Source: Serinicoccus sediminis (lineage in GTDB: Bacteria; Actinomycetota; Actinomycetes; Actinomycetales; Dermatophilaceae). Taken from it: a DNA stretch of 64,000 nucleotides. Under the pieces are notes generated by a model. It did not search any database and had not been told where the DNA came from. It worked only from the letters and a program-made list of their open reading frames with translations. A program made the position numbers and the translations under genes. Location of the stretch: assembly GCF_004153545.1 (NCBI RefSeq), contig NZ_SDVA01000005.1, positions 1 through 64,000 of the forward strand. The letters run 5' to 3'. Below are positions 1 to 64,000 of the stretch, one piece after another (the stretch's first letter is position 1; the number at the start of each line of letters is the position of its first letter).

Positions 1-47
1 CCCGCCGGACGGCCAGGCGGAATCAGACACGGCGTACGAGCATCCAT
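1..47 (-). CDS. 5' fragment of an unidentified gene running off the window edge
   Basis: On the minus strand an ATG at 47-45 is preceded, 6-7 nt away, by a strong Shine-Dalgarno (GGAGGAG at about 54-60), and a good -10 hexamer (TATACT at 68-63) lies just upstream. The frame stays open to the window edge and gives about 15 residues starting MDARTPCLIPPG. That is too little to recognise a family. The combination of SD, start codon and -10 is what supports a real gene start; the product is unknown. Confidence 0.35.
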   Translation of the reverse strand, partial: MDARTPCLIPPGRPA

Positions 48-68
48 CAGGGCTCCTCCTCGAGTATA

Positions 69-491
69 TCGACGAGAGCAACAATGCTCCGCCAGTGACC
101 GAGAAGATCACCCACATATCAAGCATGTGCGTGGTGTCACGACCGCGATGCATCGTGTTGGGGCGACTGGTCTCGCTGAGAGAGAGGCATCGGAGGCCGG
201 AAGTTGGCCAAGTGAACTCGGATGCGGCACCTGGGAAGCCTCTGGCGCACCTGAGTGGCCCACGGTCCGCTCGAGTCCCGATGCGAGACCGGCGTGCTGA
301 GGTACGCACGGGACGGCCAGGTGCGCGGGGCCCGGTCAGTAGCAGTCACCGACGCGGGCCGCGGACGCGTCGTGGATCGTGAGACGAACTGGCGCCGCCC
401 CGGTCGTGGATCGGGACGTCGGCACAAGACGAAGCCACTGACCAGCACGTCCTCCGGTCAGGGGCTCGCCGTAGGGGCATTCTCTACGGGC
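69..491. other. gene-free stretch
   Basis: No reading frame here has convincing protein-like composition. The open frames seen are Arg/Pro/Ser-rich translations typical of random high-GC DNA. I see no RNA gene, insertion sequence or clear inverted repeat. It lies between a gene start at the window edge and a broken gene, which suggests locally decayed DNA. Confidence 0.5.
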
Positions 492-690
492 TTAGGCGCT
501 GTCCTTCCCGGTCAGCTGACCCAAGAACTCGCGGCACTGCTGCGCGCGCCGGGAATCCTCCTCCATGACGCGCTCGAAGAACGAGGCGATCTCCTCCTGG
601 CCCGCGTTGCGGGCGTCCCGGACGTACTGCCCCTAGTCGTGGCCTGCCTTAAGGGCGTGGTACTGCACGGACACGAGGGCGAAGGCACCT
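492..690 (-). pseudogene. remnant of a small helical protein gene, broken by a nonsense codon
   Basis: Reading the minus strand from about 690 to the TAA at 494-492 gives a coherent helical tail: VSVQYHALKAGHD, then a TAG stop, then GQYVRDARNAGQEEI, SFFERVMEEDSRRAQQ and REFLGQLTGKDSA. One TAC-to-TAG change at about 635 explains the in-frame stop. Upstream of FALVSV the frame soon meets another stop and no start codon is found, so the 5' part is also lost. The tail resembles short actinobacterial stress-type hypothetical proteins of about 100 residues, but I cannot name the family. The stop-interrupted but otherwise protein-like sequence is why I call it a pseudogene. Confidence 0.55.
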
Positions 691-853
691 CAAGGGCGCA
701 GTTCGCCCGAAGTGGCCCGTCTATCGGGCTGGACCCTCACCACGTCACGAGGGCGCTCCAGGGCCTGCCATCGCTCGTGCCCCCCCTGCCCGAACCCTGT
801 CGCGGAGGCTGTTCAGGACGCCTCACGCGGGGCCCGGGTGATAGGGAAGAGGT

Positions 854-1465
854 ATGGCGGATCCACCCACAGCCCTGGCCCTCAGCTGCTCCCTCAAGCC
901 CACCCCGGCGAGCTCCAGCACCGACCTGCTCGCCCAGCAGGTGCTCGACGCACTGTCCGGGCACGGTGTCGCGGGCCGCCTCGTCCGGGTCGTCGACCAC
1001 GACGTCCACCCGGGTGTGGAGGCCGACATGGGGGAGGGGGACGAGTGGCCCGCGCTGCGCCAGCAGATCGTCGACGCCGACATCCTGGTCTTCGCGACCC
1101 CCACCTGGGTCGGCAACATGTCGAGTGTGGCGCAGCGCGTCCTGGAGCGCCTCGACGCCGAGCTGTCGTTCACCAACGACCGCGGGCAGCCGCTGATGTT
1201 CGGCAAGGTCGCGGTCGTCGCCGTCGTCGGCAACGAGGACGGTGCGCACTCCATCACGGCAGCGCTGTTCCAGGGCCTGAACGACATCGGCTTCACCATC
1301 CCGGCCCAGGGCGGGACCTACTGGAACGGCGAGGCAATGCACGGCGTCGACTACCAGGACCTCGACGAGACTCCGGAGGCGGTCGCCTCGACCACCAGCA
1401 CGGTCGCGGCCAACGCGGCCCACCTGGCACGGACGCTGAGCACCGCGCCCTACCCCCAGGCCTGA
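854..1465 (+). CDS. NAD(P)H-dependent FMN reductase / flavodoxin-like protein
   Basis: 203 residues with the flavodoxin-like fold of NADPH-dependent FMN reductases. There is an early Ser-rich phosphate-binding loop (KPTPASSST, about residues 13-21). A middle strand DILVFATPTWVGNMSS (about residues 75-90) has the T-P-x-W motif that binds FMN, and a later strand reads VAVVAVVGNEDGAH. Such proteins transfer hydride to FMN or quinones in the cytoplasm. The ATG at 854 follows a purine-rich SD (GGAAGAGG). The gene stands alone, convergent with the minus-strand gene at 1507. The substrate is unknown. Confidence 0.8.
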   Translation: MADPPTALALSCSLKPTPASSSTDLLAQQVLDALSGHGVAGRLVRVVDHDVHPGVEADMGEGDEWPALRQQIVDADILVFATPTWVGNMSSVAQRVLERLDAELSFTNDRGQPLMFGKVAVVAVVGNEDGAHSITAALFQGLNDIGFTIPAQGGTYWNGEAMHGVDYQDLDETPEAVASTTSTVAANAAHLARTLSTAPYPQA

Positions 1466-1506
1466 GCGCGGGGGAGGAGACGTGCCAGCTGCGCTGTCGC
1501 CTGACG

Positions 1507-2265
1507 TCAGGCCGTCGCCGACTGGGGCCCCGGCGCCTCGTCGATGAGCTGGTCGCCGCGGCCGTGCATGTAGCGGGCCGTGGTGGCGTCGGGGTGCTGG
1601 CGGTAGACACTCGGCAGAAGCGCCCGCACCGGGCTGCCCCCGAGGGCGACCACCGCCTCGGCGGGCGTGGCCTGCGCCGACCCGTCGGCGAGCAGCTGCT
1701 TCCAGGCGTCTCGTACCTGCCCCCAGTGCCGCGTCGGCACCGCGAACGAGGCGGGGCACGCGTCGAGACCGGAGTTCTCCTCGCTGTCCGGGCACGTGAC
1801 CGTCCAGTCGGACAGCTCAGTCGAGACGGGGTAGCCCAGGGGACCCGGTGGGAGGAGGTCGAGCACCTCGGCCTCTATCACGGCCGGCGACCCGTCGGCG
1901 ACCTCGCTCGCGAGCTCGGCGTAGGCCTGGAGCAGACCGGGAGCAGGGATGCTGCGGACGTCCAGGAAGACCAGCACGTCGACGTCGGCGGTCGCGGCCT
2001 CGTCGAGCACCATGATCATGGCTCGGTGGTGCCACCCGCACGGGGTGGTGGGCATCTGCAGCCGGGGGACCGTGGTCTCCCAGCGGTCGGACCGGATGGG
2101 GAGGCGGTTGCGGGTGAGCTCCCGGTCGCTGACCGAGAGCACCACGTGCAGGTCGGGCGGCCAGGAGCTGGCGGACAACCCGTCGACCTGGCCCAGCAGG
2201 GCCTCGTGCTCGTGGTGGACCACCGTGGCGACGGCGGTGCGCGGACGTGCGGAACGTAGGGTCAT
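1507..2265 (-). CDS. glycosyltransferase-family-2-like protein
   Basis: 252 residues. The N-terminus starts a GT-A-like fold (TAVATVVHHEHEALLGQVD), followed by a strand ending in an acidic motif, DVDVLVFLDVRSIPAPGLL (about residues 92-110), in the place of the DxD-type nucleotide-sugar/metal site. A later part keeps a conserved Trp and aromatic patch (RHWGQVRDAWKQLL). The family transfers sugar from a nucleotide-sugar donor. The gene follows the seven-gene minus-strand operon after a gap of 77 bp, so it could be cotranscribed, but it is not translationally coupled like the others. The acceptor is unknown and the family call is moderate. Confidence 0.6.
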   Translation of the reverse strand: MTLRSARPRTAVATVVHHEHEALLGQVDGLSASSWPPDLHVVLSVSDRELTRNRLPIRSDRWETTVPRLQMPTTPCGWHHRAMIMVLDEAATADVDVLVFLDVRSIPAPGLLQAYAELASEVADGSPAVIEAEVLDLLPPGPLGYPVSTELSDWTVTCPDSEENSGLDACPASFAVPTRHWGQVRDAWKQLLADGSAQATPAEAVVALGGSPVRALLPSVYRQHPDATTARYMHGRGDQLIDEAPGPQSATA

Positions 2266-2342
2266 AATGCCTCACACAGTGCGACGGGACAGCCCGCTGT
2301 GTTAGAGGCTGGCGCCACCGTACTACGTCCTGTCGCTGATGA

Positions 2343-3284
2343 CTACGGCGTAAGCCTCGCGTGTTGACGGCGACGTCGAGCCCGTCCCGCCTCGCGCGCC
2401 CGCGGGGCGGCGCGCAGCGCCAGGATGACGGCACCGGGGACCGTGGAGAGCAGCGCGAGGATGCCGTAGCCGATGGACACGGTGACCCCGGTGCCCATGT
2501 CGAGCCCACGCACCATGAAGATCCACCCGGCGGCAGCCTCACGGGTGCCCCACCCGCCCACGGTGGCCGGCACCGACATCGCCGCCACGGCGACCGCCCC
2601 CAGGCTGGGACCGAGCGACACCTCGACCTGCGGGGCCACGACCGCCACGGCCAGGACGAACATCGCCACGAAGGCGGCCCACCCCGCGACCGACAGCAGG
2701 ACCACCGCGAGGAGGTCGACGACCGACAGCCTCCGCAACCAGCGCCAGGCCACGGCGCCGGTGACCAGTGCGCCCGCGAGGCACGCGACCGCGACGAGCG
2801 GGAGGAACGGCAGCAGCGCCGTCGCCGCCGCGACGAGCACCACCGTCGTGCCGGAGAGCCGCTCCGCAGCCACCGCGGCGAAACCGCTGGCGAGGGCGCG
2901 GCGGCCGTCCTCGACCTGCGCGTCGCTGCTGTCGTCGGCGGCGCGCAGCGCGTCGCCCGCGAGCCCGCCGGGCAGCACGCCGTTGAGGAAGGCCGCCTGC
3001 CAGCACCGGGCGAGCGCCGGACCCACCGGCACGTGGATCTGCTGGTGCCGGGCGATGAGCCGCCACCGCAACGCCTGGGCGAGCACCCCGAACCCGCCCA
3101 GGGCGACCCCGCCGACGACCGCCCACCACGGCAGTGACCGGGCCGCCGTGGTGAAGGGGCTGAGTCCCCACTGCGCGACGACGAGACCGAGCAGGAGCAG
3201 GGTCAGCGCCACCTGCAGCGTGCCCACCATGGCCAGGCGCAGGCTGCGCGCATCCAGCCCGGCGGCGGCCCGTCGGCCGGTCAC
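2343..3284 (-). CDS. lysylphosphatidylglycerol synthase-type transmembrane protein (UPF0104)
   Basis: 313 residues, mostly membrane, with about seven to eight predicted hydrophobic segments. It carries family landmarks: RWRLIARHQ after the second segment, then the conserved loop WQAAFLNGVLPGGLAGDALR (N-x-hydrophobic-PGG-GGD-type signature), and a late VPATVGGWGTREAAAG motif. Proteins with this domain alone lack the aminoacyltransferase part of MprF and are thought to act as flippases or lipid/glycolipid handlers. The start is the GTG at 3284, which overlaps the TGA of the methyltransferase gene as GTGA, so translation is coupled. It is the last gene of the tightly packed operon. Confidence 0.82.
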   Translation of the reverse strand: MTGRRAAAGLDARSLRLAMVGTLQVALTLLLLGLVVAQWGLSPFTTAARSLPWWAVVGGVALGGFGVLAQALRWRLIARHQQIHVPVGPALARCWQAAFLNGVLPGGLAGDALRAADDSSDAQVEDGRRALASGFAAVAAERLSGTTVVLVAAATALLPFLPLVAVACLAGALVTGAVAWRWLRRLSVVDLLAVVLLSVAGWAAFVAMFVLAVAVVAPQVEVSLGPSLGAVAVAAMSVPATVGGWGTREAAAGWIFMVRGLDMGTGVTVSIGYGILALLSTVPGAVILALRAAPRAREAGRARRRRQHARLTP

Positions 3285-4159
3285 GGCCCCGTCTGCGCGG
3301 GCTCGGCAGCGGCCGTCGCGGTCGCCGTCGCCGTCGTCGTCGTCGTCGTCGGCAGGCTGAGCAGGTCCAGGTGCCCCACCCGCACGGTGAGCACGCCTGC
3401 CGTCAGCTGCCGCTCGCGCTCGGCACGCCACTCGTGGGCCAGCGGCTCCAGGTCCGGGTCGTGCTCGACCGCGACCGCCGCCCGGTCGTCGAGGTAGCGG
3501 CGCAGCAGCTCCCCGTCCTCGGCACCCAGCACCCAGTCGGTGGCCCTGACCTCGACCTGGGCACCGCGCCGCCGCAGCGCGTCGGCCATCACCGTGGCCG
3601 CGTCCGGACCAGGCCGGTCCTCGCGCCGCTGGTGCGCGTCGAACGCGTCCGCGAGCGGGGCGTCGGAGGGGTGGGCGGGGTAGAGGTCGACCTCCCCGGT
3701 GACGGTGAGGCTCAGCAGGGCGGTCACACCCTCGGCGTCGGCCGGCGCGACGACGTCGGCCAGGGCCTCCAGCTCGCCCGTCGACAGCAGGTCGAGGAGG
3801 GCCGCGCAGGCCACCAGGACGTGCCGACCACGGGGCACCAGGGTGTGCAGGTCGTCGACGGTCGCGACGGCGCGCTCGGTCGTGACGTCGGCGGTCGCCT
3901 CCACCGTGCTGTCGACGGCCAGAAGCTCCTCGTCGTGGTCGACGAGGAGCCACCGCTGCCGCCCTGGCAGCCGCGGGGCGAGCCACTCCTGGTTGGAGCC
4001 GGTTCCCGCCCCCACGTCGACCACCACCAGCTCGTCCGCGTCCCCCGGCTGCAGGCGGTGGGTGAGCAGGTCGAGCAGCTCGACGGCGCTCTCACGGGCG
4101 CGGTGGTCGGCCTGTCGGCGCAGGGCCAGCCAGTCGGCCGGGACGGGACGGGCTACCAC
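3281..4159 (-). CDS. SAM-dependent methyltransferase (class I)
   Basis: About 292 residues with a Rossmann methyltransferase core. Motif I reads VVVDVGAGTGSNQEWLAPRL (about residues 45-65), followed by the acidic LLVDHDEELL that binds the SAM ribose, and a later CAALLDLLS segment. The C-terminus ends in a low-complexity Thr/Ala run. I prefer the GTG at 4159, whose codon pair GTGGTA contains the stop of the upstream glycosyltransferase, over the ATG-type start at 4198, which would overlap that gene by 46 bp. Position in the operon suggests it methylates the product assembled by its neighbours; the acceptor is not known. Confidence 0.78.
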   Translation of the reverse strand: MVARPVPADWLALRRQADHRARESAVELLDLLTHRLQPGDADELVVVDVGAGTGSNQEWLAPRLPGRQRWLLVDHDEELLAVDSTVEATADVTTERAVATVDDLHTLVPRGRHVLVACAALLDLLSTGELEALADVVAPADAEGVTALLSLTVTGEVDLYPAHPSDAPLADAFDAHQRREDRPGPDAATVMADALRRRGAQVEVRATDWVLGAEDGELLRRYLDDRAAVAVEHDPDLEPLAHEWRAERERQLTAGVLTVRVGHLDLLSLPTTTTTTATATATAAAEPAQTGP

Positions 4160-5223
4160 CCCACGGCCTGCCGGAAGTCCGTCGCCGTCGTCGCCCACCC
4201 ACGGAGTCTATCCCGGTGCTCCGCCGCCGCCGCCCGCCAGCCGGACCGCAGGCCCCCGTCGTCGAGCCACCGCGCGAGGGCAGCGGCCCAGGCCGTCGGC
4301 GACCCGGCCTCCACGACGTCTCCCGGAGGCGGCACGCCGTCCCGCTCCCCGGACCCGCGCAACGCCTCGACGGCACCTGTCCCGGCGGGCACGAGCGCGG
4401 GTATGCCGTGCGCCAGCGCCTCGGTCACGACCATGCCGTAGGTCTCGGCGGTGGAGGGGAGCACGAGGAGGTCGGTCGCGCGCCATACCGGGGCGAGCTC
4501 GTCGTCGGAGCGCGGACCGAGCAGGCTGGCCCGACCGTCGAGGCCCTCGGCCCGGGCGCGAACCGCGTCGACGTACTCCTGGTCCGGCCCCGCCGGACCG
4601 ACCAGGGACGCGGTCCAGCTGCGGTCGCGCACGGAGGTCAGCGCCTCCACCAGGGCCAGCGGACCCTTGCGCGGCGTGATGGCGCCCAGGAAGAGCAGGT
4701 GCGGAGGGGTGCTGCCGGTCGCGGGTGGTGCGGGGTCGGTCCCCGGCGGGACGGGGCGCACCTCGCCGAGGCCGTACCGCCGAGCCAGGTCGTCCCGCGC
4801 CCACCGGCTCGTCGCGACCACCGTGTCGGCCTCCTGCAGGGCCTCCTGCTCGGCCGCGGCCAGCAGGTCCCGCTCGGGTGCGTCCAGCCCACCCTCGGCC
4901 GGCAGCGGCAGGTGGACGAGCACGCCGACCCTCGTGCCGCGGTGGCGGGCCCGGGCGAGCTCGGCGGGTGCGGCCGACCCGATGATCCCGTCGACCACGA
5001 CGTCGGTATGCCGTGCGAGCACCTGCTCCAGCGCGCGCCGGTCGTCGTCGGTCGGCCGCGGCCAGGAGCCGGGAACCTGCTCGACCGTGAGGGCCACCCC
5101 GCCTGCGGTGAGCTCCTCCGCGAGGCGCGCGTTGTAGCGGTTGCCACCACTGGGTCCGGTGAGGTCACCAGGCAGGAGGAGGGCCCGCGAGGAGCGGCCC
5201 TCAGCCCCGGAGGTCGAGGTCAT
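4153..5223 (-). CDS. GT4-family glycosyltransferase
   Basis: 356 residues with two Rossmann-like halves (GT-B). The N-terminal half has the GGNRYNARLAEEL acceptor-side loop (about residues 26-38). The C-terminal half has LFLGAITPRKGPLALVEAL (donor domain entry), then LLVLPSTAETYGMVVTEALAHGIPALV, the E-x7-E-type motif of retaining GT4 enzymes that bind the nucleotide-sugar. It likely transfers a sugar to a lipid or small-molecule acceptor. The ATG at 5223 overlaps the end of the PTPS-like gene by 23 bp. It is the fifth gene of the operon. Confidence 0.85.
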   Translation of the reverse strand: MTSTSGAEGRSSRALLLPGDLTGPSGGNRYNARLAEELTAGGVALTVEQVPGSWPRPTDDDRRALEQVLARHTDVVVDGIIGSAAPAELARARHRGTRVGVLVHLPLPAEGGLDAPERDLLAAAEQEALQEADTVVATSRWARDDLARRYGLGEVRPVPPGTDPAPPATGSTPPHLLFLGAITPRKGPLALVEALTSVRDRSWTASLVGPAGPDQEYVDAVRARAEGLDGRASLLGPRSDDELAPVWRATDLLVLPSTAETYGMVVTEALAHGIPALVPAGTGAVEALRGSGERDGVPPPGDVVEAGSPTAWAAALARWLDDGGLRSGWRAAAAEHRDRLRGWATTATDFRQAVGW

Positions 5224-5581
5224 ACGTCACCCAGGCCTGCGGGTGCTCGCGCACCACGATGCCGATGCCCTCGATGGCGGGGTCGGCCCGGTCGGCGAGG
5301 GCGTGGGCGACGTGCGCGGCGACCGCCTCGGTGGTGCTCAGCCTCCCGGCGAAGTCCGGGTGCTCGTCGAGGTTGGCGTAGCGCAACGGGTCGAGCACCT
5401 CGGAGAGGTGGCGCCCCGCCTCGCCGATGTCGACCACGACGCCGTGGGCGTCGAGGTCGCGACGGCGCCACGTGGCCTCCACCACCAGGGTGGCGCCGTG
5501 CAGGCCTTGGGCCGGCCCGAAGAAGGGGTCCGGCAGGCTGTGGGCCACCATGACGTGGTCGGTGACGGTGAGTCCGAACAT
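5201..5581 (-). CDS. 6-pyruvoyl-tetrahydropterin synthase / QueD-like protein, divergent active site
   Basis: 126 residues, the normal length of the PTPS/QueD (T-fold) family. The first zinc-ligand region reads VMVAHSLPD, and the second region, normally C-x3-HGH, here reads GPAQGLHGATL. One histidine is kept, the second is Ala, and the catalytic Cys position is not Cys. The later TTEAVAAHVAHAL and VVREHPQAWVTYD segments match the family C-terminus, including the Glu that binds the pterin. In the canonical family the protein acts on 7,8-dihydroneopterin triphosphate. The altered residues make a standard QueD or PTPS reaction doubtful, so this looks like a subfamily with a different reaction. 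It lies 15 bp after the dehydrogenase gene. Confidence 0.8.
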   Translation of the reverse strand: MFGLTVTDHVMVAHSLPDPFFGPAQGLHGATLVVEATWRRRDLDAHGVVVDIGEAGRHLSEVLDPLRYANLDEHPDFAGRLSTTEAVAAHVAHALADRADPAIEGIGIVVREHPQAWVTYDLDLRG

Positions 5582-5596
5582 CGTGCTCCTCGCTGG

Positions 5597-6631
5597 TCAG
5601 GGATGGTCGGGTCGACACGCACCTGCGCCGGTGTCGTCGACCTGGGTGTCGGCATAGGTCAGGACGAGGCACCCGCCCTGGGGGGCGGGGGAGTCCAGCT
5701 CCTCCAGGGCCGCCGCGATGTCCTGGAACGGCCGTTCGCCGGCGACGAGGACGTCGAAGGCGGGGTCGGACAGCAGGTCGAGCGCGGTACGCAGCCGGTC
5801 GGCCGGGTCGCGCCGGTGCCGACGGGCCGCGCCGACCCGGGACACCTGGCTGGCGACCAGCCGCAGCCGCCGGGAGTGGAAGTCCTCACCGAGCGGGACC
5901 TGGGGCGCAGGGTCGCCGTACCACGACAGCTCGACCACCTCGGCGTCGTCCCCGGCGAGCGTGAGCGCCAGGGCGAGGCCCGGCTCGCTCGCCGACGCGT
6001 GGTAGACGAGGTCGCAGTCGGGGGCGGCCTCGGTGGGCGACACCGCGTCGAGGCCGGCGTCGGCGAGCTGGGCCCGGCGCGCGGGGTCGGTCTCGACGAC
6101 CTGCAGACGTCCCAGCGGGAAGCGGCGGAGCAGCAGGGCGAGCGCCCCGCCGATGAGCCCCGCGCCCACCGCAGCCACGCGGTCCCCGGCGCACGGCGGC
6201 GCGTCCCACAACGCGTTCAGCGCCGTCTCGGTGGGGCCGGCCAGGACCGCCCGTCGCGACGGCACGCCGTCGGGCACCCGGGTGAGGGCGTCCACGGGCA
6301 CGACATACCGGTCCTGGTGCGGGTGCAGGCAGAAGACCCGCGCACCGAGCCAGTCCTGCGGGCCCTGCTCGACCACCCCGACGGAGAGGTAGCCGTACTT
6401 GACCGGGAAGGGGAAGCTGCCGTCCTGGAAGGGTGCGCGCATCCGGTCGACCTGCGAGTCCGGCACCCCGCCGCGGCGCACCAGCAGCTCGGTGCCCCGG
6501 CTGACGCCGCTGGTCGCCGTGCGCACCAGCGCCTCGCCCGGCCCCGGCTCCGGCAGGGTCTCCTCGCGCAGCTCGCCCTCCCCGGGCGCGGTCGCCCAGT
6601 AGGCGAGCGCGGTCTCCGAGCGGGGGCTCAC
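5597..6631 (-). CDS. medium-chain (zinc-type) alcohol dehydrogenase-like oxidoreductase
   Basis: 344 residues of MDR type. The N-terminal GroES-like domain contains TSGVSRGTELLV and KYGYLSVGVVE. The Rossmann domain has VAAVGAGLIGGALALLL (GxGxxGG, about residues 150-166) followed by VVETDPARR, where the acidic residue suggests NAD rather than NADP. The usual catalytic and structural zinc cysteines are not obvious, so the enzyme may be zinc-free, like some bacteriochlorophyllide- or threonine-dehydrogenase-like members. The start is the GTG at 6631, overlapping the phosphatidyltransferase stop as GTGA. The substrate is presumably an operon intermediate. Confidence 0.78.
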   Translation of the reverse strand: MSPRSETALAYWATAPGEGELREETLPEPGPGEALVRTATSGVSRGTELLVRRGGVPDSQVDRMRAPFQDGSFPFPVKYGYLSVGVVEQGPQDWLGARVFCLHPHQDRYVVPVDALTRVPDGVPSRRAVLAGPTETALNALWDAPPCAGDRVAAVGAGLIGGALALLLRRFPLGRLQVVETDPARRAQLADAGLDAVSPTEAAPDCDLVYHASASEPGLALALTLAGDDAEVVELSWYGDPAPQVPLGEDFHSRRLRLVASQVSRVGAARRHRRDPADRLRTALDLLSDPAFDVLVAGERPFQDIAAALEELDSPAPQGGCLVLTYADTQVDDTGAGACRPDHP

Positions 6632-7347
6632 GGCCGGCTCTCCAGGTCGACGACGTCGCGGGCGAAGGAGGCGACCAGGGCCGCGAGCGCCAGCGCGGCG
6701 GCGGCACCGGCCAGCGGCAGCGGCACCAGCGGCACCACCACGAGCAGCAGGGCGACACCCTGGAGGGCGGCCACCACCCGACGCGGCTGGCTGAAGGTCA
6801 GCTCCGCACGCAGGGCCGGGCGCACCCAGGAGGCCGCCACGAAGAGGTAGCGCAGCGCGCCGATCGCCACCACCCACCACCCGACCTGGGTGGCCGCCAG
6901 GACGGACAGCACGAGGAGCAGGGCGGCGTCGGACTCCATGTCCAGACGGGCCCCCGCCGCGCTCGCCGTCCCCGTCGACCGGGCGACCCAGCCGTCCACC
7001 GCGTCCAGCAGCAGCGCGGCGCCGACGACGAGCGCCAGGGGCCAGGTGCGGCCGGGGAGCTCGCCGGCGAGGACGAGCACGGTCGCGGTCGTGATGAGGC
7101 CGGTCAGGACCACCCTGCCCAGGGTGACGACGTCGGGCGGGGTCACGGCGACGGGCCGTCGCCGGGCCAGCGTGGCCCCGGCCACGACCGGCACCGCCAG
7201 GCCGGCGCCCAGCGCCACGGCGCCGAGCCACGGCGGGGGAGCGACGCGGCCGAGCAGGCCCAGGCACAGCGCGAGGGGGAGGAGGACCACGGCGGACTCC
7301 ACCACCGCCCCCGCCCGGGGTCGACCCGCGCGCATCTGGGTCGCCAT
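6628..7347 (-). CDS. CDP-alcohol phosphatidyltransferase family membrane protein
   Basis: 239 residues with about six membrane segments and the complete family signature. DAVDGWVARSTG followed by GARLDMESD fits D-x2-D-G-x2-A-R-x8-9-G-x3-D-x3-D (about residues 115-140). The aspartates bind two metals and the CDP group. The family joins a CDP-activated lipid or head group to an alcohol at the membrane. The ATG at 7347 overlaps the cyclohydrolase stop (TGATG). Its presence among heterocycle enzymes suggests that a GTP-derived alcohol or a sugar alcohol is attached to a lipid, but that is inference. Confidence 0.85.
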   Translation of the reverse strand: MATQMRAGRPRAGAVVESAVVLLPLALCLGLLGRVAPPPWLGAVALGAGLAVPVVAGATLARRRPVAVTPPDVVTLGRVVLTGLITTATVLVLAGELPGRTWPLALVVGAALLLDAVDGWVARSTGTASAAGARLDMESDAALLLVLSVLAATQVGWWVVAIGALRYLFVAASWVRPALRAELTFSQPRRVVAALQGVALLLVVVPLVPLPLAGAAAALALAALVASFARDVVDLESRP

Positions 7348-8738
7348 CAGCTGGCGTCGGGGACGTCGGCCGCCAGGGCGGCCGGAGCCGCGCCCCGGAC
7401 CCGCAGGTCGAGCTCGGTGACGACGTCGTCCCCCAGCTGGTAGCGGCGGGCGGGCGGCCGGAGGGCGTCGGTGAGCAGGTCCTGGCCGTCGACCCGCAGT
7501 CCGGGCACCCCGTCGCCGATGAGCACCGGGGCGGTGGTGAGGTAGAGGCGGTCGACGGCTCCGGCCCGGACGAAGGCCGACACCAGCCGCCCTCCGCCCT
7601 CGACGAGGACCCGGTGCAGCCCGCGGGAGGCGAGCAGGTCGAGGACGGCGCGGGGCTCCATCGGTCCCGCGTCCGGCCACCGGACGACCTCCACGTGCTC
7701 GCCGACCGGACCGGGGCGGACGTCGGCGCCGACGACCCACAGGGTGGGTGAGGCGGCGTCGGCGAGCACGACGGAGTCCGCCGGGGTGACGCCGCGCGGG
7801 TCGAGGACGACCCGCGTGGGGTGCGGGCCGTCCACCGCGCGGACGGTCAGCTGCGGGTCGTCGCAGGCCACCGTCGCGGCGCCCACGACCACGGCGTCCA
7901 CCAGCGCCCGCAGGCGGTGCAGGTGCTCACGGTCCAGCTCACCGGTGACGAAGGCCGCGTCACCGGTCCGGCTCGCGATGAAGCCGTCCAGGCTCTGCCC
8001 GAGCTGGGCCAGCACGCGCGGCCCGTCCGCCCGGTTCAGGTCGCCGTAGCGCTGAGCCAGCTCGCCGGCCGCCGGGATGCGCCCGGCCAGCAGCTGGTCC
8101 CACTCGTCCTGGTCGGCCTCGTCGTGGCCCATGCGGGCGCGCTTGGTGGCGAGGTAGAAGGCGTTCTCCTCACGGTCCGGGACGACCAGCGGCACGCGTT
8201 CGACGACCTCGATGCCGAGCGCGCTGAGCGCCAGCTCCTTGGCCGGGTTGGAGGACAGCAGCCGGACGCGGCGCATCCCCAGGTCGAGCAGCATCGCGGC
8301 GCAGTGGTCGTAGGTGCGGGCGTCGGCGGGGTGGCCCAGGGCCAGGTTGGCGTCCACGGTGTCGACGCCGCGGTCCTGCAGGGCGTAGGCGCGCAGCTTC
8401 TCCGCCAGGCCGATCGCCCGGCCCTCGTGACCGCGGGCGTAGACCACGGCCCCGCGACCGGTCCGCGCGAGCAGCTGCAGCGCGTACTGCAGCTGCTCCC
8501 CGCAGTCGCAGCGTCGCGACCCCAGCGCGTCGCCGGTGAGGCACTCGGAGTGCACGCGCACGAGGGGCGGCGGGAGGTCCGGGCCGTCGTCGTCGGTGAC
8601 CCCGAGGCTGAGGACGACGTGGTCCATCCCCGTGTCGTCGCGGTATGCCGTCATCCGGAAGGTCGCGTGGTCGGTCGGGAGCCGGGTGTCGGCCACCCGT
8701 TCGACCCGCCGCGGTGCGGTTCTCGCCTGCTCACCCAT
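7347..8738 (-). CDS. GTP cyclohydrolase II fused to a RibD-type reductase domain
   Basis: 463 residues in two parts. Residues 1-215 are GTP cyclohydrolase II: VHSECLTGDAL then RRCDCGEQLQYAL supply the three zinc cysteines, and GHEGRAIGLAEKLRAYALQD and LLSSNPAKELAL match the GTP-binding and catalytic regions of RibA. Residues 250-450 are the NADPH-dependent RibD C-terminal reductase: LAQLGQSLDGFIAS at its start, then VGAATVACDDPQLTVR and HRVLVEGGGRLVSAF. Together they would open the imidazole ring of GTP and reduce or process the pyrimidine. No other riboflavin gene is adjacent. I chose the ATG at 8738 because a CATAAT box ends 7 nt upstream, so the mRNA may be leaderless; an in-frame ATG at 8747 is the alternative. 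It heads the operon. Confidence 0.85.
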   Translation of the reverse strand: MGEQARTAPRRVERVADTRLPTDHATFRMTAYRDDTGMDHVVLSLGVTDDDGPDLPPPLVRVHSECLTGDALGSRRCDCGEQLQYALQLLARTGRGAVVYARGHEGRAIGLAEKLRAYALQDRGVDTVDANLALGHPADARTYDHCAAMLLDLGMRRVRLLSSNPAKELALSALGIEVVERVPLVVPDREENAFYLATKRARMGHDEADQDEWDQLLAGRIPAAGELAQRYGDLNRADGPRVLAQLGQSLDGFIASRTGDAAFVTGELDREHLHRLRALVDAVVVGAATVACDDPQLTVRAVDGPHPTRVVLDPRGVTPADSVVLADAASPTLWVVGADVRPGPVGEHVEVVRWPDAGPMEPRAVLDLLASRGLHRVLVEGGGRLVSAFVRAGAVDRLYLTTAPVLIGDGVPGLRVDGQDLLTDALRPPARRYQLGDDVVTELDLRVRGAAPAALAADVPDAS

Positions 8739-8822
8739 CCTCCACATTATGGTCGTGACCGGCGATCTTCTCCTGCGGAGAGGCGATCAGCGTGTCGACG
8801 ACGAGTGCTGGAGGTGAGACAG

Positions 8823-9407
8823 GTGACAGGCTGGGTCCGTCGGACCTCCGAGGGTCGGAGCCACCGGGAACATGCGCCGGTGGCGGTCACCGACGAGGTC
8901 GAGTCGCTCGCGGGCAGGGCCGTGGGTGGGGTGTCCGACGCCTGGGCGGTGCTCGGCGTGCGCGCCGTCCGGCGGCTGTGGGTCCCCTGTCTCGTCCTCG
9001 GGGTGGCGTGGGTGGTGTGGACCGGGACCACGCAGGACGTGAGCGAGCTGCGCCTCGCCACGGTGCAGGAGATCGTGGGGGCGCTGCTGAGCCCGTTCGT
9101 GGGGGTGGTCCTGGCCCTGGGCCTGCGGGTGGCCTCGACGGTGCTGGGGGTGGTCGCGGCCCTGCCCGTCGCCCGCACGGACCTGCGGCGCGCGCGTCGC
9201 CGGATGGCCACGGGGGTGGTGCACGTCGTCTCGGTGGCCATCGGGCTGCGCTGGCTCCGGACGACGACCGCCGCGCGGGACGTGGCGCTGTCGCGACTGC
9301 GTCCCCCGGTCGCCCGCACGATGCTCCTCCTCGACCGGGTCGAGACCGCCCTGATCCCGGTCGCGGTGCTGGTCCTGCTGGTGGTCGTCGCGGTGGCGTC
9401 CGGCTGA
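8823..9407 (+). CDS. membrane protein of unknown function
   Basis: 194 residues. A charged N-terminal third is followed by at least three hydrophobic segments: LWVPCLVLGVAWVVW; then EIVGALLSPFVGVVLALGL running into STVLGVVAAL; and a C-terminal ALIPVAVLVLLVVVAVA that ends the protein. Basic loops (RTDLRRARRRM) sit between them. I do not recognise a family. The GTG at 8823 follows GGAGG at 8 nt. The gene is divergent from the GTP cyclohydrolase operon and shares its 75-bp upstream region, but no functional link is shown. Confidence 0.6.
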   Translation: MTGWVRRTSEGRSHREHAPVAVTDEVESLAGRAVGGVSDAWAVLGVRAVRRLWVPCLVLGVAWVVWTGTTQDVSELRLATVQEIVGALLSPFVGVVLALGLRVASTVLGVVAALPVARTDLRRARRRMATGVVHVVSVAIGLRWLRTTTAARDVALSRLRPPVARTMLLLDRVETALIPVAVLVLLVVVAVASG

Positions 9408-9416
9408 GCGCCCTCC

Positions 9417-10094
9417 CTACCGCGGGGGCACGAGGGCGTCGACCCCGTCCACCGCACCCACCGCTCCGGCGGCGAGCAGCTCGTGGCGTCGGCCCTCCTC
9501 CTCGGCCACCGCGACCACGGCCACGCCCGCCGCGCGGCCCGCCTGCACGTCGGTCACCGAGTCGCCGAGGAAGACCGACTCCTCGGGGCGTGATCCGGTC
9601 AGCCCCAGGGCCCGCACCAGGAGGTCGGGCCGCGGCTTGAGGTCGGCCACCTTCCCCGCCGACCGGCCGACGACGTGGAGGCGCGCGGTGACGCCGTGGC
9701 AGGCGCGGTCCAGCACGCCCGCCACGACGCCCGGGGTGTTGTTGGTGACCACGGCGACGGAGGCACCTCGACCGAGGGTGTGCTCGACGAGAGCCACCGC
9801 CCCGGTCCGGGGGGACACCCGGGCGGCGGCCTCCAGCTCGAGCTCGGTGACGAGAGCCTCGAGGGGCTCCAGCAGCCGGGGCGAGTGGTCACCCACCAGC
9901 CTCAGGCACTGCACGTGGTCCGCCTCGCCCTCGAGCCGCTGCGCCAGCTCGGACCCGCCGAGCCTGCGCGCCTCCGCCCGCAGCCGGTCGCCCAGCTCGG
10001 CCCACCGGGCCCCGGGGAAGAGCCGGGCGAGGGGCCCGTCGAAGTCGACGAGCAGGGTCCGGGCGTCCTCGACGAGGCGGCGGGCGTTCTCCAC
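9417..10094 (-). CDS. HAD-superfamily hydrolase
   Basis: 225 residues with the four HAD motifs. Motif I is LLVDFDGPLARLF (DxD nucleophile with Gly/Pro, near residue 17), motif II VAVVTNNTP (T), motif III the Lys in VADLKPRPD, and motif IV VFLGDSVTDVQAG (GDSxxD). The helical cap between motifs I and II is that of the phosphoglycolate phosphatase-like subclass. It probably removes phosphate from a small metabolite; the substrate cannot be read. The GTG start at 10094 lies 6 nt after a TAGGCT box (10106-10101) with no SD, so the mRNA is probably leaderless. Confidence 0.8.
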   Translation of the reverse strand: MENARRLVEDARTLLVDFDGPLARLFPGARWAELGDRLRAEARRLGGSELAQRLEGEADHVQCLRLVGDHSPRLLEPLEALVTELELEAAARVSPRTGAVALVEHTLGRGASVAVVTNNTPGVVAGVLDRACHGVTARLHVVGRSAGKVADLKPRPDLLVRALGLTGSRPEESVFLGDSVTDVQAGRAAGVAVVAVAEEEGRRHELLAAGAVGAVDGVDALVPPR

Positions 10095-10100
10095 CCACCG

Positions 10101-10192
10101 AGCCTACCCAGGGCCGGGTGCCCGACCGGCCCGGGCGGGGTCGCCCGCACACCGGTCGACACCGCCCCGGGCGGTGACCCCGCTGCTACCGT
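10101..10192. promoter_or_regulatory. divergent pair of -10 boxes for leaderless transcripts
   Basis: TAGGCT (10106-10101, minus) and TACCGT (10187-10192, plus) each end exactly 6 nt before a GTG start, of the HAD gene (10094) and the MFS gene (10199) respectively. Neither start has an SD. This is the geometry expected when transcription starts on the first base of the start codon. Confidence 0.55.
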
Positions 10193-10198
10193 CGTCGG

Positions 10199-11381
10199 GT
10201 GGCTGCGGCGCCAGGGGACGGCCCGCCGTCGGGTGCTCGCCTTCTGACGGGGCCCTTCCTCGCCCTGGTCCTCGCCGAGCTGGCGTACTTCGTGGGCATC
10301 GGCGCGCTCATCCCCCTCGTCCCGGTCTACGCGGCCGACCGTCTGGGGGCCGGCCCCCTCGTGGTGGGCCTCACGGTCGCCACCTTCAGCCTCACCGCGC
10401 TGGTGCTGCGACCGGCGCGCCGGCCGGGTGGTGGACCGGTGGGGACCCCGGCGTCCCTTCGTCGGGGCCTCGCTGCTCCTGGCGGTCGTGCTGGTCGCGC
10501 ACACCCAGGCCGGCAGCGTGCCCGTGCTGCTGCTGCTCCGCGCGCTCACCGGGGTCGCCGAGGCGGTCGTCTTCGTCGCCGGCATGGCGGCCCTGCTCCA
10601 CGTCGCGCCGCCGCGGCGCCGCGGTGAGGCGCTCAGCTACAGCTCGCTGTCGCTCTTCGTCGGCATCGCGCTGGGCCCCGCGCTCGGTGAGCGGCTGGTG
10701 GATCTCGGCGGCTACCGCACCGCCTGGCTCGGCGTCGCCGCCCTGGGCGTGCTGGCCGCCGCCGTCGGCACGGCGCTGCCGGGCGCTCGGCCGGGGGAGC
10801 CGCCGGACGGCGCCGCGCCGCTCTTCCCCCGCGCGGTGCGGCTGCCCGGGCTGGCGTTCGTGGTCGGGGTGGTGGGGTCGGCGGGCTTCCTCGCCTTCGC
10901 GGCCCTGCGCGCCCGGGAGGTCGGTCTCGACGGGGCCGCGTGGCCGCTGGCGCTCTACGGCGGCGTCGTCGTGGCCGGCCGCCTGCTCCTGGCCCGCCTC
11001 ACCGACCGGTATGCCGCGACGCGGCTCTCCGCGGCCGCCCTGGTCCTCAGCGGGGCGGGGTTCGTGCTGCTCGGCCTGGCTGGAGGCGCGGGGGCCTTCG
11101 GTGCCGGGACCGTCGTGCTGGCCCTCGGGGCCGTCCTGCTCACCCCGGCCTTCTTCCGGCTGCTCACCGAGCGCCTTCCCGCCGGGCGGCCCGGTGCGGT
11201 CGGCGCGACCTTCGGGGTGCTCGTGGACGTCGGTCTCGGGGCGGGCCCCCTCGTGCTGGGGCTCCTGGCCCAGGGACGGGGCCTGACCAGCGCTTTCATG
11301 GCGCTCGGGACTGCCACGGTCGGGGTGGTCCTCCTCCTGCGTGCAGGGACCCGCCCAGCCGGTGCGACGCCGCTCCGGTGA
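10199..11381 (+). pseudogene. MFS transporter gene with a frameshift near 10415
   Basis: The first frame (from GTG 10199) encodes an MFS start: FLALVLAELAYFVGIGALI, then VGLTVATFSLTALVLRP. At about 10415 the sense moves to the next frame, which continues GRVVDRWGPRRPFVGASLL, the family motif A between helices 2 and 3, and runs on to 11381 with ten or so further helices. Skipping one base in the G/C run at 10411-10427 restores one protein of about 393 residues (LRPRAGRVVDRWG at the junction). So the gene is either inactivated by a one-base insertion or shows a sequencing error in a GC-rich run. If intact it would be a drug or metabolite exporter of the major facilitator superfamily. Confidence 0.75.
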
Positions 11382-11424
11382 GGGACTCCCGGCCGCCTTC
11401 CCGGACGTAAATTCACGCAAACCC

Positions 11425-11454
11425 TTGTGAGGCCCCTCCGCGGTGACCTATACC
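11425..11454 (+). promoter_or_regulatory. candidate sigma-70 promoter of the secreted sugar protein
   Basis: TTGTGA (11425-11430) and TATACC (11449-11454) are separated by 18 bp and lie upstream of the ATG at 11496. Transcription would begin at about 11461, just before the LacI-type operator. Confidence 0.5.
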
Positions 11455-11463
11455 TGGCCAGGC

Positions 11464-11480
11464 ACGCAAACGTTTACGCA
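11464..11480. promoter_or_regulatory. LacI-type operator before the secreted sugar protein
   Basis: ACGCAAACGTTTACGCA is a near-perfect palindrome centred on the CG of AAACGTTT, the core typical of LacI-family operators. It lies at the expected start of transcription, so a bound repressor would block it. It differs by one base in the 12-bp core from the site at 18063-18074 upstream of the transporter operon, next to the LacI gene. A weaker half-like site (ACGCAAACCCTTGTGA) lies at about 11415-11430, over the -35. Confidence 0.7.
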
Positions 11481-11495
11481 TCTTGAGGAGAGACA

Positions 11496-14400
11496 ATGAC
11501 GTCACGGCTCCGACCACTCTCGTCCCGGAGGTGGACAGCGCTCGCGCTCGCGACGACGCTCGGCATCACCGGGCTCGCGCCCGCCGCGGTCGCGGCCCCG
11601 GCCGCCCCGGACGAGGGCGGTGACGACCTCGCCCAGGAGGCCGCCGCCGACTTCACCACCCTGCTCGACTTCGAGACCTACACCCCGGGGGGCCTGGACG
11701 GCCAGGACGGGTGGGTCGGCTCGGCCGCCGCGGCCGTCGTGCAGGACCCGCTCAACCAGAACAACTTCGTCGGCCAGCTCAACGGCCCGGGGGAGAAGGC
11801 ATACCGGGAGATCCCGGCGATCGAGGACGGGGACACGGGGACGCTGTTCTTCCGGTTCCTGCGCACCGAGACCGTCGACACCTCCTTCGGCATCACCGAC
11901 GTGGACGTCCCCGGCACCTACACGGACAGCCGGGCCTACGTGAACAACCAGAACGACGACATCCTGCGGGCCCGCGACGGTGGCGCGTTCGCGTCGGTCG
12001 GCACGTGGGGGAAGGACTCGTGGCAGTGCGTCTGGATCGTCGCGGACAACGCGAGCGACCAGGTCAGCGTCTACAGCCAGGGGGGACCCTACGAGGAGCA
12101 GACCCGGCTCCCGGACGGCGCCGAGGAGCAGTTCGACTTCCGTGTGCCGGTCTCCGGCGCGCTGGACCGCTTCTTCTGGATCAACGGCTCCCGCAGCCCC
12201 GGCGACCTCTACCTGGACGACGTGGGCATCGACACCGCGGGGGAGAACCTCGCCATCCCCAGCGGCAACCCCGCCGACTGCGAGGCCGGGGAGATCCCCG
12301 AGCAGCCGCTGCTCAACCCGCTGCCCGACCCGGAGCTCTCGACCCTCGGCATCGAGGTGGAGGAGCTCGTCCAGCTCCCGGAGTCCTCGACCACCCCGGC
12401 GGCGAGCGACCAGCGGCTCATCCGGCACAACCGCATCACCCACCTCGACGAGGTCCCGGACGGCTCCGGCCGCCTCGCGGTGCCGGACATGAACGCGATG
12501 CTCTACATGGTGGACAAGGAGACCGGGGACTACACCCCGTACCTCGACGTCCGTGAGCGCTTCGTCGACAACTTCCACAACCACGCGGGGCTCGGCACCG
12601 GGTTCGGCTTCGTCGAGTACCACCCGGAGTACGCCGAGAACGGGATCTTCTACACGGTCCACACCGAGGCCGGCAGCGCGCTCACCGAGGACGAGCCGGA
12701 CTTCCCCGCCTACGGCGGCGTGAACTACCACAGCGTCGTCACCGAGTGGACCGCCGACGACCCCGCGGCGGAGGTGTTCTCCGGCACCAGCCGCGAGCTC
12801 ATGCGGGTGCCGTTCGCGGGTCGCGTGCACACCCTGCAGCAGATCGCCTTCAACCCGACCGTCAGCCCCGGCGACCCCGACTACGGGATGCTCTACATCC
12901 TGTCCGGCGACGGTGGCAACGGGGTCGGCAACGACAACCCGCAGGACCTCGCGACGCCGCACGGCAAGATCTTCCGGATCGACCCGATGGGCGACGACAG
13001 CGACAACGGCCAGTACGGCATCCCGGCCGACAACCCGTTCGTGGGCACCGAGGGCGCACTCGGCGAGATCTACGCCGTCGGTCTGCGTGACCCGCACCGC
13101 ATCAGCTGGGACCCCGAGGGCGACCACACGATGTACCTCGGCCACATCGGCGAGTGGCAGGTCGAGTCGGTGTATGCCGTCGAGCCGGGCGACAACTTCG
13201 GCTGGTCCGACCGCGAGGGACCGTTCGTGGCGCAGAACCGGCAGATCTTCCCGCTGCCCGAGGACGACGCCGAGCAGTTCGACTTCACCTACCCGGTGGC
13301 GGCCTACGACCACAACCGCGACCCCGGGCAGACCGGTGACGCGGGCGTGGCGCTGAACGGCGGCTTCGTCTACCGCGGCGAGATCGAGGAGCTGCAGGGC
13401 AAGTACCTCTTCACGGACCTGGTCCGGGGCTGGGTGCTGTCCACCGAGGAGGACGAGATGGTCCGGAACGACGGGGACCCCGAGGACCTCGCCGAGATCG
13501 AGCAGCTCAAGGTCTTCGCCGACGGCGAGGAGACCACCTTCGCCGAGCTCGTCGGTGACAGCCGGGTCGACCTCCGGTTCGGCTCGGACGCCGACGGCGA
13601 GCTCTACCTCGTCTCCAAGGCCGACGGCCGGGTCTGGGAGGTGACCGGCGCCCGTGAGGACGTCGTGTCCTCGCCCTACGTCCTGGAGGACCTCGCCGCG
13701 GACGTCGTGGCCCGCTACGACTTCGACCACCCGGTCGAGGGCGACGCCACGAAGGAGGCCGACCAGGGCCTGTCCGGCACCGACATCGACCTCGTCAACG
13801 GCGGCGTGGAGATGCGGGTCGCGGACGCGGCATACCCCGGTGCGGGTGAGGCGCTGCAGACGCAGCAGCTGAGCCCTGACCAGGCGTCCAACGACGACTG
13901 GAAGGCCGGCGTCTACGACGCCGACGGCGTCCGGAGCCTGTCCCGCTTCGCCGGGGCCGAGGAGACCACGGTCATGGGCTGGTTCAAGCCCACGGGTGAG
14001 CTGCCTGCACCGAACACCAACACCACCGACCCGGACGACCGTTACAACGCGATCGGCCTGGCGGGCGTGCTCTCGGGCGACTCCGACGGGCACGGCGTGC
14101 GCGCGCTGCTGGAGGTCATCGACGTGGGCGGCGAGCAGAAGCTCGTGGCCCTCGGCCGCCGGGTCGACGGGGCGAGCTCGTGGACCTACGCCGCCGACCT
14201 GCCCTGGGACGAGATCCTCGAGCAGGGCGAGTGGGTCCACCTCGCGGCGACCTTCGACTTCGTCGAGGGCGAGATGGCGCTCTACATGAACGGTGAGCCG
14301 CTCGAGGGCGACTACACCGCGGCCAACCGCTGGGGCTCGGGTGCCACGTCCGACACCGACCCCGCGGGCATCAAGATCGGTGGCAGCTTCCCCCAGGACA

Positions 14401-15761
14401 CGCAGGAGCGGAACCCCTGCGACTGCCGGATGGACGACCTGATGTTCCTCGACGCGGTGCCGACCGCGGAGCAGATGGCCGCGCAGTACGCGTTGTTCGA
14501 GGTCCCGGAGGAGCAGCCGGTGTTCGACCCGGGCTGCACCCCCGGCGACACGGTGGTCACCGATGTCATGGACGCCTCGAGCTGGGCGCCGCGGACCCCG
14601 GAGAAGTGGGAGTTCCCCGGTGACGCGGTGGTGCTGGCCGAGGCCGGTGACAACCCGAACGACGGCATCCGCCGGCCGTTCGAGTACGCCGTGCTCACCG
14701 AGGGCCCCGAGCTGGGCTCCCTGGTGATGGACGCGCAGGTGCGCCTGGACGAGCCGGTGTCGGTGAACAACCGCGACGTCATCCTCGTCTTCGGCTACCA
14801 GTCGGACACCGAGTACTACTACGCGCACCTGTCGCAGGACAACACCATCTACGCGCACAACGGCATCTTCAAGGTGGACGGCGCCGACCGGGAGCGGATC
14901 GACGACCAGTGGGACGGCACCATCGGTGCCCCGCCCGCGGTCACCGACGACGCCTGGCACGACGTGCGCCTGGTGCACTGCGCGGACACCGGTCGGATCG
15001 CGGTCTACCTCGACGGTCTGGGCACCCCCCTGCTGACCGCCACGGACGACACCTTCGGCTCCGGTCGGGTCGGCTTCGGCTCCTTCGACAACGTGGGCCG
15101 GATCCGCGGTGTCACCGTCACCGGTGACAGCGCCGAGGTCCCGGTGGTGCAGCCGAGCGTCACCATCACCGGTGGTGGCGGCGAGGTCGCGACCGATCAG
15201 CCCGTCGAGGTGACGGGCGAGGCGACCCCGGGCAGCACCGGGTGGCGCGAGGGCAAGGAGTCGGTGTACGCCGAGCTCCAGGACGCCGAGGGCCGCAAGG
15301 TCGTCGGCCGGGAGGTGCCGGTCACCGACGGCACCTTCGCCACCTCGTTCGACGTCTCCGGGTTCACCCCGGGCGACTACACGATCAAGGTGTCGGTCCG
15401 TTCCCAGGGTCACGGCAACGCCTCGGACACGGCGGCGCTGACCTTGGTGGCGCCCGCCACGCCCACCGACGAGGTGGACCTGCGGGTGTCCGTGCGGGCC
15501 CAGTGCTCCAACAAGACGGCCGTGGTGGCGGTGCACGTCGTCAACGAGGACGGTCACCGGGTGGACGTCCGGGCCACGACCGCCTTCGGCGACAAGAAGT
15601 GGACCAACGTCAAGGACGGCAAGGCCGTCTACCACGTGTTCCGCTCGGGCGAAGGCGCCATCGAGGCGGGCAGCGTCACCGTGGCGGGCTACGCCTGGTA
15701 CGACGGCGAGGGCCACTACGAGCGCTACGAGCTCGACCACGAGGCGGTGAGCTGCTCCTGA
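11496..15761 (+). CDS. secreted multidomain PQQ-type sugar dehydrogenase / LamG / 3-keto-disaccharide hydrolase-like protein
   Basis: 1421 residues. A signal peptide occupies about residues 1-35 (WTALALATTLGITGLAPAAVA). Residues 50-255 form a beta-rich region ending in DLYLDDVGIDTA. Residues 305-720 are a glucose/sorbosone dehydrogenase-like beta-propeller: NFHNHAGLGTGFGF, MLYILSGDGGNGVG, HGKIFRIDPMG, VGLRDPHRISWD, NFGWSDREG. Residues 738-998 are a LamG/concanavalin fold (GEWVHLAATFDFVEGEMALYMN in two parts). Residues 1018-1208 match the DUF1080/3-keto-disaccharide hydrolase fold (DDAWHDVRLVHC, YLDGLG, GSGRVGFGSFDNVGRIR). A beta tail with Ig-like strands ends the protein. No sortase or membrane anchor is seen. 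It probably oxidises and cleaves extracellular glycosides. The LacI-type operator upstream ties it to the transporter operon at 18118. A strong terminator follows. Confidence 0.8.
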   Translation: MTSRLRPLSSRRWTALALATTLGITGLAPAAVAAPAAPDEGGDDLAQEAAADFTTLLDFETYTPGGLDGQDGWVGSAAAAVVQDPLNQNNFVGQLNGPGEKAYREIPAIEDGDTGTLFFRFLRTETVDTSFGITDVDVPGTYTDSRAYVNNQNDDILRARDGGAFASVGTWGKDSWQCVWIVADNASDQVSVYSQGGPYEEQTRLPDGAEEQFDFRVPVSGALDRFFWINGSRSPGDLYLDDVGIDTAGENLAIPSGNPADCEAGEIPEQPLLNPLPDPELSTLGIEVEELVQLPESSTTPAASDQRLIRHNRITHLDEVPDGSGRLAVPDMNAMLYMVDKETGDYTPYLDVRERFVDNFHNHAGLGTGFGFVEYHPEYAENGIFYTVHTEAGSALTEDEPDFPAYGGVNYHSVVTEWTADDPAAEVFSGTSRELMRVPFAGRVHTLQQIAFNPTVSPGDPDYGMLYILSGDGGNGVGNDNPQDLATPHGKIFRIDPMGDDSDNGQYGIPADNPFVGTEGALGEIYAVGLRDPHRISWDPEGDHTMYLGHIGEWQVESVYAVEPGDNFGWSDREGPFVAQNRQIFPLPEDDAEQFDFTYPVAAYDHNRDPGQTGDAGVALNGGFVYRGEIEELQGKYLFTDLVRGWVLSTEEDEMVRNDGDPEDLAEIEQLKVFADGEETTFAELVGDSRVDLRFGSDADGELYLVSKADGRVWEVTGAREDVVSSPYVLEDLAADVVARYDFDHPVEGDATKEADQGLSGTDIDLVNGGVEMRVADAAYPGAGEALQTQQLSPDQASNDDWKAGVYDADGVRSLSRFAGAEETTVMGWFKPTGELPAPNTNTTDPDDRYNAIGLAGVLSGDSDGHGVRALLEVIDVGGEQKLVALGRRVDGASSWTYAADLPWDEILEQGEWVHLAATFDFVEGEMALYMNGEPLEGDYTAANRWGSGATSDTDPAGIKIGGSFPQDTQERNPCDCRMDDLMFLDAVPTAEQMAAQYALFEVPEEQPVFDPGCTPGDTVVTDVMDASSWAPRTPEKWEFPGDAVVLAEAGDNPNDGIRRPFEYAVLTEGPELGSLVMDAQVRLDEPVSVNNRDVILVFGYQSDTEYYYAHLSQDNTIYAHNGIFKVDGADRERIDDQWDGTIGAPPAVTDDAWHDVRLVHCADTGRIAVYLDGLGTPLLTATDDTFGSGRVGFGSFDNVGRIRGVTVTGDSAEVPVVQPSVTITGGGGEVATDQPVEVTGEATPGSTGWREGKESVYAELQDAEGRKVVGREVPVTDGTFATSFDVSGFTPGDYTIKVSVRSQGHGNASDTAALTLVAPATPTDEVDLRVSVRAQCSNKTAVVAVHVVNEDGHRVDVRATTAFGDKKWTNVKDGKAVYHVFRSGEGAIEAGSVTVAGYAWYDGEGHYERYELDHEAVSCS

Positions 15762-15781
15762 GCCGGTCCTGATCCCCTGAC

Positions 15782-15828
15782 GAGGCCCCTCGGTGGTGGT
15801 GCTCCGCCCACCACCACCGGGGGGCCTC
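15782..15828 (+). terminator. hairpin terminator after the secreted sugar protein
   Basis: Arms 15782-15800 and 15810-15828 pair (GAGGCCCC with GGGGCCTC outside, GGTGGTGGT with ACCACCACC inside) around a 9-nt loop, 20 bp after the stop. No long T-tract follows, which is common in actinobacterial terminators. Confidence 0.7.
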
Positions 15829-15931
15829 ACCCCTGCCCGCCGGGCGGGGCTCCCGTCCGGGTGGCTCGAGAGACCGCCCCGAGCAGGGAGGATGGGGGGA
15901 TGACTGATCGCGCCGACCAGGCCCGCACCCG

Positions 15932-16816
15932 ATGAGCGCCCAGGACGGCGACCTCGACCAGAGCACCGAGCCGGAGGCCGGCGGCCAGGGGGACGACTAC
16001 GAGACCGTCGAGGTCGGGGGAGTGGCGCGCCGGCTCGAGGAGGAGCTGCACGAGGAGTTCAACACCACCGTCTCGGAGGGGGAGGAACGGCTCAAGCGCA
16101 CGCACCGCGGGCTGGTCGTCACCGGCCTCTTCGGCGGCATCGACGTCGGGCTCGGCATCATGGCGATGCTCGCGGTCATGCACGCCACCGGCAGCACCTT
16201 GCTCTCCGGGCTGGCCTTCGGCATCGGCCTGCTGGCGCTGCGGCTGGCGCACTCCGAGCTGTTCACCGAGGACTTCATGCTCCCGGTCAACGCCGTCCTC
16301 GCCGGGCACGGCACCGCCGGCCAGCTGTTGCGGCTGTGGTCGGTCACCCTGGTGACCAACCTCGCCGGGGGCTGGGCGTTCATGTGGCTGGTGGTGTATG
16401 CCTTCCCGCAGTTCCACCAGCACCTGGTCGAGTCCGCGGTCGGCTACGTGACGGCGGGCTTCACCATGGAGACCGTCGCGCTCGCCCTGCTCGCCGGGAG
16501 CACCATCACGCTGATGACCCGGATGAACCAGGGCGCGAGCTCCGACGTCATGACCGCGATCATCTCCTTCATCGGCGGCTTCCTCGTGGTCGGCCTCGAG
16601 ATGCACCACGGCGCACTGTCGTCGGTGCTCATCTTCGGGGCCATGCAGGCCGGTGCGGAGATCACCGTCGGCCAGTGGCTGGGGTGGTTCTGGTGGGTCA
16701 CCCTGCTCAACATGGTCGGGGGGCTGGTCATCATGACCGCCCTGCGCATCGTGCGGACCTGGGAGCTGGTGCGCGAGGAGCGCAGCCGCCGACTGTCCGC
16801 AGGGCAGCCCCACTAG
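15932..16816 (+). CDS. formate/nitrite transporter (FNT) family protein, YfdC-like
   Basis: 294 residues. A hydrophilic acidic N-terminus of about 60 residues is followed by six membrane segments. The FNT landmarks are GLFGGIDVGLGIMAM (first helix/re-entrant loop), RLAHSELFTEDFMLPV (helix 2-3, with the conserved Phe/Leu constriction area) and NLAGGWAF. The long charged N-terminus and TEDFMLPV wording are those of the YfdC subgroup rather than FocA or NirC. The family forms pentameric channels for small monovalent anions. It lies between the secreted sugar protein and the convergent LacI gene. No regulatory link is visible. Confidence 0.8.
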   Translation: MSAQDGDLDQSTEPEAGGQGDDYETVEVGGVARRLEEELHEEFNTTVSEGEERLKRTHRGLVVTGLFGGIDVGLGIMAMLAVMHATGSTLLSGLAFGIGLLALRLAHSELFTEDFMLPVNAVLAGHGTAGQLLRLWSVTLVTNLAGGWAFMWLVVYAFPQFHQHLVESAVGYVTAGFTMETVALALLAGSTITLMTRMNQGASSDVMTAIISFIGGFLVVGLEMHHGALSSVLIFGAMQAGAEITVGQWLGWFWWVTLLNMVGGLVIMTALRIVRTWELVREERSRRLSAGQPH

Positions 16817-16872
16817 CCCCTGGCGCCGCGTCGCCCGACGACGACTGTCGGTCGTGGGCCTGTCGAGGCCCG

Positions 16873-17904
16873 TCAGCCCCGGCGCGGCGGCCCGCTGGAG
16901 TCCCGCTCCACCAGCGTGGCCGGCATGACCACCCGCCGGGGTCGCTTGGTGGGCGGCCGCAGGGCCAGCTCCAGCGCCTTCTCACCCATCTGCTGCATGG
17001 GCAGGCGCACCGTCGTCAGCGACGGCGACAGGTCGGCGGCCACCGGGACGTCGTCGAAGCCCGTGACGGACATGTCCTCGGGCACGCGCAGCGACCGTGA
17101 GCGCAGCACCGAGAGGGCGCCGATGGCCATGTCGTCGTTGAGCGCGAGCACGGCGGTGCGGTCGGGGTGGTGCTCCAGCAGCTGCAGGGTGGCCGCCTTG
17201 CCGCCGTCCCGGGTGAAGGGGGCCTCGACGACGGGGACGTCCGTGCGGGGGATGCCCGCCTCGTCGAGCGAGCGGTGCACCCCGGCGAGACGGTCGGCGA
17301 CGGTGGTGAGGCCCCGTGACCCGGTGACGACGGCGATGCGCCGGTGCCCGAGCCCGAGGAGGTGGCGGGTGACCGCCTGTGCCCCGTCGGTGTTGGCCGG
17401 CAGCACCGCGTCGGTGGCGTGCTGGTGGCGGCCGATCGCCACCACGCGACCCCCCGCCTGGGTGAAGCGGGAGAGCTCGCGCTGGATGCTGCGCTCCGCC
17501 TCGGGGTCGAGGTAGCCCGACCCCGCCACGACGATGACCCCGACCCGGTTGGCGATGAGGGTCCTCAGCTGCCGCAGCTCGATCTGCGGGTCACGTCCGC
17601 TGTGGCACATCTGGACCGACAGGCCCCGGTGGCTGGCCACCCGCATGACGCCGCTGGCGATCTCGGAGAAGTAGGGGTCGGCCACCTCGTGGATGACCAG
17701 GCCCACGCTGGAGCTGGTGCCGCCGGCCAGCGACCGGGCGTGGACGTTGCCGATGTAGCCCAGCGACTCGGCGATCTCCTTGACCCGCTCGGCGACCGCC
17801 GAGCTCACTCCCTGCCGGCCGCTCAACGCGCGCGAGGCCGTGGCCACCGAGACCCCCGCGGACTCGGCGATGTCCACCAGGCGTGGTGCCGCGGCTCCGG
17901 TCAT
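16873..17904 (-). CDS. LacI-family transcriptional repressor
   Basis: 343 residues. The N-terminal helix-turn-helix reads RLVDIAESAGVSVATASRAL, with hinge helix region NVHARSLAGG. The periplasmic-binding-protein-like core follows: VGLVIHEVADPYFSEIASGV, the dimer/effector segments TRHLLGLGHRRIAVVTG and LALNDDMAIGAL, and the closing GFDDVPVAADLSPSLTTV. The effector is probably the transported sugar or a derivative. The gene is divergent from the ABC transporter operon. The 213-bp gap between them holds AAACGTTT-centred palindromes, and a matching operator precedes the secreted protein at 11496. It therefore probably represses both units and perhaps itself. Confidence 0.9.
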   Translation of the reverse strand: MTGAAAPRLVDIAESAGVSVATASRALSGRQGVSSAVAERVKEIAESLGYIGNVHARSLAGGTSSSVGLVIHEVADPYFSEIASGVMRVASHRGLSVQMCHSGRDPQIELRQLRTLIANRVGVIVVAGSGYLDPEAERSIQRELSRFTQAGGRVVAIGRHQHATDAVLPANTDGAQAVTRHLLGLGHRRIAVVTGSRGLTTVADRLAGVHRSLDEAGIPRTDVPVVEAPFTRDGGKAATLQLLEHHPDRTAVLALNDDMAIGALSVLRSRSLRVPEDMSVTGFDDVPVAADLSPSLTTVRLPMQQMGEKALELALRPPTKRPRRVVMPATLVERDSSGPPRRG

Positions 17905-18016
17905 CCTCGACTCCTCGTGCTCCTGTGCTTGCGCTCGTCGTGTCGCGCTCGGGCGCTGCTGGTGGTCGTCCTCGACCCGGTCGGGGTGTCGTCTCAGGAC
18001 CCGGGCCGGGACCTCC

Positions 18017-18045
18017 TTGCCAACACCCACCACGCAGGTTATCGT
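18017..18045 (+). promoter_or_regulatory. candidate promoter of the sugar transporter operon
   Basis: TTGCCA (18017-18022) and TATCGT (18040-18045) are spaced by 17 bp. Transcription would start at about 18052, inside the operator region, as in the arrangement upstream of 11496. Confidence 0.45.
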
Positions 18046-18048
18046 ACA

Positions 18049-18078
18049 ACGCAATCGTTTGTGCAAACGTTTGCGTAA
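18049..18078. promoter_or_regulatory. tandem LacI-type operators upstream of the transporter operon
   Basis: Two adjacent sites are seen. The right one contains the perfect 12-bp palindrome GCAAACGTTTGC (18063-18074). The left one, ACGCAATCGTTTGTGC (about 18049-18064), is a degenerate copy. Both match the consensus CGCAAACGTTTrCG shared with 11464-11480. They overlap the predicted transcription start and lie 40 bp before the SD of the binding-protein gene. Confidence 0.72.
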
Positions 18079-18117
18079 TCGGTTGACCTCTCTCCGTGGG
18101 CCGCAAAGGAGCGCCAG

Positions 18118-19431
18118 ATGAACGACACCACCCGCCGATCCGTCCTGACCGCCGACGACGACCGTAGGGAGGGGAGGTCGACCACGCACCCCAGCCGCGC
18201 CCGTCGCAGCGGCGCCCTGGCCCTCGCGGCCACCGGCGCGCTGACGCTCAGCGCCTGCGGGCTCGGCGGCGGCGCCGGCTCCTCCGGGGGAGGGGAGGGT
18301 GGCGAGGGCGACGAGGGACCGGTCACCATCGGCATCTCGCTGCCCCTCACCGGCGACTTCTCCGAGCCCGGCAAGGGCGTGCAGCGCGGCTACGAGGCCT
18401 GGGCGGAGTACACCAACGCCAACGGCGGCCTCCTGGGCCGTGACGTGGAGCTCATCATCTACGACGACCAGTCCAACGCCGACCGGGTCGCCTCCGACTA
18501 CGAGAAGCTCATCAACCAGGACCAGGTCGACATCGTCGTCGGCCCGTTCTCGACCCGGCTGGTCGTGCCGGCGGCGCAGGTCGCCCAGGACTACGGCTTC
18601 CTCTTCGTGGAGCCGGCCGGCGCCGCCGAGGAGGTCTTCACCCAGGGCTTCGACAACCTCTTCTACGCCGCCCCCGCCATCGCGAACGACCACTACAACT
18701 ACCTGGCCGAGCACATCCTGGCGATGCCCGAGGGGGAGCGGCCCACGACGGCCGCCTACGCCTCGATGGACGACCCCTTCGCCCAGGGCACCGCCTACGG
18801 GCTGAAGGAGAAGCTCGAGGAGGGCGGCATCGAGACCGTCGCCGACGAGGTCTACCCGCCCAACACCACCGACTTCTCCAGCATCGCCAACAAGATCGCC
18901 AACACGGACGCGGACATCCTCGTCGGCGGCACGCAGTACCAGGACGCGGTGAACCTCATCGTCGCCCTGCAGCAGCTGGACTACCAGCCGCGCATGGCCG
19001 CCTTCTCCACCGCCCCCACCAACCCCGAGTTCCCGGAGGCCATCGGCGAGACCGAGGGCATCCTGTCGCCCACCGGGTACACCCCGGACGCGGACTACCC
19101 GTCGAACGCCGAGTTCGTCGACTTCTACACCGAGCAGCACGGCAACCCGCCCAACGAGGACGAGGCCAACGCCTGGACCACCATGCAGGTGGTCGCCGCC
19201 GCGGCCGAGGCCAACGACTGCGCCGACCCCAGCCCGGAGTGCCAGCAGTCGATGATCGACTGGCTGCGCGAGAACGAGGTCGAGACCGTCGTGGGCCCGC
19301 TGTCCTGGGACGCGGAGGGCCGCCCGCAGGCCGCCCACCTCATCCAGCAGTGGCAGGACGACGAGATCGTCATCGTCCTGCCCGAGGACGCCAGCGACGC
19401 CGAGCTCTCCTTCCCCAAGCAGGACTGGTGA
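18118..19431 (+). CDS. ABC transporter substrate-binding lipoprotein (LIV/HAAT type)
   Basis: 437 residues. A polar lead of about 30 residues precedes the lipoprotein signal ALALAATGALTLSAC, with the lipobox Cys near residue 47. A Gly/Glu-rich linker leads to a type I periplasmic-binding fold of the Leu/Ile/Val receptor class: VTIGISLPLTGDFSEPGKGVQ, then VELIIYDDQSNADRVASDYEKL, DIVVGPFSTRLVVPAAQV and ADILVGGTQYQDAVNLI. The ligand is probably a sugar, polyol or glycoside rather than an amino acid, judged only from the LacI operator and the enzymes downstream. SD AAAGGAG lies 6 nt before the ATG. It is the first gene of an eight-gene operon. Confidence 0.88.
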   Translation: MNDTTRRSVLTADDDRREGRSTTHPSRARRSGALALAATGALTLSACGLGGGAGSSGGGEGGEGDEGPVTIGISLPLTGDFSEPGKGVQRGYEAWAEYTNANGGLLGRDVELIIYDDQSNADRVASDYEKLINQDQVDIVVGPFSTRLVVPAAQVAQDYGFLFVEPAGAAEEVFTQGFDNLFYAAPAIANDHYNYLAEHILAMPEGERPTTAAYASMDDPFAQGTAYGLKEKLEEGGIETVADEVYPPNTTDFSSIANKIANTDADILVGGTQYQDAVNLIVALQQLDYQPRMAAFSTAPTNPEFPEAIGETEGILSPTGYTPDADYPSNAEFVDFYTEQHGNPPNEDEANAWTTMQVVAAAAEANDCADPSPECQQSMIDWLRENEVETVVGPLSWDAEGRPQAAHLIQQWQDDEIVIVLPEDASDAELSFPKQDW

Positions 19432-19483
19432 GCCCCATCCGCCTCCTGCCCCGCACCCACGACCGTCCAGAAGGGAGCCTCTC

Positions 19484-20365
19484 GTGACGGCCCTCATCAC
19501 GCAGGCGGTGATCCTCGGCATCCTGCTCGGAGGCCTCTACGCCCTCCTCGCCGCCGGCCTGACGCTCTACTTCGGGGTGATGCGCGTGGTGATGATCGCC
19601 CACTCGGCGTTCCTCATCCTCGCCGCGTACCTCGCGTGGGCGTTCCACCGCGCCACCGGCATCGACCCGTTGTTCTCCCTCGTGGCGACGGTGCCGCTGT
19701 TCTTCGTCCTGGGCGTCGTCATGCAGCGGTTCCTGCTGTCCCGGCTCAAGCCCGCCACCCTGACGATGATGTCGGTCCTGCTGACCTTCGCCATCGCGCT
19801 CATCATCGAGGGGATGCTCGGCTTCGTCTGGACCGGGACACAGCGCCGGATCAGCCTCAGCTACTCGACCGCCAGCATCGAGGTCTTCGGCGCCAACATC
19901 GCCGTGGTCAAGCTGGTGGCGTTCGGGCTCGCGGCGGTCAGCCTCCTGGCGCTCTACCTGCTCATGAAGGCCACCAGCTTCGGCCAGGCGCTGCGCGCGA
20001 CCATCCAGCACAAGGAGGCGGCCGCGCTGCTCGGCATCGACACCGAGAAGGTCGCCGGCTACGGCTTCGGTCTCGGGCTCGCCACCGCGGCGATCGGCGG
20101 GACCGCCCTGGCGCTGGACTCGACGATCTACCCGTCCCTGCACTGGCACTGGATCGGCCCGCTCATGGCGATCATCGTCGTCGGGGGCCTCGGGAGCATC
20201 CCCGGGGCCGCCATCGCCGCGCTGGTCCTCGGCCTGAGCCAGAGCCTGCTGCAGATCCCGCTGGGCACCACCTGGGCCCAGACCGTGTTCTACCTCGCCC
20301 TGTTCCTCACCCTGATGGTCCGTCCGCAGGGATTCTTCGGAGGTCGCCTTGCCCAACGCTTCTGA
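19484..20365 (+). CDS. ABC transporter permease, LivH type
   Basis: 293 residues with about eight membrane segments. It has the LivH pattern: ITQAVILGILLGGLYALLAAGLTLYFGVMRVV at the N-terminus (written here in part) and, near the end, IVVGGLGSIPGAAIAALVLGL, the coupling-loop region that contacts the ATPases. It forms the membrane channel with the LivM-type partner whose gene overlaps its 3' end by 17 bp. The binding protein gene lies 52 bp upstream. Confidence 0.88.
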   Translation: MTALITQAVILGILLGGLYALLAAGLTLYFGVMRVVMIAHSAFLILAAYLAWAFHRATGIDPLFSLVATVPLFFVLGVVMQRFLLSRLKPATLTMMSVLLTFAIALIIEGMLGFVWTGTQRRISLSYSTASIEVFGANIAVVKLVAFGLAAVSLLALYLLMKATSFGQALRATIQHKEAAALLGIDTEKVAGYGFGLGLATAAIGGTALALDSTIYPSLHWHWIGPLMAIIVVGGLGSIPGAAIAALVLGLSQSLLQIPLGTTWAQTVFYLALFLTLMVRPQGFFGGRLAQRF

Positions 20366-21548
20366 CCTCGCCACCCCGACCCCCACGGCCCCGGCCACCG
20401 GGCGCCCGGACGACAGCGCCGGTCAGCGCTTCGACCGCCGTCTGCGCCTGGCCAAGGCCGGTCTGGGAGCCGTGGCGGTCGTGCTCGCGCTCATGGTGCC
20501 CTGGCTCGCGCCGGACGCCTTCATCCTGTCGGTGGCGGTCGTCATCGCCAGCTACGCCGCGTTCGCCGTCGGCTGGAACTTCGTCGGCGGCTTCACCGGC
20601 TACATCTCACTGGGCCACGCCTCCTACTCGGGCCTCGGTGGGTATGCCGTGGCGCTGCTCACCACGCATACCGGCATCAACCCCTGGGTCGCGCTGGTGC
20701 TGGGTGCGGTCGCCGTCGCGCTGCTGGCGGTCCCCATCGGCATCGCCTCGTTGCGGGTCCGCGGAGCCTCCTTCGTCATCGTCTCCATCGCCCTGGTCCT
20801 CATCCTGCTCCTGGTGTTCCAGAGCTGGGCGTCGGTGACCGGCGGGTCGGAGGGGCTGCGCGTCCCGCGGCCGTTCGACAGCTCGGTGCTGCGCCCCGAG
20901 CAGCACACCCGGTTCTACCTCCTCTTCCTGCTCCTTATCGGCATCGCGCTCGTCGTGTGGTGGCTCATCGACCGCTCGCAGTTCGGCGCCGGGCTCAAGG
21001 CCATCCGCGAGGACGAGGACAAGGCCGAGGCGCTGGGGGTGCCGACGTTCCGCTACAAGCTCGTCGTCTTCGTCATCTCCGCGTTCTTCACCAGCCTGGC
21101 CGGCGGCCTCTACGCCCTCTGGTTCGGCAACCTGGACCCGGTCTTCCAGTTCTCCATCCTCACCGGCTCCTACATGGTGCTCATGTCCCTCTTCGGGGGC
21201 ATCCGCTCGCTCGTGGGCCCGGTGGTGGGTGCGGTGGTCGTCGGCTACGCGATGGAGGTCTTCAAGGCGCAGTACGGCGACAGCCAGTTCCACCTCGTGG
21301 CGCTGGGCCTGCTGCTGGCCGTCGTGGTGCTGTTCATGCCGGAGGGGGTGGTGCCCGCGCTGCTCGGCGTGGTGCACCGCTTCCGCCCCGCGGCCACCTC
21401 GATCCGCGAGGAGAGCGCCGCCGAGCTGCTCGAGCGCAACCGGGCCATCGACGCCCAGCGGCGGGCGCAGACCGAGGCCGACGCCGAGACCGAGGCGGAG
21501 CGCGTCGAGGACGCGCGCCACGCGACGACCGGGAAGGGACGATCATGA
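20349..21548 (+). CDS. ABC transporter permease, LivM type
   Basis: 399 residues. The N-terminal tail of about 45 residues is polar, then come eight to nine membrane segments including GGFTGYISLGHASYSGLGGY and, after a long loop, FGGIRSLVGPVVGAVVVG. The segment AIREDEDKAEALGVPTFRYKL is the conserved cytoplasmic loop of LivM. The C-terminus is a charged, probably coiled extension (ERNRAIDAQRRAQTEADAE). The start is a TTG at 20349 preceded by GGAGGT, inside the end of the preceding gene, so translation is coupled. Confidence 0.86.
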   Translation: MPNASDLATPTPTAPATGRPDDSAGQRFDRRLRLAKAGLGAVAVVLALMVPWLAPDAFILSVAVVIASYAAFAVGWNFVGGFTGYISLGHASYSGLGGYAVALLTTHTGINPWVALVLGAVAVALLAVPIGIASLRVRGASFVIVSIALVLILLLVFQSWASVTGGSEGLRVPRPFDSSVLRPEQHTRFYLLFLLLIGIALVVWWLIDRSQFGAGLKAIREDEDKAEALGVPTFRYKLVVFVISAFFTSLAGGLYALWFGNLDPVFQFSILTGSYMVLMSLFGGIRSLVGPVVGAVVVGYAMEVFKAQYGDSQFHLVALGLLLAVVVLFMPEGVVPALLGVVHRFRPAATSIREESAAELLERNRAIDAQRRAQTEADAETEAERVEDARHATTGKGRS

Positions 21549-22297
21549 GCGTGCAGCAGGACGTGCGCCCCAGCCTGCAGACCGAGGGCCTGTCCAAGGC
21601 GTTCGGCGGCGTGCAGGCGGTGAACGACGCCACGGTGACCTTCCACGAGGGCAAGGTCAACGCCCTCATCGGGCCCAACGGGTCCGGGAAGTCCACCTTC
21701 TTCAACATCGTGACCGGCATGATCGCGCCGGACTCCGGCACGGTCCGGTTCCGGGGGCGGGACATCACCCGCCGCGCGCCGCACCGCATCTGCGCCGCCG
21801 GCCTGGGGCGCAGCTTCCAGCTGTGCCGCACCTTCCCCCGGATGACCGTGCTGGAGAACCTGCTCGTGGCGGTCCGCCCCACCGGGCTGCGCCAGCTCGC
21901 CGGGTCCAGCCAGAACCGCCGGCAGGTGGAGCGGGCGCGCGAGCTGCTGCGGCGGGTCGGCATCGACCACCTCGAGGGCTCGCTGGCCCAGGACATCTCC
22001 TACGGGCAGCAGAAGCTGCTGGAGCTGGCCGGGGTGCTCATGGGCGACCCCGACACCATCCTGCTCGACGAGCCCGCCGGCGGTGTCAACCCGGCCCTCA
22101 TCGGGCGGATCGGCACCCTGGTGCAGGAGCTCAACGCCGAGGGGAGGACCTTCATCATCGTCGAGCACAACATGGACATGGTGATGAGCCTGTCCGACCA
22201 CATCGTCGTGTTCGACCGAGGTGCCCCCATCGCGGAGGGCACGCCGTCCGAGGTCCAGCAGGACCCCCGAGTGCTGGAGGCCTACCTTGGCGTCTGA
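21545..22297 (+). CDS. ABC transporter ATP-binding protein, LivG type
   Basis: 250 residues. Walker A is LIGPNGSGKSTFF (about residues 39-51). The Q-loop lies in GLGRSFQLCRTFPRMTVLEN. The signature motif is ISYGQQKLLELAGVLM (QQ variant typical of LivG). Walker B is TILLDEPAGGVNP, and the switch His is in IVEHNMDMVM. It hydrolyses ATP with the LivF-type partner to drive import. The ATG at 21545 overlaps the permease stop as ATGA. Confidence 0.9.
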   Translation: MSVQQDVRPSLQTEGLSKAFGGVQAVNDATVTFHEGKVNALIGPNGSGKSTFFNIVTGMIAPDSGTVRFRGRDITRRAPHRICAAGLGRSFQLCRTFPRMTVLENLLVAVRPTGLRQLAGSSQNRRQVERARELLRRVGIDHLEGSLAQDISYGQQKLLELAGVLMGDPDTILLDEPAGGVNPALIGRIGTLVQELNAEGRTFIIVEHNMDMVMSLSDHIVVFDRGAPIAEGTPSEVQQDPRVLEAYLGV

Positions 22298-23102
22298 GAA
22301 CCTTCTCGAGCTGAACGACATCGAGGCCGGCTACGGCCGCGCCGCGCTCGTCCTGCGCGGGCTGACCGTCAAGGTGCCCGCCGGCTCGGTCGTCTGCCTC
22401 GTCGGTCCCAACGGCGCCGGCAAGTCCACCGTGCTCAAGGTGGCCAGCGGCATGCTGGCCCCCCGCTCGGGGTCCATCGTCGTCGACGGCGAGGAGGTGA
22501 CCGGCTCCGGCCCGCAGTCGATGATCCGGCACGGCCTGTCGCACGTGCTCCAGGGCCACAGCGTCTTCAAGGAGATGACCGTCGCCGAGAACGTCTCGCT
22601 GGGCGCCTACACGGTCAAGGACAAGGCCGAGGTCCAGGAGCGGGTCGAGTTCGTCAAGAACCTCTTCCCCGTCGTCGCCGACCGGTGGGCCGCCCTCGCC
22701 GGCGCCCTGTCCGGAGGCCAGCAGAAGCAGGTCGAGTTCGCCCGCTCGCTCATGGTCAGCCCCAAGGTCGTGCTCCTGGACGAGCCGAGCATGGGCCTGG
22801 ACCCGAAGACGACCTCCGTCGTCTTCGAGCAGGTCGTCCGGATGCGGGAGGCCGGGATCGCGGTGCTGCTCGTCGAGCAGAACGCCCGGCGCGCCCTGGA
22901 GACCGCCGACATCGGCTGCGTCCTCGACCTGGGCCGGGTCCACATCACCGGGCCCGCCCCCGAGCTGCTGGAGGACCCCCAGCTCGCCGAGCTCTACCTC
23001 GGAGGTGGCGGCGGCACCCGCGACGCCGACCCGACCGAGGACCCCACCCCCTCCGAGGCGCGCTCGCCCGAGCTGAGCAGCCCCGCCCCCGAAAGGACCT
23101 GA
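22287..23102 (+). CDS. ABC transporter ATP-binding protein, LivF type
   Basis: 271 residues. Walker A is LVGPNGAGKSTVL, the signature motif LSGGQQKQVEFARSLM, Walker B VVLLDEPSMGLDPK, and the switch His position is replaced by Gln in LLVEQNARRALE, as is normal in LivF. A Pro/Glu-rich tail of about 35 residues follows the ATPase core. The start is a TTG at 22287 inside the end of livG, an 11-bp overlap. Together with livM it is the second TTG start in this operon, which may lower its translation relative to its neighbours. Confidence 0.87.
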   Translation: MASENLLELNDIEAGYGRAALVLRGLTVKVPAGSVVCLVGPNGAGKSTVLKVASGMLAPRSGSIVVDGEEVTGSGPQSMIRHGLSHVLQGHSVFKEMTVAENVSLGAYTVKDKAEVQERVEFVKNLFPVVADRWAALAGALSGGQQKQVEFARSLMVSPKVVLLDEPSMGLDPKTTSVVFEQVVRMREAGIAVLLVEQNARRALETADIGCVLDLGRVHITGPAPELLEDPQLAELYLGGGGGTRDADPTEDPTPSEARSPELSSPAPERT

Positions 23103-23106
23103 CACC

Positions 23107-24354
23107 ATGGCCACCCACACCACCCGCATCATCATGAACGGCGTGACCGGCCGGATGGGCTACCGGCAGCACCTCGTCCGCTCGATCCTGGCCATCCGGG
23201 ACGCCGGAGGGGTGGAGCTGCCCTCCGGGGACCGCATCCAGGTCGAACCGGTCCTCGTCGGCCGCAACGCCGAGAAGCTGGAGGAGCTGGCCCGGCGGCA
23301 CGACGTCGCCGACTGGACCACCGACCTGGACGCGGCGCTGGCCGACGAGACCGCCACCGTCTACTTCGACGCCCAGGTCACGAGCGAGCGCAAGGGCGCC
23401 ATCCTGCGGGCGATCGCGGCGGGCAAGCACATCTACACCGAGAAGCCCATCGCCGAGACGGTCGGCGACGGCCAGGAGATGGTGGACGCCGCGGCGCAGG
23501 CCGGGGTCATCAACGGGGTGGTCCACGACAAGCTGTACCTGCCCGGCCTCATCAAGCTCAAGCGGCTCATCGACTCCGGCTTCTTCGGCAGCATCCTGTC
23601 GGTGCGGGGCGAGTTCGGCTACTGGGTCTTCGAGGGCGACGTGCAGCCCGCCCAGCGACCCAGCTGGAACTACCGCGCCGAGGACGGCGGCGGGATGGTC
23701 CTCGACATGTTCTGCCACTGGAACTACGTGCTGGAGAACCTCTTCGGCGCGGTCGAGTCGGTCACCGCCCGGGCCGTCACCCACATCCCGACGCGGTGGG
23801 ACGAGCAGGGCCGGGAGTACCGCGCCACCGCGGACGACGCGGCCTACGCGATCTTCGAGCTGGCGGGCGGGGTCATCGCCCAGGTCAACTCCTCCTGGGC
23901 GGTGCGCGTCGACCGGGGCGAGCTGGTCGAGTTCCAGGTGGACGGGACCCGTGGCTCGGCGGTGGCCGGGCTCTTCGGCTGCCGGATCCAGCCGGCCGTC
24001 AGCACCCCGAAGCCCGTCTGGAACCCGGACCTGCCGACCGAGGAGGACTTCCGGGCGCAGTGGGCCCAGATCCCCGACAACACCGAGTTCGGCAACGGCT
24101 TCCGGGCGCAGTGGGAGCAGTTCCTCACCGACGTGCACGCCGGCCGCCCGCACCCCTACGACTTCGCGGCCGGGGTGAGGGGGCTGCAGCTCGTCGAGGC
24201 CGGCCTGCGCTCCTCCGCCGAGCGGCGCAGCATCGACATGACGGAGGTCGCAGCGGCCTCCGTGGAGCCGGCGGCGGCCGAGCAGCCCGCGCAGGCCGCC
24301 GGGCAGCCCGCGCCGGCGACGGAGCGGCAGCGCGCCACGGAGCCGGTCGGATGA
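23107..24354 (+). CDS. Gfo/Idh/MocA-family sugar dehydrogenase
   Basis: 415 residues. The N-terminal NAD(P) Rossmann domain has an unusual GVTGRMGYRQH loop in place of GxGxxG. The family signature KHIYTEKPIAE (about residues 108-118) carries the catalytic EKP. The C-terminal substrate domain includes SWNYRAEDGGGMVLDMFCHW, whose Asp and His fit the usual catalytic pair. The last 35 residues are a low-complexity Ala/Gln/Pro tail. Members oxidise or reduce a hydroxyl of sugars, inositols or 3-keto-sugars with NAD(P). It lies 4 bp after the transporter ATPase gene and overlaps the next gene as ATGA, so import and oxidation are coexpressed. Confidence 0.85.
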   Translation: MATHTTRIIMNGVTGRMGYRQHLVRSILAIRDAGGVELPSGDRIQVEPVLVGRNAEKLEELARRHDVADWTTDLDAALADETATVYFDAQVTSERKGAILRAIAAGKHIYTEKPIAETVGDGQEMVDAAAQAGVINGVVHDKLYLPGLIKLKRLIDSGFFGSILSVRGEFGYWVFEGDVQPAQRPSWNYRAEDGGGMVLDMFCHWNYVLENLFGAVESVTARAVTHIPTRWDEQGREYRATADDAAYAIFELAGGVIAQVNSSWAVRVDRGELVEFQVDGTRGSAVAGLFGCRIQPAVSTPKPVWNPDLPTEEDFRAQWAQIPDNTEFGNGFRAQWEQFLTDVHAGRPHPYDFAAGVRGLQLVEAGLRSSAERRSIDMTEVAAASVEPAAAEQPAQAAGQPAPATERQRATEPVG

Positions 24355-25550
24355 GCACCGCCACCGTCACGGGTGCCGCCGGCACCTCCACCTCCGGTGC
24401 GGTGTCGCTGCCCGCGGCCGACGGCACGTGGCGCACCGTGCACCTGCACGAACCCCGGAGGTGGGAGGAGCACCCGCAGCCCTACACCAGCCGGGTGGCG
24501 TTCGCGGCCGCCCACGTGGTCGCCGATCCCTTCGGGGACAACACCCCCGGGGCGCCGGCCCGCGTCGACTGGGACGCCACCCTGGCCTTCCGCCGCGGGC
24601 TGTTCCGCCACGGCTTCGGCGTGGCCGAGGCGATGGACACGGCGCAGCGCAACATGGGCCTCGACTGGGCCGCGGTGCAGGAGCTGGTCACCCGCAGCGC
24701 GGCCCAGGCACAGGAGCTGGGGGCGCGCATCGCCTCCGGCGCCGGCACCGACCACGCGCCCGGGGCCACCAGCCTGGGCGCGGTGCGGGACGCATACCTC
24801 GAGCAGGTGGACTTCGTCCAGGGCACCGGGTCGCAGGTCATCGTCATGGCCTCGCGGCAGCTGGCGGCCGCCGCCGAGGGGGAGGCCGACTACCGCAGCG
24901 TCCTGGACCCGGTGCTGGACCGTGCGGAGGAGCCGGTGATCCTGCACTGGCTGGGCGAGATGTTCGACCCGGCCCTGGCCGGCTACTGGGGCAGCCACGA
25001 CATCCCCGGCGCGACCGAGGCGTTCCTGCGCCTCGTCCACGACCGCGCCGACGTCGTCGACGGCGTCAAGGTGTCGCTGCTGTCGGCGGAGCACGAGGTC
25101 GGTCTGCGGGCCGCGCTCCCCGAGGGGGTGCGCCTCTACACCGGTGACGACTTCAACTACCCCGAGCTCATCCGGGGCGACGGCACGCACCACTCCGACG
25201 CCCTGCTCGGCGCCTTCGCCGCCATCGCGCCCGCCGCGTCCGCCGCCCTCACGGCGCTGGACCGGGGGGACCTCGACACCTACGACGCGGAGATGGCACC
25301 GACCCTCGCGCTGTCCCGGCACATCTTCGAGCGACCCACGTTCCACTACAAGACCGGCATCGCCTTCCTGTCCTGGTTGACCGGGCAGCAGCCCGGCTTC
25401 GTCATGGTCGGCGGGCTGCAGTCGGCCCGCAGCGCGGTGCATCTGGCGACCCTCTTCGAGCTCGCCGACCAGGCGCGGCTGCTCCCGGACCCCGACCTCG
25501 CGGCGCACCGCATGCGGACGTGGCTGACCGGTGCGGGGCTGACGCCGTGA
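24351..25550 (+). CDS. DUF993 family protein (dihydrodipicolinate synthase-like TIM barrel)
   Basis: 399 residues. The segments HVVADPFGDN, DWDATLAFRRGLFRHGFGVAEAMDTAQRNMG (in parts), PVILHWLGEMFDPALAGYWG and VDGVKVSLLSAEHEVGLR are typical of DUF993, a distant relative of the class I aldolase/DHDPS barrel. The Lys in DGVKVSLL is at the place of the Schiff-base Lys of that superfamily. The reaction is not known to me. Position between a Gfo/Idh/MocA dehydrogenase and a TIM-barrel isomerase suggests an aldolase or dehydratase step on an oxidised sugar. The start ATG overlaps the preceding stop (ATGA). Confidence 0.82.
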   Translation: MSTATVTGAAGTSTSGAVSLPAADGTWRTVHLHEPRRWEEHPQPYTSRVAFAAAHVVADPFGDNTPGAPARVDWDATLAFRRGLFRHGFGVAEAMDTAQRNMGLDWAAVQELVTRSAAQAQELGARIASGAGTDHAPGATSLGAVRDAYLEQVDFVQGTGSQVIVMASRQLAAAAEGEADYRSVLDPVLDRAEEPVILHWLGEMFDPALAGYWGSHDIPGATEAFLRLVHDRADVVDGVKVSLLSAEHEVGLRAALPEGVRLYTGDDFNYPELIRGDGTHHSDALLGAFAAIAPAASAALTALDRGDLDTYDAEMAPTLALSRHIFERPTFHYKTGIAFLSWLTGQQPGFVMVGGLQSARSAVHLATLFELADQARLLPDPDLAAHRMRTWLTGAGLTP

Positions 25551-26461
25551 GCGTGGCGCAGGAGCAGACCCGGCCGCTGGACGTCCCCTCCGGACGGGCC
25601 GCCTCCGTCGCGACCCCCGGCCCCGACGACCCCCGGCTGGCGCGGCTGTCGCTCAACCAGCGCACCTGTGCCCACTGGTCGTTGCGCGAGGCGATCGACG
25701 GCTGCGTCGCCGCGGGACTGCCCTCCATCGGCGTCTGGCGCGAGCCGGTGGCCGAGGTGGGCCTGGACACGGCCGTGCGGTGGGTCCGGGACGCGGGGCT
25801 GCGCGTCTCCTCGGTCTGTCGCGGGGGCTTCTTCACCGGGGCCGACCCGGCCGAGGTCGCCGCCGCCCACGAGGCCAACGTGGAGGCGGTCCGGGAGACC
25901 GCGGCGCTCGGTGCCGCGACCCTGGTCCTCGTGCCCGGCGGCCTGCCCGAGGGCGACAAGGACCTCGGCGCCGCCCGCGCGCGGGCCGCAGAGGCCATCA
26001 CCGCCCTGGCTCCGGTGGCGGCCGAGCACGGGGTTCGGCTCGGCATCGAGCCCATGCACCCGATCTTCGCCGCCGACCGCGGCGTCGTGTCCACGCTGGC
26101 CCAGGCCCTCGACATCGCCGAGGAGTTCGACCCCGCGACCGTCGGCGTGGTCGTGGACACCTTCCACCTGTGGTGGGAACCGGGCGTCGAGCAGCAGGTC
26201 GCCCGCGCCGGCCCGCGCATCGTGAGCTACCAGGTCTGCGACTGGATCACGCCGTTCCCCGCGGACGCGCTGCTCAGCCGGGGGATGATGGGCGACGGGC
26301 ACATCGACTTCCCGACGTTCACCCGGTGGGTCCGCGACGCCGGCTACACGGGCGACGTGGAGGTGGAGATCTTCCACGCCGACGTCTGGGCCGCCCCCGG
26401 CGCGGACGTGGTGGCGACCCTGGCGCGGCGCTACGTCGAGCTCGTGCAGCCCTACCTCTGA
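25547..26461 (+). CDS. sugar phosphate isomerase/epimerase (AP-endonuclease 2-like TIM barrel)
   Basis: 304 residues. The TIM barrel carries the usual metal-ligand motifs of this family: RLGIEPMHP (Glu), VVVDTFHLWWEP (Asp and His), SYQVCDWITPF and VEVEIFHAD (Glu). Relatives isomerise or epimerise keto-sugars, inosose or hydroxypyruvate. The GTG at 25547 overlaps the DUF993 stop as GTGA. It is the last gene of the operon, and no terminator hairpin is obvious in the 90-bp gap before the next gene. A role on the keto-sugar made by the Gfo/Idh/MocA enzyme is plausible. Confidence 0.84.
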   Translation: MSVAQEQTRPLDVPSGRAASVATPGPDDPRLARLSLNQRTCAHWSLREAIDGCVAAGLPSIGVWREPVAEVGLDTAVRWVRDAGLRVSSVCRGGFFTGADPAEVAAAHEANVEAVRETAALGAATLVLVPGGLPEGDKDLGAARARAAEAITALAPVAAEHGVRLGIEPMHPIFAADRGVVSTLAQALDIAEEFDPATVGVVVDTFHLWWEPGVEQQVARAGPRIVSYQVCDWITPFPADALLSRGMMGDGHIDFPTFTRWVRDAGYTGDVEVEIFHADVWAAPGADVVATLARRYVELVQPYL

Positions 26462-26551
26462 GGGCCGCCACGGCGTATCTGGTGGCGTCCTCCCCGCTCC
26501 TCCCACCATGCACCGGCGCAGGGGCCGGTGCGCACCAGGAGGAGAACACCC

Positions 26552-27481
26552 ATGTCACACGACGACATCAACCCGCACGAGCCGGTGGCCCCGGAGGCCG
26601 AGCCGGTCGACGAGATCGGCACCGAGGAGCTGACCGAGGACCCCGGGACCGGTGACGGGGCCGAGGGGCACGCAGTGGCCGGCCTCGACGTCGAGCCGGT
26701 CGCGGCGTCCATGGTCGAGGCGCTCGGCGCCATGGACCAGGCCCCGGACACCTCGGGCCTGCGACCCGTCGGGGAGGCCACCTACGGCCCGCCCGTCGAC
26801 GCGGAGACCGTCCAGGGCCCGGACAACCGGGTCCAGATCACCACGACCGGCAGCTACCCGTGGCGCGTCCACTGCTCGCTGCTCATCACGGCCAACGACG
26901 GCTCGGGCTGGATCGGGACCGGGTGGTTCAACGGACCGAGGAGCATCATCACCGCCGGGCACTGCGTCTTCATCCACGCCCCCGGCACCCAGCGGCACGG
27001 CTGGGTGCGCAGCATCGAGGTCATGCCCGGGCGCAACGGCGCGAGCCTGCCCTACGGGAAGTTCCTCGTGCCCCGCGCCCAGCTGCGCAGCGTGCACGGC
27101 TGGACCACCGGCCCGGACCACGAGTACGACTACGGGGCCCTGCTCCTGACCGAGCCCAAGGGCGACGCCACGGGGTGGCTCGGCTTCGCCAACTGGTCGG
27201 ACGCGACGATCGAGGGCAAGAGCCTCAACCTGTCCGGGTACCCGGGCGACAAGCCGTCGGGCACCCAGTGGTACCACTGGAGCGGCGTCGCCGCGCTCAG
27301 CCCGCGCAAGGTCTACTACACCCTGGACACCGCCGGCGGCCAGAGCGGCAGCGGGGTCTACGTCTTCCACGACGGGGGCCGGTATGCCGTGGCCGTCCAC
27401 GCCTACGGCGGGGCCAGCAGCAACAGCGGCACCCGGATCAACAAGCCGGTGTTCGACAACCTCAAGCTCTGGAAGGGCTGA
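26552..27481 (+). CDS. V8-like trypsin-fold serine peptidase without a signal peptide
   Basis: 309 residues. The triad is visible: ITAGHCVF (His, about 137), HEYDYGALL (Asp, about 193) and DTAGGQSGSGVY (Ser, about 265). The surrounding segments (GTGWFNGPRSIITAGHC in part, GYPGDKPSGTQW) match glutamyl-endopeptidase/V8-type S1B enzymes. Residues 1-75 are acidic and polar (DDINPHEPVAPEAEP) with no hydrophobic signal, which is odd for this secreted class. The ATG at 26552 has a strong SD (GGAGGAG). It may act inside the cell, leave by another route, or carry a cleaved pro-region. Confidence 0.82.
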   Translation: MSHDDINPHEPVAPEAEPVDEIGTEELTEDPGTGDGAEGHAVAGLDVEPVAASMVEALGAMDQAPDTSGLRPVGEATYGPPVDAETVQGPDNRVQITTTGSYPWRVHCSLLITANDGSGWIGTGWFNGPRSIITAGHCVFIHAPGTQRHGWVRSIEVMPGRNGASLPYGKFLVPRAQLRSVHGWTTGPDHEYDYGALLLTEPKGDATGWLGFANWSDATIEGKSLNLSGYPGDKPSGTQWYHWSGVAALSPRKVYYTLDTAGGQSGSGVYVFHDGGRYAVAVHAYGGASSNSGTRINKPVFDNLKLWKG

Positions 27482-27505
27482 GCCACCGCACCGGGCCGAG
27501 CCCGC

Positions 27506-27538
27506 CCTCCCCGGCGTCGTCGCCCGACGCCGGGGAGG
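27506..27538. terminator. bidirectional hairpin terminator
   Basis: A perfect 14-bp stem (27506-27519 with 27525-27538) and a 5-nt loop lie between the convergent peptidase and gamma-glutamyltransferase genes, serving both directions. Confidence 0.75.
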
Positions 27539-27589
27539 CGCCTGCCGGCCCCGAGCGACCGGCGAGGCCCGCGGCTGCGGGCCGGTGCC

Positions 27590-29302
27590 TCAGGGCTGGT
27601 CGACGACGAACCCGGCGGATCGGCGGTCGTCGGCGAAGCCGGTGACCGTCCCGCTCTCCCAGTCCACCGCGAGCGCCTGGACCGACCCGAAGTCGGCGCG
27701 CCGCGCCGGGTCCGCGACGTCCACGGCATACCCCAGGGAGCGCAGCTCGTCGGCGAGGCGGGGCTCCTCGAGCCGCAGCCGGCCGTCGCTGAGGAGGAAC
27801 CGCCCGGCGGGCACGGCCTGGTCAAGGGGCTGGTCGTGCAGGGCCCACCTGAGCACCACCGAGGCGGTGGTGCTGGGGATCTGCCGCCCGCCGGGGGTGC
27901 CCACGACGAGCAGCGGCCGGTAGTCCTGGTCGACCAGCATCGAGGGCGCGCTCCACGACACCGAACGCCGGCCGGGCTCGGGCTCGTTGGCGTCGGACAC
28001 CCCGATGGCGAAGAACCGCGACAGCTGGTCGTTGAGGAAGTACCCGTCGAGGTAGCGCCCGCTGCCCCAGAAGCTGGTGAGGGTGTTGGTCATCGAGACG
28101 CCGACGCCGTCCTCGTCGACCACGGAGATGTGGGTGGTGTTCGGCGCGCTGTCGTAGGGGTCGGCGACGGCCGCGACGCCACCGTCCTCGTCGAAGACGT
28201 CGGCGGCCAGCGCCGCGTTCGTCTCCCGGTCGGTGATGCGGTCCAGCGGCACGTCCACGAACGCCGGGTCCCCCAGGTCCTCCTGCACCGTCCGGTCGGC
28301 CACGAGCCACGCCTGGGACAGCAGGTCGACGAACGCGGCGCTGTCGGGGCCGACGTCGCCGATGCCGCCGGCCTCGGCGACCTGCGCCATCTGCACGATC
28401 GCGGCACCCGGCAGGGGTGGGGCCCCGGACAGGAGGATGTCCTGCCCCAGCTCGCCCGCCGCGGGCGCGGACACCTGCAGGTCGTAGTCCTGCAGCGTGT
28501 CGGCGTCCAGCCCCGGGACCCGGGCGACCCGCTCGGACAGGGACCCGGTGTAGAAGGACGACGCGCCCTCCTGCGCCAGCGTCCGCATGGTCGCGGCGAG
28601 GTCGGTCTGGACGAGGAGGTCCCCGGCCTCGAGCGGCGCCCCGCCGGACCGGAAGTGCGGCAGGTCGCCGGTGGCCGCCTCGCCGTTGGGGGTCCGCAGC
28701 GCCGCGGCGACGAAGTCCGACACCGGGTGCCCGTCCTCGGCGACGGTGATGGCCGGCTCCAGCAGCACCTCCCAGGGGAGCTCGCCGTGCTCCTCGTGGA
28801 GCCGCTGCATCCCGGCGACGAAGCCAGGGACGCCGACACCGTCCTCCGGGACCTCACCCTGCGCGTTGACCACCTCGCGGTAGTCGTAGTTGACCGCCTC
28901 GCCGTCGGCCGCGACGATCGCGACGCCCCCGCCGCCGATCCCGGACGACGACGGCTGCGTCACCGCGTCGGTGAACGCCGCCGCGATCGCGGCGTCCACC
29001 GCCGACCCGCCCCTCTCGAGCATCTGCATCCCCGCCTCCGCGGCCAGGGGGTGCCCGGCGCTGACCCCGCGGGCGCCCAGTGCGGGCTCCGGGGGCGGTT
29101 CCGGCGCGGTGGTGGTCGGCGCGGGGTCGGGGGGAGGGGCGGCCGTGGTCGTGGCGCTCGCGTCGTCCTCCGCGGGCGCGGACGAGGTGGCCACCGGCTC
29201 GTCCGCCACGATGGGCTCGGGCTCCGGCACCTGGTCGCCGCCGCTGCAGGCGGCCAGGGCGAACGCCACCAGGGCCACGGTCAGGGTATGTCGAGGGGTC
29301 AT
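27590..29302 (-). CDS. gamma-glutamyltransferase-family lipoprotein
   Basis: 570 residues. A lipoprotein signal LTVALVAFALAAC is followed by an Ala/Pro/Thr-rich linker (about residues 25-75). The large-subunit part starts GVSAGHPLAAEAGMQML and has the glycine-rich IGGGGVAIVAADG. The small subunit begins at the autocleavage site in PNTTHISVVDEDG, where a Thr near residue 388 is both cleavage residue and nucleophile. SMTNTLTSFWGSGR and GTPGGRQIPS complete the active-site regions. The enzyme hydrolyses or transfers gamma-glutamyl groups outside the membrane, for example from glutathione or mycothiol-related peptides. The ATG overlaps the stop of the upstream membrane gene (ATGA). Confidence 0.86.
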   Translation of the reverse strand: MTPRHTLTVALVAFALAACSGGDQVPEPEPIVADEPVATSSAPAEDDASATTTAAPPPDPAPTTTAPEPPPEPALGARGVSAGHPLAAEAGMQMLERGGSAVDAAIAAAFTDAVTQPSSSGIGGGGVAIVAADGEAVNYDYREVVNAQGEVPEDGVGVPGFVAGMQRLHEEHGELPWEVLLEPAITVAEDGHPVSDFVAAALRTPNGEAATGDLPHFRSGGAPLEAGDLLVQTDLAATMRTLAQEGASSFYTGSLSERVARVPGLDADTLQDYDLQVSAPAAGELGQDILLSGAPPLPGAAIVQMAQVAEAGGIGDVGPDSAAFVDLLSQAWLVADRTVQEDLGDPAFVDVPLDRITDRETNAALAADVFDEDGGVAAVADPYDSAPNTTHISVVDEDGVGVSMTNTLTSFWGSGRYLDGYFLNDQLSRFFAIGVSDANEPEPGRRSVSWSAPSMLVDQDYRPLLVVGTPGGRQIPSTTASVVLRWALHDQPLDQAVPAGRFLLSDGRLRLEEPRLADELRSLGYAVDVADPARRADFGSVQALAVDWESGTVTGFADDRRSAGFVVDQP

Positions 29303-30387
29303 GGCAGGCGCTCCTGCGAGGGTCGGCGGGTGGGTGCGGTCGGTCGCAGCCACGGCGTGCGGAGCAGCCGCTCCAGGGGACCGCTCCTGCCGTCGCGCTG
29401 CCACAGCACGGCGAGGGCGAGCAGGCCGGCCCACAGCGCGGTGGCGGTGAGCACGCCGGTGACGAACGGGAAGCCCTCCTCGGGCTTGACGACGGCCAGG
29501 ACCAGGACGTGCAGGACGTAGAGGGTCAGCGCCATCGTGCCGCCATCGGCCAGCCACCGGCTGACGGGGCCGCGCAGGCCCCAGTGCAGGCAGGCGCCCA
29601 CGACGAAGCAGGCGCCGGCCGTCGCGCTGACGATCCACAGCGGCATCTGGCCGTGCCCGACCCCGGTGAGGATGCGGGTCCAGCCGACGTCCGCCTCCGG
29701 ACCGAGGGCGGAGTAGGCGAGGTCGGCCACGATGAAGCTGGCGAGGGCGGTGACCGCTCCCCACAGCATGAGCCGCCGCTGCACGAGGGGGTCTGCCAGG
29801 GCGGTGCGCGACAGCCACAGCCCGACGAGGAACGGCACCGACCAGCTGGCGAGTGGGTAGGGACCGGCGATGAGCAGGGAGTGGACGACCTCGTCCCGCG
29901 GGGTCAGCAGGCTGACCGCCCCGGCGGCGTGCCCGTGCACCTCGAGGTCGTGCCACACGATCCAGAGCGGACCCGCCACCGTGAGCACTCCGGCCACGAG
30001 CAGCAGCCGCCGGGACGGCAGCCGCCACGCCAGCGGGGCGAGGAGGAACAGCAGGGCGTAGGTGGTGAGGATGACGCTGACGCTGCGGGTGAGCGTCTGC
30101 AGCGCGAGGCCGAGGACGAGGAGCAGGACGATGCGCCAGGACAGCTCGCGCCACCGGCGCGTCCCGGTGCGGCTGCGCAGGAAGAAGCCCATGCCGATCC
30201 CGGCGATGGTGACGAAGAGGACGGACGCCCGGCCGTAGGGGAGCAGGTAGAGCCGCTGCAGCAGCGAGTCGACCTGGATCGGGCCGACGTTGACGACGAT
30301 CATCCCGACGATGGCCAGGCCGCGGGCGACGTCCAGGCCGTGCAGCCGTGCGGGACGGCTGGTCGGGCCAGGCTCAGCAGTGGTCAT
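29299..30387 (-). CDS. DUF418/heparan-N-acetyltransferase-like membrane protein
   Basis: 362 residues with about ten membrane segments. The start LHGLDVARGLAIVGMIVVNVG is the signature of the acyltransferase-3/DUF418/DUF1624 superfamily, which passes acyl groups across the membrane. Later segments include MALTLYVLHVLVLAVV, a typical closing motif. The acceptor is unknown. The gene is upstream of and translationally coupled to the gamma-glutamyltransferase, so the two are probably made together; a shared cell-envelope substrate is possible but not shown. Confidence 0.72.
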   Translation of the reverse strand: MTTAEPGPTSRPARLHGLDVARGLAIVGMIVVNVGPIQVDSLLQRLYLLPYGRASVLFVTIAGIGMGFFLRSRTGTRRWRELSWRIVLLLVLGLALQTLTRSVSVILTTYALLFLLAPLAWRLPSRRLLLVAGVLTVAGPLWIVWHDLEVHGHAAGAVSLLTPRDEVVHSLLIAGPYPLASWSVPFLVGLWLSRTALADPLVQRRLMLWGAVTALASFIVADLAYSALGPEADVGWTRILTGVGHGQMPLWIVSATAGACFVVGACLHWGLRGPVSRWLADGGTMALTLYVLHVLVLAVVKPEEGFPFVTGVLTATALWAGLLALAVLWQRDGRSGPLERLLRTPWLRPTAPTRRPSQERLP

Positions 30388-30506
30388 CGGCGTCCCGGGT
30401 GGAGGGCGGAGGATGAGCCGCCGGGGCGGACCCGTCGGCGCAGGGCCTCCAGTCTACGGCCCGGGGGGTCCACGCCCCGCAGGTCCGGGCCCCGGGCGGT
30501 GACTCC

Positions 30507-30710
30507 TCAGAGCTCGGGCGGGGCCTCGAACAGGTCGACCCGCGCCGGCGCGAGGATGGAGCGGGAGACGTTCTTGAAGTCGAAGCGGTCCAGGATCCGG
30601 GCGGCGTCCTCGTCGCTGAGGTCGTAGGCGTGGGCGAGCATCCGCACGTGCTCGGTGTAGAACGCGTGCAGCTTGTCGACGCCCTTGATGAACTCCAGCT
30701 CCTTGGCCAC
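30507..30710 (-). CDS. small conserved-looking protein of unknown function
   Basis: 67 residues, probably all helical: AKELEFIKGVDKLHAFY, TEHVRMLAHAYDLSDEDA, ARILDRFDFKNVSRSIL and a final ARVDLFEAPPEL. Composition is normal for a folded protein, not for a shadow frame. The GTG at 30710 lies exactly 6 nt after TACGGT (30722-30717), matching the leaderless pattern of many genes here, which decides the start. I do not recognise a family. It is divergent from the alpha-galactosidase gene. Confidence 0.55.
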   Translation of the reverse strand: MAKELEFIKGVDKLHAFYTEHVRMLAHAYDLSDEDAARILDRFDFKNVSRSILAPARVDLFEAPPEL

Positions 30711-30816
30711 CGAAGGACCGTAACGACGCCACCTTGCCGCGGGGTGGACACGACATGAACGTTGGTCGCGCGCCGCGACTGGACACCGGCCGCCCCGGTG
30801 CAGTGGGGTAGGTCGG

Positions 30817-32955
30817 GTGACGTCCCTGCTGCACCTGCGCGCCTCCGGCACCTCCCTCGTCCTCGACCTCACAGGCGGTCTGCTCCCGGTGGTCCGCCAC
30901 TGGGGCGCCGACGTGGGCGACCTCGACGGGCCCGACCTGGAGGCGCTGGCGGCCGCCGGGCAGGTCGCCCGCGGCGACAGCCCGTTCGACCTCGCGGACC
31001 AGGTGAGCATCCTGCCCGAGCACGCCCGGGCCTGGCTCGGTCGTCCCGGCGTCGAGGGGTCGCGGCAGGGGCGGGACTGGTCACCGGTGTTCCGCACCGA
31101 CGGGCCCGCCGAGGTGACCACCGGGTCGGACGGCACGCAACGGGTCGTCGTCCGCGCGGCCGACGCGACGGCATACCTCGCCGTCGTGCTCGAGCTCGAG
31201 CTGCACCCGGGCGGGCTGCTGCGCACCCGGGCCACCCTCACCAACACCGGGGAGGAGGCGTATGACGTCGGCGCCGTCCGTCTCGCCCTGCCGGTGCCCG
31301 AGCGCGCCGGGGAGCTGCTCGACTTCGCCGGGCGGCACACCATGGAGCGGGTGCCGCAGCGCCAGCCCTTCGGCATCGGCGTCCACAGCAGGGAGGTCCG
31401 CACCGGCCGCACCGGCCTCGACGCGGTGCACCTGCTGTGCGCCGGGGAGCCGGGCTTCGGGTTCGGGCACGGGCAGGTCTGGGCGGTGCACCTGGGGTGG
31501 AGCGGCAACCAGACGACCTACGCCGAGCGGCTCTTCAACGGCTCGCGCGTGCTCGGGTCGGGGGAGCGGCTGGAGCACGGCGAGGTGCGGCTCGGCGGGG
31601 GCGAGCAGCTGACCTCCCCGTGGCTGTACGCCGCGCACGGCACCGGTCTCGACGAGGTCGCAGCCCGGTTCCACGCGTGGCTGCGCAGCCGGGCCCACCA
31701 CCCCACGCGGCCGCGCCCGGTCACGGTGAACAACTGGGAGGCGACCTACTTCGACCACGACCTCGACCGCCTGAAGGACCTCGTCGACCGGGGGGCGCGG
31801 GTCGGTGCCGAGCGTTTCGTGCTCGACGACGGCTGGTTCGGCGGCCGCCGGGACGACACCTCCGGCCTGGGCGACTGGGTGGTCTCCCCGGACGTCTGGC
31901 CGCAGGGGCTGGACCCGCTCGTCGAGCACGTGCACGCCGCCGGGATGGAGTTCGGGCTGTGGGTCGAACCGGAGATGGTGAGCCTGGACTCCGACCTGGC
32001 CCGCGCGCACCCGGAGTGGATCTTCTCCGCCGGTGGCCGCCGCGGGCTGGAGTCGCGGCAGCAGCACGTGCTCGACCTCGGGCACGAGGGTGCCTACGCG
32101 CACGTCCGCGACCAGCTGCTGGCGCTGCTGGAGCGCTACGACATCGCCTACCTCAAGTGGGACCACAACCGCTACCTCAACGACGCCGGCCACACCCCGG
32201 GCGGCGAACCGGGGGTGCGGGCGCACACGCTGGCGGTCTACCGGCTCATGGACGAGCTGCTCGCCGCCCACCCGGGCCTGGAGATCGAGTCCTGCTCGGC
32301 CGGTGGAGGACGCGTCGACCTGGGCATCCTGGAGCGGACGGTGCGGGTGTGGGCCTCGGACTGCATCGACCCGCTGGAACGGCAGCAGATCCAGCGCGGC
32401 ACCCTGCTCCTGCTGCCGCCCGAGCTGGTCGGGACGCACATCGCCTCCGGCCGGTCGCACACCACCGGCCGCCGGCACGACCTCGACTTCCGGGCCGGGA
32501 CCGCGCTGTGGGGGCACCTCGGCATCGAGTGGGACCTGGCCACCTGCACCGACGCCGAGCTGGCCGAGCTGTCCGCCTGGGTGGACTTCCACCGCGCCCA
32601 CCGAGAGCTGCTGCATACCGGCAGGGTCGTCAACGGCGACCACCACGACGACGCGACCTGGGTCCACGGGACGGTGGCGCAGGACCGCTCGCAGGCCCTG
32701 TTCCAGGTCGTCGCCATGGCGCGCCCGGACACCACCGGCCCGCACCGGGTGCGGCTGCCCGGTCTCGACCCCGACCTGCGCTACCGGGTGACAGTGGAGC
32801 GTCCGGGCCAGGAGCCGTTGCGCCCCGGGCCGGGTGTGGTGCCGTGGGCCGTGGACGGGGTCGTCCTCCCGGGCCGGGTCCTGGCGGAGGTCGGTCTGCC
32901 GATGCAGCCGATGCTCCCGGAGCACGGCCAGGTCTGGCGGGTGGCCCGGGCGTAG
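30817..32955 (+). CDS. alpha-galactosidase, GH36 family
   Basis: 712 residues. The N-terminal beta-sandwich covers about the first 300 residues. The TIM barrel contains NNWEATYFDHD, FVLDDGWFGGRRDDTSGLGDW and GLWVEPEMVSLDSDL. The nucleophile Asp is about residue 449 in YLKWDHNRYL, and the acid/base Asp about 515 in WASDCIDPLERQQIQRG. A small beta domain closes the protein. It hydrolyses terminal alpha-galactosyl bonds (melibiose, raffinose, galactosyl-polyols). No signal peptide is seen, so it acts in the cytoplasm. It leads a three-gene set with an alditol oxidase 9 bp downstream and galactokinase. Confidence 0.92.
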   Translation: MTSLLHLRASGTSLVLDLTGGLLPVVRHWGADVGDLDGPDLEALAAAGQVARGDSPFDLADQVSILPEHARAWLGRPGVEGSRQGRDWSPVFRTDGPAEVTTGSDGTQRVVVRAADATAYLAVVLELELHPGGLLRTRATLTNTGEEAYDVGAVRLALPVPERAGELLDFAGRHTMERVPQRQPFGIGVHSREVRTGRTGLDAVHLLCAGEPGFGFGHGQVWAVHLGWSGNQTTYAERLFNGSRVLGSGERLEHGEVRLGGGEQLTSPWLYAAHGTGLDEVAARFHAWLRSRAHHPTRPRPVTVNNWEATYFDHDLDRLKDLVDRGARVGAERFVLDDGWFGGRRDDTSGLGDWVVSPDVWPQGLDPLVEHVHAAGMEFGLWVEPEMVSLDSDLARAHPEWIFSAGGRRGLESRQQHVLDLGHEGAYAHVRDQLLALLERYDIAYLKWDHNRYLNDAGHTPGGEPGVRAHTLAVYRLMDELLAAHPGLEIESCSAGGGRVDLGILERTVRVWASDCIDPLERQQIQRGTLLLLPPELVGTHIASGRSHTTGRRHDLDFRAGTALWGHLGIEWDLATCTDAELAELSAWVDFHRAHRELLHTGRVVNGDHHDDATWVHGTVAQDRSQALFQVVAMARPDTTGPHRVRLPGLDPDLRYRVTVERPGQEPLRPGPGVVPWAVDGVVLPGRVLAEVGLPMQPMLPEHGQVWRVARA

Positions 32956-32964
32956 GCTGGCCGG

Positions 32965-34224
32965 ATGGCATCAGCACCGGGAGGCACCTGGGCCGGCAAC
33001 CTCGCCTACTCGGCGCGTGAGCTGGTCGAACCCACGAGCACGGACGAGCTGGCCGAGGTCATGGCCCGGGTCGACCGGGCCCGGCTGCTGGGTTCCCGGC
33101 ACTCCTTCAACCGCGTCGCCGACACCACCGGCACCCTCGTCGGGCTGGGCCGGATGCCGGCCGAGCTCGAGGTCGACGCGGACCGTCGGGTCGCCCGGGT
33201 GAGCGCCGGCTCGACCTACGGCGAGGTGGCGCCGCGCCTGCACGAGCAGGGGTGGGCGCTGCCCGCGATGGCCTCGCTGCCGCACATCACCGTCGGGGGA
33301 GCGGTCGCGACCGGCAGCCACGGCTCCGGCGACGGCATCGGCTCCCTCGCCGACGGTGTCGGCGCCGTGGAGCTCGTCACGACCGGGGGAGAGCTGGTCC
33401 GGCTCGAGCGGGGCCACGACGACTTCGGCGGGGCCGTCGTGTCGCTGGGGATGCTCGGTGCGGTCACCACCCTCGAGCTGGACGTCGAACCCACCTACGA
33501 GGTCGCCCAGACGGTCTACGAGGGTCTCACCTGGGACCGGGCCGTGGAGGACCTGGCCGCGGTCACCGGGCTGGGCACGAGCGTGTCGGTCTTCACCGAC
33601 TGGCGGGACCCGGACCGGGCCACGCAGGTCTGGGTCAAGGACCGGGTGGACGAGCCCCGCGCCGGTGACCCGACCGCCCTGGGCCTGAGCCCGGCGGACG
33701 GGCCGCGACACATGCTCCCCGGGGGGTCGACCGAGCACTGCACCCGGCAGGGAGGTGTGCCCGGACCCTGGTGGGACCGGCTGCCGCACTTCCGGACCGG
33801 GTTCACCCCCTCGGCCGGTGACGAGCTGCAGTCCGAGTGGCTGGTGCCGTTGCGCGAGGCCGTGCCGGCGCTGACCTGGCTGCGGGCGATGGCTGCCGAC
33901 CTGGCCGGGCTGGCGCTGGTGTGCGAGATGCGCACCGTCTCCCGCGGAGGGCAGTGGCTCGACCTGGTGCCGGAGGACAGCGTCGCCCTGCACTTCACCT
34001 GGCAGCCGCGGCAGCAGGACGTGGAGGCGCTGATCCCGCGGATCGAGGAGGGCCTGACCCCGCTGGGCGCGAGGCCGCACTGGGGCAAGCTCTTCGACGA
34101 GGACGCCCTGGCCCGGCGCCTCGACGACGCCTTCCCGCAGCACGGGCGGATGCGCGCGCTGCGCGCCCGTCTCGATCCTCGCGGGGCGCTGCGCAACGAC
34201 TTCCTGGAGAGGGTGGGACTGTGA
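32965..34224 (+). CDS. alditol oxidase-like FAD enzyme (VAO family)
   Basis: 419 residues, the length of Streptomyces alditol oxidase. The FAD-binding domain has LLGSRHSFNRVAD with His46 at the position that carries covalent FAD in that enzyme, and LPHITVGGAVATGSHGSGD. The ALO-type C-terminal domain includes LALVCEMRTVSRGGQWL and ends HGRMRALRARLDPRGALRNDFL. It oxidises the terminal CH2OH of alditols with O2 and releases H2O2. The ATG at 32965 lies 6 nt after TAGGCT (32953-32958) without an SD, so besides read-through from the galactosidase gene it may have its own leaderless promoter. It overlaps galK as GTGA. Confidence 0.85.
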   Translation: MASAPGGTWAGNLAYSARELVEPTSTDELAEVMARVDRARLLGSRHSFNRVADTTGTLVGLGRMPAELEVDADRRVARVSAGSTYGEVAPRLHEQGWALPAMASLPHITVGGAVATGSHGSGDGIGSLADGVGAVELVTTGGELVRLERGHDDFGGAVVSLGMLGAVTTLELDVEPTYEVAQTVYEGLTWDRAVEDLAAVTGLGTSVSVFTDWRDPDRATQVWVKDRVDEPRAGDPTALGLSPADGPRHMLPGGSTEHCTRQGGVPGPWWDRLPHFRTGFTPSAGDELQSEWLVPLREAVPALTWLRAMAADLAGLALVCEMRTVSRGGQWLDLVPEDSVALHFTWQPRQQDVEALIPRIEEGLTPLGARPHWGKLFDEDALARRLDDAFPQHGRMRALRARLDPRGALRNDFLERVGL

Positions 34225-35420
34225 CGCACGAGGTGACGTGGTCGCCGGCGGTGACCGACGCGGAGGTCGAGCCGCACCTGCGGGCGGCCTTCGCCCGGGA
34301 GTTCGGGGGTGCCCCGGACGGGGTGTGGGCGGCACCCGGGCGGGTCAACCTCATCGGGGAGCACACCGACTACAACGGCGGGTGGTGCCTGCCGTTCGCC
34401 CTCGCGCACCGCACGTTCTGCGCGGTCCGGGCGCGCCCGGACGGGCGGCTGCGGGTCGCGTCGAGGCAGGCGCCCGACCAGGCCTGGGAGGGCGAGATCG
34501 AGCAGGTGGCCCCGGGCGCTCCTGGCGGCTGGGTGGCCTACGTCGCCGGTGTCGTCGCGATCCTCGCCGAGGGGCCCGCGGCGGGGCCGATGGGGGCCGA
34601 CATCCTCGTCGACGGCCGCGTGCCGCTGGGGGCTGGCCTGTCCTCCTCGGCCGCGCTCTCCTGCTCGAGCGCGGTCGCGCTGGTCGACCTCGTGCCGGGC
34701 CTGGCAGGGGTCGACCGGGCCGCTCTCGCCGAGGTCTGCGTGCGCGCCGAGAACGACTACGCCGGCGCCGCCACCGGGGGGATGGACCAGACGGTGTCCC
34801 TGCGTGCCGAGGACGGGCACGCGCTGCTCATCGACTGCAGCGACTTCTCGCTCACCGCGGTCCCCTGGACGCTGCCCGAGCACGAGGTCCTGGTCATCGA
34901 CACGCGGGCCCACCACAGCCTCGCCGACGGGCAGTACGCCGCCCGCCGCGACGCCTGCGAGCGGGCCTGCCGGAGCCTCGGCGTCGACAGCCTGCGCGAG
35001 CTGCACGGAGCCGACGTGGACGAGGTGCTGGGCCGCCTGGGCGGGGACGCCGAGGCGCAGCGCCGGGTGCGGCACGTGCTCACCGAGAACGTCCGGGTGC
35101 TCGATCTCGTCGCGGCGCTGGAGGCGCAGGACGCCGAGGAGGCGGGCCGGCTCATGGTGGCCTCCCACGTGTCGCTGCGGGACGACTACGAGGTCTCCTG
35201 CCGCGAGCTCGACGTCGCCGTCGACGCCGCCCTCGGCGCAGGTGCTGCCGGCGCCCGGATGACCGGGGGCGGCTTCGGCGGCTCCGCGCTCGCCCTGGTC
35301 CGCCGCGACCAGGTGGACGGGGTGGCGCGGGCCGTGCACGAGGCCTTCCTCGCCGAGGGGCTGGAGGCCCCGCACCTCCTGCGGGCCACGCCGAGCGCCC
35401 CGGCGCACCGGCTCCCCTGA
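34221..35420 (+). CDS. galK: galactokinase
   Basis: 399 residues with all three GHMP motifs: the galactokinase signature GRVNLIGEHTDYNGG (about residues 40-54), the ATP-binding PLGAGLSSSAALSCS, and ARMTGGGFGGSALAL near the C-terminus. A Gly-Gly-Met-Asp-Gln (ATGGMDQTVSL) segment carries the catalytic Asp. It phosphorylates galactose at C1 for the Leloir pathway. galT and galE are not in the window. The GTG at 34221 overlaps the alditol oxidase stop, so alpha-galactosidase, oxidase and kinase probably act in one route. A repeat array follows the stop. Confidence 0.93.
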   Translation: MTHEVTWSPAVTDAEVEPHLRAAFAREFGGAPDGVWAAPGRVNLIGEHTDYNGGWCLPFALAHRTFCAVRARPDGRLRVASRQAPDQAWEGEIEQVAPGAPGGWVAYVAGVVAILAEGPAAGPMGADILVDGRVPLGAGLSSSAALSCSSAVALVDLVPGLAGVDRAALAEVCVRAENDYAGAATGGMDQTVSLRAEDGHALLIDCSDFSLTAVPWTLPEHEVLVIDTRAHHSLADGQYAARRDACERACRSLGVDSLRELHGADVDEVLGRLGGDAEAQRRVRHVLTENVRVLDLVAALEAQDAEEAGRLMVASHVSLRDDYEVSCRELDVAVDAALGAGAAGARMTGGGFGGSALALVRRDQVDGVARAVHEAFLAEGLEAPHLLRATPSAPAHRLP

Positions 35421-35439
35421 CCCGGCCCGGCCCCATACC

Positions 35440-35557
35440 CACCGAGCGCCGTGAATGGTTGTCCCTATAGCCACCGAGCGCCGTGAATGGTTGCTCTCGG
35501 GGTCACCGGGCGCCGTGAATGGTTGCTTTGAGGGTCACCGAGCGCCGTGAATGGTTG
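35440..35557 (+). repeat. left arm of an inverted tandem-repeat pair: four 22-bp units, 32-bp period
   Basis: Units CACCGAGCGCCGTGAATGGTTG start at 35440, 35472, 35504 and 35536, exactly 32 bp apart. The third has one change (GGG for GAG). The 10-bp spacers (35462-35471, 35494-35503, 35526-35535) differ from one another. A degenerate fifth unit may start at about 35569. All units in this arm share GTGAAT, whereas all in the right arm have the complement of GCGAAT. It lies in the gap between the convergent galK and ackA genes. Confidence 0.9.
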
Positions 35558-35637
35558 TTTACGGCGTTGACCGGGCGATGTGTTGGGTGGTGCGCGGTCG
35601 ATGTCCCGCCACAGACGGCGTCTATCAGGTGGTGTAG

Positions 35638-35820
35638 CAACCATTCGCGGCGCTCGGTGGGTGGTGTGGCAACCATTCGCGGCGCTCGGTGGGTGGTGTG
35701 GCAACCATTCGCGGCGCTCGGTGGGTGGCGTAAACAACCATTCGCGGCGCTCGGTGGGTGGCGTGGCAACCATTCGTGGCGCTTGGTGGGTGGCGTCGCA
35801 ACCATTCGCGGCGCTCGGTG
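35638..35820 (-). repeat. right arm of the inverted tandem-repeat pair: six 22-bp units
   Basis: Units CAACCATTCGCGGCGCTCGGTG, the reverse complement of the left-arm unit with one fixed difference, start at 35638, 35670, 35702, 35735, 35767 and 35799. Spacers are 10 bp (one of 11) and in this arm are nearly alike (GGTGGTGTGG or GGTGGCGTGG types). The fifth unit has two substitutions. About 80 bp of unrelated sequence (35558-35637) separates the arms. The last unit ends 20 bp before the ackA stop codon. Confidence 0.9.
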
Positions 35821-35839
35821 GGGGGAGTGTGCGGAGGGG

Positions 35840-37150
35840 TCAGGCGCGGGTGACGAGGGCGGCGGCCTGGCGGGCGATCTCCCACTCCTCGGCCGTCGGT
35901 ATGACGTAGGCCGCGACGCTGCTGTCCGCGGCAGTGATGAGGGTCTCGCCGTCGGCGGAGTCGTTGGCGGGTGCGTCGAGGAGCACGCCGAAGCCGGCCA
36001 GCCGGTCCAGGACGGCCGCGCGCAGCTCGGCGTTGTTCTCGCCCACCCCGGCGGTGAAGGCGATCGCGTCCAGCCGGCCGAGCACCGCGGCGAAGGCCCC
36101 GACGTAGCGCAGCAGCCGGTGGACGACCACCTCGAAGGCGAGCGTCGCGGCCGGGTCGCCCTCCGCGCGGCGGCGCATCACGCCACGGAAGTCGGCCGAG
36201 CCGGTCAGCCCGAGCAGCCCGGACTCCTTGGACAGCGCGCGCTCGACGTCCTCCGTCGACAGACCGGCCACCCGCCCGAGGTGGCCGGCGACGCCCGGGT
36301 CGAGGTCACCGGGGCGGGTGCCCATGACGAGCCCCTCGAGCGGGGTCATCCCCATCGAGGTGTCGACGCTGCGGCCGCCGTCGACGGCGGCCGCGCTGGC
36401 GCCGTTGCCCAGGTGCAGCACCACGCAGCGCACCTCCTCGAGCGGGCGCCCCAGGAGGGCGGCGACGCGGCGCGACACGTAGGCGTGCGAGGTGCCGTGG
36501 AACCCGTAGCGCCGCACCCGGTGCTCCTCGCGCCACGCCCGGGGCACGGCGTAGGTCGCGGCGGCCTCCGGCATGCCCTGGTGGAAAGCGGTGTCGAAGA
36601 CGGCGACCTGCGGAACGTCCGGGAAGGCCTCCTGGGTGGCGGCGATCCCCGCGAGGTTGCCGGGGTTGTGCAGCGGCGCCAGGGGCACCAGGCGCTCGAC
36701 CGCGGCGAGCACCTCGGGGGTGATGAGCGTCGGCTCGGCGAACTCGGCACCCCCGTGGACGACCCGGTGGCCCACGGCCAGCAGGTCGACGTCGGTGAGC
36801 CGGGGGCCGTGCTCCTGGAAGGCGCGGGTCGCCAGCTGCAGCGCCGCCGCGTGGTCGGGGACGTCGAGCACCTGCTCATGGGTCGTGCCGGCGACGGTAT
36901 GGTGCGCCACCCCGTCGGGCAGGCCGATGCGCTCGATCAGCCCCCTGGCCTGGGAGACGCCGGTCCCGGGGTCGAGCAGCTCGTACTTCACCGACGAGGA
37001 GCCGGCGTTGACCACGAGCACGACCGGGTCGCCCGAGCCCGGCGAGCCCGAGCCCGGGTCGCCTGTCCCCCGCGCGCCTCCACCCGGCCTCTGCCCAGCA
37101 CGGCCCCCGTCACTGCCCCCGGCGCGCGCCTGCGCCTCCTCCCCGCTCAC
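35840..37150 (-). CDS. ackA: acetate kinase with an N-terminal low-complexity extension
   Basis: 436 residues. The acetate-kinase core starts at VVLVVNAGSSSVKYELLD (about residue 42) and carries the second signature GYRFHGTSH-like RRYGFHGTSHAYV, the phosphate loop VVLHLGNGASAAAVDGG, and TAGVGENNAELR near the end. It interconverts acetyl phosphate and acetate with ADP/ATP. The core is of normal length (about 395). The extra 40 residues (Gly/Ala/Pro-rich) come from using the GTG at 37150, which overlaps the pta stop as GTGA; an internal start at about 37023 is the alternative. It forms a pta-ackA operon. Confidence 0.9.
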   Translation of the reverse strand: MSGEEAQARAGGSDGGRAGQRPGGGARGTGDPGSGSPGSGDPVVLVVNAGSSSVKYELLDPGTGVSQARGLIERIGLPDGVAHHTVAGTTHEQVLDVPDHAAALQLATRAFQEHGPRLTDVDLLAVGHRVVHGGAEFAEPTLITPEVLAAVERLVPLAPLHNPGNLAGIAATQEAFPDVPQVAVFDTAFHQGMPEAAATYAVPRAWREEHRVRRYGFHGTSHAYVSRRVAALLGRPLEEVRCVVLHLGNGASAAAVDGGRSVDTSMGMTPLEGLVMGTRPGDLDPGVAGHLGRVAGLSTEDVERALSKESGLLGLTGSADFRGVMRRRAEGDPAATLAFEVVVHRLLRYVGAFAAVLGRLDAIAFTAGVGENNAELRAAVLDRLAGFGVLLDAPANDSADGETLITAADSSVAAYVIPTAEEWEIARQAAALVTRA

Positions 37151-39228
37151 CGGCCGGCCCCCGCCTGGATCCCGGTGATGGCGACGGTGTTGATGATGTC
37201 GCGCACGGTCGCCCCCCGTGACAGGTCGTTGACCGGGGCGTTGAGGCCCTGCAGCACCGGCCCCACGGCCACCGCGGCGGCGGAGCGCTGCACCGCCTTG
37301 TAGGTGTTGTTGCCGGTGTTGAGGTCGGGGAAGACCAGCACCGTGGCCTGGCCGGCGACGGGGGAGTCCTGGAGCTTGGTGGCGGCGACGGAGGGGTCGA
37401 CAGCCGCGTCGTACTGGATCGGGCCCTCCACCAGCAGCGACGGCTGCCGCTCGCGGACCAGGTCGGTCGCCGCGCGCACCTTGTCGACGTCGGCGCCGCT
37501 GCCCGACCCGCCGGTGCTGTAGGACAGCATCGCCACCCGCGGCTCGACGCCGAACTGCTCGGCGGTCGCGGCCGAGGAGATGGCGATGTCGGCCAGCTGC
37601 TCGGCGTCCGGGTCGGGGTTGATCGCGCAGTCGCCGTAGACGAGGACCTTGTCGGCCAGGCACATGAAGAAGACCGAGCTGACGACGGAGACGCCGGGGG
37701 AGGTGCGGATGACCTCGAGCGCCGGCCGGATGGTGTGCGCGGTGGTGGTGATCGACCCGGAGACCATGCCGTCGGCCCGCCCGGTCTTGACCATCAGGGT
37801 GCCGAAGTAGGCCGGGTCGGTGACGATGTCCTGCGCCTGCTCCAGGGTGACGCCCTTGTGCGCCCGCAGCTCGGCATACGTCCGTGCGAAGTCCTCGCGC
37901 CACGGGCTGGTCAGCGGGTCGACGACCTCGGCGGCGTCCAGCCGCAGGCCGAGCGCCGCGGCCCGCTCGCGGACCCGGGGCTCGTCGCCGAGCAGGGTGA
38001 GCCGCGCGACGCCACGGGCCAGGACGGTGTCGGCGGCCCGCAGGATCCGGTCCTCCCCGCCCTCGGGGAGCACGACGTGGGCGCCGACCTCCCGCGCCCG
38101 GGCCATGATCTCGTGCTCGAACATCAGGGGGGTGACGACGGTGGACCTGCGTCCGGGTTGGTCGCCGACGGGCACGAGCTGCGCGACGTCGACGTGCTCC
38201 TGGGCCAGCGACCGGGCGTGCTCGATCTTGCGCAGGGATCGGGGGGTGATCCGCCCGACGACGTCGTGCATGGTCATCGCGGTGCGCATGGTGCCGCCCT
38301 CGCAGCCGATGATCGGCAGCTCCACCGCGAGGCCCTCGACCAGCCGCGACACCTGCTCGCTGGGGCGCAGCCCGCCGTTGAGGACGATCGCGCCGAGCGA
38401 GGGGAAGGTCGAGGACCGGTGGGCCAGGATCGCGCCGAGCAGGACGTCCTCCCGGTCGCCCGGGCAGATGAGGACGGTGCCCTCGCGGAGCCGGTCGAGC
38501 ACGTTGGGCATGGTCATGGCGGCCACGATGAGCCCGGTGACCTCGCGCTCGAGCAGGGCCTCGTCACCGGCCCGCAGGACGCCGTCGGTGGCGGCCATGA
38601 GGTCGCCCACGGTGGGGGCGGAGAGCAGCGGGTCGGCCGGCATGGTGAGCAGGGTCGCGTCGGAGCCGGTCTCCTCCAGCTGCTCGGCCACGGCGGCCCG
38701 CACCTCGGCCACGTCCCCGTCGACCCGGTTGGCCAGGACGCCGGCGACCGCCGCGTGCCGGCTCAGCGCCTCCTGCACCGCGACGGCTGCGGCGGTGGCG
38801 GTGTCCTCGGCGGTGCGGTCGGCGGCCGGGATGATGAGCAGCATGGGGGCGCCGAGGTGCGCCGCGATCCCGGCGTTCGTGGAGAACTCGGTGGGCGCGG
38901 CCACCCCGGTGTAGTCCGAGCCCACCACGAGCACCCGCTCGTGGTCCGCGGCATACCGGTGGAAGCGGTCGACGATGTCCCCGACGGCCGCCTCGTGCTG
39001 GTGGTGCAGCTCGTCGTAGGTGACCCCGACCGCGTCCTCGATCGCCGACGCGGAGGTCGACAGCGGGTGCAGCAGGTGCAGCAGCGGGTCGTGCGCGCGG
39101 TCCTGGACGACGGGGCGGAAGACGCCCACCCGGCCCCCCAGCGCGCACAGCTGGGCGAGGAGACCGACCGCGACGGCCGACTTGCCGGAGCGGGGCTCGG
39201 CGGACGCGACATACAGGGAGGTGCTCAC
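37147..39228 (-). CDS. pta: phosphate acetyltransferase, long (BioD-DRTGG-PTA) form
   Basis: 693 residues. The N-terminal dethiobiotin-synthetase-like ATPase domain starts STSLYVASAEPRSGKSAVAVG (Walker-type loop). A DRTGG domain covers about residues 210-330 (RLVEGLAVELPIIGCEGGTMRT). The catalytic phosphotransacetylase domain follows (VLPEGGEDRILRAAD, VTDPAYFGTLMVKTGRADGMVSG, FPDLNTGNNTYKAVQR). It makes acetyl phosphate from acetyl-CoA. I chose the GTG at 39228 because TATCGT (39241-39236) ends 7 nt upstream with no SD; the in-frame start at 39246 is less likely. Confidence 0.92.
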   Translation of the reverse strand: MSTSLYVASAEPRSGKSAVAVGLLAQLCALGGRVGVFRPVVQDRAHDPLLHLLHPLSTSASAIEDAVGVTYDELHHQHEAAVGDIVDRFHRYAADHERVLVVGSDYTGVAAPTEFSTNAGIAAHLGAPMLLIIPAADRTAEDTATAAAVAVQEALSRHAAVAGVLANRVDGDVAEVRAAVAEQLEETGSDATLLTMPADPLLSAPTVGDLMAATDGVLRAGDEALLEREVTGLIVAAMTMPNVLDRLREGTVLICPGDREDVLLGAILAHRSSTFPSLGAIVLNGGLRPSEQVSRLVEGLAVELPIIGCEGGTMRTAMTMHDVVGRITPRSLRKIEHARSLAQEHVDVAQLVPVGDQPGRRSTVVTPLMFEHEIMARAREVGAHVVLPEGGEDRILRAADTVLARGVARLTLLGDEPRVRERAAALGLRLDAAEVVDPLTSPWREDFARTYAELRAHKGVTLEQAQDIVTDPAYFGTLMVKTGRADGMVSGSITTTAHTIRPALEVIRTSPGVSVVSSVFFMCLADKVLVYGDCAINPDPDAEQLADIAISSAATAEQFGVEPRVAMLSYSTGGSGSGADVDKVRAATDLVRERQPSLLVEGPIQYDAAVDPSVAATKLQDSPVAGQATVLVFPDLNTGNNTYKAVQRSAAAVAVGPVLQGLNAPVNDLSRGATVRDIINTVAITGIQAGAGR

Positions 39229-39235
39229 GGAACCC

Positions 39236-39256
39236 ACGATAGCCACGGCTTACGCT
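39236..39256. promoter_or_regulatory. divergent -10 boxes between pta and the aminotransferase gene
   Basis: TATCGT (39241-39236, minus) ends 7 nt before the pta GTG. TACGCT (39251-39256, plus) ends 6 nt before the aminotransferase ATG at 39263. The two boxes lie only 9 bp apart, so RNA polymerase could hardly occupy both at once, which would couple the two genes inversely. Confidence 0.5.
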
Positions 39257-39262
39257 GCGTCC

Positions 39263-40198
39263 ATGGACACGTCGAGCTCGTTGACCGCTGCCGGTGGACT
39301 CTCCGCGGTGCGCGTGTGGGTGGATGGCGCCCTCGTCGGGCCGGAGGGGACGGTGCGGGCGCTGGACCACGGCATCACCGTCGGCGACGGGGTGTTCGAG
39401 ACCTGCAAGGTCGTCGACGGCGAGGTCTTCGCGCTCACCCGGCACCACGACCGGATGGACCGTTCGCTGGCGGCGCTGGGTCTGGAGCCGCTGGACCGCG
39501 AGCGTGTCGGCGAGGGCATCGCCGCGGTGCTGGCGGAGGGAGGTATGCCGTTCGGCCGGCTGCGCTACACCGTCACCGCCGGGCTCGGGCCGCTCGGCAG
39601 CGACCGGGTCGAGGGGGCCGCGACGTATGTCGTCACGGCCGTGGAGCAGGAGCCGCTGGGCCCGACGACCTCGGCGCTCGTGGTGCCGTGGACCCGCAAC
39701 GAACGGGGCGCGCTCACCGGGGTGAAGTCGACGTCCTACGCGGAGAACGTCGTGGCGCTCGCGGCGGCCAAGGCCCGCGGGCACTCCGAGGCGATCCTGG
39801 CCAACAGCGCCGGCCTGCTGTGCGAGGGCACCGGCACCAACGTCTTCGTCGTGACCGACGGCACGGTGCGCACCCCCGATCTGGGGTCCGGGCCGCTGGC
39901 CGGCGTGACCCGCGGGCTGGTCGTCGAGTGGCTGCGGGAGGACGGTATCGAGGTCGTGGAGGAGCCGCTGCCGCTGTCGGTGCTCGCCGAGGCCGACGAG
40001 GTCTGGCTGTCCAGCAGCATCCGGGACGTCACCGCGCTGCACCGGCTCGACGTGCACGACCCGGTGCTGCTGACCAACGGCAGGGAGCTCTCCGTGCCGG
40101 GACTGGTGCCGCGTGACCTGGGGGAGCAGCCGGGCCCGGTGGCGCGGCGGGCGCAGCAGATCTTCGCCGAGCGAGCCGCCCGGAGCATGGACCCCTGA
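39263..40198 (+). CDS. class IV aminotransferase, aminodeoxychorismate lyase-like
   Basis: 311 residues of the fold-type IV PLP family. RALDHGITVGDGVFETCKVVDG is the N-terminal signature, ALTGVKSTSYAENVVAL carries the PLP-binding Lys, and AILANSAGLLCEGTGTNVFVV binds the PLP phosphate. The family includes 4-amino-4-deoxychorismate lyase (PabC), D-amino-acid and branched-chain aminotransferases. The short, solitary form and DHGITVGDGVFET wording favour PabC or a D-amino-acid-type activity. The start follows a TACGCT box by 6 nt (leaderless). Confidence 0.83.
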   Translation: MDTSSSLTAAGGLSAVRVWVDGALVGPEGTVRALDHGITVGDGVFETCKVVDGEVFALTRHHDRMDRSLAALGLEPLDRERVGEGIAAVLAEGGMPFGRLRYTVTAGLGPLGSDRVEGAATYVVTAVEQEPLGPTTSALVVPWTRNERGALTGVKSTSYAENVVALAAAKARGHSEAILANSAGLLCEGTGTNVFVVTDGTVRTPDLGSGPLAGVTRGLVVEWLREDGIEVVEEPLPLSVLAEADEVWLSSSIRDVTALHRLDVHDPVLLTNGRELSVPGLVPRDLGEQPGPVARRAQQIFAERAARSMDP

Positions 40199-40344
40199 CG
40201 CTGCTCTCGTAGGGAACCGGGCACCTGCGCCGCACCGCGGTCAGGGGCGCGGACGGATCGCCGGGCCTGACGTATACCTGTCGGGACTTTGCCAAGTCTT
40301 GACTCGTAAGCCCTTACATCGCGGGTGCTGAGGTGGCTATGTTC

Positions 40345-40381
40345 GAGAGAGGACGCCAACGACGGCGTCCGTCCCTCTCTC
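40345..40381 (+). promoter_or_regulatory. 5'-UTR hairpin next to the SD of a secreted peptidase gene
   Basis: GAGAGAGGACGCC (40345-40357) pairs with GGCGTCC plus CCTCTCTC (40363-40381), leaving a short bulge and a 5-nt loop. The last base of the stem touches the SD AAGGAG (40382-40387) of the gene starting at 40395. Upstream lie TTGACT (40299-40304) and the palindrome GTAAGCCCTTAC (40306-40317). The stem could protect the 5' end of the mRNA or gate ribosome access. Confidence 0.6.
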
Positions 40382-40394
40382 AAGGAGTAGACGT

Positions 40395-41309
40395 ATGCGT
40401 CCTGCTGGAAAGCGCGCCCTGGCCCTGATCGGCACCGGTGTCATGGCCCTGTCCATGGTCGGAGCCACCGGTGCGGGCGCCTCGCCCGGGAACGGCGAGG
40501 GCAAGAGTCAGGACAAGGCCGTGGCCAAGCACGCAGCCGCCACCTCGAAGGCCGCGCAGGCCGAGGTGCGGGCCTACTGGACCCCGGAGCGGATGAAGAA
40601 CGCCATCCCCCGTGAGATGGCCAAGCCGGACGGCAAGGGCAAGCCCGGCGGGTCCGCCGCATCCGCGAAGGCCGTCCAGGTCCCGACCCAGCCCGAGCTG
40701 GGCAAGGTCTTCTTCACCATGGGCGGCGCCAACTACGTGTGCTCGGGGACCGCGACGGACAGCGTGAACGGCGACGTCGTCACGACGGCCGGGCACTGCC
40801 TCAACGAGGGCCCGGGCGCCTACGCCACCAACTTCGCCTTCGTCCCGGCCTACGACAACGGGGTCCGGCCCTACGGCACCTGGGTGGCCGAGTCGCTGGT
40901 CGCGCCCTCCTCGTGGGTCAACAGCGGCGACTTCAACCACGACGTGGGCTTTGCCGTCATGGCCGAGCAGGGCGGCCAGAGCCTGACCGACGTGACGGGT
41001 GACTACCCGATCGGCTTCAACAAGGGCTACGGCCTGACCTTCGACGCCTTCGGCTACCCGGCCGCCACGCCCTACGACGGCCAGGAGCTGTGGCGGTGCT
41101 CCGGCGTGGCCGGGCAGGACACCCGCGGCACCACCGACCACCGGCTGCCGTGCTCGATGACCGGCGGCTCCAGCGGCGGCGGCTGGATCACCGGCGGTGT
41201 GCTGAACTCGGTGAACTCGTTCGGCTACCGCGGGGAGAAGGACGTCATGTACGGCCCCTACTTCGGTGACGTCGAGCAGCAGGTCTACACCAGCGCCAGC
41301 AACAGCTGA
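40395..41309 (+). CDS. secreted trypsin-like serine peptidase
   Basis: 304 residues. The signal peptide RALALIGTGVMALSMVGATGAGA is followed by a basic, Ala-rich pro-region (about residues 30-95). The trypsin-fold core has NYVCSGTATDS, VVTTAGHCLNEG (His, about 134), DFNHDVGFAVM (Asp, about 182) and CSMTGGSSGGGWI (Ser, about 260). Cysteine pairs flanking the His and Ser loops suggest two disulphides, fitting an extracellular enzyme. Its own promoter region and 5'-UTR hairpin lie upstream. The proposed pro-region and the substrate are inferences. Confidence 0.87.
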   Translation: MRPAGKRALALIGTGVMALSMVGATGAGASPGNGEGKSQDKAVAKHAAATSKAAQAEVRAYWTPERMKNAIPREMAKPDGKGKPGGSAASAKAVQVPTQPELGKVFFTMGGANYVCSGTATDSVNGDVVTTAGHCLNEGPGAYATNFAFVPAYDNGVRPYGTWVAESLVAPSSWVNSGDFNHDVGFAVMAEQGGQSLTDVTGDYPIGFNKGYGLTFDAFGYPAATPYDGQELWRCSGVAGQDTRGTTDHRLPCSMTGGSSGGGWITGGVLNSVNSFGYRGEKDVMYGPYFGDVEQQVYTSASNS

Positions 41310-41322
41310 GGCGATTTCGTCG

Positions 41323-41362
41323 CTCGGGCACGGGGAGGCTAGACTTCCTCCTCGTGCCCGAG
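41323..41362 (+). terminator. large hairpin between the peptidase gene and tRNA-Val
   Basis: CTCGGGCACGGGGAGG (41323-41338) pairs perfectly with CCTCCTCGTGCCCGAG-type sequence (41347-41362, with a small offset), placed 14 bp after the peptidase stop. The loop holds TAGACT (41340-41345), a good -10 that would start transcription about 20 nt before the tRNA, so terminator and tRNA promoter seem to be interleaved. Confidence 0.6.
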
Positions 41363-41371
41363 GGCACGTCC

Positions 41372-41445
41372 GGACGTGTAGCTCAGTTGGTTAGAGCGTT
41401 CGCTTCACACGCGAGAGGTCAGGGGTTCGAGTCCCTTCACGTCCA
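41372..41445 (+). tRNA. tRNA-Val (anticodon CAC)
   Basis: A full cloverleaf can be folded by eye. The acceptor GGACGTG pairs with CACGTCC, the D arm is GCTC/GAGC, the anticodon stem TTCGC/GCGAG holds loop TTCACAC (anticodon CAC), and the T arm AGGGG/CCCTT holds TTCGAGT. The discriminator is A, and the 3' CCA is not fully encoded. It reads GTG valine codons. A terminator with a T-run follows. Confidence 0.95.
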
Positions 41446-41454
41446 CCGCCCCCG

Positions 41455-41493
41455 AGGCCCTTGAGCTGCAGAGATGCTACTCAGGGGCCTTTT
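41455..41493 (+). terminator. rho-independent terminator of tRNA-Val
   Basis: Arms 41455-41465 and 41480-41490 pair (10 of 11 Watson-Crick, one G-T) around a 14-nt loop, followed by TTTT. It lies 9 bp after the tRNA. Confidence 0.75.
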
Positions 41494-41564
41494 CCGTGCG
41501 GGTATGCGCCATGGGCCCGGCTCAGATCCCTGGACCTGCGTCACCGACGGTGCCACCATGGATC

Positions 41565-41702
41565 ATGGACCGCAAGAGGATGTGGTGCCGCATCGTCGGG
41601 CACAGGTACCGGCACAAGCACATCGACGGAGTCGAGGTGCTCTGGTGCCGGCGCTGCGCCCACATCGCCCCCTCCCGGACAACTACGTCGCGGGCAAGAT
41701 GA
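41565..41702 (+). CDS. possible 45-residue Cys/His-rich protein
   Basis: The frame from the ATG at 41565 gives MWCRIVGHRYRHKH near the start and VLWCRRCAHIAPS in the middle. C-x4-H and C-x2-C-x-H spacings resemble small zinc-ribbon-like proteins that occur in phages and plasmids. No SD or -10 at the right distance is seen, and overlapping frames are also open, so it may not be expressed. The rest of 41494-41857 holds nothing else I can support. Confidence 0.3.
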   Translation: MDRKRMWCRIVGHRYRHKHIDGVEVLWCRRCAHIAPSRTTTSRAR

Positions 41703-41857
41703 TGTGACTCCGCCCCGGCCCCCATGAACAGAACCGTCGGGGTCGGACACGTTGACCTCCGCAGACGTCGCGGCAGGCCGCGTCACCGCGCGTATGCGGT
41801 CGCGGCCCTGTCGAAAAGGGGTAGCACCCGTCTGCGCGCGACGACATCCTCGGGGGT

Positions 41858-43135
41858 ATGCCCGCTCCCGCACCCACCGAACCCCACCGGCTGCCCGGCG
41901 GCCTGACGCTGCGTCAGGCCGGGCCGGCCGACCTCGACCAGATCGGCGCCCTGCTCACCGCCCGTGGCGAGCAGGCTGACGCCGAGGACCACCGCCTCGT
42001 CGTCGAGGACCCGGCGGCGGGCTGGGAGAGCTGCGCTGTCGTCGTGGACGGGGACCGGGTGGTCTCCACCGCGACCCTGCTCGACGAGGAGCTCGAGCTG
42101 GCCGTCCCCGGCCGTCAGGAGCCGGTGCGACTCCCGGCCGGGCAGGTCGAGCTGGTGGCGACCGACCCCGCCTTCGAGGGTCGCGGGCTGGTCCGCGAGC
42201 TCATGGGCTGGGCGCACCGGCGCAGCGCGGCCCGCGGTCACCTGCTGCAGGTGATGATCGGCATCCCCTACTTCTACCGGCTGTTCGGCTACTCCTACGC
42301 GATCGACATCCCCGCCCACCGGCCGCTGTCGCGGCCGCCGGTGCCGGACGCCCTGGAAGGTCACGTGGTCCGACCCGCGACCACGGCGGACCTGTCGGAG
42401 GTGGAGCGGTTGCAGGGTCTCGCGCAACGGGTCTCAGATCTGCGTATGCCGCACTCCCCGCCCCGGTGGCAGTGGCTGCTCGACCGGCACGGCAGTACCA
42501 CCTGGGTGGTGGAGCGACCGGCCGCGGGCGCACCTGCCCAGGTCGTCGCCACCGGCCGCACCACGGCACCGGAGGACGAGCCGGTGCTCGCCGAGCTGGC
42601 CGCCACCGACCGTGCCGCGGCGCTGGCCATGGTCGCGCACGCGCACCAGTGCGCCGCCGCGGTCGACGACCCCTCGCCGCTCGTCGTCTGGGACAGACCG
42701 GGGACGGTCACCGGGGACGTGGTCGACGCGGTCTGCGGCCCGGCCCCGACCCAGGCCGAGCAGTACTACGTGCGGATCCCCGACGGGGTGAGGCTGCTGG
42801 ACGAGCTGCGCCCGGTGCTCCAGGCCCGCCTCGCCGCCTCGTCGGTGGAGGCACCGGACGAGGTCGTGCTGTCCACCTTCCGCAGTCACGTGCGGATGCC
42901 GGTCGTGGGCGGGCGGCTCGGACCCCCGCGGGCCGGCGGCACCATGCAGAGCCCGGGGGTCCACGGTGGGGCCGGCGTGGCGCCGGACCAGCTCGGCCCG
43001 CTCCTGCTGGGTCCGCACGGCATGGTCGGCCTCAGCCGGCGCCATCCCGACGTCTACCCCGGTCCGCACGCCGACCTCATGGCCGCACTCTTCCCCCCGG
43101 TCTCCGCGGACCTGCTGACGTACTACCTGCCCTGA
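41858..43135 (+). CDS. GNAT-family N-acetyltransferase, Eis-like
   Basis: 425 residues, longer than a single GNAT domain and like the Eis/enhanced-intracellular-survival group. The N-terminal GNAT fold has LRQAGPADLDQIGALL, the acetyl-CoA-binding strand-loop QVELVATDPAFEGRGLVRELM (in part) and IPYFYRLFGYSYAID. A second degenerate GNAT unit (VVRPATTADLSEVERLQ) follows, and the C-terminal part resembles the sterol-carrier-like domain. Eis acetylates amines, including aminoglycosides. The real substrate here is unknown. Confidence 0.78.
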   Translation: MPAPAPTEPHRLPGGLTLRQAGPADLDQIGALLTARGEQADAEDHRLVVEDPAAGWESCAVVVDGDRVVSTATLLDEELELAVPGRQEPVRLPAGQVELVATDPAFEGRGLVRELMGWAHRRSAARGHLLQVMIGIPYFYRLFGYSYAIDIPAHRPLSRPPVPDALEGHVVRPATTADLSEVERLQGLAQRVSDLRMPHSPPRWQWLLDRHGSTTWVVERPAAGAPAQVVATGRTTAPEDEPVLAELAATDRAAALAMVAHAHQCAAAVDDPSPLVVWDRPGTVTGDVVDAVCGPAPTQAEQYYVRIPDGVRLLDELRPVLQARLAASSVEAPDEVVLSTFRSHVRMPVVGGRLGPPRAGGTMQSPGVHGGAGVAPDQLGPLLLGPHGMVGLSRRHPDVYPGPHADLMAALFPPVSADLLTYYLP

Positions 43136-43183
43136 CCCAACAGCTCCCTGTCGATCGGGCGTCTGTCGTGTTCAGCGGGCCTC

Positions 43184-44131
43184 TCAGATGAGCTCGACGC
43201 GGTCGGCCTGCGGGCCGCGGTCGCTCTGGCGCACCTGGTAGCGGACCCGGTCGCCGGGGTAGAGCTCCTCCTCCCCACGCAGGACCGAGACGTGGACGAA
43301 GAGGTCCGCGCCGCCCGTGTCGGGGGTGATGAAGCCGAATCCCCGCTCCGGGTCGTACCGGGCGACCACTCCCTGGCCACCCCGTGCGGAGGTTTCCGGC
43401 GTGCCCCGTCCACCGCTGCCGGAGCGGGGTCGAGAGGTGCTGGGCCGACCGCGCGGTGTCGAGGGGCGGGCGAGGCGCGTGTCGCGAGCCTGCGGGCCCC
43501 TGTCGCCGTCCACGACGTCGTAGGTCACCCGGTCACCCTCGTCGAGCCCCTCCAGCCCGCCGGCGAGGGACCGGGCGTGGACGAACACGTCGGGGCCGCC
43601 GGAGTCCGGGGTGATGAAGCCGAAGCCCTTGTCAGGGTCGTACCAGGACACGGTGCCGTCCGCCCCGTCCGACGCCGCGGGCTGAGACGCACCGCCCTGA
43701 TCACCCAGGGGGAGCAGGTGGTCGGCCTGCGGACCCTTGGGCCCGTCGACGACGAGGAACGCCACCCGCTGGCCGTCCGACACGACGCCGCCCCCCACGA
43801 TGGCCGAGCTGTGCAGGAAGATCTCGTCACCGCCGTCGTCCGGCGTGATGAAGCCATAGCCCTTGGACGGTTCGTACCAGGAGACGGTCCCGAGCACGCC
43901 CAGGAGCGTGTCGGCGGGCTGGTCGGCCGTGACCCGGACGCCGCGCGCTTGCGGGCCGCGGTCGCCCTCACCGATCTCGAACTCGACGACCTGCCCCTCG
44001 CGGAGCATCTTCATCGCGTCGTCGCTGATGATCTCGGACGCATGGACGTAGAGGTCCTCCGCCTCGTCCTCGAGGGCGATGAAGCCGAACCCGCGGTCGG
44101 CATCGAACCAGCGGACGGTTCCTTCGGTCAC
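43184..44131 (-). CDS. protein of four tandem cold-shock domains
   Basis: 315 residues built of four CSDs at about 3-67, 80-140, 158-220 and 253-314. Each has an RNP1-like segment (DRGFGFIALED, SKGYGFITPDD, DKGFGFITPDS, ERGFGFITPDT) and an RNP2-like segment (LYVHASEI, IFLHSSAI, VFVHARSL, LFVHVSVL), plus a closing DRGPQA/PKGPQA motif. Linkers are polar; the one before CSD4 is Arg/Ser/Gly-rich. Single CSD proteins of about 70 residues bind single-stranded RNA or DNA in the cytoplasm. Four in a row would bind a long stretch. The GTG at 44131 has SD AAGGAG 6 nt upstream. It is monocistronic, convergent with the GNAT gene at 41858 and divergent from the one at 44228. Confidence 0.92.
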   Translation of the reverse strand: MTEGTVRWFDADRGFGFIALEDEAEDLYVHASEIISDDAMKMLREGQVVEFEIGEGDRGPQARGVRVTADQPADTLLGVLGTVSWYEPSKGYGFITPDDGGDEIFLHSSAIVGGGVVSDGQRVAFLVVDGPKGPQADHLLPLGDQGGASQPAASDGADGTVSWYDPDKGFGFITPDSGGPDVFVHARSLAGGLEGLDEGDRVTYDVVDGDRGPQARDTRLARPSTPRGRPSTSRPRSGSGGRGTPETSARGGQGVVARYDPERGFGFITPDTGGADLFVHVSVLRGEEELYPGDRVRYQVRQSDRGPQADRVELI

Positions 44132-44227
44132 GGTTGACTCCTTCTCGCGGTAACGGTCGGTGCTCCCTCCAGTGTCCCGTACGCAGGGCGACCCGGTCGC
44201 CCGGGTGGGCGTGGCACAGTCACCATC

Positions 44228-44761
44228 ATGACCTCGTCGGAGCACGGACAGCACGCACCGACCCTGCGGACGGCCCGTCTCCTGCTGCGCCCGTGGCGGC
44301 CGAGCGAGGCGTCGGTGATGCACGAGCTGTGGTCCGAGAGGGACCCGCGCGTGCCTCCGCACCGGCGCATCAGCGCCGACGGGCGTCCGACCGTCGCGGA
44401 GCTGGCCGAGTCGATCCGCTCCCACCCGCCCGCCTCGGTGGGTCTGCTCGCGATCGAGGTGCTGGGGTCGCGGGACGTCGTCGGTTACTGCGGGCTCGTG
44501 GACGGGCGAGCGTTCCCGGGTGAGCCGGAGCTCGCCTTCGAGCTCCTGCGGCGCGCCTGGGGTCAGGGTTTCGCCACCGAGGCGTCGCTCGCCGTGCTGG
44601 ACCGGGCCAGGTCGTGCGGGCACCAGCGGGTGTGGGCGACGGTGTGGGACTGGAACACCGCTTCTCGACGGGTCCTGGCCAAGCTCGGGTTCCACGAGAC
44701 CGGGCGGTATGAGGTGCATCCCGACCGTGGGACCACCCTCTTCACGTCCCGACGGCTGTGA
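44228..44761 (+). CDS. GNAT-family N-acetyltransferase (RimJ/RimL type)
   Basis: 177 residues. TLRTARLLLRPWRPSEAS is the usual RimJ/RimL-like start. The acetyl-CoA site is LRRAWGQGFATEASLAVLDRA (R-x-x-G-x-G/A type, in part), and WATVWDWNTASRRVLAKLGF is the closing signature. It probably acetylates a protein N-terminus or small amine. It is divergent from the four-CSD gene; the 96-bp gap between them holds both starts. Confidence 0.85.
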   Translation: MTSSEHGQHAPTLRTARLLLRPWRPSEASVMHELWSERDPRVPPHRRISADGRPTVAELAESIRSHPPASVGLLAIEVLGSRDVVGYCGLVDGRAFPGEPELAFELLRRAWGQGFATEASLAVLDRARSCGHQRVWATVWDWNTASRRVLAKLGFHETGRYEVHPDRGTTLFTSRRL

Positions 44762-44801
44762 GTCCTCGACCGACCCGTGGTGTCGTGGATAGGTTCGTCC
44801 T

Positions 44802-45332
44802 GTGGAGCGACGAGTCGTCCTGGTGCGCGCCGTCAACGTCGGCGGCACCGCGAAGCTGCCGATGGCCCTGTGGCGCGAGCTGGCGGCGTCGTTGGGAGCC
44901 ACCGACGTCCGCACCTACATCGCCTCGGGCAACATGGTGTGCGCCGTCCCAGGGGAGTCCGACGCCTTCGACCGTGCGTTGGAGCAGGCCGTGCAGGAGA
45001 GCTGCGGCTTCTTCCGCGAGGTCGTCAGCCGCAGCCCGGACGAGATGTCTGCTGCCCTGGACAGCCACCCTTTCGAGGTCGTCGACCCCAAGCTGTCCTA
45101 CGTGTGCTTCCTCCGGGACGAGCCCACCCCTGAGGCCGTCGCGGCCGCACGGGAGCTGCCGACGGGGGAGGACCGCTGGGAGGTGGTGGGGGCCGAGCTG
45201 CACCTGCGGTACGCCCAGGGAGCGGGGCGGCCGCAGATGAACGACGCGGCGATCGGCCGGGCGCTCGGGGTGTCCGGGACCTCCCGCAACCTCCGGACGG
45301 TGGGCAAGCTCGTCGAGCTGTCGCGGTCCTGA
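44802..45332 (+). CDS. DUF1697 family protein
   Basis: 176 residues. VLVRAVNVGGTAKLPMALWREL, DVRTYIASGNMVCAV and NLRTVGKLVELS (K-L) are the characteristic segments of DUF1697, a family of unknown function with an alpha/beta fold. The GTG at 44802 lies 6 nt after TAGGTT (44790-44795), without an SD, giving a likely leaderless mRNA. A terminator hairpin lies 42 bp after the stop. Confidence 0.85.
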   Translation: MERRVVLVRAVNVGGTAKLPMALWRELAASLGATDVRTYIASGNMVCAVPGESDAFDRALEQAVQESCGFFREVVSRSPDEMSAALDSHPFEVVDPKLSYVCFLRDEPTPEAVAAARELPTGEDRWEVVGAELHLRYAQGAGRPQMNDAAIGRALGVSGTSRNLRTVGKLVELSRS

Positions 45333-45374
45333 GACACGGTGCGGGCCGCCCGGCCGACGGCTCGCCGCACGTGC

Positions 45375-45401
45375 GACAGCCCCGGCGGGGCCGGGGCTGT
45401 C
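45375..45401. terminator. bidirectional hairpin terminator
   Basis: GACAGCCCCGG (45375-45385) and CCGGGGCTGTC (45391-45401) form a perfect 11-bp stem with a 5-nt loop between the convergent DUF1697 and DoxX-like genes. Confidence 0.75.
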
Positions 45402-45420
45402 GTGATGCGGGCTGCGGTGG

Positions 45421-45963
45421 TCAGTGCAGCGCCGGGGGAGCGGTCCGGGTCCACCACCCGCCGAGTCCGAGGGTGCTCCACGCGGCCGGGATAGCGGCGA
45501 TCGTCAGCAGCACCAGGGCGCCGGTGAGGTGGTCGTCCAGGAACGGGTTGTTCACCGTGGGGATGGCCGCGCCGTACATGAACAGGTACATCAGCGCGCC
45601 TGCCAGGGCGCCCACACGGGCTCCGGCGCCGGTGACGAGCGTCACGCCGATGCCCAGCAGGCCGAGCATGAACAGCCAGTCGATGGCGACCGAGCCGGCC
45701 ATCCCGTTGTAGAAGCCGGACAGCGGGCCCTCGACGCCGCTGAGGTAGCCGGTGGTGGGGCTGCCGCCGTTGATCCAGGCACGCTCGCCCGGGGTCGCGT
45801 AGCCGAGACCGAAGGTCTTGTCGAGGAACGCCCACAGGAAGTAGAAACCGAAGGCGATGCGGGTGATGGCCAGCATCCAGGCGCCTGCCACGGGCAGGAC
45901 CGCGTGGTCCTGTGCGGTGACCGAGGTGCGGGTGGTGGTGGCCGAAGCTGTGGCGGAGCTCAT
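45421..45963 (-). CDS. DoxX-like membrane protein
   Basis: 180 residues with four membrane segments. AITRIAFGFYFLWAFLDKTFG opens the first, followed by a loop typical of the thiosulfate:quinone-oxidoreductase/DoxX-like group (WINGGSPTTGYL), then IDWLFMLGLLGIGVTLVTGA, LAGALMYLFMYGAAI, and TGALVLLTIAAIPA. Members are linked to sulfur compounds, quinone reduction or redox stress. The reaction of this protein is unknown. A palindrome CTACA-TAG-TGTAG lies about 30 bp upstream and may bind a redox-responsive regulator. Confidence 0.75.
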   Translation of the reverse strand: MSSATASATTTRTSVTAQDHAVLPVAGAWMLAITRIAFGFYFLWAFLDKTFGLGYATPGERAWINGGSPTTGYLSGVEGPLSGFYNGMAGSVAIDWLFMLGLLGIGVTLVTGAGARVGALAGALMYLFMYGAAIPTVNNPFLDDHLTGALVLLTIAAIPAAWSTLGLGGWWTRTAPPALH

Positions 45964-45994
45964 GATGCCTACTTTCGACGTGTCCAACTGGGTA

Positions 45995-46007
45995 CTACAT
46001 AGTGTAG
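45995..46007. promoter_or_regulatory. palindromic candidate operator upstream of the DoxX-like gene
   Basis: CTACA (45995-45999) and TGTAG (46003-46007) form a perfect inverted repeat inside an AT-richer 25-bp patch that stands out in this GC-rich DNA. A second CTAC/GTAG pair lies at about 46015-46030. The spacing suits a small dimeric regulator such as a MarR or HxlR type; no such gene is in the window. Confidence 0.4.
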
Positions 46008-46010
46008 CAG

Positions 46011-46511
46011 TCAGACTACGACGACGTGTAGTGCCTTGAGTGCCCACGTCGACACCTCGGCGGTCAGCGGGGTGCGGGCCATCGCGGGGGCGTCCAGCCA
46101 CGTCATCCCGTAGGTGTCGGACACCCGCGGCAGGCCGTCCGGGCCGGGCTCCCAGCCGCGCCGCGGGACGGCGAAGTAGATGAGGTCGATGTGCTGGTGC
46201 GGCGGGTCCTGCGAGATGTCCTCGACCTGGATCCCCTCGGGGCGCACCAGCTGACGGGGGGAGCCCGGTGCGTCGTGAGGTATGCCGGGGGAGCCGACGA
46301 GGTCGACCGCCAGGCCGGTCTCCTCGAGGGTCTCGCGACGCGCCGCGTCGTCCGGCAGCTCGTGCGGCTCGACGTGCCCGCCCGGCGGTAGCCACAGGCC
46401 GACCTTGGGATGCGGGTGGAGGAGCACGTGGCTTTCGTGGACCACGAAGACGGCCACGGTGAAGTGCTTGGTGATGCCGTCCGGCGGCTCCCGGTCCTCG
46501 ACTGCGCCCAC
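46011..46511 (-). CDS. Nudix hydrolase
   Basis: 166 residues. The Nudix box is complete: [20 protein letters not shown] followed by ETGL (G-x5-E-x7-R-E-x2-E-E-x-G-hydrophobic). The core begins [16 protein letters not shown]. It cleaves a nucleoside diphosphate linked to another group; the substrate is not predictable. I chose the GTG at 46511 because TAGGGT (46524-46519) ends 7 nt upstream; the GTG at 46520 would abut that box. Its stop lies in the upstream region of the DoxX-like gene, so the two may be cotranscribed. Confidence 0.82.
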
Positions 46512-46662
46512 GACGAGCACCCTAGGGGCTCCGGTCCACCCCCCTGCGCGGGCGGTCGCGGCCCGCTATCCGGTGCCGGGCCGGGCGGGGCGGGGGGTAG
46601 GGTTGGGCGACCCGACGGGCGCGCGCGGCGCACGTCATACCCCACCTCCGAGGAGCACCAGC

Positions 46663-48648
46663 GTGTCCACCCAGATCACCGTCAGTGTCGCAGGCAGCGA
46701 GCGAGCGGTCGACCGGGGCACGACTGCGGGCGACCTCTTCGCCGACGACCGGCAGGTGGTCGTCGCGCGGGTCGGGGGTGAGCTGCGCGACCTGCACCAC
46801 GAGCTCGTCGACGGTGACGTCGTCGAGCCGGTGCTCGTCACCGAGCCGGACGGGCTCGACGTGCTCCGTCACTCCTGCGCGCACGTGCTGGCCCAGGCCG
46901 TCCAGCAGACCTGGCCCGACGCCCGGCTCGGGATCGGCCCACCGGTGCGCGACGGCTTCTACTACGACTTCGACGTCGCGGAGCCGTTCACCCCCGACGA
47001 CATCAAGCGCCTCGAGAAGACGATGCAGCGCATCATCAACTCCGGGCAGACCTTCGCCCGGCGCGAGGTCGACGACGAGGCCGCCCGCGAGGAGCTGGCC
47101 GCCGAGCCCTACAAGCTCGAGCTCATCGGGCTCAAGGGCGGCGCCTCGGAGGACGCCGCCGAGGGTGCGAGCGTCGAGGTCGGCGGCAGCCAGCTCACCA
47201 TCTACGACAACCTCGACCGCACCGGCGAGAAGGTCTGGGGCGACCTGTGCCGCGGCCCGCACCTGCCGAGCACCAAGATCATCGGCAACGCCTTCAAGCT
47301 CATGCGCAGCGCCGCGGCCTACTGGCGCGGCAGCGAGAAGAACCCGCAGCTGCAGCGCATCTACGGCACCGCCTGGCCCTCCAAGGACGAGCTCAAGGCA
47401 TACCTCGACCGTCTCGCGGAGGCCGAGAAGCGCGACCACCGGCGGCTCGGGGCGGAGATGGACCTCTACTCCTTCCCCGAGGAGCTGGGCGCGGGGCTCC
47501 CGGTGTTCCACCCCAAGGGCGGCGTGCTCAAGCGGGTCATGGAGGACTACCTGCGCCAGCGGCACATCGACGAGGGCTTCGAGTACGTCGGGACCCCCCA
47601 CGTCGCCAAGGAGGGGTTGTTCCACACCTCCGGCCACCTGCCGTACTACGAGGACACCATGTTCCCGCCGATGGAGGAGGACGGGCAGCGCTACTTCCTC
47701 AAGGCGATGAACTGCCCCATGCACAACCTCATCTACCGCAGCCAGCAGCGCTCCTACCGCGACCTGCCGCTGCGGCTCTTCGAGTTCGGGCACGTCTACC
47801 GCTACGAGAAGTCCGGGGTGGTCCACGGCCTGACCCGGGTGCGCGGCCTGGAGATGGACGACTCGCACTCCTACGTCACCCGCGAGCAGGCGCCGGGGGA
47901 GATCCGGCACCTGCTGACCTTCGTGCTCGGGGTGCTGCGCGACTTCGGCCTGGACGACTTCTACCTCGAGCTGTCCACCCGTGACGAGGTGGGGGAGAAG
48001 AAGGACAAGTTCATCGGCACCGACGAGCAGTGGGCCGAGGCGACGGCCGTGCTGGAGGAGGTCGCCCGCGACTCCGGGCTGGAGCTCGTGCCCGACCCGG
48101 GTGGGGCCGCCTTCTACGGCCCCAAGATCTCGGTGCAGGCCCGGGACGCCATCGGCCGGACCTGGCAGATGTCGACCGTGCAGTACGACTTCAACCAGCC
48201 GGAGCGCTTCGGGCTGGAGTACTCCGCCGCGGACGGCAGCCGGCAGCAGCCGGTGATGATCCACTCCGCCAAGCTCGGCTCGGTCGAGCGCTTCATGGGG
48301 GTGCTCATCGAGCACTACGCCGGGCAGCTGCCGCCGTGGCTGGCCCCGGTGCACGTGGTCGGCGTGCCGGTGGCCGAGGAGTTCGAGGGCTACCTCGACG
48401 AGGTCGCCGCCCGGCTGCGGCAGCACGGCATCCGGGTCGACGTCGACCGCAGCGACGACCGCTTCCCCAAGAAGATCCGCAACGCCAGCCGGTCCAAGGC
48501 GCCGTTCATCCTCATCGCCGGCGGTGAGGACCGGGACGCCGGTGCGGTGAGCTTCCGCTTCCGCGACGGCTCGCAGGAGAACTCCGTGCCCGTGGACGAG
48601 GCCGTCGAGCGGATCGCCGCCGCCGTACGCGACCGCGTGCAGGTCTGA
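46663..48648 (+). CDS. thrS: threonyl-tRNA synthetase
   Basis: 661 residues. An N-terminal TGS-like domain is followed by the N2 editing domain ([15 protein letters not shown] with the HxxxH-type metal site, [14 protein letters not shown]). The class II catalytic core has motif 2 [21 protein letters not shown] (in part), zinc ligands in [13 protein letters not shown] and later His residues, and motif 3 near [13 protein letters not shown]. The anticodon-binding domain ([16 protein letters not shown]) closes it. It charges tRNA-Thr. The GTG at 46663 has SD GAGGAG. It begins the conserved block that runs to relA. Confidence 0.95.
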
Positions 48649-48776
48649 TCCGCCGAGGTCGACGCCAGCTCGGTCGACGCCGCCGGGCTCACCCCGCCTG
48701 ACCTGCGCGCGAGGTCGACGGCGAGGGCCGGGGCGTCGCTAGGATCACGGCATACCCCAGGGATGAGGAGGTGCGT

Positions 48777-49265
48777 ATGCCGACGCAGGGCGAGGTGGCC
48801 GACGCGGTCCGGGTGCGTGCCGTGAACGACGACGAGGCGCTGCTGCTCGGCGCGCTGCACAAGCAGGTGCTGCTGCGCTCGGGGACCGACCCCGACCCCG
48901 ACCGTCCCCAGCACGTGCGCGCCTTCGCCAGCGCCTGGCACCCGCGGGCGGCCGACCTCCCGGCCTGGGTCGCCGAGCACGACGGCGAGCACGTCGGGAT
49001 CGCCCTGGTGCGGCGCACGATGCTGCCGCACCTGCCGGGCGCCGCGCCCCGGCTGCTCGTGCTGTCAGCCCTCGGCCCACGCACCGGCGCCTCGGAGGAA
49101 GCGGTGTGCCTGGCCCTGACCCGGCAGGTCGTCACCTGGGCGCGGGAGCGTGGCGCCGACCGGGTCGAGGTGGCCGACGACGTCACCCTGCCGGGTCCCG
49201 TGCTGGATGCGGTGCGCGCGAGCGTGCGGCAGGTGCGCTCGGTGTCGCTGCCGACCCAGCCCTAG
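48777..49265 (+). CDS. uncharacterised acetyltransferase-like protein
   Basis: 162 residues. VRVRAVNDDEALLLGALHKQVLL, LPAWVAEHDGEHVGIALVRR and LTRQVVTWARERGADRVEV resemble a GNAT fold with an incomplete acetyl-CoA loop. SD AGGAGG lies 5 nt before the ATG at 48777, which decides against the GTG at 48771. Its stop overlaps the stop of the convergent nitroreductase gene by 4 bp. Function unknown. Confidence 0.6.
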   Translation: MPTQGEVADAVRVRAVNDDEALLLGALHKQVLLRSGTDPDPDRPQHVRAFASAWHPRAADLPAWVAEHDGEHVGIALVRRTMLPHLPGAAPRLLVLSALGPRTGASEEAVCLALTRQVVTWARERGADRVEVADDVTLPGPVLDAVRASVRQVRSVSLPTQP

Positions 49266-49744
49266 GAGAGGGGCTCGAGCACGAAGACCGGGATGAGACG
49301 GTCCGTCTTCTGCTGGTAGTCCGCGTAGCTCGGGAAGGCCACGACGGCACGCTCCCACCACTCGTCACGCTCCGTGCCGTCCTCCAGCTCGCGGGCGCGC
49401 ATGAGCTGCTGGCTGGTGCCGTCCTGAACCAGCACGTCCGGGTTCTTGGCGATGTTGTGGTACCACGCCGGGTGGTCCGAGGCGCCACCCTTGCTGGCCA
49501 CCGCCAGGTAGGACCCGTCGTGCTCGACCCGCATCAGCGGCACCCGGCGCAGCATGCCGCTGCGCGCCCCGCGCATGGTGATGACCATGACCGGACGGTC
49601 CTGGATCGTCGCCGCCGCGGTGTCGCCCGCCGCGTCGATGTCGCGCAGCTGCGAGGCCACCCACTCGCTCTTCTCCGGCAGGTATGCCGTGGGGTCGCCG
49701 ATCGCGGCGTCGCGCAGGTCGTGCTCTGGTTGCTTCTCGTCCAT
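49262..49744 (-). CDS. deazaflavin (F420)-dependent nitroreductase-family protein
   Basis: 160 residues. The DDN-like split barrel has MVITMRGARSGMLRRVPLMRVEHDGSY (in parts), the F420-binding region ASKGGASDHPAWYHNIAKNPDV, and ERDEWWERAVVAFPSYADYQQKT, all characteristic. Members reduce or deacylate substrates with F420H2. I start at the ATG at 49744 because the upstream codons look non-conserved; no SD or suitable -10 is obvious, so the start is uncertain. Confidence 0.82.
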   Translation of the reverse strand: MDEKQPEHDLRDAAIGDPTAYLPEKSEWVASQLRDIDAAGDTAAATIQDRPVMVITMRGARSGMLRRVPLMRVEHDGSYLAVASKGGASDHPAWYHNIAKNPDVLVQDGTSQQLMRARELEDGTERDEWWERAVVAFPSYADYQQKTDRLIPVFVLEPLS

Positions 49745-49929
49745 GGTGGGGCAACTCACGCACGCCGCGTGCTGTTCCCGGCCCGTCATGTCGTGGGCGG
49801 CCTGGGCCGGCTGCGCGGACAGGGCGGGTCGGGTGGGCTCCTGGGGTCTCCGCTCGGTCTGCCCCACGGCCGTGGCGTCGACCCGGGCGCCTGCTCCGCA
49901 GCCCCCGGGGTCGCCCTAGACTGCCTGCC

Positions 49930-50478
49930 ATGACGGGGCAGCCGCAGCCGGAGGACTCCACCACCTTCGCCGGGTCGCAGGACGGGTTCGAGCGGTTGTG
50001 GACGCCGCACCGGATGGCCTACGTCCGGGGTGAGCGGCCCAGCGCGGACGCCGGCGACGGGTGCCCGTTCTGCGCGGCCCCGTCGGGCGAGGGCGACGAC
50101 GACCTCATCGTGCATCGCGGGGAGCACTGCTACGCGATCCTCAACCTCTTCCCCTACAACCCGGGCCACCTGCTGATCTGCCCCTACCGGCACGTGCCGC
50201 TCTACCTCGACCTCGACGACGACGAGACGGCCGAGTTCACCGCGCTGACCAAGGCGGCCATCAGGGCGATCCAGACGGCGAGCAGCCCGGCGGGCTTCAA
50301 CCTGGGGATGAACCAGGGGGAGGTCGCCGGCGCCGGCGTCGCGGCCCACCTGCACCAGCACGTCGTGCCGCGCTGGATGGGCGACGCCAACTTCCTGCCG
50401 ATCGTGGGCCAGACCAAGGCCCTGCCGCAGCTGCTCGCCGACGTGCGGGAGCAGCTCGCCGCCGCCTGGCCCAGCTGA
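49930..50478 (+). CDS. HIT-family nucleotide phosphorylase/hydrolase
   Basis: 182 residues. The zinc Cys pair is in GCPFCAAPSG, the central strand-loop in LNLFPYNPGHLLICPYRHV, and the histidine triad is HLHQHVVPRW. This is the Ap4A phosphorylase-like HIT protein that commonly follows thrS in actinobacteria. The ATG at 49930 lies 7 nt after TAGACT (49917-49922) and has no SD, so it is probably leaderless. The next conserved genes (phosphatidylinositol-mannoside block) are missing; pdxS follows after 361 bp. Confidence 0.88.
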   Translation: MTGQPQPEDSTTFAGSQDGFERLWTPHRMAYVRGERPSADAGDGCPFCAAPSGEGDDDLIVHRGEHCYAILNLFPYNPGHLLICPYRHVPLYLDLDDDETAEFTALTKAAIRAIQTASSPAGFNLGMNQGEVAGAGVAAHLHQHVVPRWMGDANFLPIVGQTKALPQLLADVREQLAAAWPS

Positions 50479-50498
50479 CCACCAGGGCTGGCCGCGCC

Positions 50499-50562
50499 TG
50501 AGCAGAGAAAGGTGGTCGGCGCAGATGCTGCAACCCCTGCCTGGGCTGCGGTTCTTTGCTCA
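50499..50562 (+). repeat. 64-bp hairpin element, copy 1
   Basis: It begins TGAGCAGAGAA and ends TTCTTTGCTCA, an 11-bp terminal inverted repeat with one mismatch. Copy 2 (50591-50654) is the same length and matches at about 51 of 64 positions without gaps. Both lie in the 361-bp gap between the HIT gene and pdxS. Confidence 0.85.
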
Positions 50563-50590
50563 GAGTGATGCCTGCCGTGGTCGGGCTGTC

Positions 50591-50654
50591 TGAGCAGAGA
50601 AGGGTGGCCGACGCAGGTGCTGCAGCCCATGCCTCGGAGGGCTTTCTCTGCTCA
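50591..50654 (+). repeat. 64-bp hairpin element, copy 2
   Basis: It begins TGAGCAGAGAA and ends TTCTCTGCTCA, a perfect 11-bp terminal inverted repeat. It is in direct orientation to copy 1 with 28 bp between them. No ORF or target duplication is seen. A TAGACT -10 for pdxS lies further downstream (50767-50772). Confidence 0.85.
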
Positions 50655-50839
50655 GGCTGCAACGAGGGCGGGGCGGACTGGACTCCGTGGGCCAGGCCGC
50701 GGAGCGGGCGGGCTGACGCGGACCCTGGCGGCGGCATACGTGGTCCGGGGTCGGGCGTGCGGTCCGTAGACTGGGACGGTACGGCGCGACCCGAACCGAC
50801 GTCCCCGTCCCCCGAGCACGAACGAGAGGCACCACAGGC

Positions 50840-51739
50840 ATGTCCGAGCCCACCCAGCCCACCACCGGCACCACCCGCGTCAAGCGCGGCATGGCCGACA
50901 TGCTCAAGGGCGGCGTCATCATGGACGTCGTCACGCCAGAGCAGGCCAAGATCGCCGAGGACGCCGGGGCCGTGGCCGTCATGGCGCTCGAGCGGGTGCC
51001 GGCCGACATCCGGGCCCAGGGTGGCGTCTCCCGGATGAGCGACCCGGACATGATCGACGGCATCATCGAGGCCGTCTCGATCCCGGTCATGGCCAAGGCC
51101 CGCATCGGGCACTTCGTCGAGGCGCAGGTGCTGCAGAGCCTGGGCGTGGACTACGTCGACGAGTCCGAGGTGCTGACCCCGGCCGACTACGCCAACCACA
51201 TCGACAAGTGGGCCTTCACCGTGCCCTTCGTCTGCGGGGCGACCAACCTGGGGGAGGCGCTGCGCCGCATCACCGAGGGCGCGGCGATGATCCGGTCCAA
51301 GGGCGAGGCGGGGACCGGTGACGTGTCGAACGCCACCACCCACATGCGCTCCATCCGGGGCGAGATCAACCGGCTCACCTCCCTCGCGGAGGACGAGCTC
51401 TACGTCGCGGCCAAGGAGCTGCAGGCGCCCTACGAGCTCGTCAAGGAGGTCGCGCGGGCCGGCAAGCTGCCCGTCGTGCTCTTCACGGCGGGCGGCATCG
51501 CCACCCCCGCCGACGCCGCGATGATGATGCAGCTCGGCGCCGAGGGCGTCTTCGTCGGCTCGGGCATCTTCAAGGCCGGCAACCCGGCCCGGCGGGCCGC
51601 CGCCATCGTCAAGGCGACCACCTTCCACGACGACCCGGACACCGTCGCCGAGGTCTCCCGCGGCCTGGGCGAGGCGATGGTCGGCATCAACGTCGACGAC
51701 ATCCCGCAGCCGCACCGGCTCGCCGAGCGCGGCTGGTGA
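50840..51739 (+). CDS. pdxS: pyridoxal 5'-phosphate synthase, synthase subunit
   Basis: 299 residues, normal for Pdx[27 protein letters not shown] (in part) starts the barrel. [17 protein letters not shown] holds the Lys that forms the first Schiff base, [17 protein letters not shown] the second Lys region near it, and [17 protein letters not shown] the phosphate site. It combines ribose 5-phosphate, glyceraldehyde 3-phosphate and ammonia from PdxT to make PLP. The pdxT GTG overlaps its stop (GTGA). The upstream region has TAGACT at 50767-50772. Confidence 0.96.
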
Positions 51740-52383
51740 ACGAGGCCGACACCCTGCCGGTCGACGAGCAGCCCGCCGACGAGCAGCCCACCCGCCGGCG
51801 CCCGGTCATCGGTGTCCTGGCCGTCCAGGGCGATGTGCGCGAGCACGTGGCGGCGCTGAACGCCTGCGGCGCCGAGCCGCGGCTCGTCCGCCGTCCGCAG
51901 GAGCTCGAGGGCCTGGACGGCCTCGTGGTCCCGGGCGGGGAGTCGACCACCATCGACCGGCTGTCGCGCATCTTCGGCCTGCACGAGCCGGTGCGCCGGC
52001 TCATCGCCGAGGGGCTGCCGGTCTACGGCTCGTGCGCCGGCATGATCCAGCTCGCCGACGAGATCCTCGACGGACACGCCGAGCAGCAGACCTTCGGCGG
52101 CATCGACATGACGGTGCGGCGCAACGCCTTCGGCCGGCAGGTCGACAGCTTCGAGACCGGGCTGCAGATCCGCGGGCTGCCGCAGGACGGTCGGCCGTTC
52201 CCGGCCGTCTTCATCCGGGCGCCCTGGGTGGAGCGGCTCGGTGAGGACGTCGAGGTGCTGGCCGAGGTGGAGGGCCACCCCGTCGCGGTGCGTCAGGGAC
52301 GGCTGCTGGCGACGAGCTTCCACCCCGAGGTCACCGGTGACCACCGCGTGCACGCGCTCTTCGTGGAGCTCTGCTCAGGCTGA
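51736..52383 (+). CDS. pdxT: pyridoxal 5'-phosphate synthase, glutaminase subunit
   Basis: 215 residues. A polar N-terminal extension of about 22 residues precedes [14 protein letters not shown]. The class I glutaminase triad is Cys in [11 protein letters not shown] with His and Glu in [20 protein letters not shown] is the oxyanion-side loop. It supplies ammonia to PdxS in a 12+12 complex. It overlaps the convergent GNAT gene by 9 bp at the 3' end. Confidence 0.95.
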
Positions 52384-52908
52384 GTCCGGCAGGACCATGA
52401 GCACGAGGTCGTCCGCGTGGTCGGGCACCCAGTCCGGCCGCAACGTGGCCACGTCGCGCCACCCCCGCCGCAGGTAGAGCCCGCGCGCGGCCGCATGCCC
52501 GGGGAAGACGTCGAGGACCGGCACCCGGCCCTGCTCGCGTGCCCAGCCGACGGCGGTCCCGAGCAGCCGGCCGCCCAGCCCCGACCCCGCCCGACCCGGA
52601 CCCACGAAGAGGCTCGACACGGAGCCGAGCCGGGCGAGCGGCATACCCGTGGCGGCGACGAACGCCCGCCCGATCTCGCCGTCCTCCACCCGGTCGACGG
52701 CGACGTGACCGGCGAGCTCGCCACCCACCTCGACCACCCACGCGGCCAGGTCGCGCGGACGGGCGACGAACTGCTCGCCGGGCATCGGCAGAGGGTTGCG
52801 CATCGGGTAGCCGGTCGCCGGCTGCTGCTCGAGCAGCATCCGCGCCAGCTGCGGCACGTCGGCGTCCTGGCGGGGACGGAGCAGGACGTCGTCGGGGGAG
52901 GGAGGCAC
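52375..52908 (-). CDS. GNAT-family N-acetyltransferase
   Basis: 177 residues. [19 protein letters not shown] starts the fold, [21 protein letters not shown] is the acetyl-CoA-binding loop (R/G-x-x-G-x-G/A), and [21 protein letters not shown] is the closing signature. The substrate is unknown. The GTG at 52908 lies 7 nt after TAGGCT (52921-52916) without an SD, which decides the start. Confidence 0.85.
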
Positions 52909-53014
52909 GCCCCCGAGCCTAGGCCGCGGCGCCGACGGTATGCCGTCGCGCCGGCCGCGGAGTGACGCGTCGGCGAGTGGCTGCGTCGGCCGGCACGGGG
53001 TCGCCCCGGCCCAC

Positions 53015-53108
53015 GACGTCACCGCAGCTAGCGCCCGACGACCTCACCGGGTACCACTCGACGACCTCGCCGCAGGAGCGCCAGACGACCTCAGCGCAGG
53101 TAGCGCCC
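53015..53108. repeat. four degenerate 22-25-bp tandem repeats at the 3' end of the surface-protein gene
   Basis: Units start with GACGACCTC or a variant at about 53015, 53037, 53060 and 53084. The last one covers the final codons and stop of the minus-strand cell-wall gene, so the others look like copies of that gene end placed after its stop. Unit lengths grow from 22 to 25 bp. Confidence 0.5.
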
Positions 53109-55436
53109 GAGGGCCTTCACGGTGGTGTCGGTGATGCCCGAGTCGCCGCCGAGCACGTACATCGACCGCGGCCGCAGGTGGGTCAGCGCCTGGTGCGCAC
53201 CCCGCACCACCGTGTCGCCGCGGGTCAGCACCAGCGGCGCGTCCTGCCGACCGGCCAGGGCCGCCGCGACCAGCGCGTCCGGGAAGTCGGTGCCCACCGC
53301 GACGAACGCTGGGTCGGTGCCCTGGGGGAAGGTCGCCGCGATCTTGGCGGCCGTCCGGTAGCGGTCCGTCCCGGCCCAGCGCCGCGCCCCGCCGGAGGCG
53401 TAGGTCCCGGCCTCGCGCATGACCGTCGAGGAGATGGCTCCGTCGCCGCCCAGCACGACGACCTCGCGGGGGCGCAGCCGCTGCAGGGCGCGCTTGGTGC
53501 TGGAGTGCAGCTCGTCCCCGCGGGTGAGCAGCAGCGGCACCTGCTGGCCGTTCGCGACAGCCGCACCGGCCAGGGCGTCCGGGAAGGCCTGGCCGCTGGC
53601 CAGCAGCACGCGGTCGACGCCGGAGGGGTAGTAGTCGGAGAGCGCCGCGGCGGTGCCGTAGCGGTCGGTGCCGGCGACCCTGTCGACCCGGCCGGTGCGG
53701 GCGTAGGAGCGCAGCTGGCCGAGCACCGTGGTGTTGACCGCCTCGGTGCCGCCCAGCACGACCAGGCGGTCGGGGCGCAGCCGGGTGAGCGCGCGCCGGG
53801 TGGCGCCGGGCAGATCCTCGGCGCGGCTGAGCAGGATCGGGGCGTCGTAGACGCCCGCTCGGGCCGAGGCGGCCAGGGCGTCGGGGTAGTCCTGCCCGGA
53901 CACGACGTAGACGACCTCGACCCCCGGCGACCACTGCTCGGCGGCCGCGGCGGCGGTCCCGTAGCGGTCCGTGCCGGCCACGCGCACCGGGCCGGTCGGC
54001 GACGGGGTGGGCGTGGGGGCGGAGCCGGCGAAGGTGAAGTAGTCGGAGGACAGGCCGTCGGACCAGGTCGGCCAGTAGCGGGCCAGCATCAGCCCGGTGC
54101 CGGTCGCGTGGGCGTAGGTGTACTGCCCTCCGGAGGTGAACCCCTCGACCCGGGCGGTGAGCACGCGCCCGCCCCACTCGCCCACGCCGTCGCGGGTCAG
54201 CACCTGCACCCGCTCGACGCGGTGGATGCCGTAGCGCTGCTGGAGCGCGGTCCGCGGCAGCGACGCGCTCCAGCGGTGCCGGGGGTTGGCCGCGACCGCG
54301 TCGTACGGGTCGCGCTGGGCGGTGAGGTAGTCGTGCCCGTTGCCGGAGGCGATGGTCTGCCCACCGGTCGAGGCGGAGTACATCGTCGTCGCGAGCCGGC
54401 GCCCGTTGGGGAAGCCGAAGGTCAGCACCTGTCCGGCCGTCGCGTCGACCGCGGAGGTGTTGGCGGAGTACTCGTAGGAGCTGATCGTCCCGTCGCTGCG
54501 CCGCACGCCACGGCCTCGGTATGCCTGGCACGCGGTGGTGTCGCAGATCTTGTAGTAGCTCGTGCTGGCGCTGCGCTGGGCGTAGGTGCGGGCGGCCACG
54601 GACTGCGCCTGCAGGGCCTCCGGGTGGAACGACGGGCCCATCTCGGCCGCGACCACCGAGCGCAGGTAGTGCTCCAGCGGCAGGTGGTTGACCGAGGCCA
54701 GGGACGTGCTGCCGCGGTGGGTCGCCGTCACCGCCCCGCGGTAGATGCGCCGTGACCCGTCCGGGAGCACGAGGTCGACCGTCTGCTCGGACGGGGAGCT
54801 GAAGGTCACCGGGCAGCTGCGGCTCATGCCGGAGGGCCACCAGGTCGACCAGGAGGAACCGTCATACCCCTGCAGGACGCAGGAGGAGGCCGAGCCGCTC
54901 GTCGCGCGGACCCGCCACTGCGTGCGCCCCGACGGGAGTGCGTAGGTCGTGCCGCCGGCGGTGGTGCCCACCCGCAGCCCCGCACGGTGCGCCACCTGCG
55001 TGACCCCGTCGTGGTCGATGGTGATGCCGACCGAGATGTCCGAGGCCGGCCACGTCTCCAGCCGGGTGCCGGGGTAGTAGAAGGAGATGATCCGCTCGTG
55101 GGGCAGCCCCTGGAGGCCCGCGCCGTGCGCGCCCCACTGCGACATGCCGATCCGGTGGCCGAACCCTCCGCCGGTGATGTCGAAGCTGCCGTCGGCGGGC
55201 ACCGGGTAGACCTCGGACCCGGGCACCGGGGCCGGCAGCACCGGGCTGTCGGTGACCACGGTGGTCTCCCCGAGCTCGTCGGGGGTCTCGACGTCGGGAA
55301 CGGCATCGGCCTGCTGGGCGTAGGGCACGGCGTCCTCGACGGCGTCGGGCTCCTGCGGGCTGGCCGTCGACGGGGCACCGGTGAGGAGGGACAGGACGAG
55401 GGCGAGGCTGAGCCCGACGAGGGACGGTCGTCGCAC
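53091..55436 (-). CDS. secreted SpoIID/LytB-domain protein with three cell-wall-binding repeats
   Basis: 781 residues. The signal peptide is SLVGLSLALVLSLLTGAPSTA. A SpoIID/LytB region spans about 85-480, with ITGGGFGHRIGMSQWGAHGAGL, LPLEHYLRSVVAAEM, ALQAQSVAARTYA and STGGQTIAS. After a Pro/Thr linker come three cell-wall-binding type 2 repeats, each starting (V/W)AGTDRYGTAA or WAGTDRYRTAA and including DALAA- and VVLGGTEAV-like segments (about 500-590, 595-685, 690-780). SpoIID proteins cleave stem-peptide-free glycan strands; LytB-type ones modify amidases. The repeats bind anionic wall polymer. The GTG at 55436 has GGAG 5-6 nt upstream. A possible promoter is TTGCCC (55524-55519) and CATAGT (55500-55495). 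Confidence 0.88.
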   Translation of the reverse strand: MRRPSLVGLSLALVLSLLTGAPSTASPQEPDAVEDAVPYAQQADAVPDVETPDELGETTVVTDSPVLPAPVPGSEVYPVPADGSFDITGGGFGHRIGMSQWGAHGAGLQGLPHERIISFYYPGTRLETWPASDISVGITIDHDGVTQVAHRAGLRVGTTAGGTTYALPSGRTQWRVRATSGSASSCVLQGYDGSSWSTWWPSGMSRSCPVTFSSPSEQTVDLVLPDGSRRIYRGAVTATHRGSTSLASVNHLPLEHYLRSVVAAEMGPSFHPEALQAQSVAARTYAQRSASTSYYKICDTTACQAYRGRGVRRSDGTISSYEYSANTSAVDATAGQVLTFGFPNGRRLATTMYSASTGGQTIASGNGHDYLTAQRDPYDAVAANPRHRWSASLPRTALQQRYGIHRVERVQVLTRDGVGEWGGRVLTARVEGFTSGGQYTYAHATGTGLMLARYWPTWSDGLSSDYFTFAGSAPTPTPSPTGPVRVAGTDRYGTAAAAAEQWSPGVEVVYVVSGQDYPDALAASARAGVYDAPILLSRAEDLPGATRRALTRLRPDRLVVLGGTEAVNTTVLGQLRSYARTGRVDRVAGTDRYGTAAALSDYYPSGVDRVLLASGQAFPDALAGAAVANGQQVPLLLTRGDELHSSTKRALQRLRPREVVVLGGDGAISSTVMREAGTYASGGARRWAGTDRYRTAAKIAATFPQGTDPAFVAVGTDFPDALVAAALAGRQDAPLVLTRGDTVVRGAHQALTHLRPRSMYVLGGDSGITDTTVKALGRYLR

Positions 55437-55671
55437 AGTGACTCCAAGGGAGGAAAAGGGGCGCCTGGGCAGGGACGTTGCCCCGGCGCTCATTACTATG
55501 CGGTACGAGATGTGCCTGGGGCAAGAGTGGCGGATGATCCCGTCAGTCGGTGGGGCCTGGGCGGGCGGGTCGGCGCGCGTCGGTCGACAGGTAACCTGAG
55601 GAGCTGCTGCCGCGCCGCCCGGGGCGGGCACGGCATACCGGACCGTCACGACGACAGATCGAGGAGCAACG

Positions 55672-56442
55672 ATGAGTGGTCACTCCAAGTGGGCGACGAC
55701 CAAGCACAAGAAGGCCGCGATCGACGCCAAGCGCGGCAAGCTCTTCGCCAAGCTCATCAAGAACATCGAGGTCGCCGCGCGGATGGGTGGGGGAGACCCG
55801 ACCGGCAACCCGACCCTCTACGACGCCATCCAGAAGGCCAAGAAGAGCTCGGTCCCCAACGACAACATCGACCGCGCCGTCAAGCGCGGGTCGGGCGCCG
55901 AGGCGGGCGGGGCCAGCTACGAGGCCCTCGTCTACGAGGGGTACGCGCCGGGTGGCGTGGCGCTCTACATCGAGTGCCTCACCGACAACAAGAACCGTGC
56001 GGTGATGGAGGTGCGCACCGCCCTGACCCGCAACGGCGGGTCGATGGCCGACAGCGGCTCGGTCGCCTACCTCTTCGAGCGCAAGGGCCAGGTCGTCGTG
56101 CCCAAGGAGCAGGAGAGCGGGGAGACCAGCGAGGACGCGCTGCTGGAGATCGTGCTCGAGTCCGGCGCCGAGGAGGTCGAGGACGTGGGCGAGTCCTTCG
56201 AGGTCATCTCCGAGGCCGGCGACGTCGTGGCGGTGCGGACGGCGCTGCAGGACGCGGGCCTGGACTACGACTCGGCAGAGACGACCTTCGTGCCCAGCAT
56301 GCAGGTGCCGCTGGACGCCGACGGCGCCAAGAAGGTCATCCGGGTCGTGGATGCCCTCGAGGACTGCGACGACGTCCAGAACGTCTACTCCAACGCCGAC
56401 ATCTCCGACGAGGTCCTCGCCGAGCTCGACGCGCAGGACTGA
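55672..56442 (+). CDS. YebC/PmpR-family transcriptional/translation regulator
   Basis: 256 residues. The start [21 protein letters not shown] is diagnostic, and [19 protein letters not shown] and the final [10 protein letters not shown] fit the family length. Members were named as DNA-binding regulators, and some have been shown to help ribosomes pass stalling motifs. An SD (GAGGAG) lies before the ATG. It is part of the yebC-ruvCAB block. Confidence 0.93.
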
Positions 56443-56539
56443 CCCCTCCCTCCGGAGCGCGTGTCGCGCCCGGGGCCGGTCACGCCGGACTTGTAGCGTG
56501 GTGTCCGAACATCTGTCCACACCAGCGAACGGGAGCGGT

Positions 56540-57217
56540 ATGCGCGTGCTCGGCGTCGACCCCGGTCTCACCCGTTGCGGGCTCGGGGTCGTCGAGGGGC
56601 TCCCGGGGCGCTCCCTGCGGCTGGTCGAGGTGGGCGTGGTCCGCACCCCGCCCGGCGACGAGCCGGCCGAACGCCTGCTGACCCTGCAGACCGAGATCGA
56701 CGAGTGGCTGGCCCGCACCCGTCCGGATGCCGTGGCTGTCGAGCGGGTCTTCGCCAGCACCCGCAACAGCAGCATCATGGGCGTGGCCCAGGCGTCCGCC
56801 GTGCCGATGCTGGCCGCGGCCCGGCTCGGTCTGCCGCTCGTGCTGCACACGCCCTCGGAGGTCAAGGCCGCGGTCACCGGCAACGGCCGCGCCGACAAGG
56901 CCCAGGTGACCCACATGGTGACCCGCATCCTCACCCTCGAGCAGGCCCCCCGGCCCGCCGACGCCGCCGACGCGCTGGCGCTGGCGATCTGCCACCTGTG
57001 GCGTGGCGCGGCCCGGGTCATGGTGGGGGACGGCGCCGGTGACGTCGCCCGCAACCGCCTCCAGGACGCCGAGGAGCAGGTGTCCCGCGCGGCCCCCAAC
57101 CGGCTCGCCCAGCTGCACGCCGAGCACCTCACGGCGTCCCGCTCGGCCAGTGCCCGTGCCTCGGCCCGGGCCGGCAGCCGCCCCACCACCGTCAGCAGCA
57201 GGAGGAACCCCCGGTGA
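56540..57217 (+). CDS. ruvC: Holliday junction resolvase RuvC
   Basis: 225 residues. [18 protein letters not shown] carries the first catalytic Asp, [14 protein letters not shown] a Glu, and [16 protein letters not shown] the last acidic pair (DxxD). The C-terminal 55 residues are an Ala/Ser/Arg-rich tail beyond the usual end of about 170 residues. It cuts Holliday junctions with RuvAB. The ATG at 56540 is preceded by GGGAGCGGT. It overlaps ruvA as GTGA. Confidence 0.94.
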
Positions 57218-57831
57218 TCGCCTCGGTCCGCGGACCCGTCCGTCACGTCGGCCTCGACCACGTCGTCGTCGAGGTGGGCGGTGTCGGTCTGCTCGTGCAC
57301 ACCACGCCGGAGACCGCGTCGGGCTGCCGGACCGGCCAGGAGCTCACCCTGGAGACCACCCTCGTCGTCCGCGAAGAGTCGCTGACGCTCTACGGCTTCG
57401 CGGGGGCGGACGCCAAGGCGCTCTTCGAGCAGGTCCAGACGGTGAGCGGTGTCGGGCCGCGGCTGGCCCTGGCCATGCTGTCGGTGCACAGCCCGGGTGA
57501 TGTCCGGGCCGCCCTGGCCCAGGGCGACCTCGTCGCGCTGACCAAGGTGCCGGGCATCGGCCGCAAGTCGGCCGAGCGGCTGGTGCTCGAGCTCAAGGAC
57601 AAGATCCTGGCGCTGGGGGTCGAGCCCGGGCTGCCGGGCGCCGCGGGCGCGGTGCCCGGCGAGGGTGCCGGTGAGGACGCCGTGCACACGCAGGTCCGTG
57701 AGGCCCTGCAGGGGTTGGGGTGGACCACCCGCCAGGCGGACGGGGCCCTGAGCGCCGTGTCCACGGGTGACGACGCGCCCACCGACGTGGCCGCCCTGCT
57801 GCGCGCCACCCTCCGGGAGCTCGGCCGGTGA
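57214..57831 (+). CDS. ruvA: Holliday junction DNA helicase subunit RuvA
   Basis: 205 residues. An OB-fold N-terminus ([24 protein letters not shown] in part) is followed by the double helix-hairpin-helix ([31 protein letters not shown]) and domain III ([17 protein letters not shown]) that activates RuvB. It binds four-way junctions as a tetramer. The GTG starts overlap both neighbours (GTGA at 57214 and at 57828). Confidence 0.95.
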
Positions 57832-58973
57832 ACGCCGCGGGCGCCCCGGCCGGCGACGGGTCCTACGAGGTCGACGTGCCGGAGTCGTCCGCCGACGCCG
57901 CGCGGGTCGTCGACCCCTCCGGGACCGACGAGGAGCGGCGGATCGAGGCGGCCCTGCGGCCGCGGCGGCTCGCGGAGTTCCCCGGGCAGCGGCGGGTGCG
58001 CGACCAGCTGGGGCTGGTGCTGGAGGCGGCCCGCAGGCGAGGCAGCCCGCCGGACCACGTCCTGCTCTCCGGGCCGCCCGGCCTGGGCAAGACGACGCTG
58101 GCGATGATCATCGCCGGTGAGCTGGAGCAGCCCATCCGCATCACCAGCGGCCCGGCGATCCAGCACGCCGGCGACCTGGCCGCCGTGCTGTCCTCGCTCG
58201 TGGAGGGCGAGGTGCTCTTCCTCGACGAGATCCACCGGATGTCCCGCCCGGCGGAGGAGATGCTCTACCTGGCGATGGAGGACTTCCGGGTCGACGTCAT
58301 CGTCGGCAAGGGTCCGGGCGCCACCGCCATACCGCTGGAGCTGCCGCCGTTCACCGTCGTGGGCGCCACCACCCGGGCCGGGCTGCTGCCCGCCCCGCTG
58401 CGCGACCGTTTCGGCTTCACCGGGCACCTCGACTACTACGCCACCGAGGACCTCGTCGCGATCCTGCACCGCAACGCCGCGCTGCTCGAGATCGAGGCGG
58501 ACGAGCCGGGCATCACGCAGATCGCCTCCCGCTCCCGGGGCACCCCCCGCATCGCCAACCGGCTGCTGCGGCGGGTCCGGGACTGGGCGCAGGTCCACGG
58601 GCGGCACGTCGTGGACGAGGCGGCCGCGCACTCGGCCCTGGCGCTCTTCGACGTGGACGAGCTGGGCCTGGACCGGCTCGACCGCGCCGTCCTCGAGGCG
58701 TTGTGCACCCGCTTCCGCGGCGGCCCCGTCGGCCTGTCCACCCTCGCGGTGGCCGTGGGGGAGGAGCCGGACACCGTGGAGACGGTGGCCGAGCCCTATC
58801 TCGTCCGCGAGGGGTTCATGATCCGCACCCCGCGGGGCCGCGCCGCCAGCCCGGCCGCGTGGCAGCACCTCGGCCTGCGGGCGCCTGACGACGCCGGGGC
58901 CGCCGTCGCCGGCGGCGCCACCGGCCGGTTCGGCCGTGACGACGGTCCGGACACGCTGCCGCTGGGCGAGTGA
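57828..58973 (+). CDS. ruvB: Holliday junction branch-migration ATPase RuvB
   Basis: 381 residues. Walker A is [16 protein letters not shown], Walker [14 protein letters not shown], sensor 1 [19 protein letters not shown], and [16 protein letters not shown] the sensor 2 region. A C-terminal winged helix contains [17 protein letters not shown]. It runs about 45 residues longer than many RuvB proteins, split between a polar start and a Gly/Ala/Asp tail. It pumps DNA through the RuvA-bound junction. Confidence 0.95.
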
Positions 58974-59183
58974 CCGCTGTTCTGCTGCCGGGGCGCGGCT
59001 CTCCCGGTCGTTGCTCATCCGACCGCGGGCAGGGGGGAGGCGGGACACGGCATACCGGCCTCTTTGGCCGCCCCAGGGGACTCACCTAGACTGCCCCGGG
59101 TGCCTGCCGCGCGCCCCAGCGTGCGCGGCGGGACGACGGCGTCGCACCGGCGCCCACGAGACACGCTTCCGAAGGGTCACTCC

Positions 59184-59552
59184 ATGACACTGGCGACCGG
59201 CGCCGCTGCGGGCGCGGGGGGCTCCGGCCTCACGCTGCTCATCCTGGCACTGCCGATCCTCTTCCTGCTGTTCCTCATGTTCAACCAGCGTCGGCGGGCC
59301 AGGGCCGTCACCGACGCGCAGGGACAGCTGCAGCCGGGACAGGAGGTCATGACGACCTCGGGGATGTACGGCGTCGTCCGTGCCGTCGAGGCCGACATCG
59401 TCCACCTGGAGGCGGGTGGCTCGGTCTTCCGCTTCCAGCGCCGCGCCATCCTGCCCCTGTCGATGGTCGGGGGGGACCCGTCGGCCCGCGGCGGCGCCCC
59501 GGCCGAGGGTGCCCCTGAGGACCCGGACGGCGACGAGGAGACCCGCCGATGA
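59184..59552 (+). CDS. yajC: preprotein translocase accessory protein YajC
   Basis: 122 residues. One N-terminal membrane helix (LTLLILALPILFLLFLMF) is followed by the cytoplasmic YajC domain with QPGQEVMTTSGMYGVVRAVEAD and a Pro/Asp/Glu-rich tail. It accompanies SecDF. TAGACT lies at about 59088-59093, giving a 5'-UTR of about 85 nt. The stop overlaps the secD ATG (ATGA). Confidence 0.92.
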   Translation: MTLATGAAAGAGGSGLTLLILALPILFLLFLMFNQRRRARAVTDAQGQLQPGQEVMTTSGMYGVVRAVEADIVHLEAGGSVFRFQRRAILPLSMVGGDPSARGGAPAEGAPEDPDGDEETRR

Positions 59553-61630
59553 CGACGTCCACCCCGGCCCCGCGCCGGGACGAGGACCTCCCCGGCGACG
59601 GCGAGCGCGGCGGACGCCGCCAGCGGGACGGCTCCGGGCGCGGACGCACCCCGCGTCGCCGCAACGCCCGCCTCCGCGGCCCGTTCCGCACCCTCATGAG
59701 CCTGGTCCTGGTGACCCTGCTGCTCTTCGCCAGCATCGGCGGGGCGCGGCTGTGGGCCGAGCCGGCCGCCTCGCTCACCCCCCAGCTGGGCCTGGACCTC
59801 GCCGGTGGCCGTCAGATCGTCATGGAGCCGCGGACCGAGGAGGGCGCGTCGGTCTCGGCCGAGCAGCTCGAGCAGGCCATCGACATCATCCGCCGCCGCG
59901 TCGACGGCGGCGGCGTCACCGAGGCGGAGGTGACCCGCAGCGGTCAGAACGTCTCGGTCGCCATCCCCGGCAACCCCTCCGCCGAGCAGGTGGAGGCGCT
60001 GAGCCGCTCCTCCCAGCTGCAGTTCCGACCGGTGCTGGTGGCCCAGCCGACCGGCCCCCAGACCGAGCTGCCCCCGCAGCGCACGCTCCCGCTGCCGCCG
60101 AGCCTGCTCCAGGAGCAGCTCGAGCAGGCCGAGCAGGACGCCGAGGAGGGCCAGGGCACCGAGGACAGCGTCGACGAGGGGTCCTCGGACGACGGCACGA
60201 CCGACGAGGGCACCACCGACGAGAGCGAGCAGACCGAGGGCAACCGGGGCGGCACCCGGCTCGACGGCGCCGCCTACGAGGCTGCCGCCGCGGACGCCGC
60301 AGCCGACGCCGCTGCGGTGGAGGCCGCAGCCGACGTCGTCGCCGCCGGTGACGACGGGGCGGACGCGACGCAGGCCCCTGGGGTCCCCGCCGGTGACGAC
60401 GCCGACAGCACGGCCCCGGCCGGGGAGGAGACCGCGCCGCCCGCGGACCCCTCCAGCCTGGAGCAGATCACCCCTGAGCTCTCCGAGGAGTTCGCCGCGC
60501 TCGACTGCTCCGCCGAGGGCGTCGCCCGCGAGATCGCCGCCGCCCCGGCCGACGAGCCCACCGTGGCCTGCTCGGCCGAGGGGGACGAGAAGTTCATCCT
60601 CGGCCCGGTGGAGCTCACCGGCAGCGCCGTCACCGACGCCAACGCCGGCCCGGAGACCGTCCAGGGCGGTGCGGTGACCGGCCGGTGGCAGGTCAACCTC
60701 ACCTTCGACGGCGAGGGCGGCCAGACCTTCGCCGAGATCACCTCCCGGCTCTACGGCTACCCGCAGGGCCAGGCGCAGAACCGTTTCGCGACCGTCCTGG
60801 ACGGCGAGGTCATCACCGCCCCGACGGTCAACGGCGTGATCTCCGGCGGCACGGCGACGATCTCGGGCGACTTCACCCCGGAGGAGTCGCAGGCGCTGGC
60901 CAACCAGCTCAAGTTCGGCGCGCTGCCGCTGAGCTTCGAGGTCCAGACCTCCGAGCAGATCAGCCCCACCCTGGGCGGCGAGCAGCTGCGCTGGGGCGTG
61001 GTCGCGGGCATCATCGGGCTGCTGCTGGTCTTCGCCTACATGCTGGTCCAGTACCACGCGCTCGGCCTCGTGGCGATCGGCTCGCTGCTCATCGCGGCGC
61101 TGCTCGCCTACGGCTCGGTCACCCTCCTCGGGTGGGCCAACAACTTCCGGCTGACGATGGCCGGGGTCACCGGCCTCATCGTCGCGATCGGCATCACGGC
61201 GGACAGCTTCATCGTCTACTTCGAGCGCATCCGCGACGAGGTGCGGGCCGGCCGCCCGCTGCGGTATGCCGTCGACACCGGGTGGGAGCGCGCGCGCCGG
61301 ACGCTCATCATCTCCGACGTCGTGAACCTGCTGGCCGCGGCGGTGCTCTACCTGCTGTCCGAGTCCGGCGTCCGGGCGTTCGCCTTCGCGCTGGGGCTCA
61401 CCACGATCATCGACCTGGTCGTCGTCTTCATGTTCACCCACCCGCTCGTCAGCATCCTGGCCAACACCCGCTTCTTCGGCGAGGGCCGCAAGTGGTCGGG
61501 CATGGAGCCCGAGCGGCTCGGCGCGAAGCGCTCGGCCTACCTCGGCCGCGGCCGGATGCGCGAGCCCGACGTCATCGCCCCCGGGCGGCGACGGCATACC
61601 CGCGAAGAGCTGGAAGGCGGTGTGGTCTGA
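59549..61630 (+). CDS. secD: protein-export membrane protein SecD with a long acidic insertion
   Basis: 693 residues, more than 100 above a typical SecD. After a basic lead and the first membrane helix comes the P1 start LTPQLGLDLAGGRQIVMEPR. Residues 187-310 are a low-complexity Glu/Asp/Ala/Thr region (DEGTTDESEQTEGN, DAAAVEAAADVVAAG). The P1 domain resumes (QVNLTFDGEGGQTFAEIT), and five more helices with GVTGLIVAIGITADSFIVYFERI (in part) form the proton-path half. It pulls secreted proteins outward using the proton gradient. The insertion faces outside the membrane. It couples to yajC and secF by overlaps. Confidence 0.94.
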   Translation: MTTSTPAPRRDEDLPGDGERGGRRQRDGSGRGRTPRRRNARLRGPFRTLMSLVLVTLLLFASIGGARLWAEPAASLTPQLGLDLAGGRQIVMEPRTEEGASVSAEQLEQAIDIIRRRVDGGGVTEAEVTRSGQNVSVAIPGNPSAEQVEALSRSSQLQFRPVLVAQPTGPQTELPPQRTLPLPPSLLQEQLEQAEQDAEEGQGTEDSVDEGSSDDGTTDEGTTDESEQTEGNRGGTRLDGAAYEAAAADAAADAAAVEAAADVVAAGDDGADATQAPGVPAGDDADSTAPAGEETAPPADPSSLEQITPELSEEFAALDCSAEGVAREIAAAPADEPTVACSAEGDEKFILGPVELTGSAVTDANAGPETVQGGAVTGRWQVNLTFDGEGGQTFAEITSRLYGYPQGQAQNRFATVLDGEVITAPTVNGVISGGTATISGDFTPEESQALANQLKFGALPLSFEVQTSEQISPTLGGEQLRWGVVAGIIGLLLVFAYMLVQYHALGLVAIGSLLIAALLAYGSVTLLGWANNFRLTMAGVTGLIVAIGITADSFIVYFERIRDEVRAGRPLRYAVDTGWERARRTLIISDVVNLLAAAVLYLLSESGVRAFAFALGLTTIIDLVVVFMFTHPLVSILANTRFFGEGRKWSGMEPERLGAKRSAYLGRGRMREPDVIAPGRRRHTREELEGGVV

Positions 61631-62835
61631 TGTCGCGCTTCTCCCGCCTCGGCAACGACCTGTACTCAGGGACCCGGTCCTTCGACATCGTCGGGCGACG
61701 CAAGGTCTGGTACCTCCTGTCGGCCGTCCTCATCGCCGTCTCCCTCGTCGGGCTGTTCGGCCGCGGGCTGAACTTCGGCATCGAGTTCAGCGGCGGGTCC
61801 GAGCTGCGGGTCAGCGGTGTCAGCAGCCAGCAGATGGAGGGCTACGAGCAGACCGCCGAGGAGGCGCTCGAGGAGGTCGACCCCGGCGGCACGACCACCA
61901 TCACCCGCATCGGCGACGACACCGTGCGGGTGCAGACCGGCGAGCTGGGCAACACCGAGGCCGAGAGCGCCCGCACCGACCTCGCCGAGGCGTTCGGCGT
62001 CGAGACGGCCGCGGTGACGAGCTCCTTCGTCGGGCCGTCCTGGGGTGAGACGGTGACCCAGCAGGCCATCATCGCGCTGGCGGTCTTCCTCGCCCTCGTC
62101 ACCCTGGTCCTGACGTTCTACTTCCACACGTGGAAGATGGCGGTCGCCGCCCTCGTCGCGCTGGTGCACGACGTCCTCTTCACCGTGGGCATCTACGCGC
62201 TGCTGGGCATCGAGGTGTCGCCCGCCTCGGTCATCGGCTTCCTCACCATCCTCGGCTACTCGATCTACGACACCATCGTCGTCTTCGACAAGGTCCGGGA
62301 GAACACCGACCACGCCTTCGACACCAAGCGGCAGACGTATGGCGAGGCCGCCAACCAGGCGGTCAACCAGACCCTCGTCCGGTCGATCAACACCTCGGTC
62401 GTCGCGCTGCTGCCGGTGGCCGTCATCCTCGTCATGGGGGTCACCCTCATCGGTCCGGGGACGTTGGTGGACCTGTCGTGGGCGCTGTTCATCGGCATCG
62501 CGGTCGGCACCTTCTCCTCGATCTTCATCGCCACGCCGCTGCTGGTGCAGCTGCGGCAGGGTGAGCTGATGGTGCGCCGGCACGACGCGCAGGTGACCCG
62601 CCGGCGGGAACGTCGGGACGAGCGCTCGACCCCGCACGCCGACGACGAGCTGCTGGACACGACCGACGAGGAGTCGGACGACGCCGAGCTCGTCGGGGCC
62701 GGCACCGGGTCGCAGGGGGGCGCGTCGCGCGCCCCCGGGACGACGCGGGGCGACCAGGCGCCGGGGCGTCAGCTGCACCCGTACGCCCAGCGCGGGCCGC
62801 GCAACCAGCCGAAGCGCAAGCGCCGTGGGCGCTGA
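61630..62835 (+). CDS. secF: protein-export membrane protein SecF
   Basis: 401 residues with six membrane helices. The start is NDLYSGTRSFDIVGRRKVWYLLS, then GRGLNFGIEFSGGSELRV. The core helices hold VHDVLFTVGIYALLG and LTILGYSIYDTIVVFDKVRENT. A C-terminal tail of about 85 residues is charged and rich in Gly and Asp. It pairs with SecD. The ATG overlaps the secD stop (TGATG), and its own end overlaps apt by 11 bp. Confidence 0.94.
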   Translation: MSRFSRLGNDLYSGTRSFDIVGRRKVWYLLSAVLIAVSLVGLFGRGLNFGIEFSGGSELRVSGVSSQQMEGYEQTAEEALEEVDPGGTTTITRIGDDTVRVQTGELGNTEAESARTDLAEAFGVETAAVTSSFVGPSWGETVTQQAIIALAVFLALVTLVLTFYFHTWKMAVAALVALVHDVLFTVGIYALLGIEVSPASVIGFLTILGYSIYDTIVVFDKVRENTDHAFDTKRQTYGEAANQAVNQTLVRSINTSVVALLPVAVILVMGVTLIGPGTLVDLSWALFIGIAVGTFSSIFIATPLLVQLRQGELMVRRHDAQVTRRRERRDERSTPHADDELLDTTDEESDDAELVGAGTGSQGGASRAPGTTRGDQAPGRQLHPYAQRGPRNQPKRKRRGR

Positions 62836-63388
62836 AGCGGGGGCGGTGACGGGGTCCGTGCCCGACGCCCGGCTGGCCGCGGACGTGCTCGCCGGGATGC
62901 GTGACATCCCCGACTTCCCCGAGGAGGGCGTGGTCTTCAAGGACTTCACACCCGTGCTCCTCGACCGTGGGCTGCGGGACCGGATCGTCACCGACACGGT
63001 GCAGCGGCGGCAGGGCCAGGTGGACGTGGTCGCGGGCATCGAGGCCCGGGGGTTCATCCTCGGCTCGATGGTGGCGCACGCGCTCGGCGTCGGCTTCGTG
63101 CCCGTGCGCAAGGCCGGCAAGCTGCCGGCGGCCGTGCACCGCCAGTCCTACACGCTGGAGTACGGCACGGCCACCCTGGAGATCCACCAGGACGCCGTCT
63201 CCCACCACGAGCGGGTCCTGGTCGTCGACGACGTGCTCGCCACCGGAGGCACGCTGGCCGCGACCTGCGAGCTCATCGAGCGCTGCGGTGCCAGCGTGGC
63301 CGCCATCGAGCTGGTCCTGGAGATCGAGGCGCTGGCGGGTCGGGCCCGGCTCGGCGGCTACGACCTGCACTGCCTCACCAGCGTCTGA
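62825..63388 (+). CDS. apt: adenine phosphoribosyltransferase
   Basis: 187 residues. MRDIPDFPEEGVVFKDFTPVL is the family start, VVAGIEARGFILGSMVA the adenine/flexible loop, RKAGKLPAAVHRQSYTLEYG the hood, and RVLVVDDVLATGGTLAATCEL the PRPP-binding loop. It salvages adenine to AMP. The GTG at 62825 lies inside the end of secF. In this order it precedes relA in many actinobacteria, linking purine salvage with (p)ppGpp metabolism. Confidence 0.94.
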   Translation: MGAEAGAVTGSVPDARLAADVLAGMRDIPDFPEEGVVFKDFTPVLLDRGLRDRIVTDTVQRRQGQVDVVAGIEARGFILGSMVAHALGVGFVPVRKAGKLPAAVHRQSYTLEYGTATLEIHQDAVSHHERVLVVDDVLATGGTLAATCELIERCGASVAAIELVLEIEALAGRARLGGYDLHCLTSV

Positions 63389-63439
63389 ACGGGCCCACCG
63401 CAGCGGTCACCGGGATGCCGACCCGCCGCGGCCACCGCC

Positions 63440-63445
63440 TATGAT
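63440..63445 (+). promoter_or_regulatory. -10 box of the relA/spoT gene (leaderless)
   Basis: TATGAT ends exactly 6 nt before the ATG at 63452. No SD is present in those 6 nt, so the transcript probably begins at the start codon. Confidence 0.5.
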
Positions 63446-63451
63446 CTGTGC

Positions 63452-64000
63452 ATGAGCGAGCCCGCAGCGACCACCCCACCCGCCAGGGTGGGCGGTGGCC
63501 TGCGGCCCCGGTGGGCCCGGCTCGGCGGGGCCCGGACGACCGCGAACCCCGCGCTTGAGCCGCTGCTGCGCTCGGTGCGGGCCACCCATCCCAAGGCCGA
63601 CCTCGGGCTCATCGAGCGGGCCTACGCCGTCGCCGACGAGATGCACAAGGGCCAGCTGCGCAAGAGCGGTGACGCCTACATCACCCACCCCCTCGCGGTG
63701 GCGACGATCCTGGCCGAGCTCGGCATGACGCCCTCGACCATCGCGGCGGCGCTGCTGCACGACACGGTCGAGGACACGCCATACTCGCTGGAGCAGCTGC
63801 GCCGCGACTTCGGTGACGAGATCGCGATGATGGTCGACGGGGTCACCAAGCTCGACAAGATGACCTACGGCGACGCCGCCCAGGCGGAGACCGTCCGCAA
63901 GATGGTGGTCGCGATGGCGCGCGACATCCGGGTGCTCGTCATCAAGCTCGCCGACCGGCTGCACAACGCGCGGACGTGGCGCTACGTCTCGCCCGAGAGC
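63452..64000 (+). CDS. relA: RelA/SpoT-family (p)ppGpp synthetase/hydrolase, 5' part
   Basis: The first 183 residues of a longer protein cut by the window end. After a polar lead, [32 protein letters not shown] opens the HD hydrolase domain (in part). [20 protein letters not shown] carries the metal-binding HD, and [25 protein letters not shown] the closing motif. The hydrolase residues are intact, so the full protein is probably bifunctional (Rel). The synthetase, TGS and ACT domains lie beyond the window. Confidence 0.93.

Follow-up and report, generated by a model that had tools for sequence, protein, structure and literature searches.

We describe a seven-gene operon that points to one dedicated GTP pathway leading to a glycosylated, methylated, pterin-like (2-amino-4-oxo) compound, probably attached to the membrane or translocated across it, a reading that we think has an even chance of being right. 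The operon lies in the 64,000-nucleotide stretch of DNA analysed here (the window) and consists of seven complete minus-strand reading frames, A to G (Table 1). Five of its six junctions overlap, by 1, 4, 23, 46 and 4 nt, and the remaining one, between C and D, is a 15-nt gap. Comparison of the predicted proteins establishes which enzymes make up the set, that the set is conserved and that its GTP cyclohydrolase II (GCH II) exists in two forms. We suggest that the operon points to a widespread, uncharacterised metabolite, and we propose for it an order of reactions that lends itself to testing one enzyme at a time.

Table 1 Predicted genes of the operon and an upstream neighbour, with positions in the window
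Feature	Coordinates	Strand	Details
A: GCH II + RibD_C fusion	8738-7347	minus	463 aa; PF00925 201.6 bits, PF01872 123.6 bits
B: CDP-alcohol phosphatidyltransferase	7347-6628	minus	239 aa; PF01066 over cut-off (longer frame scanned)
C: MDR-family dehydrogenase, no zinc ligands	6631-5597	minus	344 aa
D: PTPS/QueD-fold protein, SCO6650 subfamily	5581-5201	minus	126 aa; PF01242, 2e-21
E: GT4 glycosyltransferase	5223-4153	minus	356 aa; PF13692, PF00534, PF13439 over cut-off
F: SAM-dependent methyltransferase, start uncertain	4198-3281	minus	305 aa; PF13649 E 2.5e-5, below cut-off
G: LPG_synthase_TM / flippase-like membrane protein	3284-2343	minus	313 aa; PF03706 72.9 bits (longer frame)
Possible accessory HAD-type phosphatase, upstream, outside the overlapping run	9417..10094	minus	PF00702 over cut-off

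The earlier note on this DNA had described seven minus-strand genes of these families, nearly all of them overlapping, and our scans bear this out, with F matching its methyltransferase model below the Pfam cut-off. B carries the complete motif DxxDGxxARx8GxxxDxxxD, which we take to be that of CDP-alcohol phosphatidyltransferases, and the motif residues are invariant in 25 of 25 rows. Matches of E to the MshA model (69.6 bits) and of G to TIGR00374 fell below cut-off. As a single sequence C reached no Pfam model; a profile of its relatives matches MDR dehydrogenases, and structure prediction yields an MDR-fold model (pLDDT 92). Its zinc-ligand sites read SRGTE and KYGY in the family consensus and do not supply the ligands of zinc alcohol dehydrogenases, which we take to be Cys and His-Glu. 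The model matches many MDR enzymes, including sorbitol, xylitol, idonate and butanediol dehydrogenases; RspB is the best fold match, and threonine dehydrogenases, ordinary alcohol dehydrogenases and quinone reductases score similarly, so the fold does not fix the substrate of C. A HAD-type phosphatase gene, like that upstream of the operon, adjoins GCH II in Serinicoccus L074 and in L153, with one weak match elsewhere (L144).

The gene set recurs in other genomes and is therefore more than a chance assembly. With the motif FGPA[QTS][RG][LTV]HG[HA] we found 80 named loci, ranked by similarity to D of the window, and in 76 of them MDR, PTPS-like and GT4 genes lie mutually within 10 kb. Actinomycetota and Alphaproteobacteria supplied the loci, together with one planctomycete MAG. 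Around this core a methyltransferase (homologues of F occur in 42 of the 80), a flippase-like protein, a CDP-alcohol transferase, GCH II and a RibD-type reductase recur in varying order, a co-conservation for which the earlier note had proposed a search. In S. samsunensis (L142), CDP-alcohol transferase, MDR, PTPS, GT4, methyltransferase, LPG protein, reductase, creatininase and GCH II stand together. Clustering of the predicted genes in search of further conserved families returned new families that for the most part reflect synteny inside one group of loci, either the Arthrobacter-type or the Rubrobacteraceae. FolB acts on dihydroneopterin, and in all 12 Rubrobacteraceae loci (a group label, f18, that was inferred, as was f5 for Streptomyces-type) its gene lies in divergent orientation where the cluster begins, adjoining the reductase in 11 and GCH II in L047, which favours a pterin-type product. 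Because it is the sole FolB in 6 of the 7 Rubrobacteraceae genomes tested, it may simply be a folate gene.

The distribution of B and G bears on whether the operon is a single unit. In a second sample, which may overlap in species with the named loci, B is present in 42 of 49 loci and G in 43 of 49; both also occur, in a different gene order, in Roseovarius confluentis (L119), and in L048 GT4 and methyltransferase lie within one reading frame. These observations argue against two modules that are only co-located, one (A, C, D and E) making the heterocycle and the other (B, F and G) a separate lipid or glycan unit, an arrangement that we regard as distinctly unlikely. Two modules would, however, be in keeping with the Arthrobacter-type loci (L080-L106, L108-L110 and L113, from Arthrobacter, relatives and Sinomonas; n = 31), 28 of which hold MDR, PTPS and GT4 alone and 3 MDR and PTPS alone, with some stretches ending at contig ends, and with the Rubrobacteraceae core, since no match to B or G was found in the stretches fetched around these 31 and the 12 Rubrobacteraceae loci. 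Arthrobacter L076 and L077 carry a fuller gene set. Because of this absence we infer, rather than assert, the lipid linkage; of the membrane lipid or polyol-linked cofactor proposed in the earlier note, the glycosylated and methylated pterin or pyrimidine stands as the best reading, and the lipid part is kept at that lower strength.

The best solved relative of D is Streptomyces coelicolor SCO6650 (structure 3d7j, E 3.6e-28). In D, Cys is changed to Ala, His to Tyr and HGH to HGA, giving the motif AxxxHGA in the window. All 148 rows with an MDR partner have Ala in place of the Cys; 79 of them came from the motif requiring Ala and 69 did not. Cys is present in all 15 scorable rows that have no MDR partner; since the locus motif specifies Ala and HG, these residues are partly selected in the 80 named loci. 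Tyr stands at the catalytic His site in 143 of the 148 cluster rows, and Asp-His, which we take to be the PTPS/QueD catalytic pair, in 15 of 15 controls. The 18 control loci were those of 40 fetched with neither MDR nor GT4, the absence of both being by choice; L062, L065 and L069 gave no PTPS match, and every one of the 15 whose PTPS could be scored has Cys, Asp-His and HGH, which is not a selection effect. The census leaves out L046, where a contig end precedes the MDR gene, L071 and L202, which have MDR, GT4, GCH II and reductase matches and no PTPS match by tblastn, and L115 and L201 (no MDR match, contig end). The pterin-anchor Glu is kept in 146 of the 148 rows. His14 and His28 are kept too, and outside the Rubrobacteraceae D lacks one zinc ligand. 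In a tree of 53 cluster rows chosen from the 148, SCO6650 itself not among them, these split from 15 QueD-type rows with support of 100/98.

Judged from these alignments, D belongs to a subfamily, new here, in which the predicted catalytic Cys and Asp-His are lost, the anchor Glu is kept and the residue type tracks the MDR partner. Homology-based annotation would label its members QueD or PTPS. The loss of catalytic residues would also suit a binding or scaffold protein, with a deazapurine- or folate-like product instead; the fact that this loss tracks fixed partners, with the counts of Ala and Cys given above, makes this very improbable in our view.

The GCH II half of A has the zinc motif C-x10-CDC and a Tyr (in RAYALQ) at the position of E. 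coli RibA Tyr105 and, going by its family, would release formate and give the diamino product. Among clusters with a GCH II match, the in-cluster enzyme takes two forms: CEC without Tyr105 in 46 of 46 clusters with a creatininase (L138 being scored so on a 97-bit match), and CDC with Tyr in 31 of 31 without it, the absence of a cluster-type creatininase being genome-wide for 14 of these and applying to the fetched stretch for the other 17. The association was found in the first sample (20/20 with and 20/20 without creatininase) and in the second (25/25 and 11/12), where the one exception is G742: its cluster-type creatininase (354.6 bits) lies 3.5 kb past the fetched stretch, about 10 kb from the last cluster gene; the genomes of the other 11 clusters have no creatininase match above 125 bits. 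The creatininase-less exception, L197, is explained by the edge of the fetched stretch, and the window's own genome gave no creatininase match. We rejected many independent events as the origin of the association, as it falls in a single clade of the GCH II tree, which retained the trait's own columns. The two forms fit two routes to one diaminopyrimidine, one via a BrbF-like deformylase, with a single evolutionary event between them.

In the other half of A, no deaminase domain accompanies RibD_C, so that the N-terminal RibD deaminase is missing. The reductase profile best matches 6p8c, a 2,5-diamino-6-ribosylamino-pyrimidinone phosphate reductase, with 2azn second; TIGR01508 is below cut-off and eubacterial RibD scores similarly, so sequence alone does not decide for a diamino-type reductase. 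Of the 38 clusters with both GCH II and reductase, 10 carry them as a single reading frame. No RibD_C gene lies in the fetched stretch of 38 of the 46 creatininase clusters, and six Streptomyces-type genomes searched gave only weak RibD_C matches elsewhere, of at most 85 bits; the reductase step is thus not universal at the locus.

GCH II and RibD_C are riboflavin-type enzymes, and the locus might accordingly supply flavin or riboflavin with the other genes as passengers. Against this, no RibB, RibH or RibE domain was found among the operon proteins scanned, the deaminase domain is absent from A, and in S. coelicolor SCO6655 is one of the genes listed in PMC2853524 as having expression anticorrelated to modelled flux. 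The earlier note had raised the case of A being the genome's only riboflavin enzyme; because contig C18 holds a second GCH II, 1.3 kb from a RibD_C match, and GCH I is also present, A is not the only riboflavin-type enzyme, and that second GCH II led us to reject a sole riboflavin function. We consider riboflavin supply, even in its broader form, scarcely credible. GCH I is present in all 26 cluster genomes tested, so a second pterin route is not forced on these organisms, and we likewise rejected the idea that the cluster stands in for an absent GCH I, whether in Rubrobacteraceae or in other groups.

These enzymes suggest the following order of reactions, the entry steps of which are supported by their families. 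The GCH II half of A would open GTP to give 2,5-diamino-6-ribosylamino-pyrimidinone 5'-phosphate; in the creatininase-type clusters of other bacteria the altered GCH II would halt at the formylated intermediate, from which the creatininase would take off the formyl group. The RibD_C half would then reduce the ribosyl to a ribityl chain and, because there is no deaminase, the 2-amino group would be retained. Beyond this point the details are hypothetical. C may oxidise a chain hydroxyl in a polyol-type reaction; were this C2', the product would equal the Amadori compound of GCH I, allowing closure of the ring by the 5-amino group to a dihydroneopterin-type pterin without GCH I. D would use its anchor Glu to hold the heterocycle and would either close the ring, as we infer, or reshape the side chain. 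E could then glycosylate and F methylate, as in cyanopterin, B could use a CDP-alcohol to couple the alcohol, or else its phosphate, to lipid, and G could move the product or hold it at the membrane.

The acceptor of phosphatidylglycerol phosphate synthase is a polyol phosphate. The fold of B is closest to this enzyme (7drj), a weak match (E 0.009), which would suit an open ribityl-aminopyrimidine tied to lipid via its chain phosphate, with C and D tailoring the chain and no closure to a pterin; GCH II, reductase and CDP-alcohol transferase would suffice for such a product. The most constant parts of the loci, which were chosen by their PTPS gene, are however the MDR and the PTPS-fold protein with its anchor Glu, and we hold the open pyrimidine to be improbable. 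Extending the preferred pterin reading, we tentatively propose, as a rather doubtful possibility, a class of pterin glycolipids across several phyla, in which GCH I-independent pterins would be made by GCH II, or altered GCH II with a BrbF-like deformylase, reduction of the sugar, re-oxidation at C2' by a zinc-less MDR to the Amadori intermediate and ring closure, and then glycosylated, methylated and joined to lipid.

The earlier note knew of no described pathway with this gene set. In an open-licence library we found no paper on SCO6650, on the set or on pterin glycosides with glycosyltransferases, but the SCO6650 relative had already been solved. On glycosylation, actinobacteria including Streptomyces, and GTP cyclohydrolase II, the available part of a review (PMC13259868) offered no more than a reference to BGluT. 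The cyanobacterial pteridine glycosides (BGluT, PgtA, cyanopterin) combine a pterin with sugar transfer, as proposed here, and the sugar of the pterin glycoside cyanopterin is methylated (PMC3546692, in part); in contrast, the available parts of these sources derive the pterin via GCH I and name no GCH II, MDR or CDP-alcohol transferase.

Among the PTPS-I to PTPS-VI groups of COG0720, D shares the PTPS family, the anchor Glu, His14 and His28; it differs in FGPAxxxHG[HA] and Tyr for His, and lacks the CxxxHGH, ExxHGH and CxxxxxHGH motifs given for PTPS-I, II and III in the available part of PMC5041015. The archaeal route through GCH III, ArfB and diaminopyrimidine reductase, as far as the sources available in part describe it, has the same order of chemistry, and the reductase half of A is closest to diamino-type reductases. 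GCH III is a protein unrelated to GCH II, and the opener differs accordingly, being GCH II in the window.

BrbF, of the creatininase family, was reported as the deformylase of the GTP-ring-opened intermediate in Sinorhizobium riboflavin synthesis, and its GTP-opening partner is described as undiscovered; a more distant homologue did not complement a BrbF mutant (all from the available part of PMC9478397), so family membership does not prove deformylase activity. That system serves riboflavin, whereas the cluster creatininase lies near the altered GCH II, its likely partner. The SCO6650/SCO6655 region of S. coelicolor is among the closest known counterparts: D is homologous to SCO6650, and the S. 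samsunensis locus carries the set. SCO6655 itself, the subject with SCO6650 of papers said to date from 2006-2008, is reportedly a Tyr-to-Met GCH II homologue that releases a formylated intermediate. A of the window differs: it has Tyr and CDC, its GCH II is fused to a reductase, and no creatininase accompanies it. The constant company of creatininase with the altered GCH II may answer the old puzzle of an S. coelicolor enzyme that halts at a formylated product.

The seven-gene minus-strand operon of the families named in the earlier note was borne out: the genes fill the whole interval and overlap at five of the six junctions. A PTPS alignment scanned against genome contigs matched at least 595 stretches, and the 80 top-ranking named loci by similarity to the window's D carried MDR in 79, GT4 in 76, methyltransferase in 42, CDP-alcohol transferase in 38, LPG in 34, GCH II in 31, reductase in 30 and creatininase in 14, counts that in both samples hold for the PTPS subfamily because the PTPS gene was the criterion by which loci were selected. 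By their labels, ten of these 80 loci, five being MAGs, belong to Alphaproteobacteria; a further locus comes from a planctomycete MAG. The second sample covered 394 genomes of the class, 58 of which had a match at 1e-15 (nine already in the first sample); 50 loci were fetched from genomes new to the first sample, and the 49 counted carried MDR in 48, GT4 in 49, LPG in 43, CDP-alcohol transferase in 42, methyltransferase in 41, GCH II in 38, creatininase in 25 and reductase in 20. The set recurs in both samples, and its conservation is stronger than sequence alone could tell. The note had proposed scoring order conservation; gene order differs between loci (e.g., L114, L119 and L135), so conservation goes beyond shared synteny. 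Distribution is patchy among close relatives, with the set in two of the eight same-family genomes listed. In one MAG labelled Solirubrobacterales, probably mis-binned, the cluster PTPS (locus L075) shares 83% identity with that of the window.

Features of the operon region and of one comparison locus
Feature	Location	Coordinates	Strand	Assignment
Flanking gene	window	854-1465	+	FMN reductase-like
Operon A-G	window	2343-8738	-	seven genes
A	window		-	GCH II + RibD_C
B	window		-	CDP-alcohol phosphatidyltransferase
C	window		-	MDR dehydrogenase
D	window		-	PTPS-fold protein
E	window		-	GT4
F	window		-	methyltransferase
G	window		-	LPG_synthase_TM membrane protein
Frame between HAD gene and A	window	8799-9404	+	no Pfam match
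Gene upstream of A	window	9417-10094	-	HAD-type phosphatase
Long flanking frame	window	11496-15761	+	glucose/sorbosone dehydrogenase + laminin-G-like domain
Frame between MDR and GT4	locus L071	9760-10149	-	PTPS-like, altered motif HHHD

The residue type of the PTPS-like protein goes with its gene partners. At the catalytic positions, Cys is replaced by Ala in all 148 cluster rows, 79 of which came from a pattern scan demanding Ala and HG[HA] while the other 69 are independent of it, and His by Tyr, which the pattern left unconstrained, in 143. At the HGH motif, 135 rows have HGA and one has HGV; the 12 that keep HGH are all from Rubrobacteraceae. The anchor Glu is present in 146 rows. In contrast, Cys, Asp-His, HGH and Glu are present in 15/15 scorable PTPS from 18 control loci picked because no MDR or GT4 was seen. 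In a tree, 53 chosen cluster rows split from the 15 controls (support 100/98). The closest solved structure to D is SCO6650 (3d7j), which reportedly lacks both zinc and the triad. In L071, the MDR gene is adjoined by a divergent GCH II and RibD_C match.

Two forms of GCH II, distinguished by zinc-motif residues and the position of E. coli RibA Tyr105, follow the presence of creatininase. In the first sample, creatininase clusters carry CEC with Met, His or Leu replacing Tyr (20/20), whereas clusters without it carry CDC and Tyr (20/20). In the second, the corresponding figures are 25/25 (Met, Leu, His or Gln) and, judged by the fetched stretch, 11/12. The exception, G742, has a creatininase of the cluster type (354.6 bits) lying 3.5 kb past that stretch and ~10 kb from the last cluster gene; the other 11 genomes have none above 125 bits genome-wide. 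Among the 31 clusters without creatininase, absence was checked genome-wide for 14. The creatininase type forms one side of a single branch in the GCH II tree (46 rows, support 98/84), so the association reflects one change retained without loss rather than many events. SCO6655, a Met-type enzyme, is said to release the formylated pyrimidine. According to PMC9478397, the creatininase-family protein BrbF deformylates this pyrimidine, a more distant homologue could not substitute for it, and its GTP-opening partner is still undiscovered. The window's enzyme is 98% identical to its Serinicoccus chungangensis counterpart, which points to a Serinicoccus as the probable source of the window. It is of the CDC-Tyr form and should need no deformylase; a genome-wide search of the window's genome gave no cluster-type creatininase match.

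In L153 and in Serinicoccus L074 the HAD-type phosphatase and GCH II are immediate neighbours, so the phosphatase may remove the chain phosphate in this family. In L074 the two matches lie ~65 nt apart, leaving no space for a frame like that between HAD and A.

Several observations weigh against the proposed pathway. The reductase is missing nearby in 38/46 creatininase clusters versus 1/31 others. Five Streptomyces-type genomes (G128, G193, G023, G182 and G161) carry, well away from the cluster, a further copy of GCH II with a RibD_C match at a distance of ~1 kb; this match could be the missing reductase. In Arthrobacter-type loci, 31 of the best 80 named, the core (MDR 31/31, GT4 28/31) stands alone, with no other set members within the fetched stretches, some being truncated. 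Three genomes of this type each yield a single reductase match, weak and partial, along with two or three GCH II matches, some of which are fragments of one gene. GCH I is present in 26/26 genomes tested. In group f18, treated as Rubrobacteraceae because a plasmid of one member genome is identical to a Rubrobacter radiotolerans plasmid, the 12 loci (L041, L043, L044, L045, L047, L048, L049, L052, L053, L054, L058 and L063) carry reductase in 12, MDR in 12, FolB in 12, GT4 in 11, methyltransferase in 11 and GCH II in one. FolB lies divergently at the cluster head in all 12, where its neighbour is the reductase in 11 loci and GCH II in L047; as it is the sole FolB in 6/7 genomes tested, it may be an ordinary folate gene. 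A modelling paper (PMC2853524) names SCO6655 and SCO2687 among the genes whose expression is anticorrelated with the flux it predicts, which fits a late-phase role but does not prove it.

The note had also allowed that A might be the only riboflavin-type enzyme of the genome, which is not the case: contig C18 carries a second GCH II, and at 1.3 kb from it an open frame of 422 aa matches RibD_C. GCH I has one copy, on contig C66, and no deaminase domain was found among the operon proteins scanned. GCH II and reductase are fused in a single frame in 10 of the 38 clusters having both; the reductase is similar to enzymes named after the diamino compound, though RibD models give comparable scores. 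MDR C lacks zinc ligands, and its predicted model aligns with dehydrogenases of polyols and other secondary alcohols (TM 0.71-0.77), but also with many other MDR enzymes, RspB foremost. By pathway chemistry, C1' reduction and then C2' oxidation would yield a 1-deoxy-2-keto chain, as in the GCH I Amadori step, which could close to a dihydropterin. The CDP-alcohol phosphatidyltransferase motif of B is complete in 25/25 rows.

A glycosylated, methylated pterin-like compound is the best reading of the operon product, while its lipid linkage is plausible but unproven. D does not match the PTPS-I, II and III signatures quoted in PMC5041015. The proposed product may be compared with cyanopterin, described in PMC3546692 as a pterin glycoside bearing a methylated sugar.
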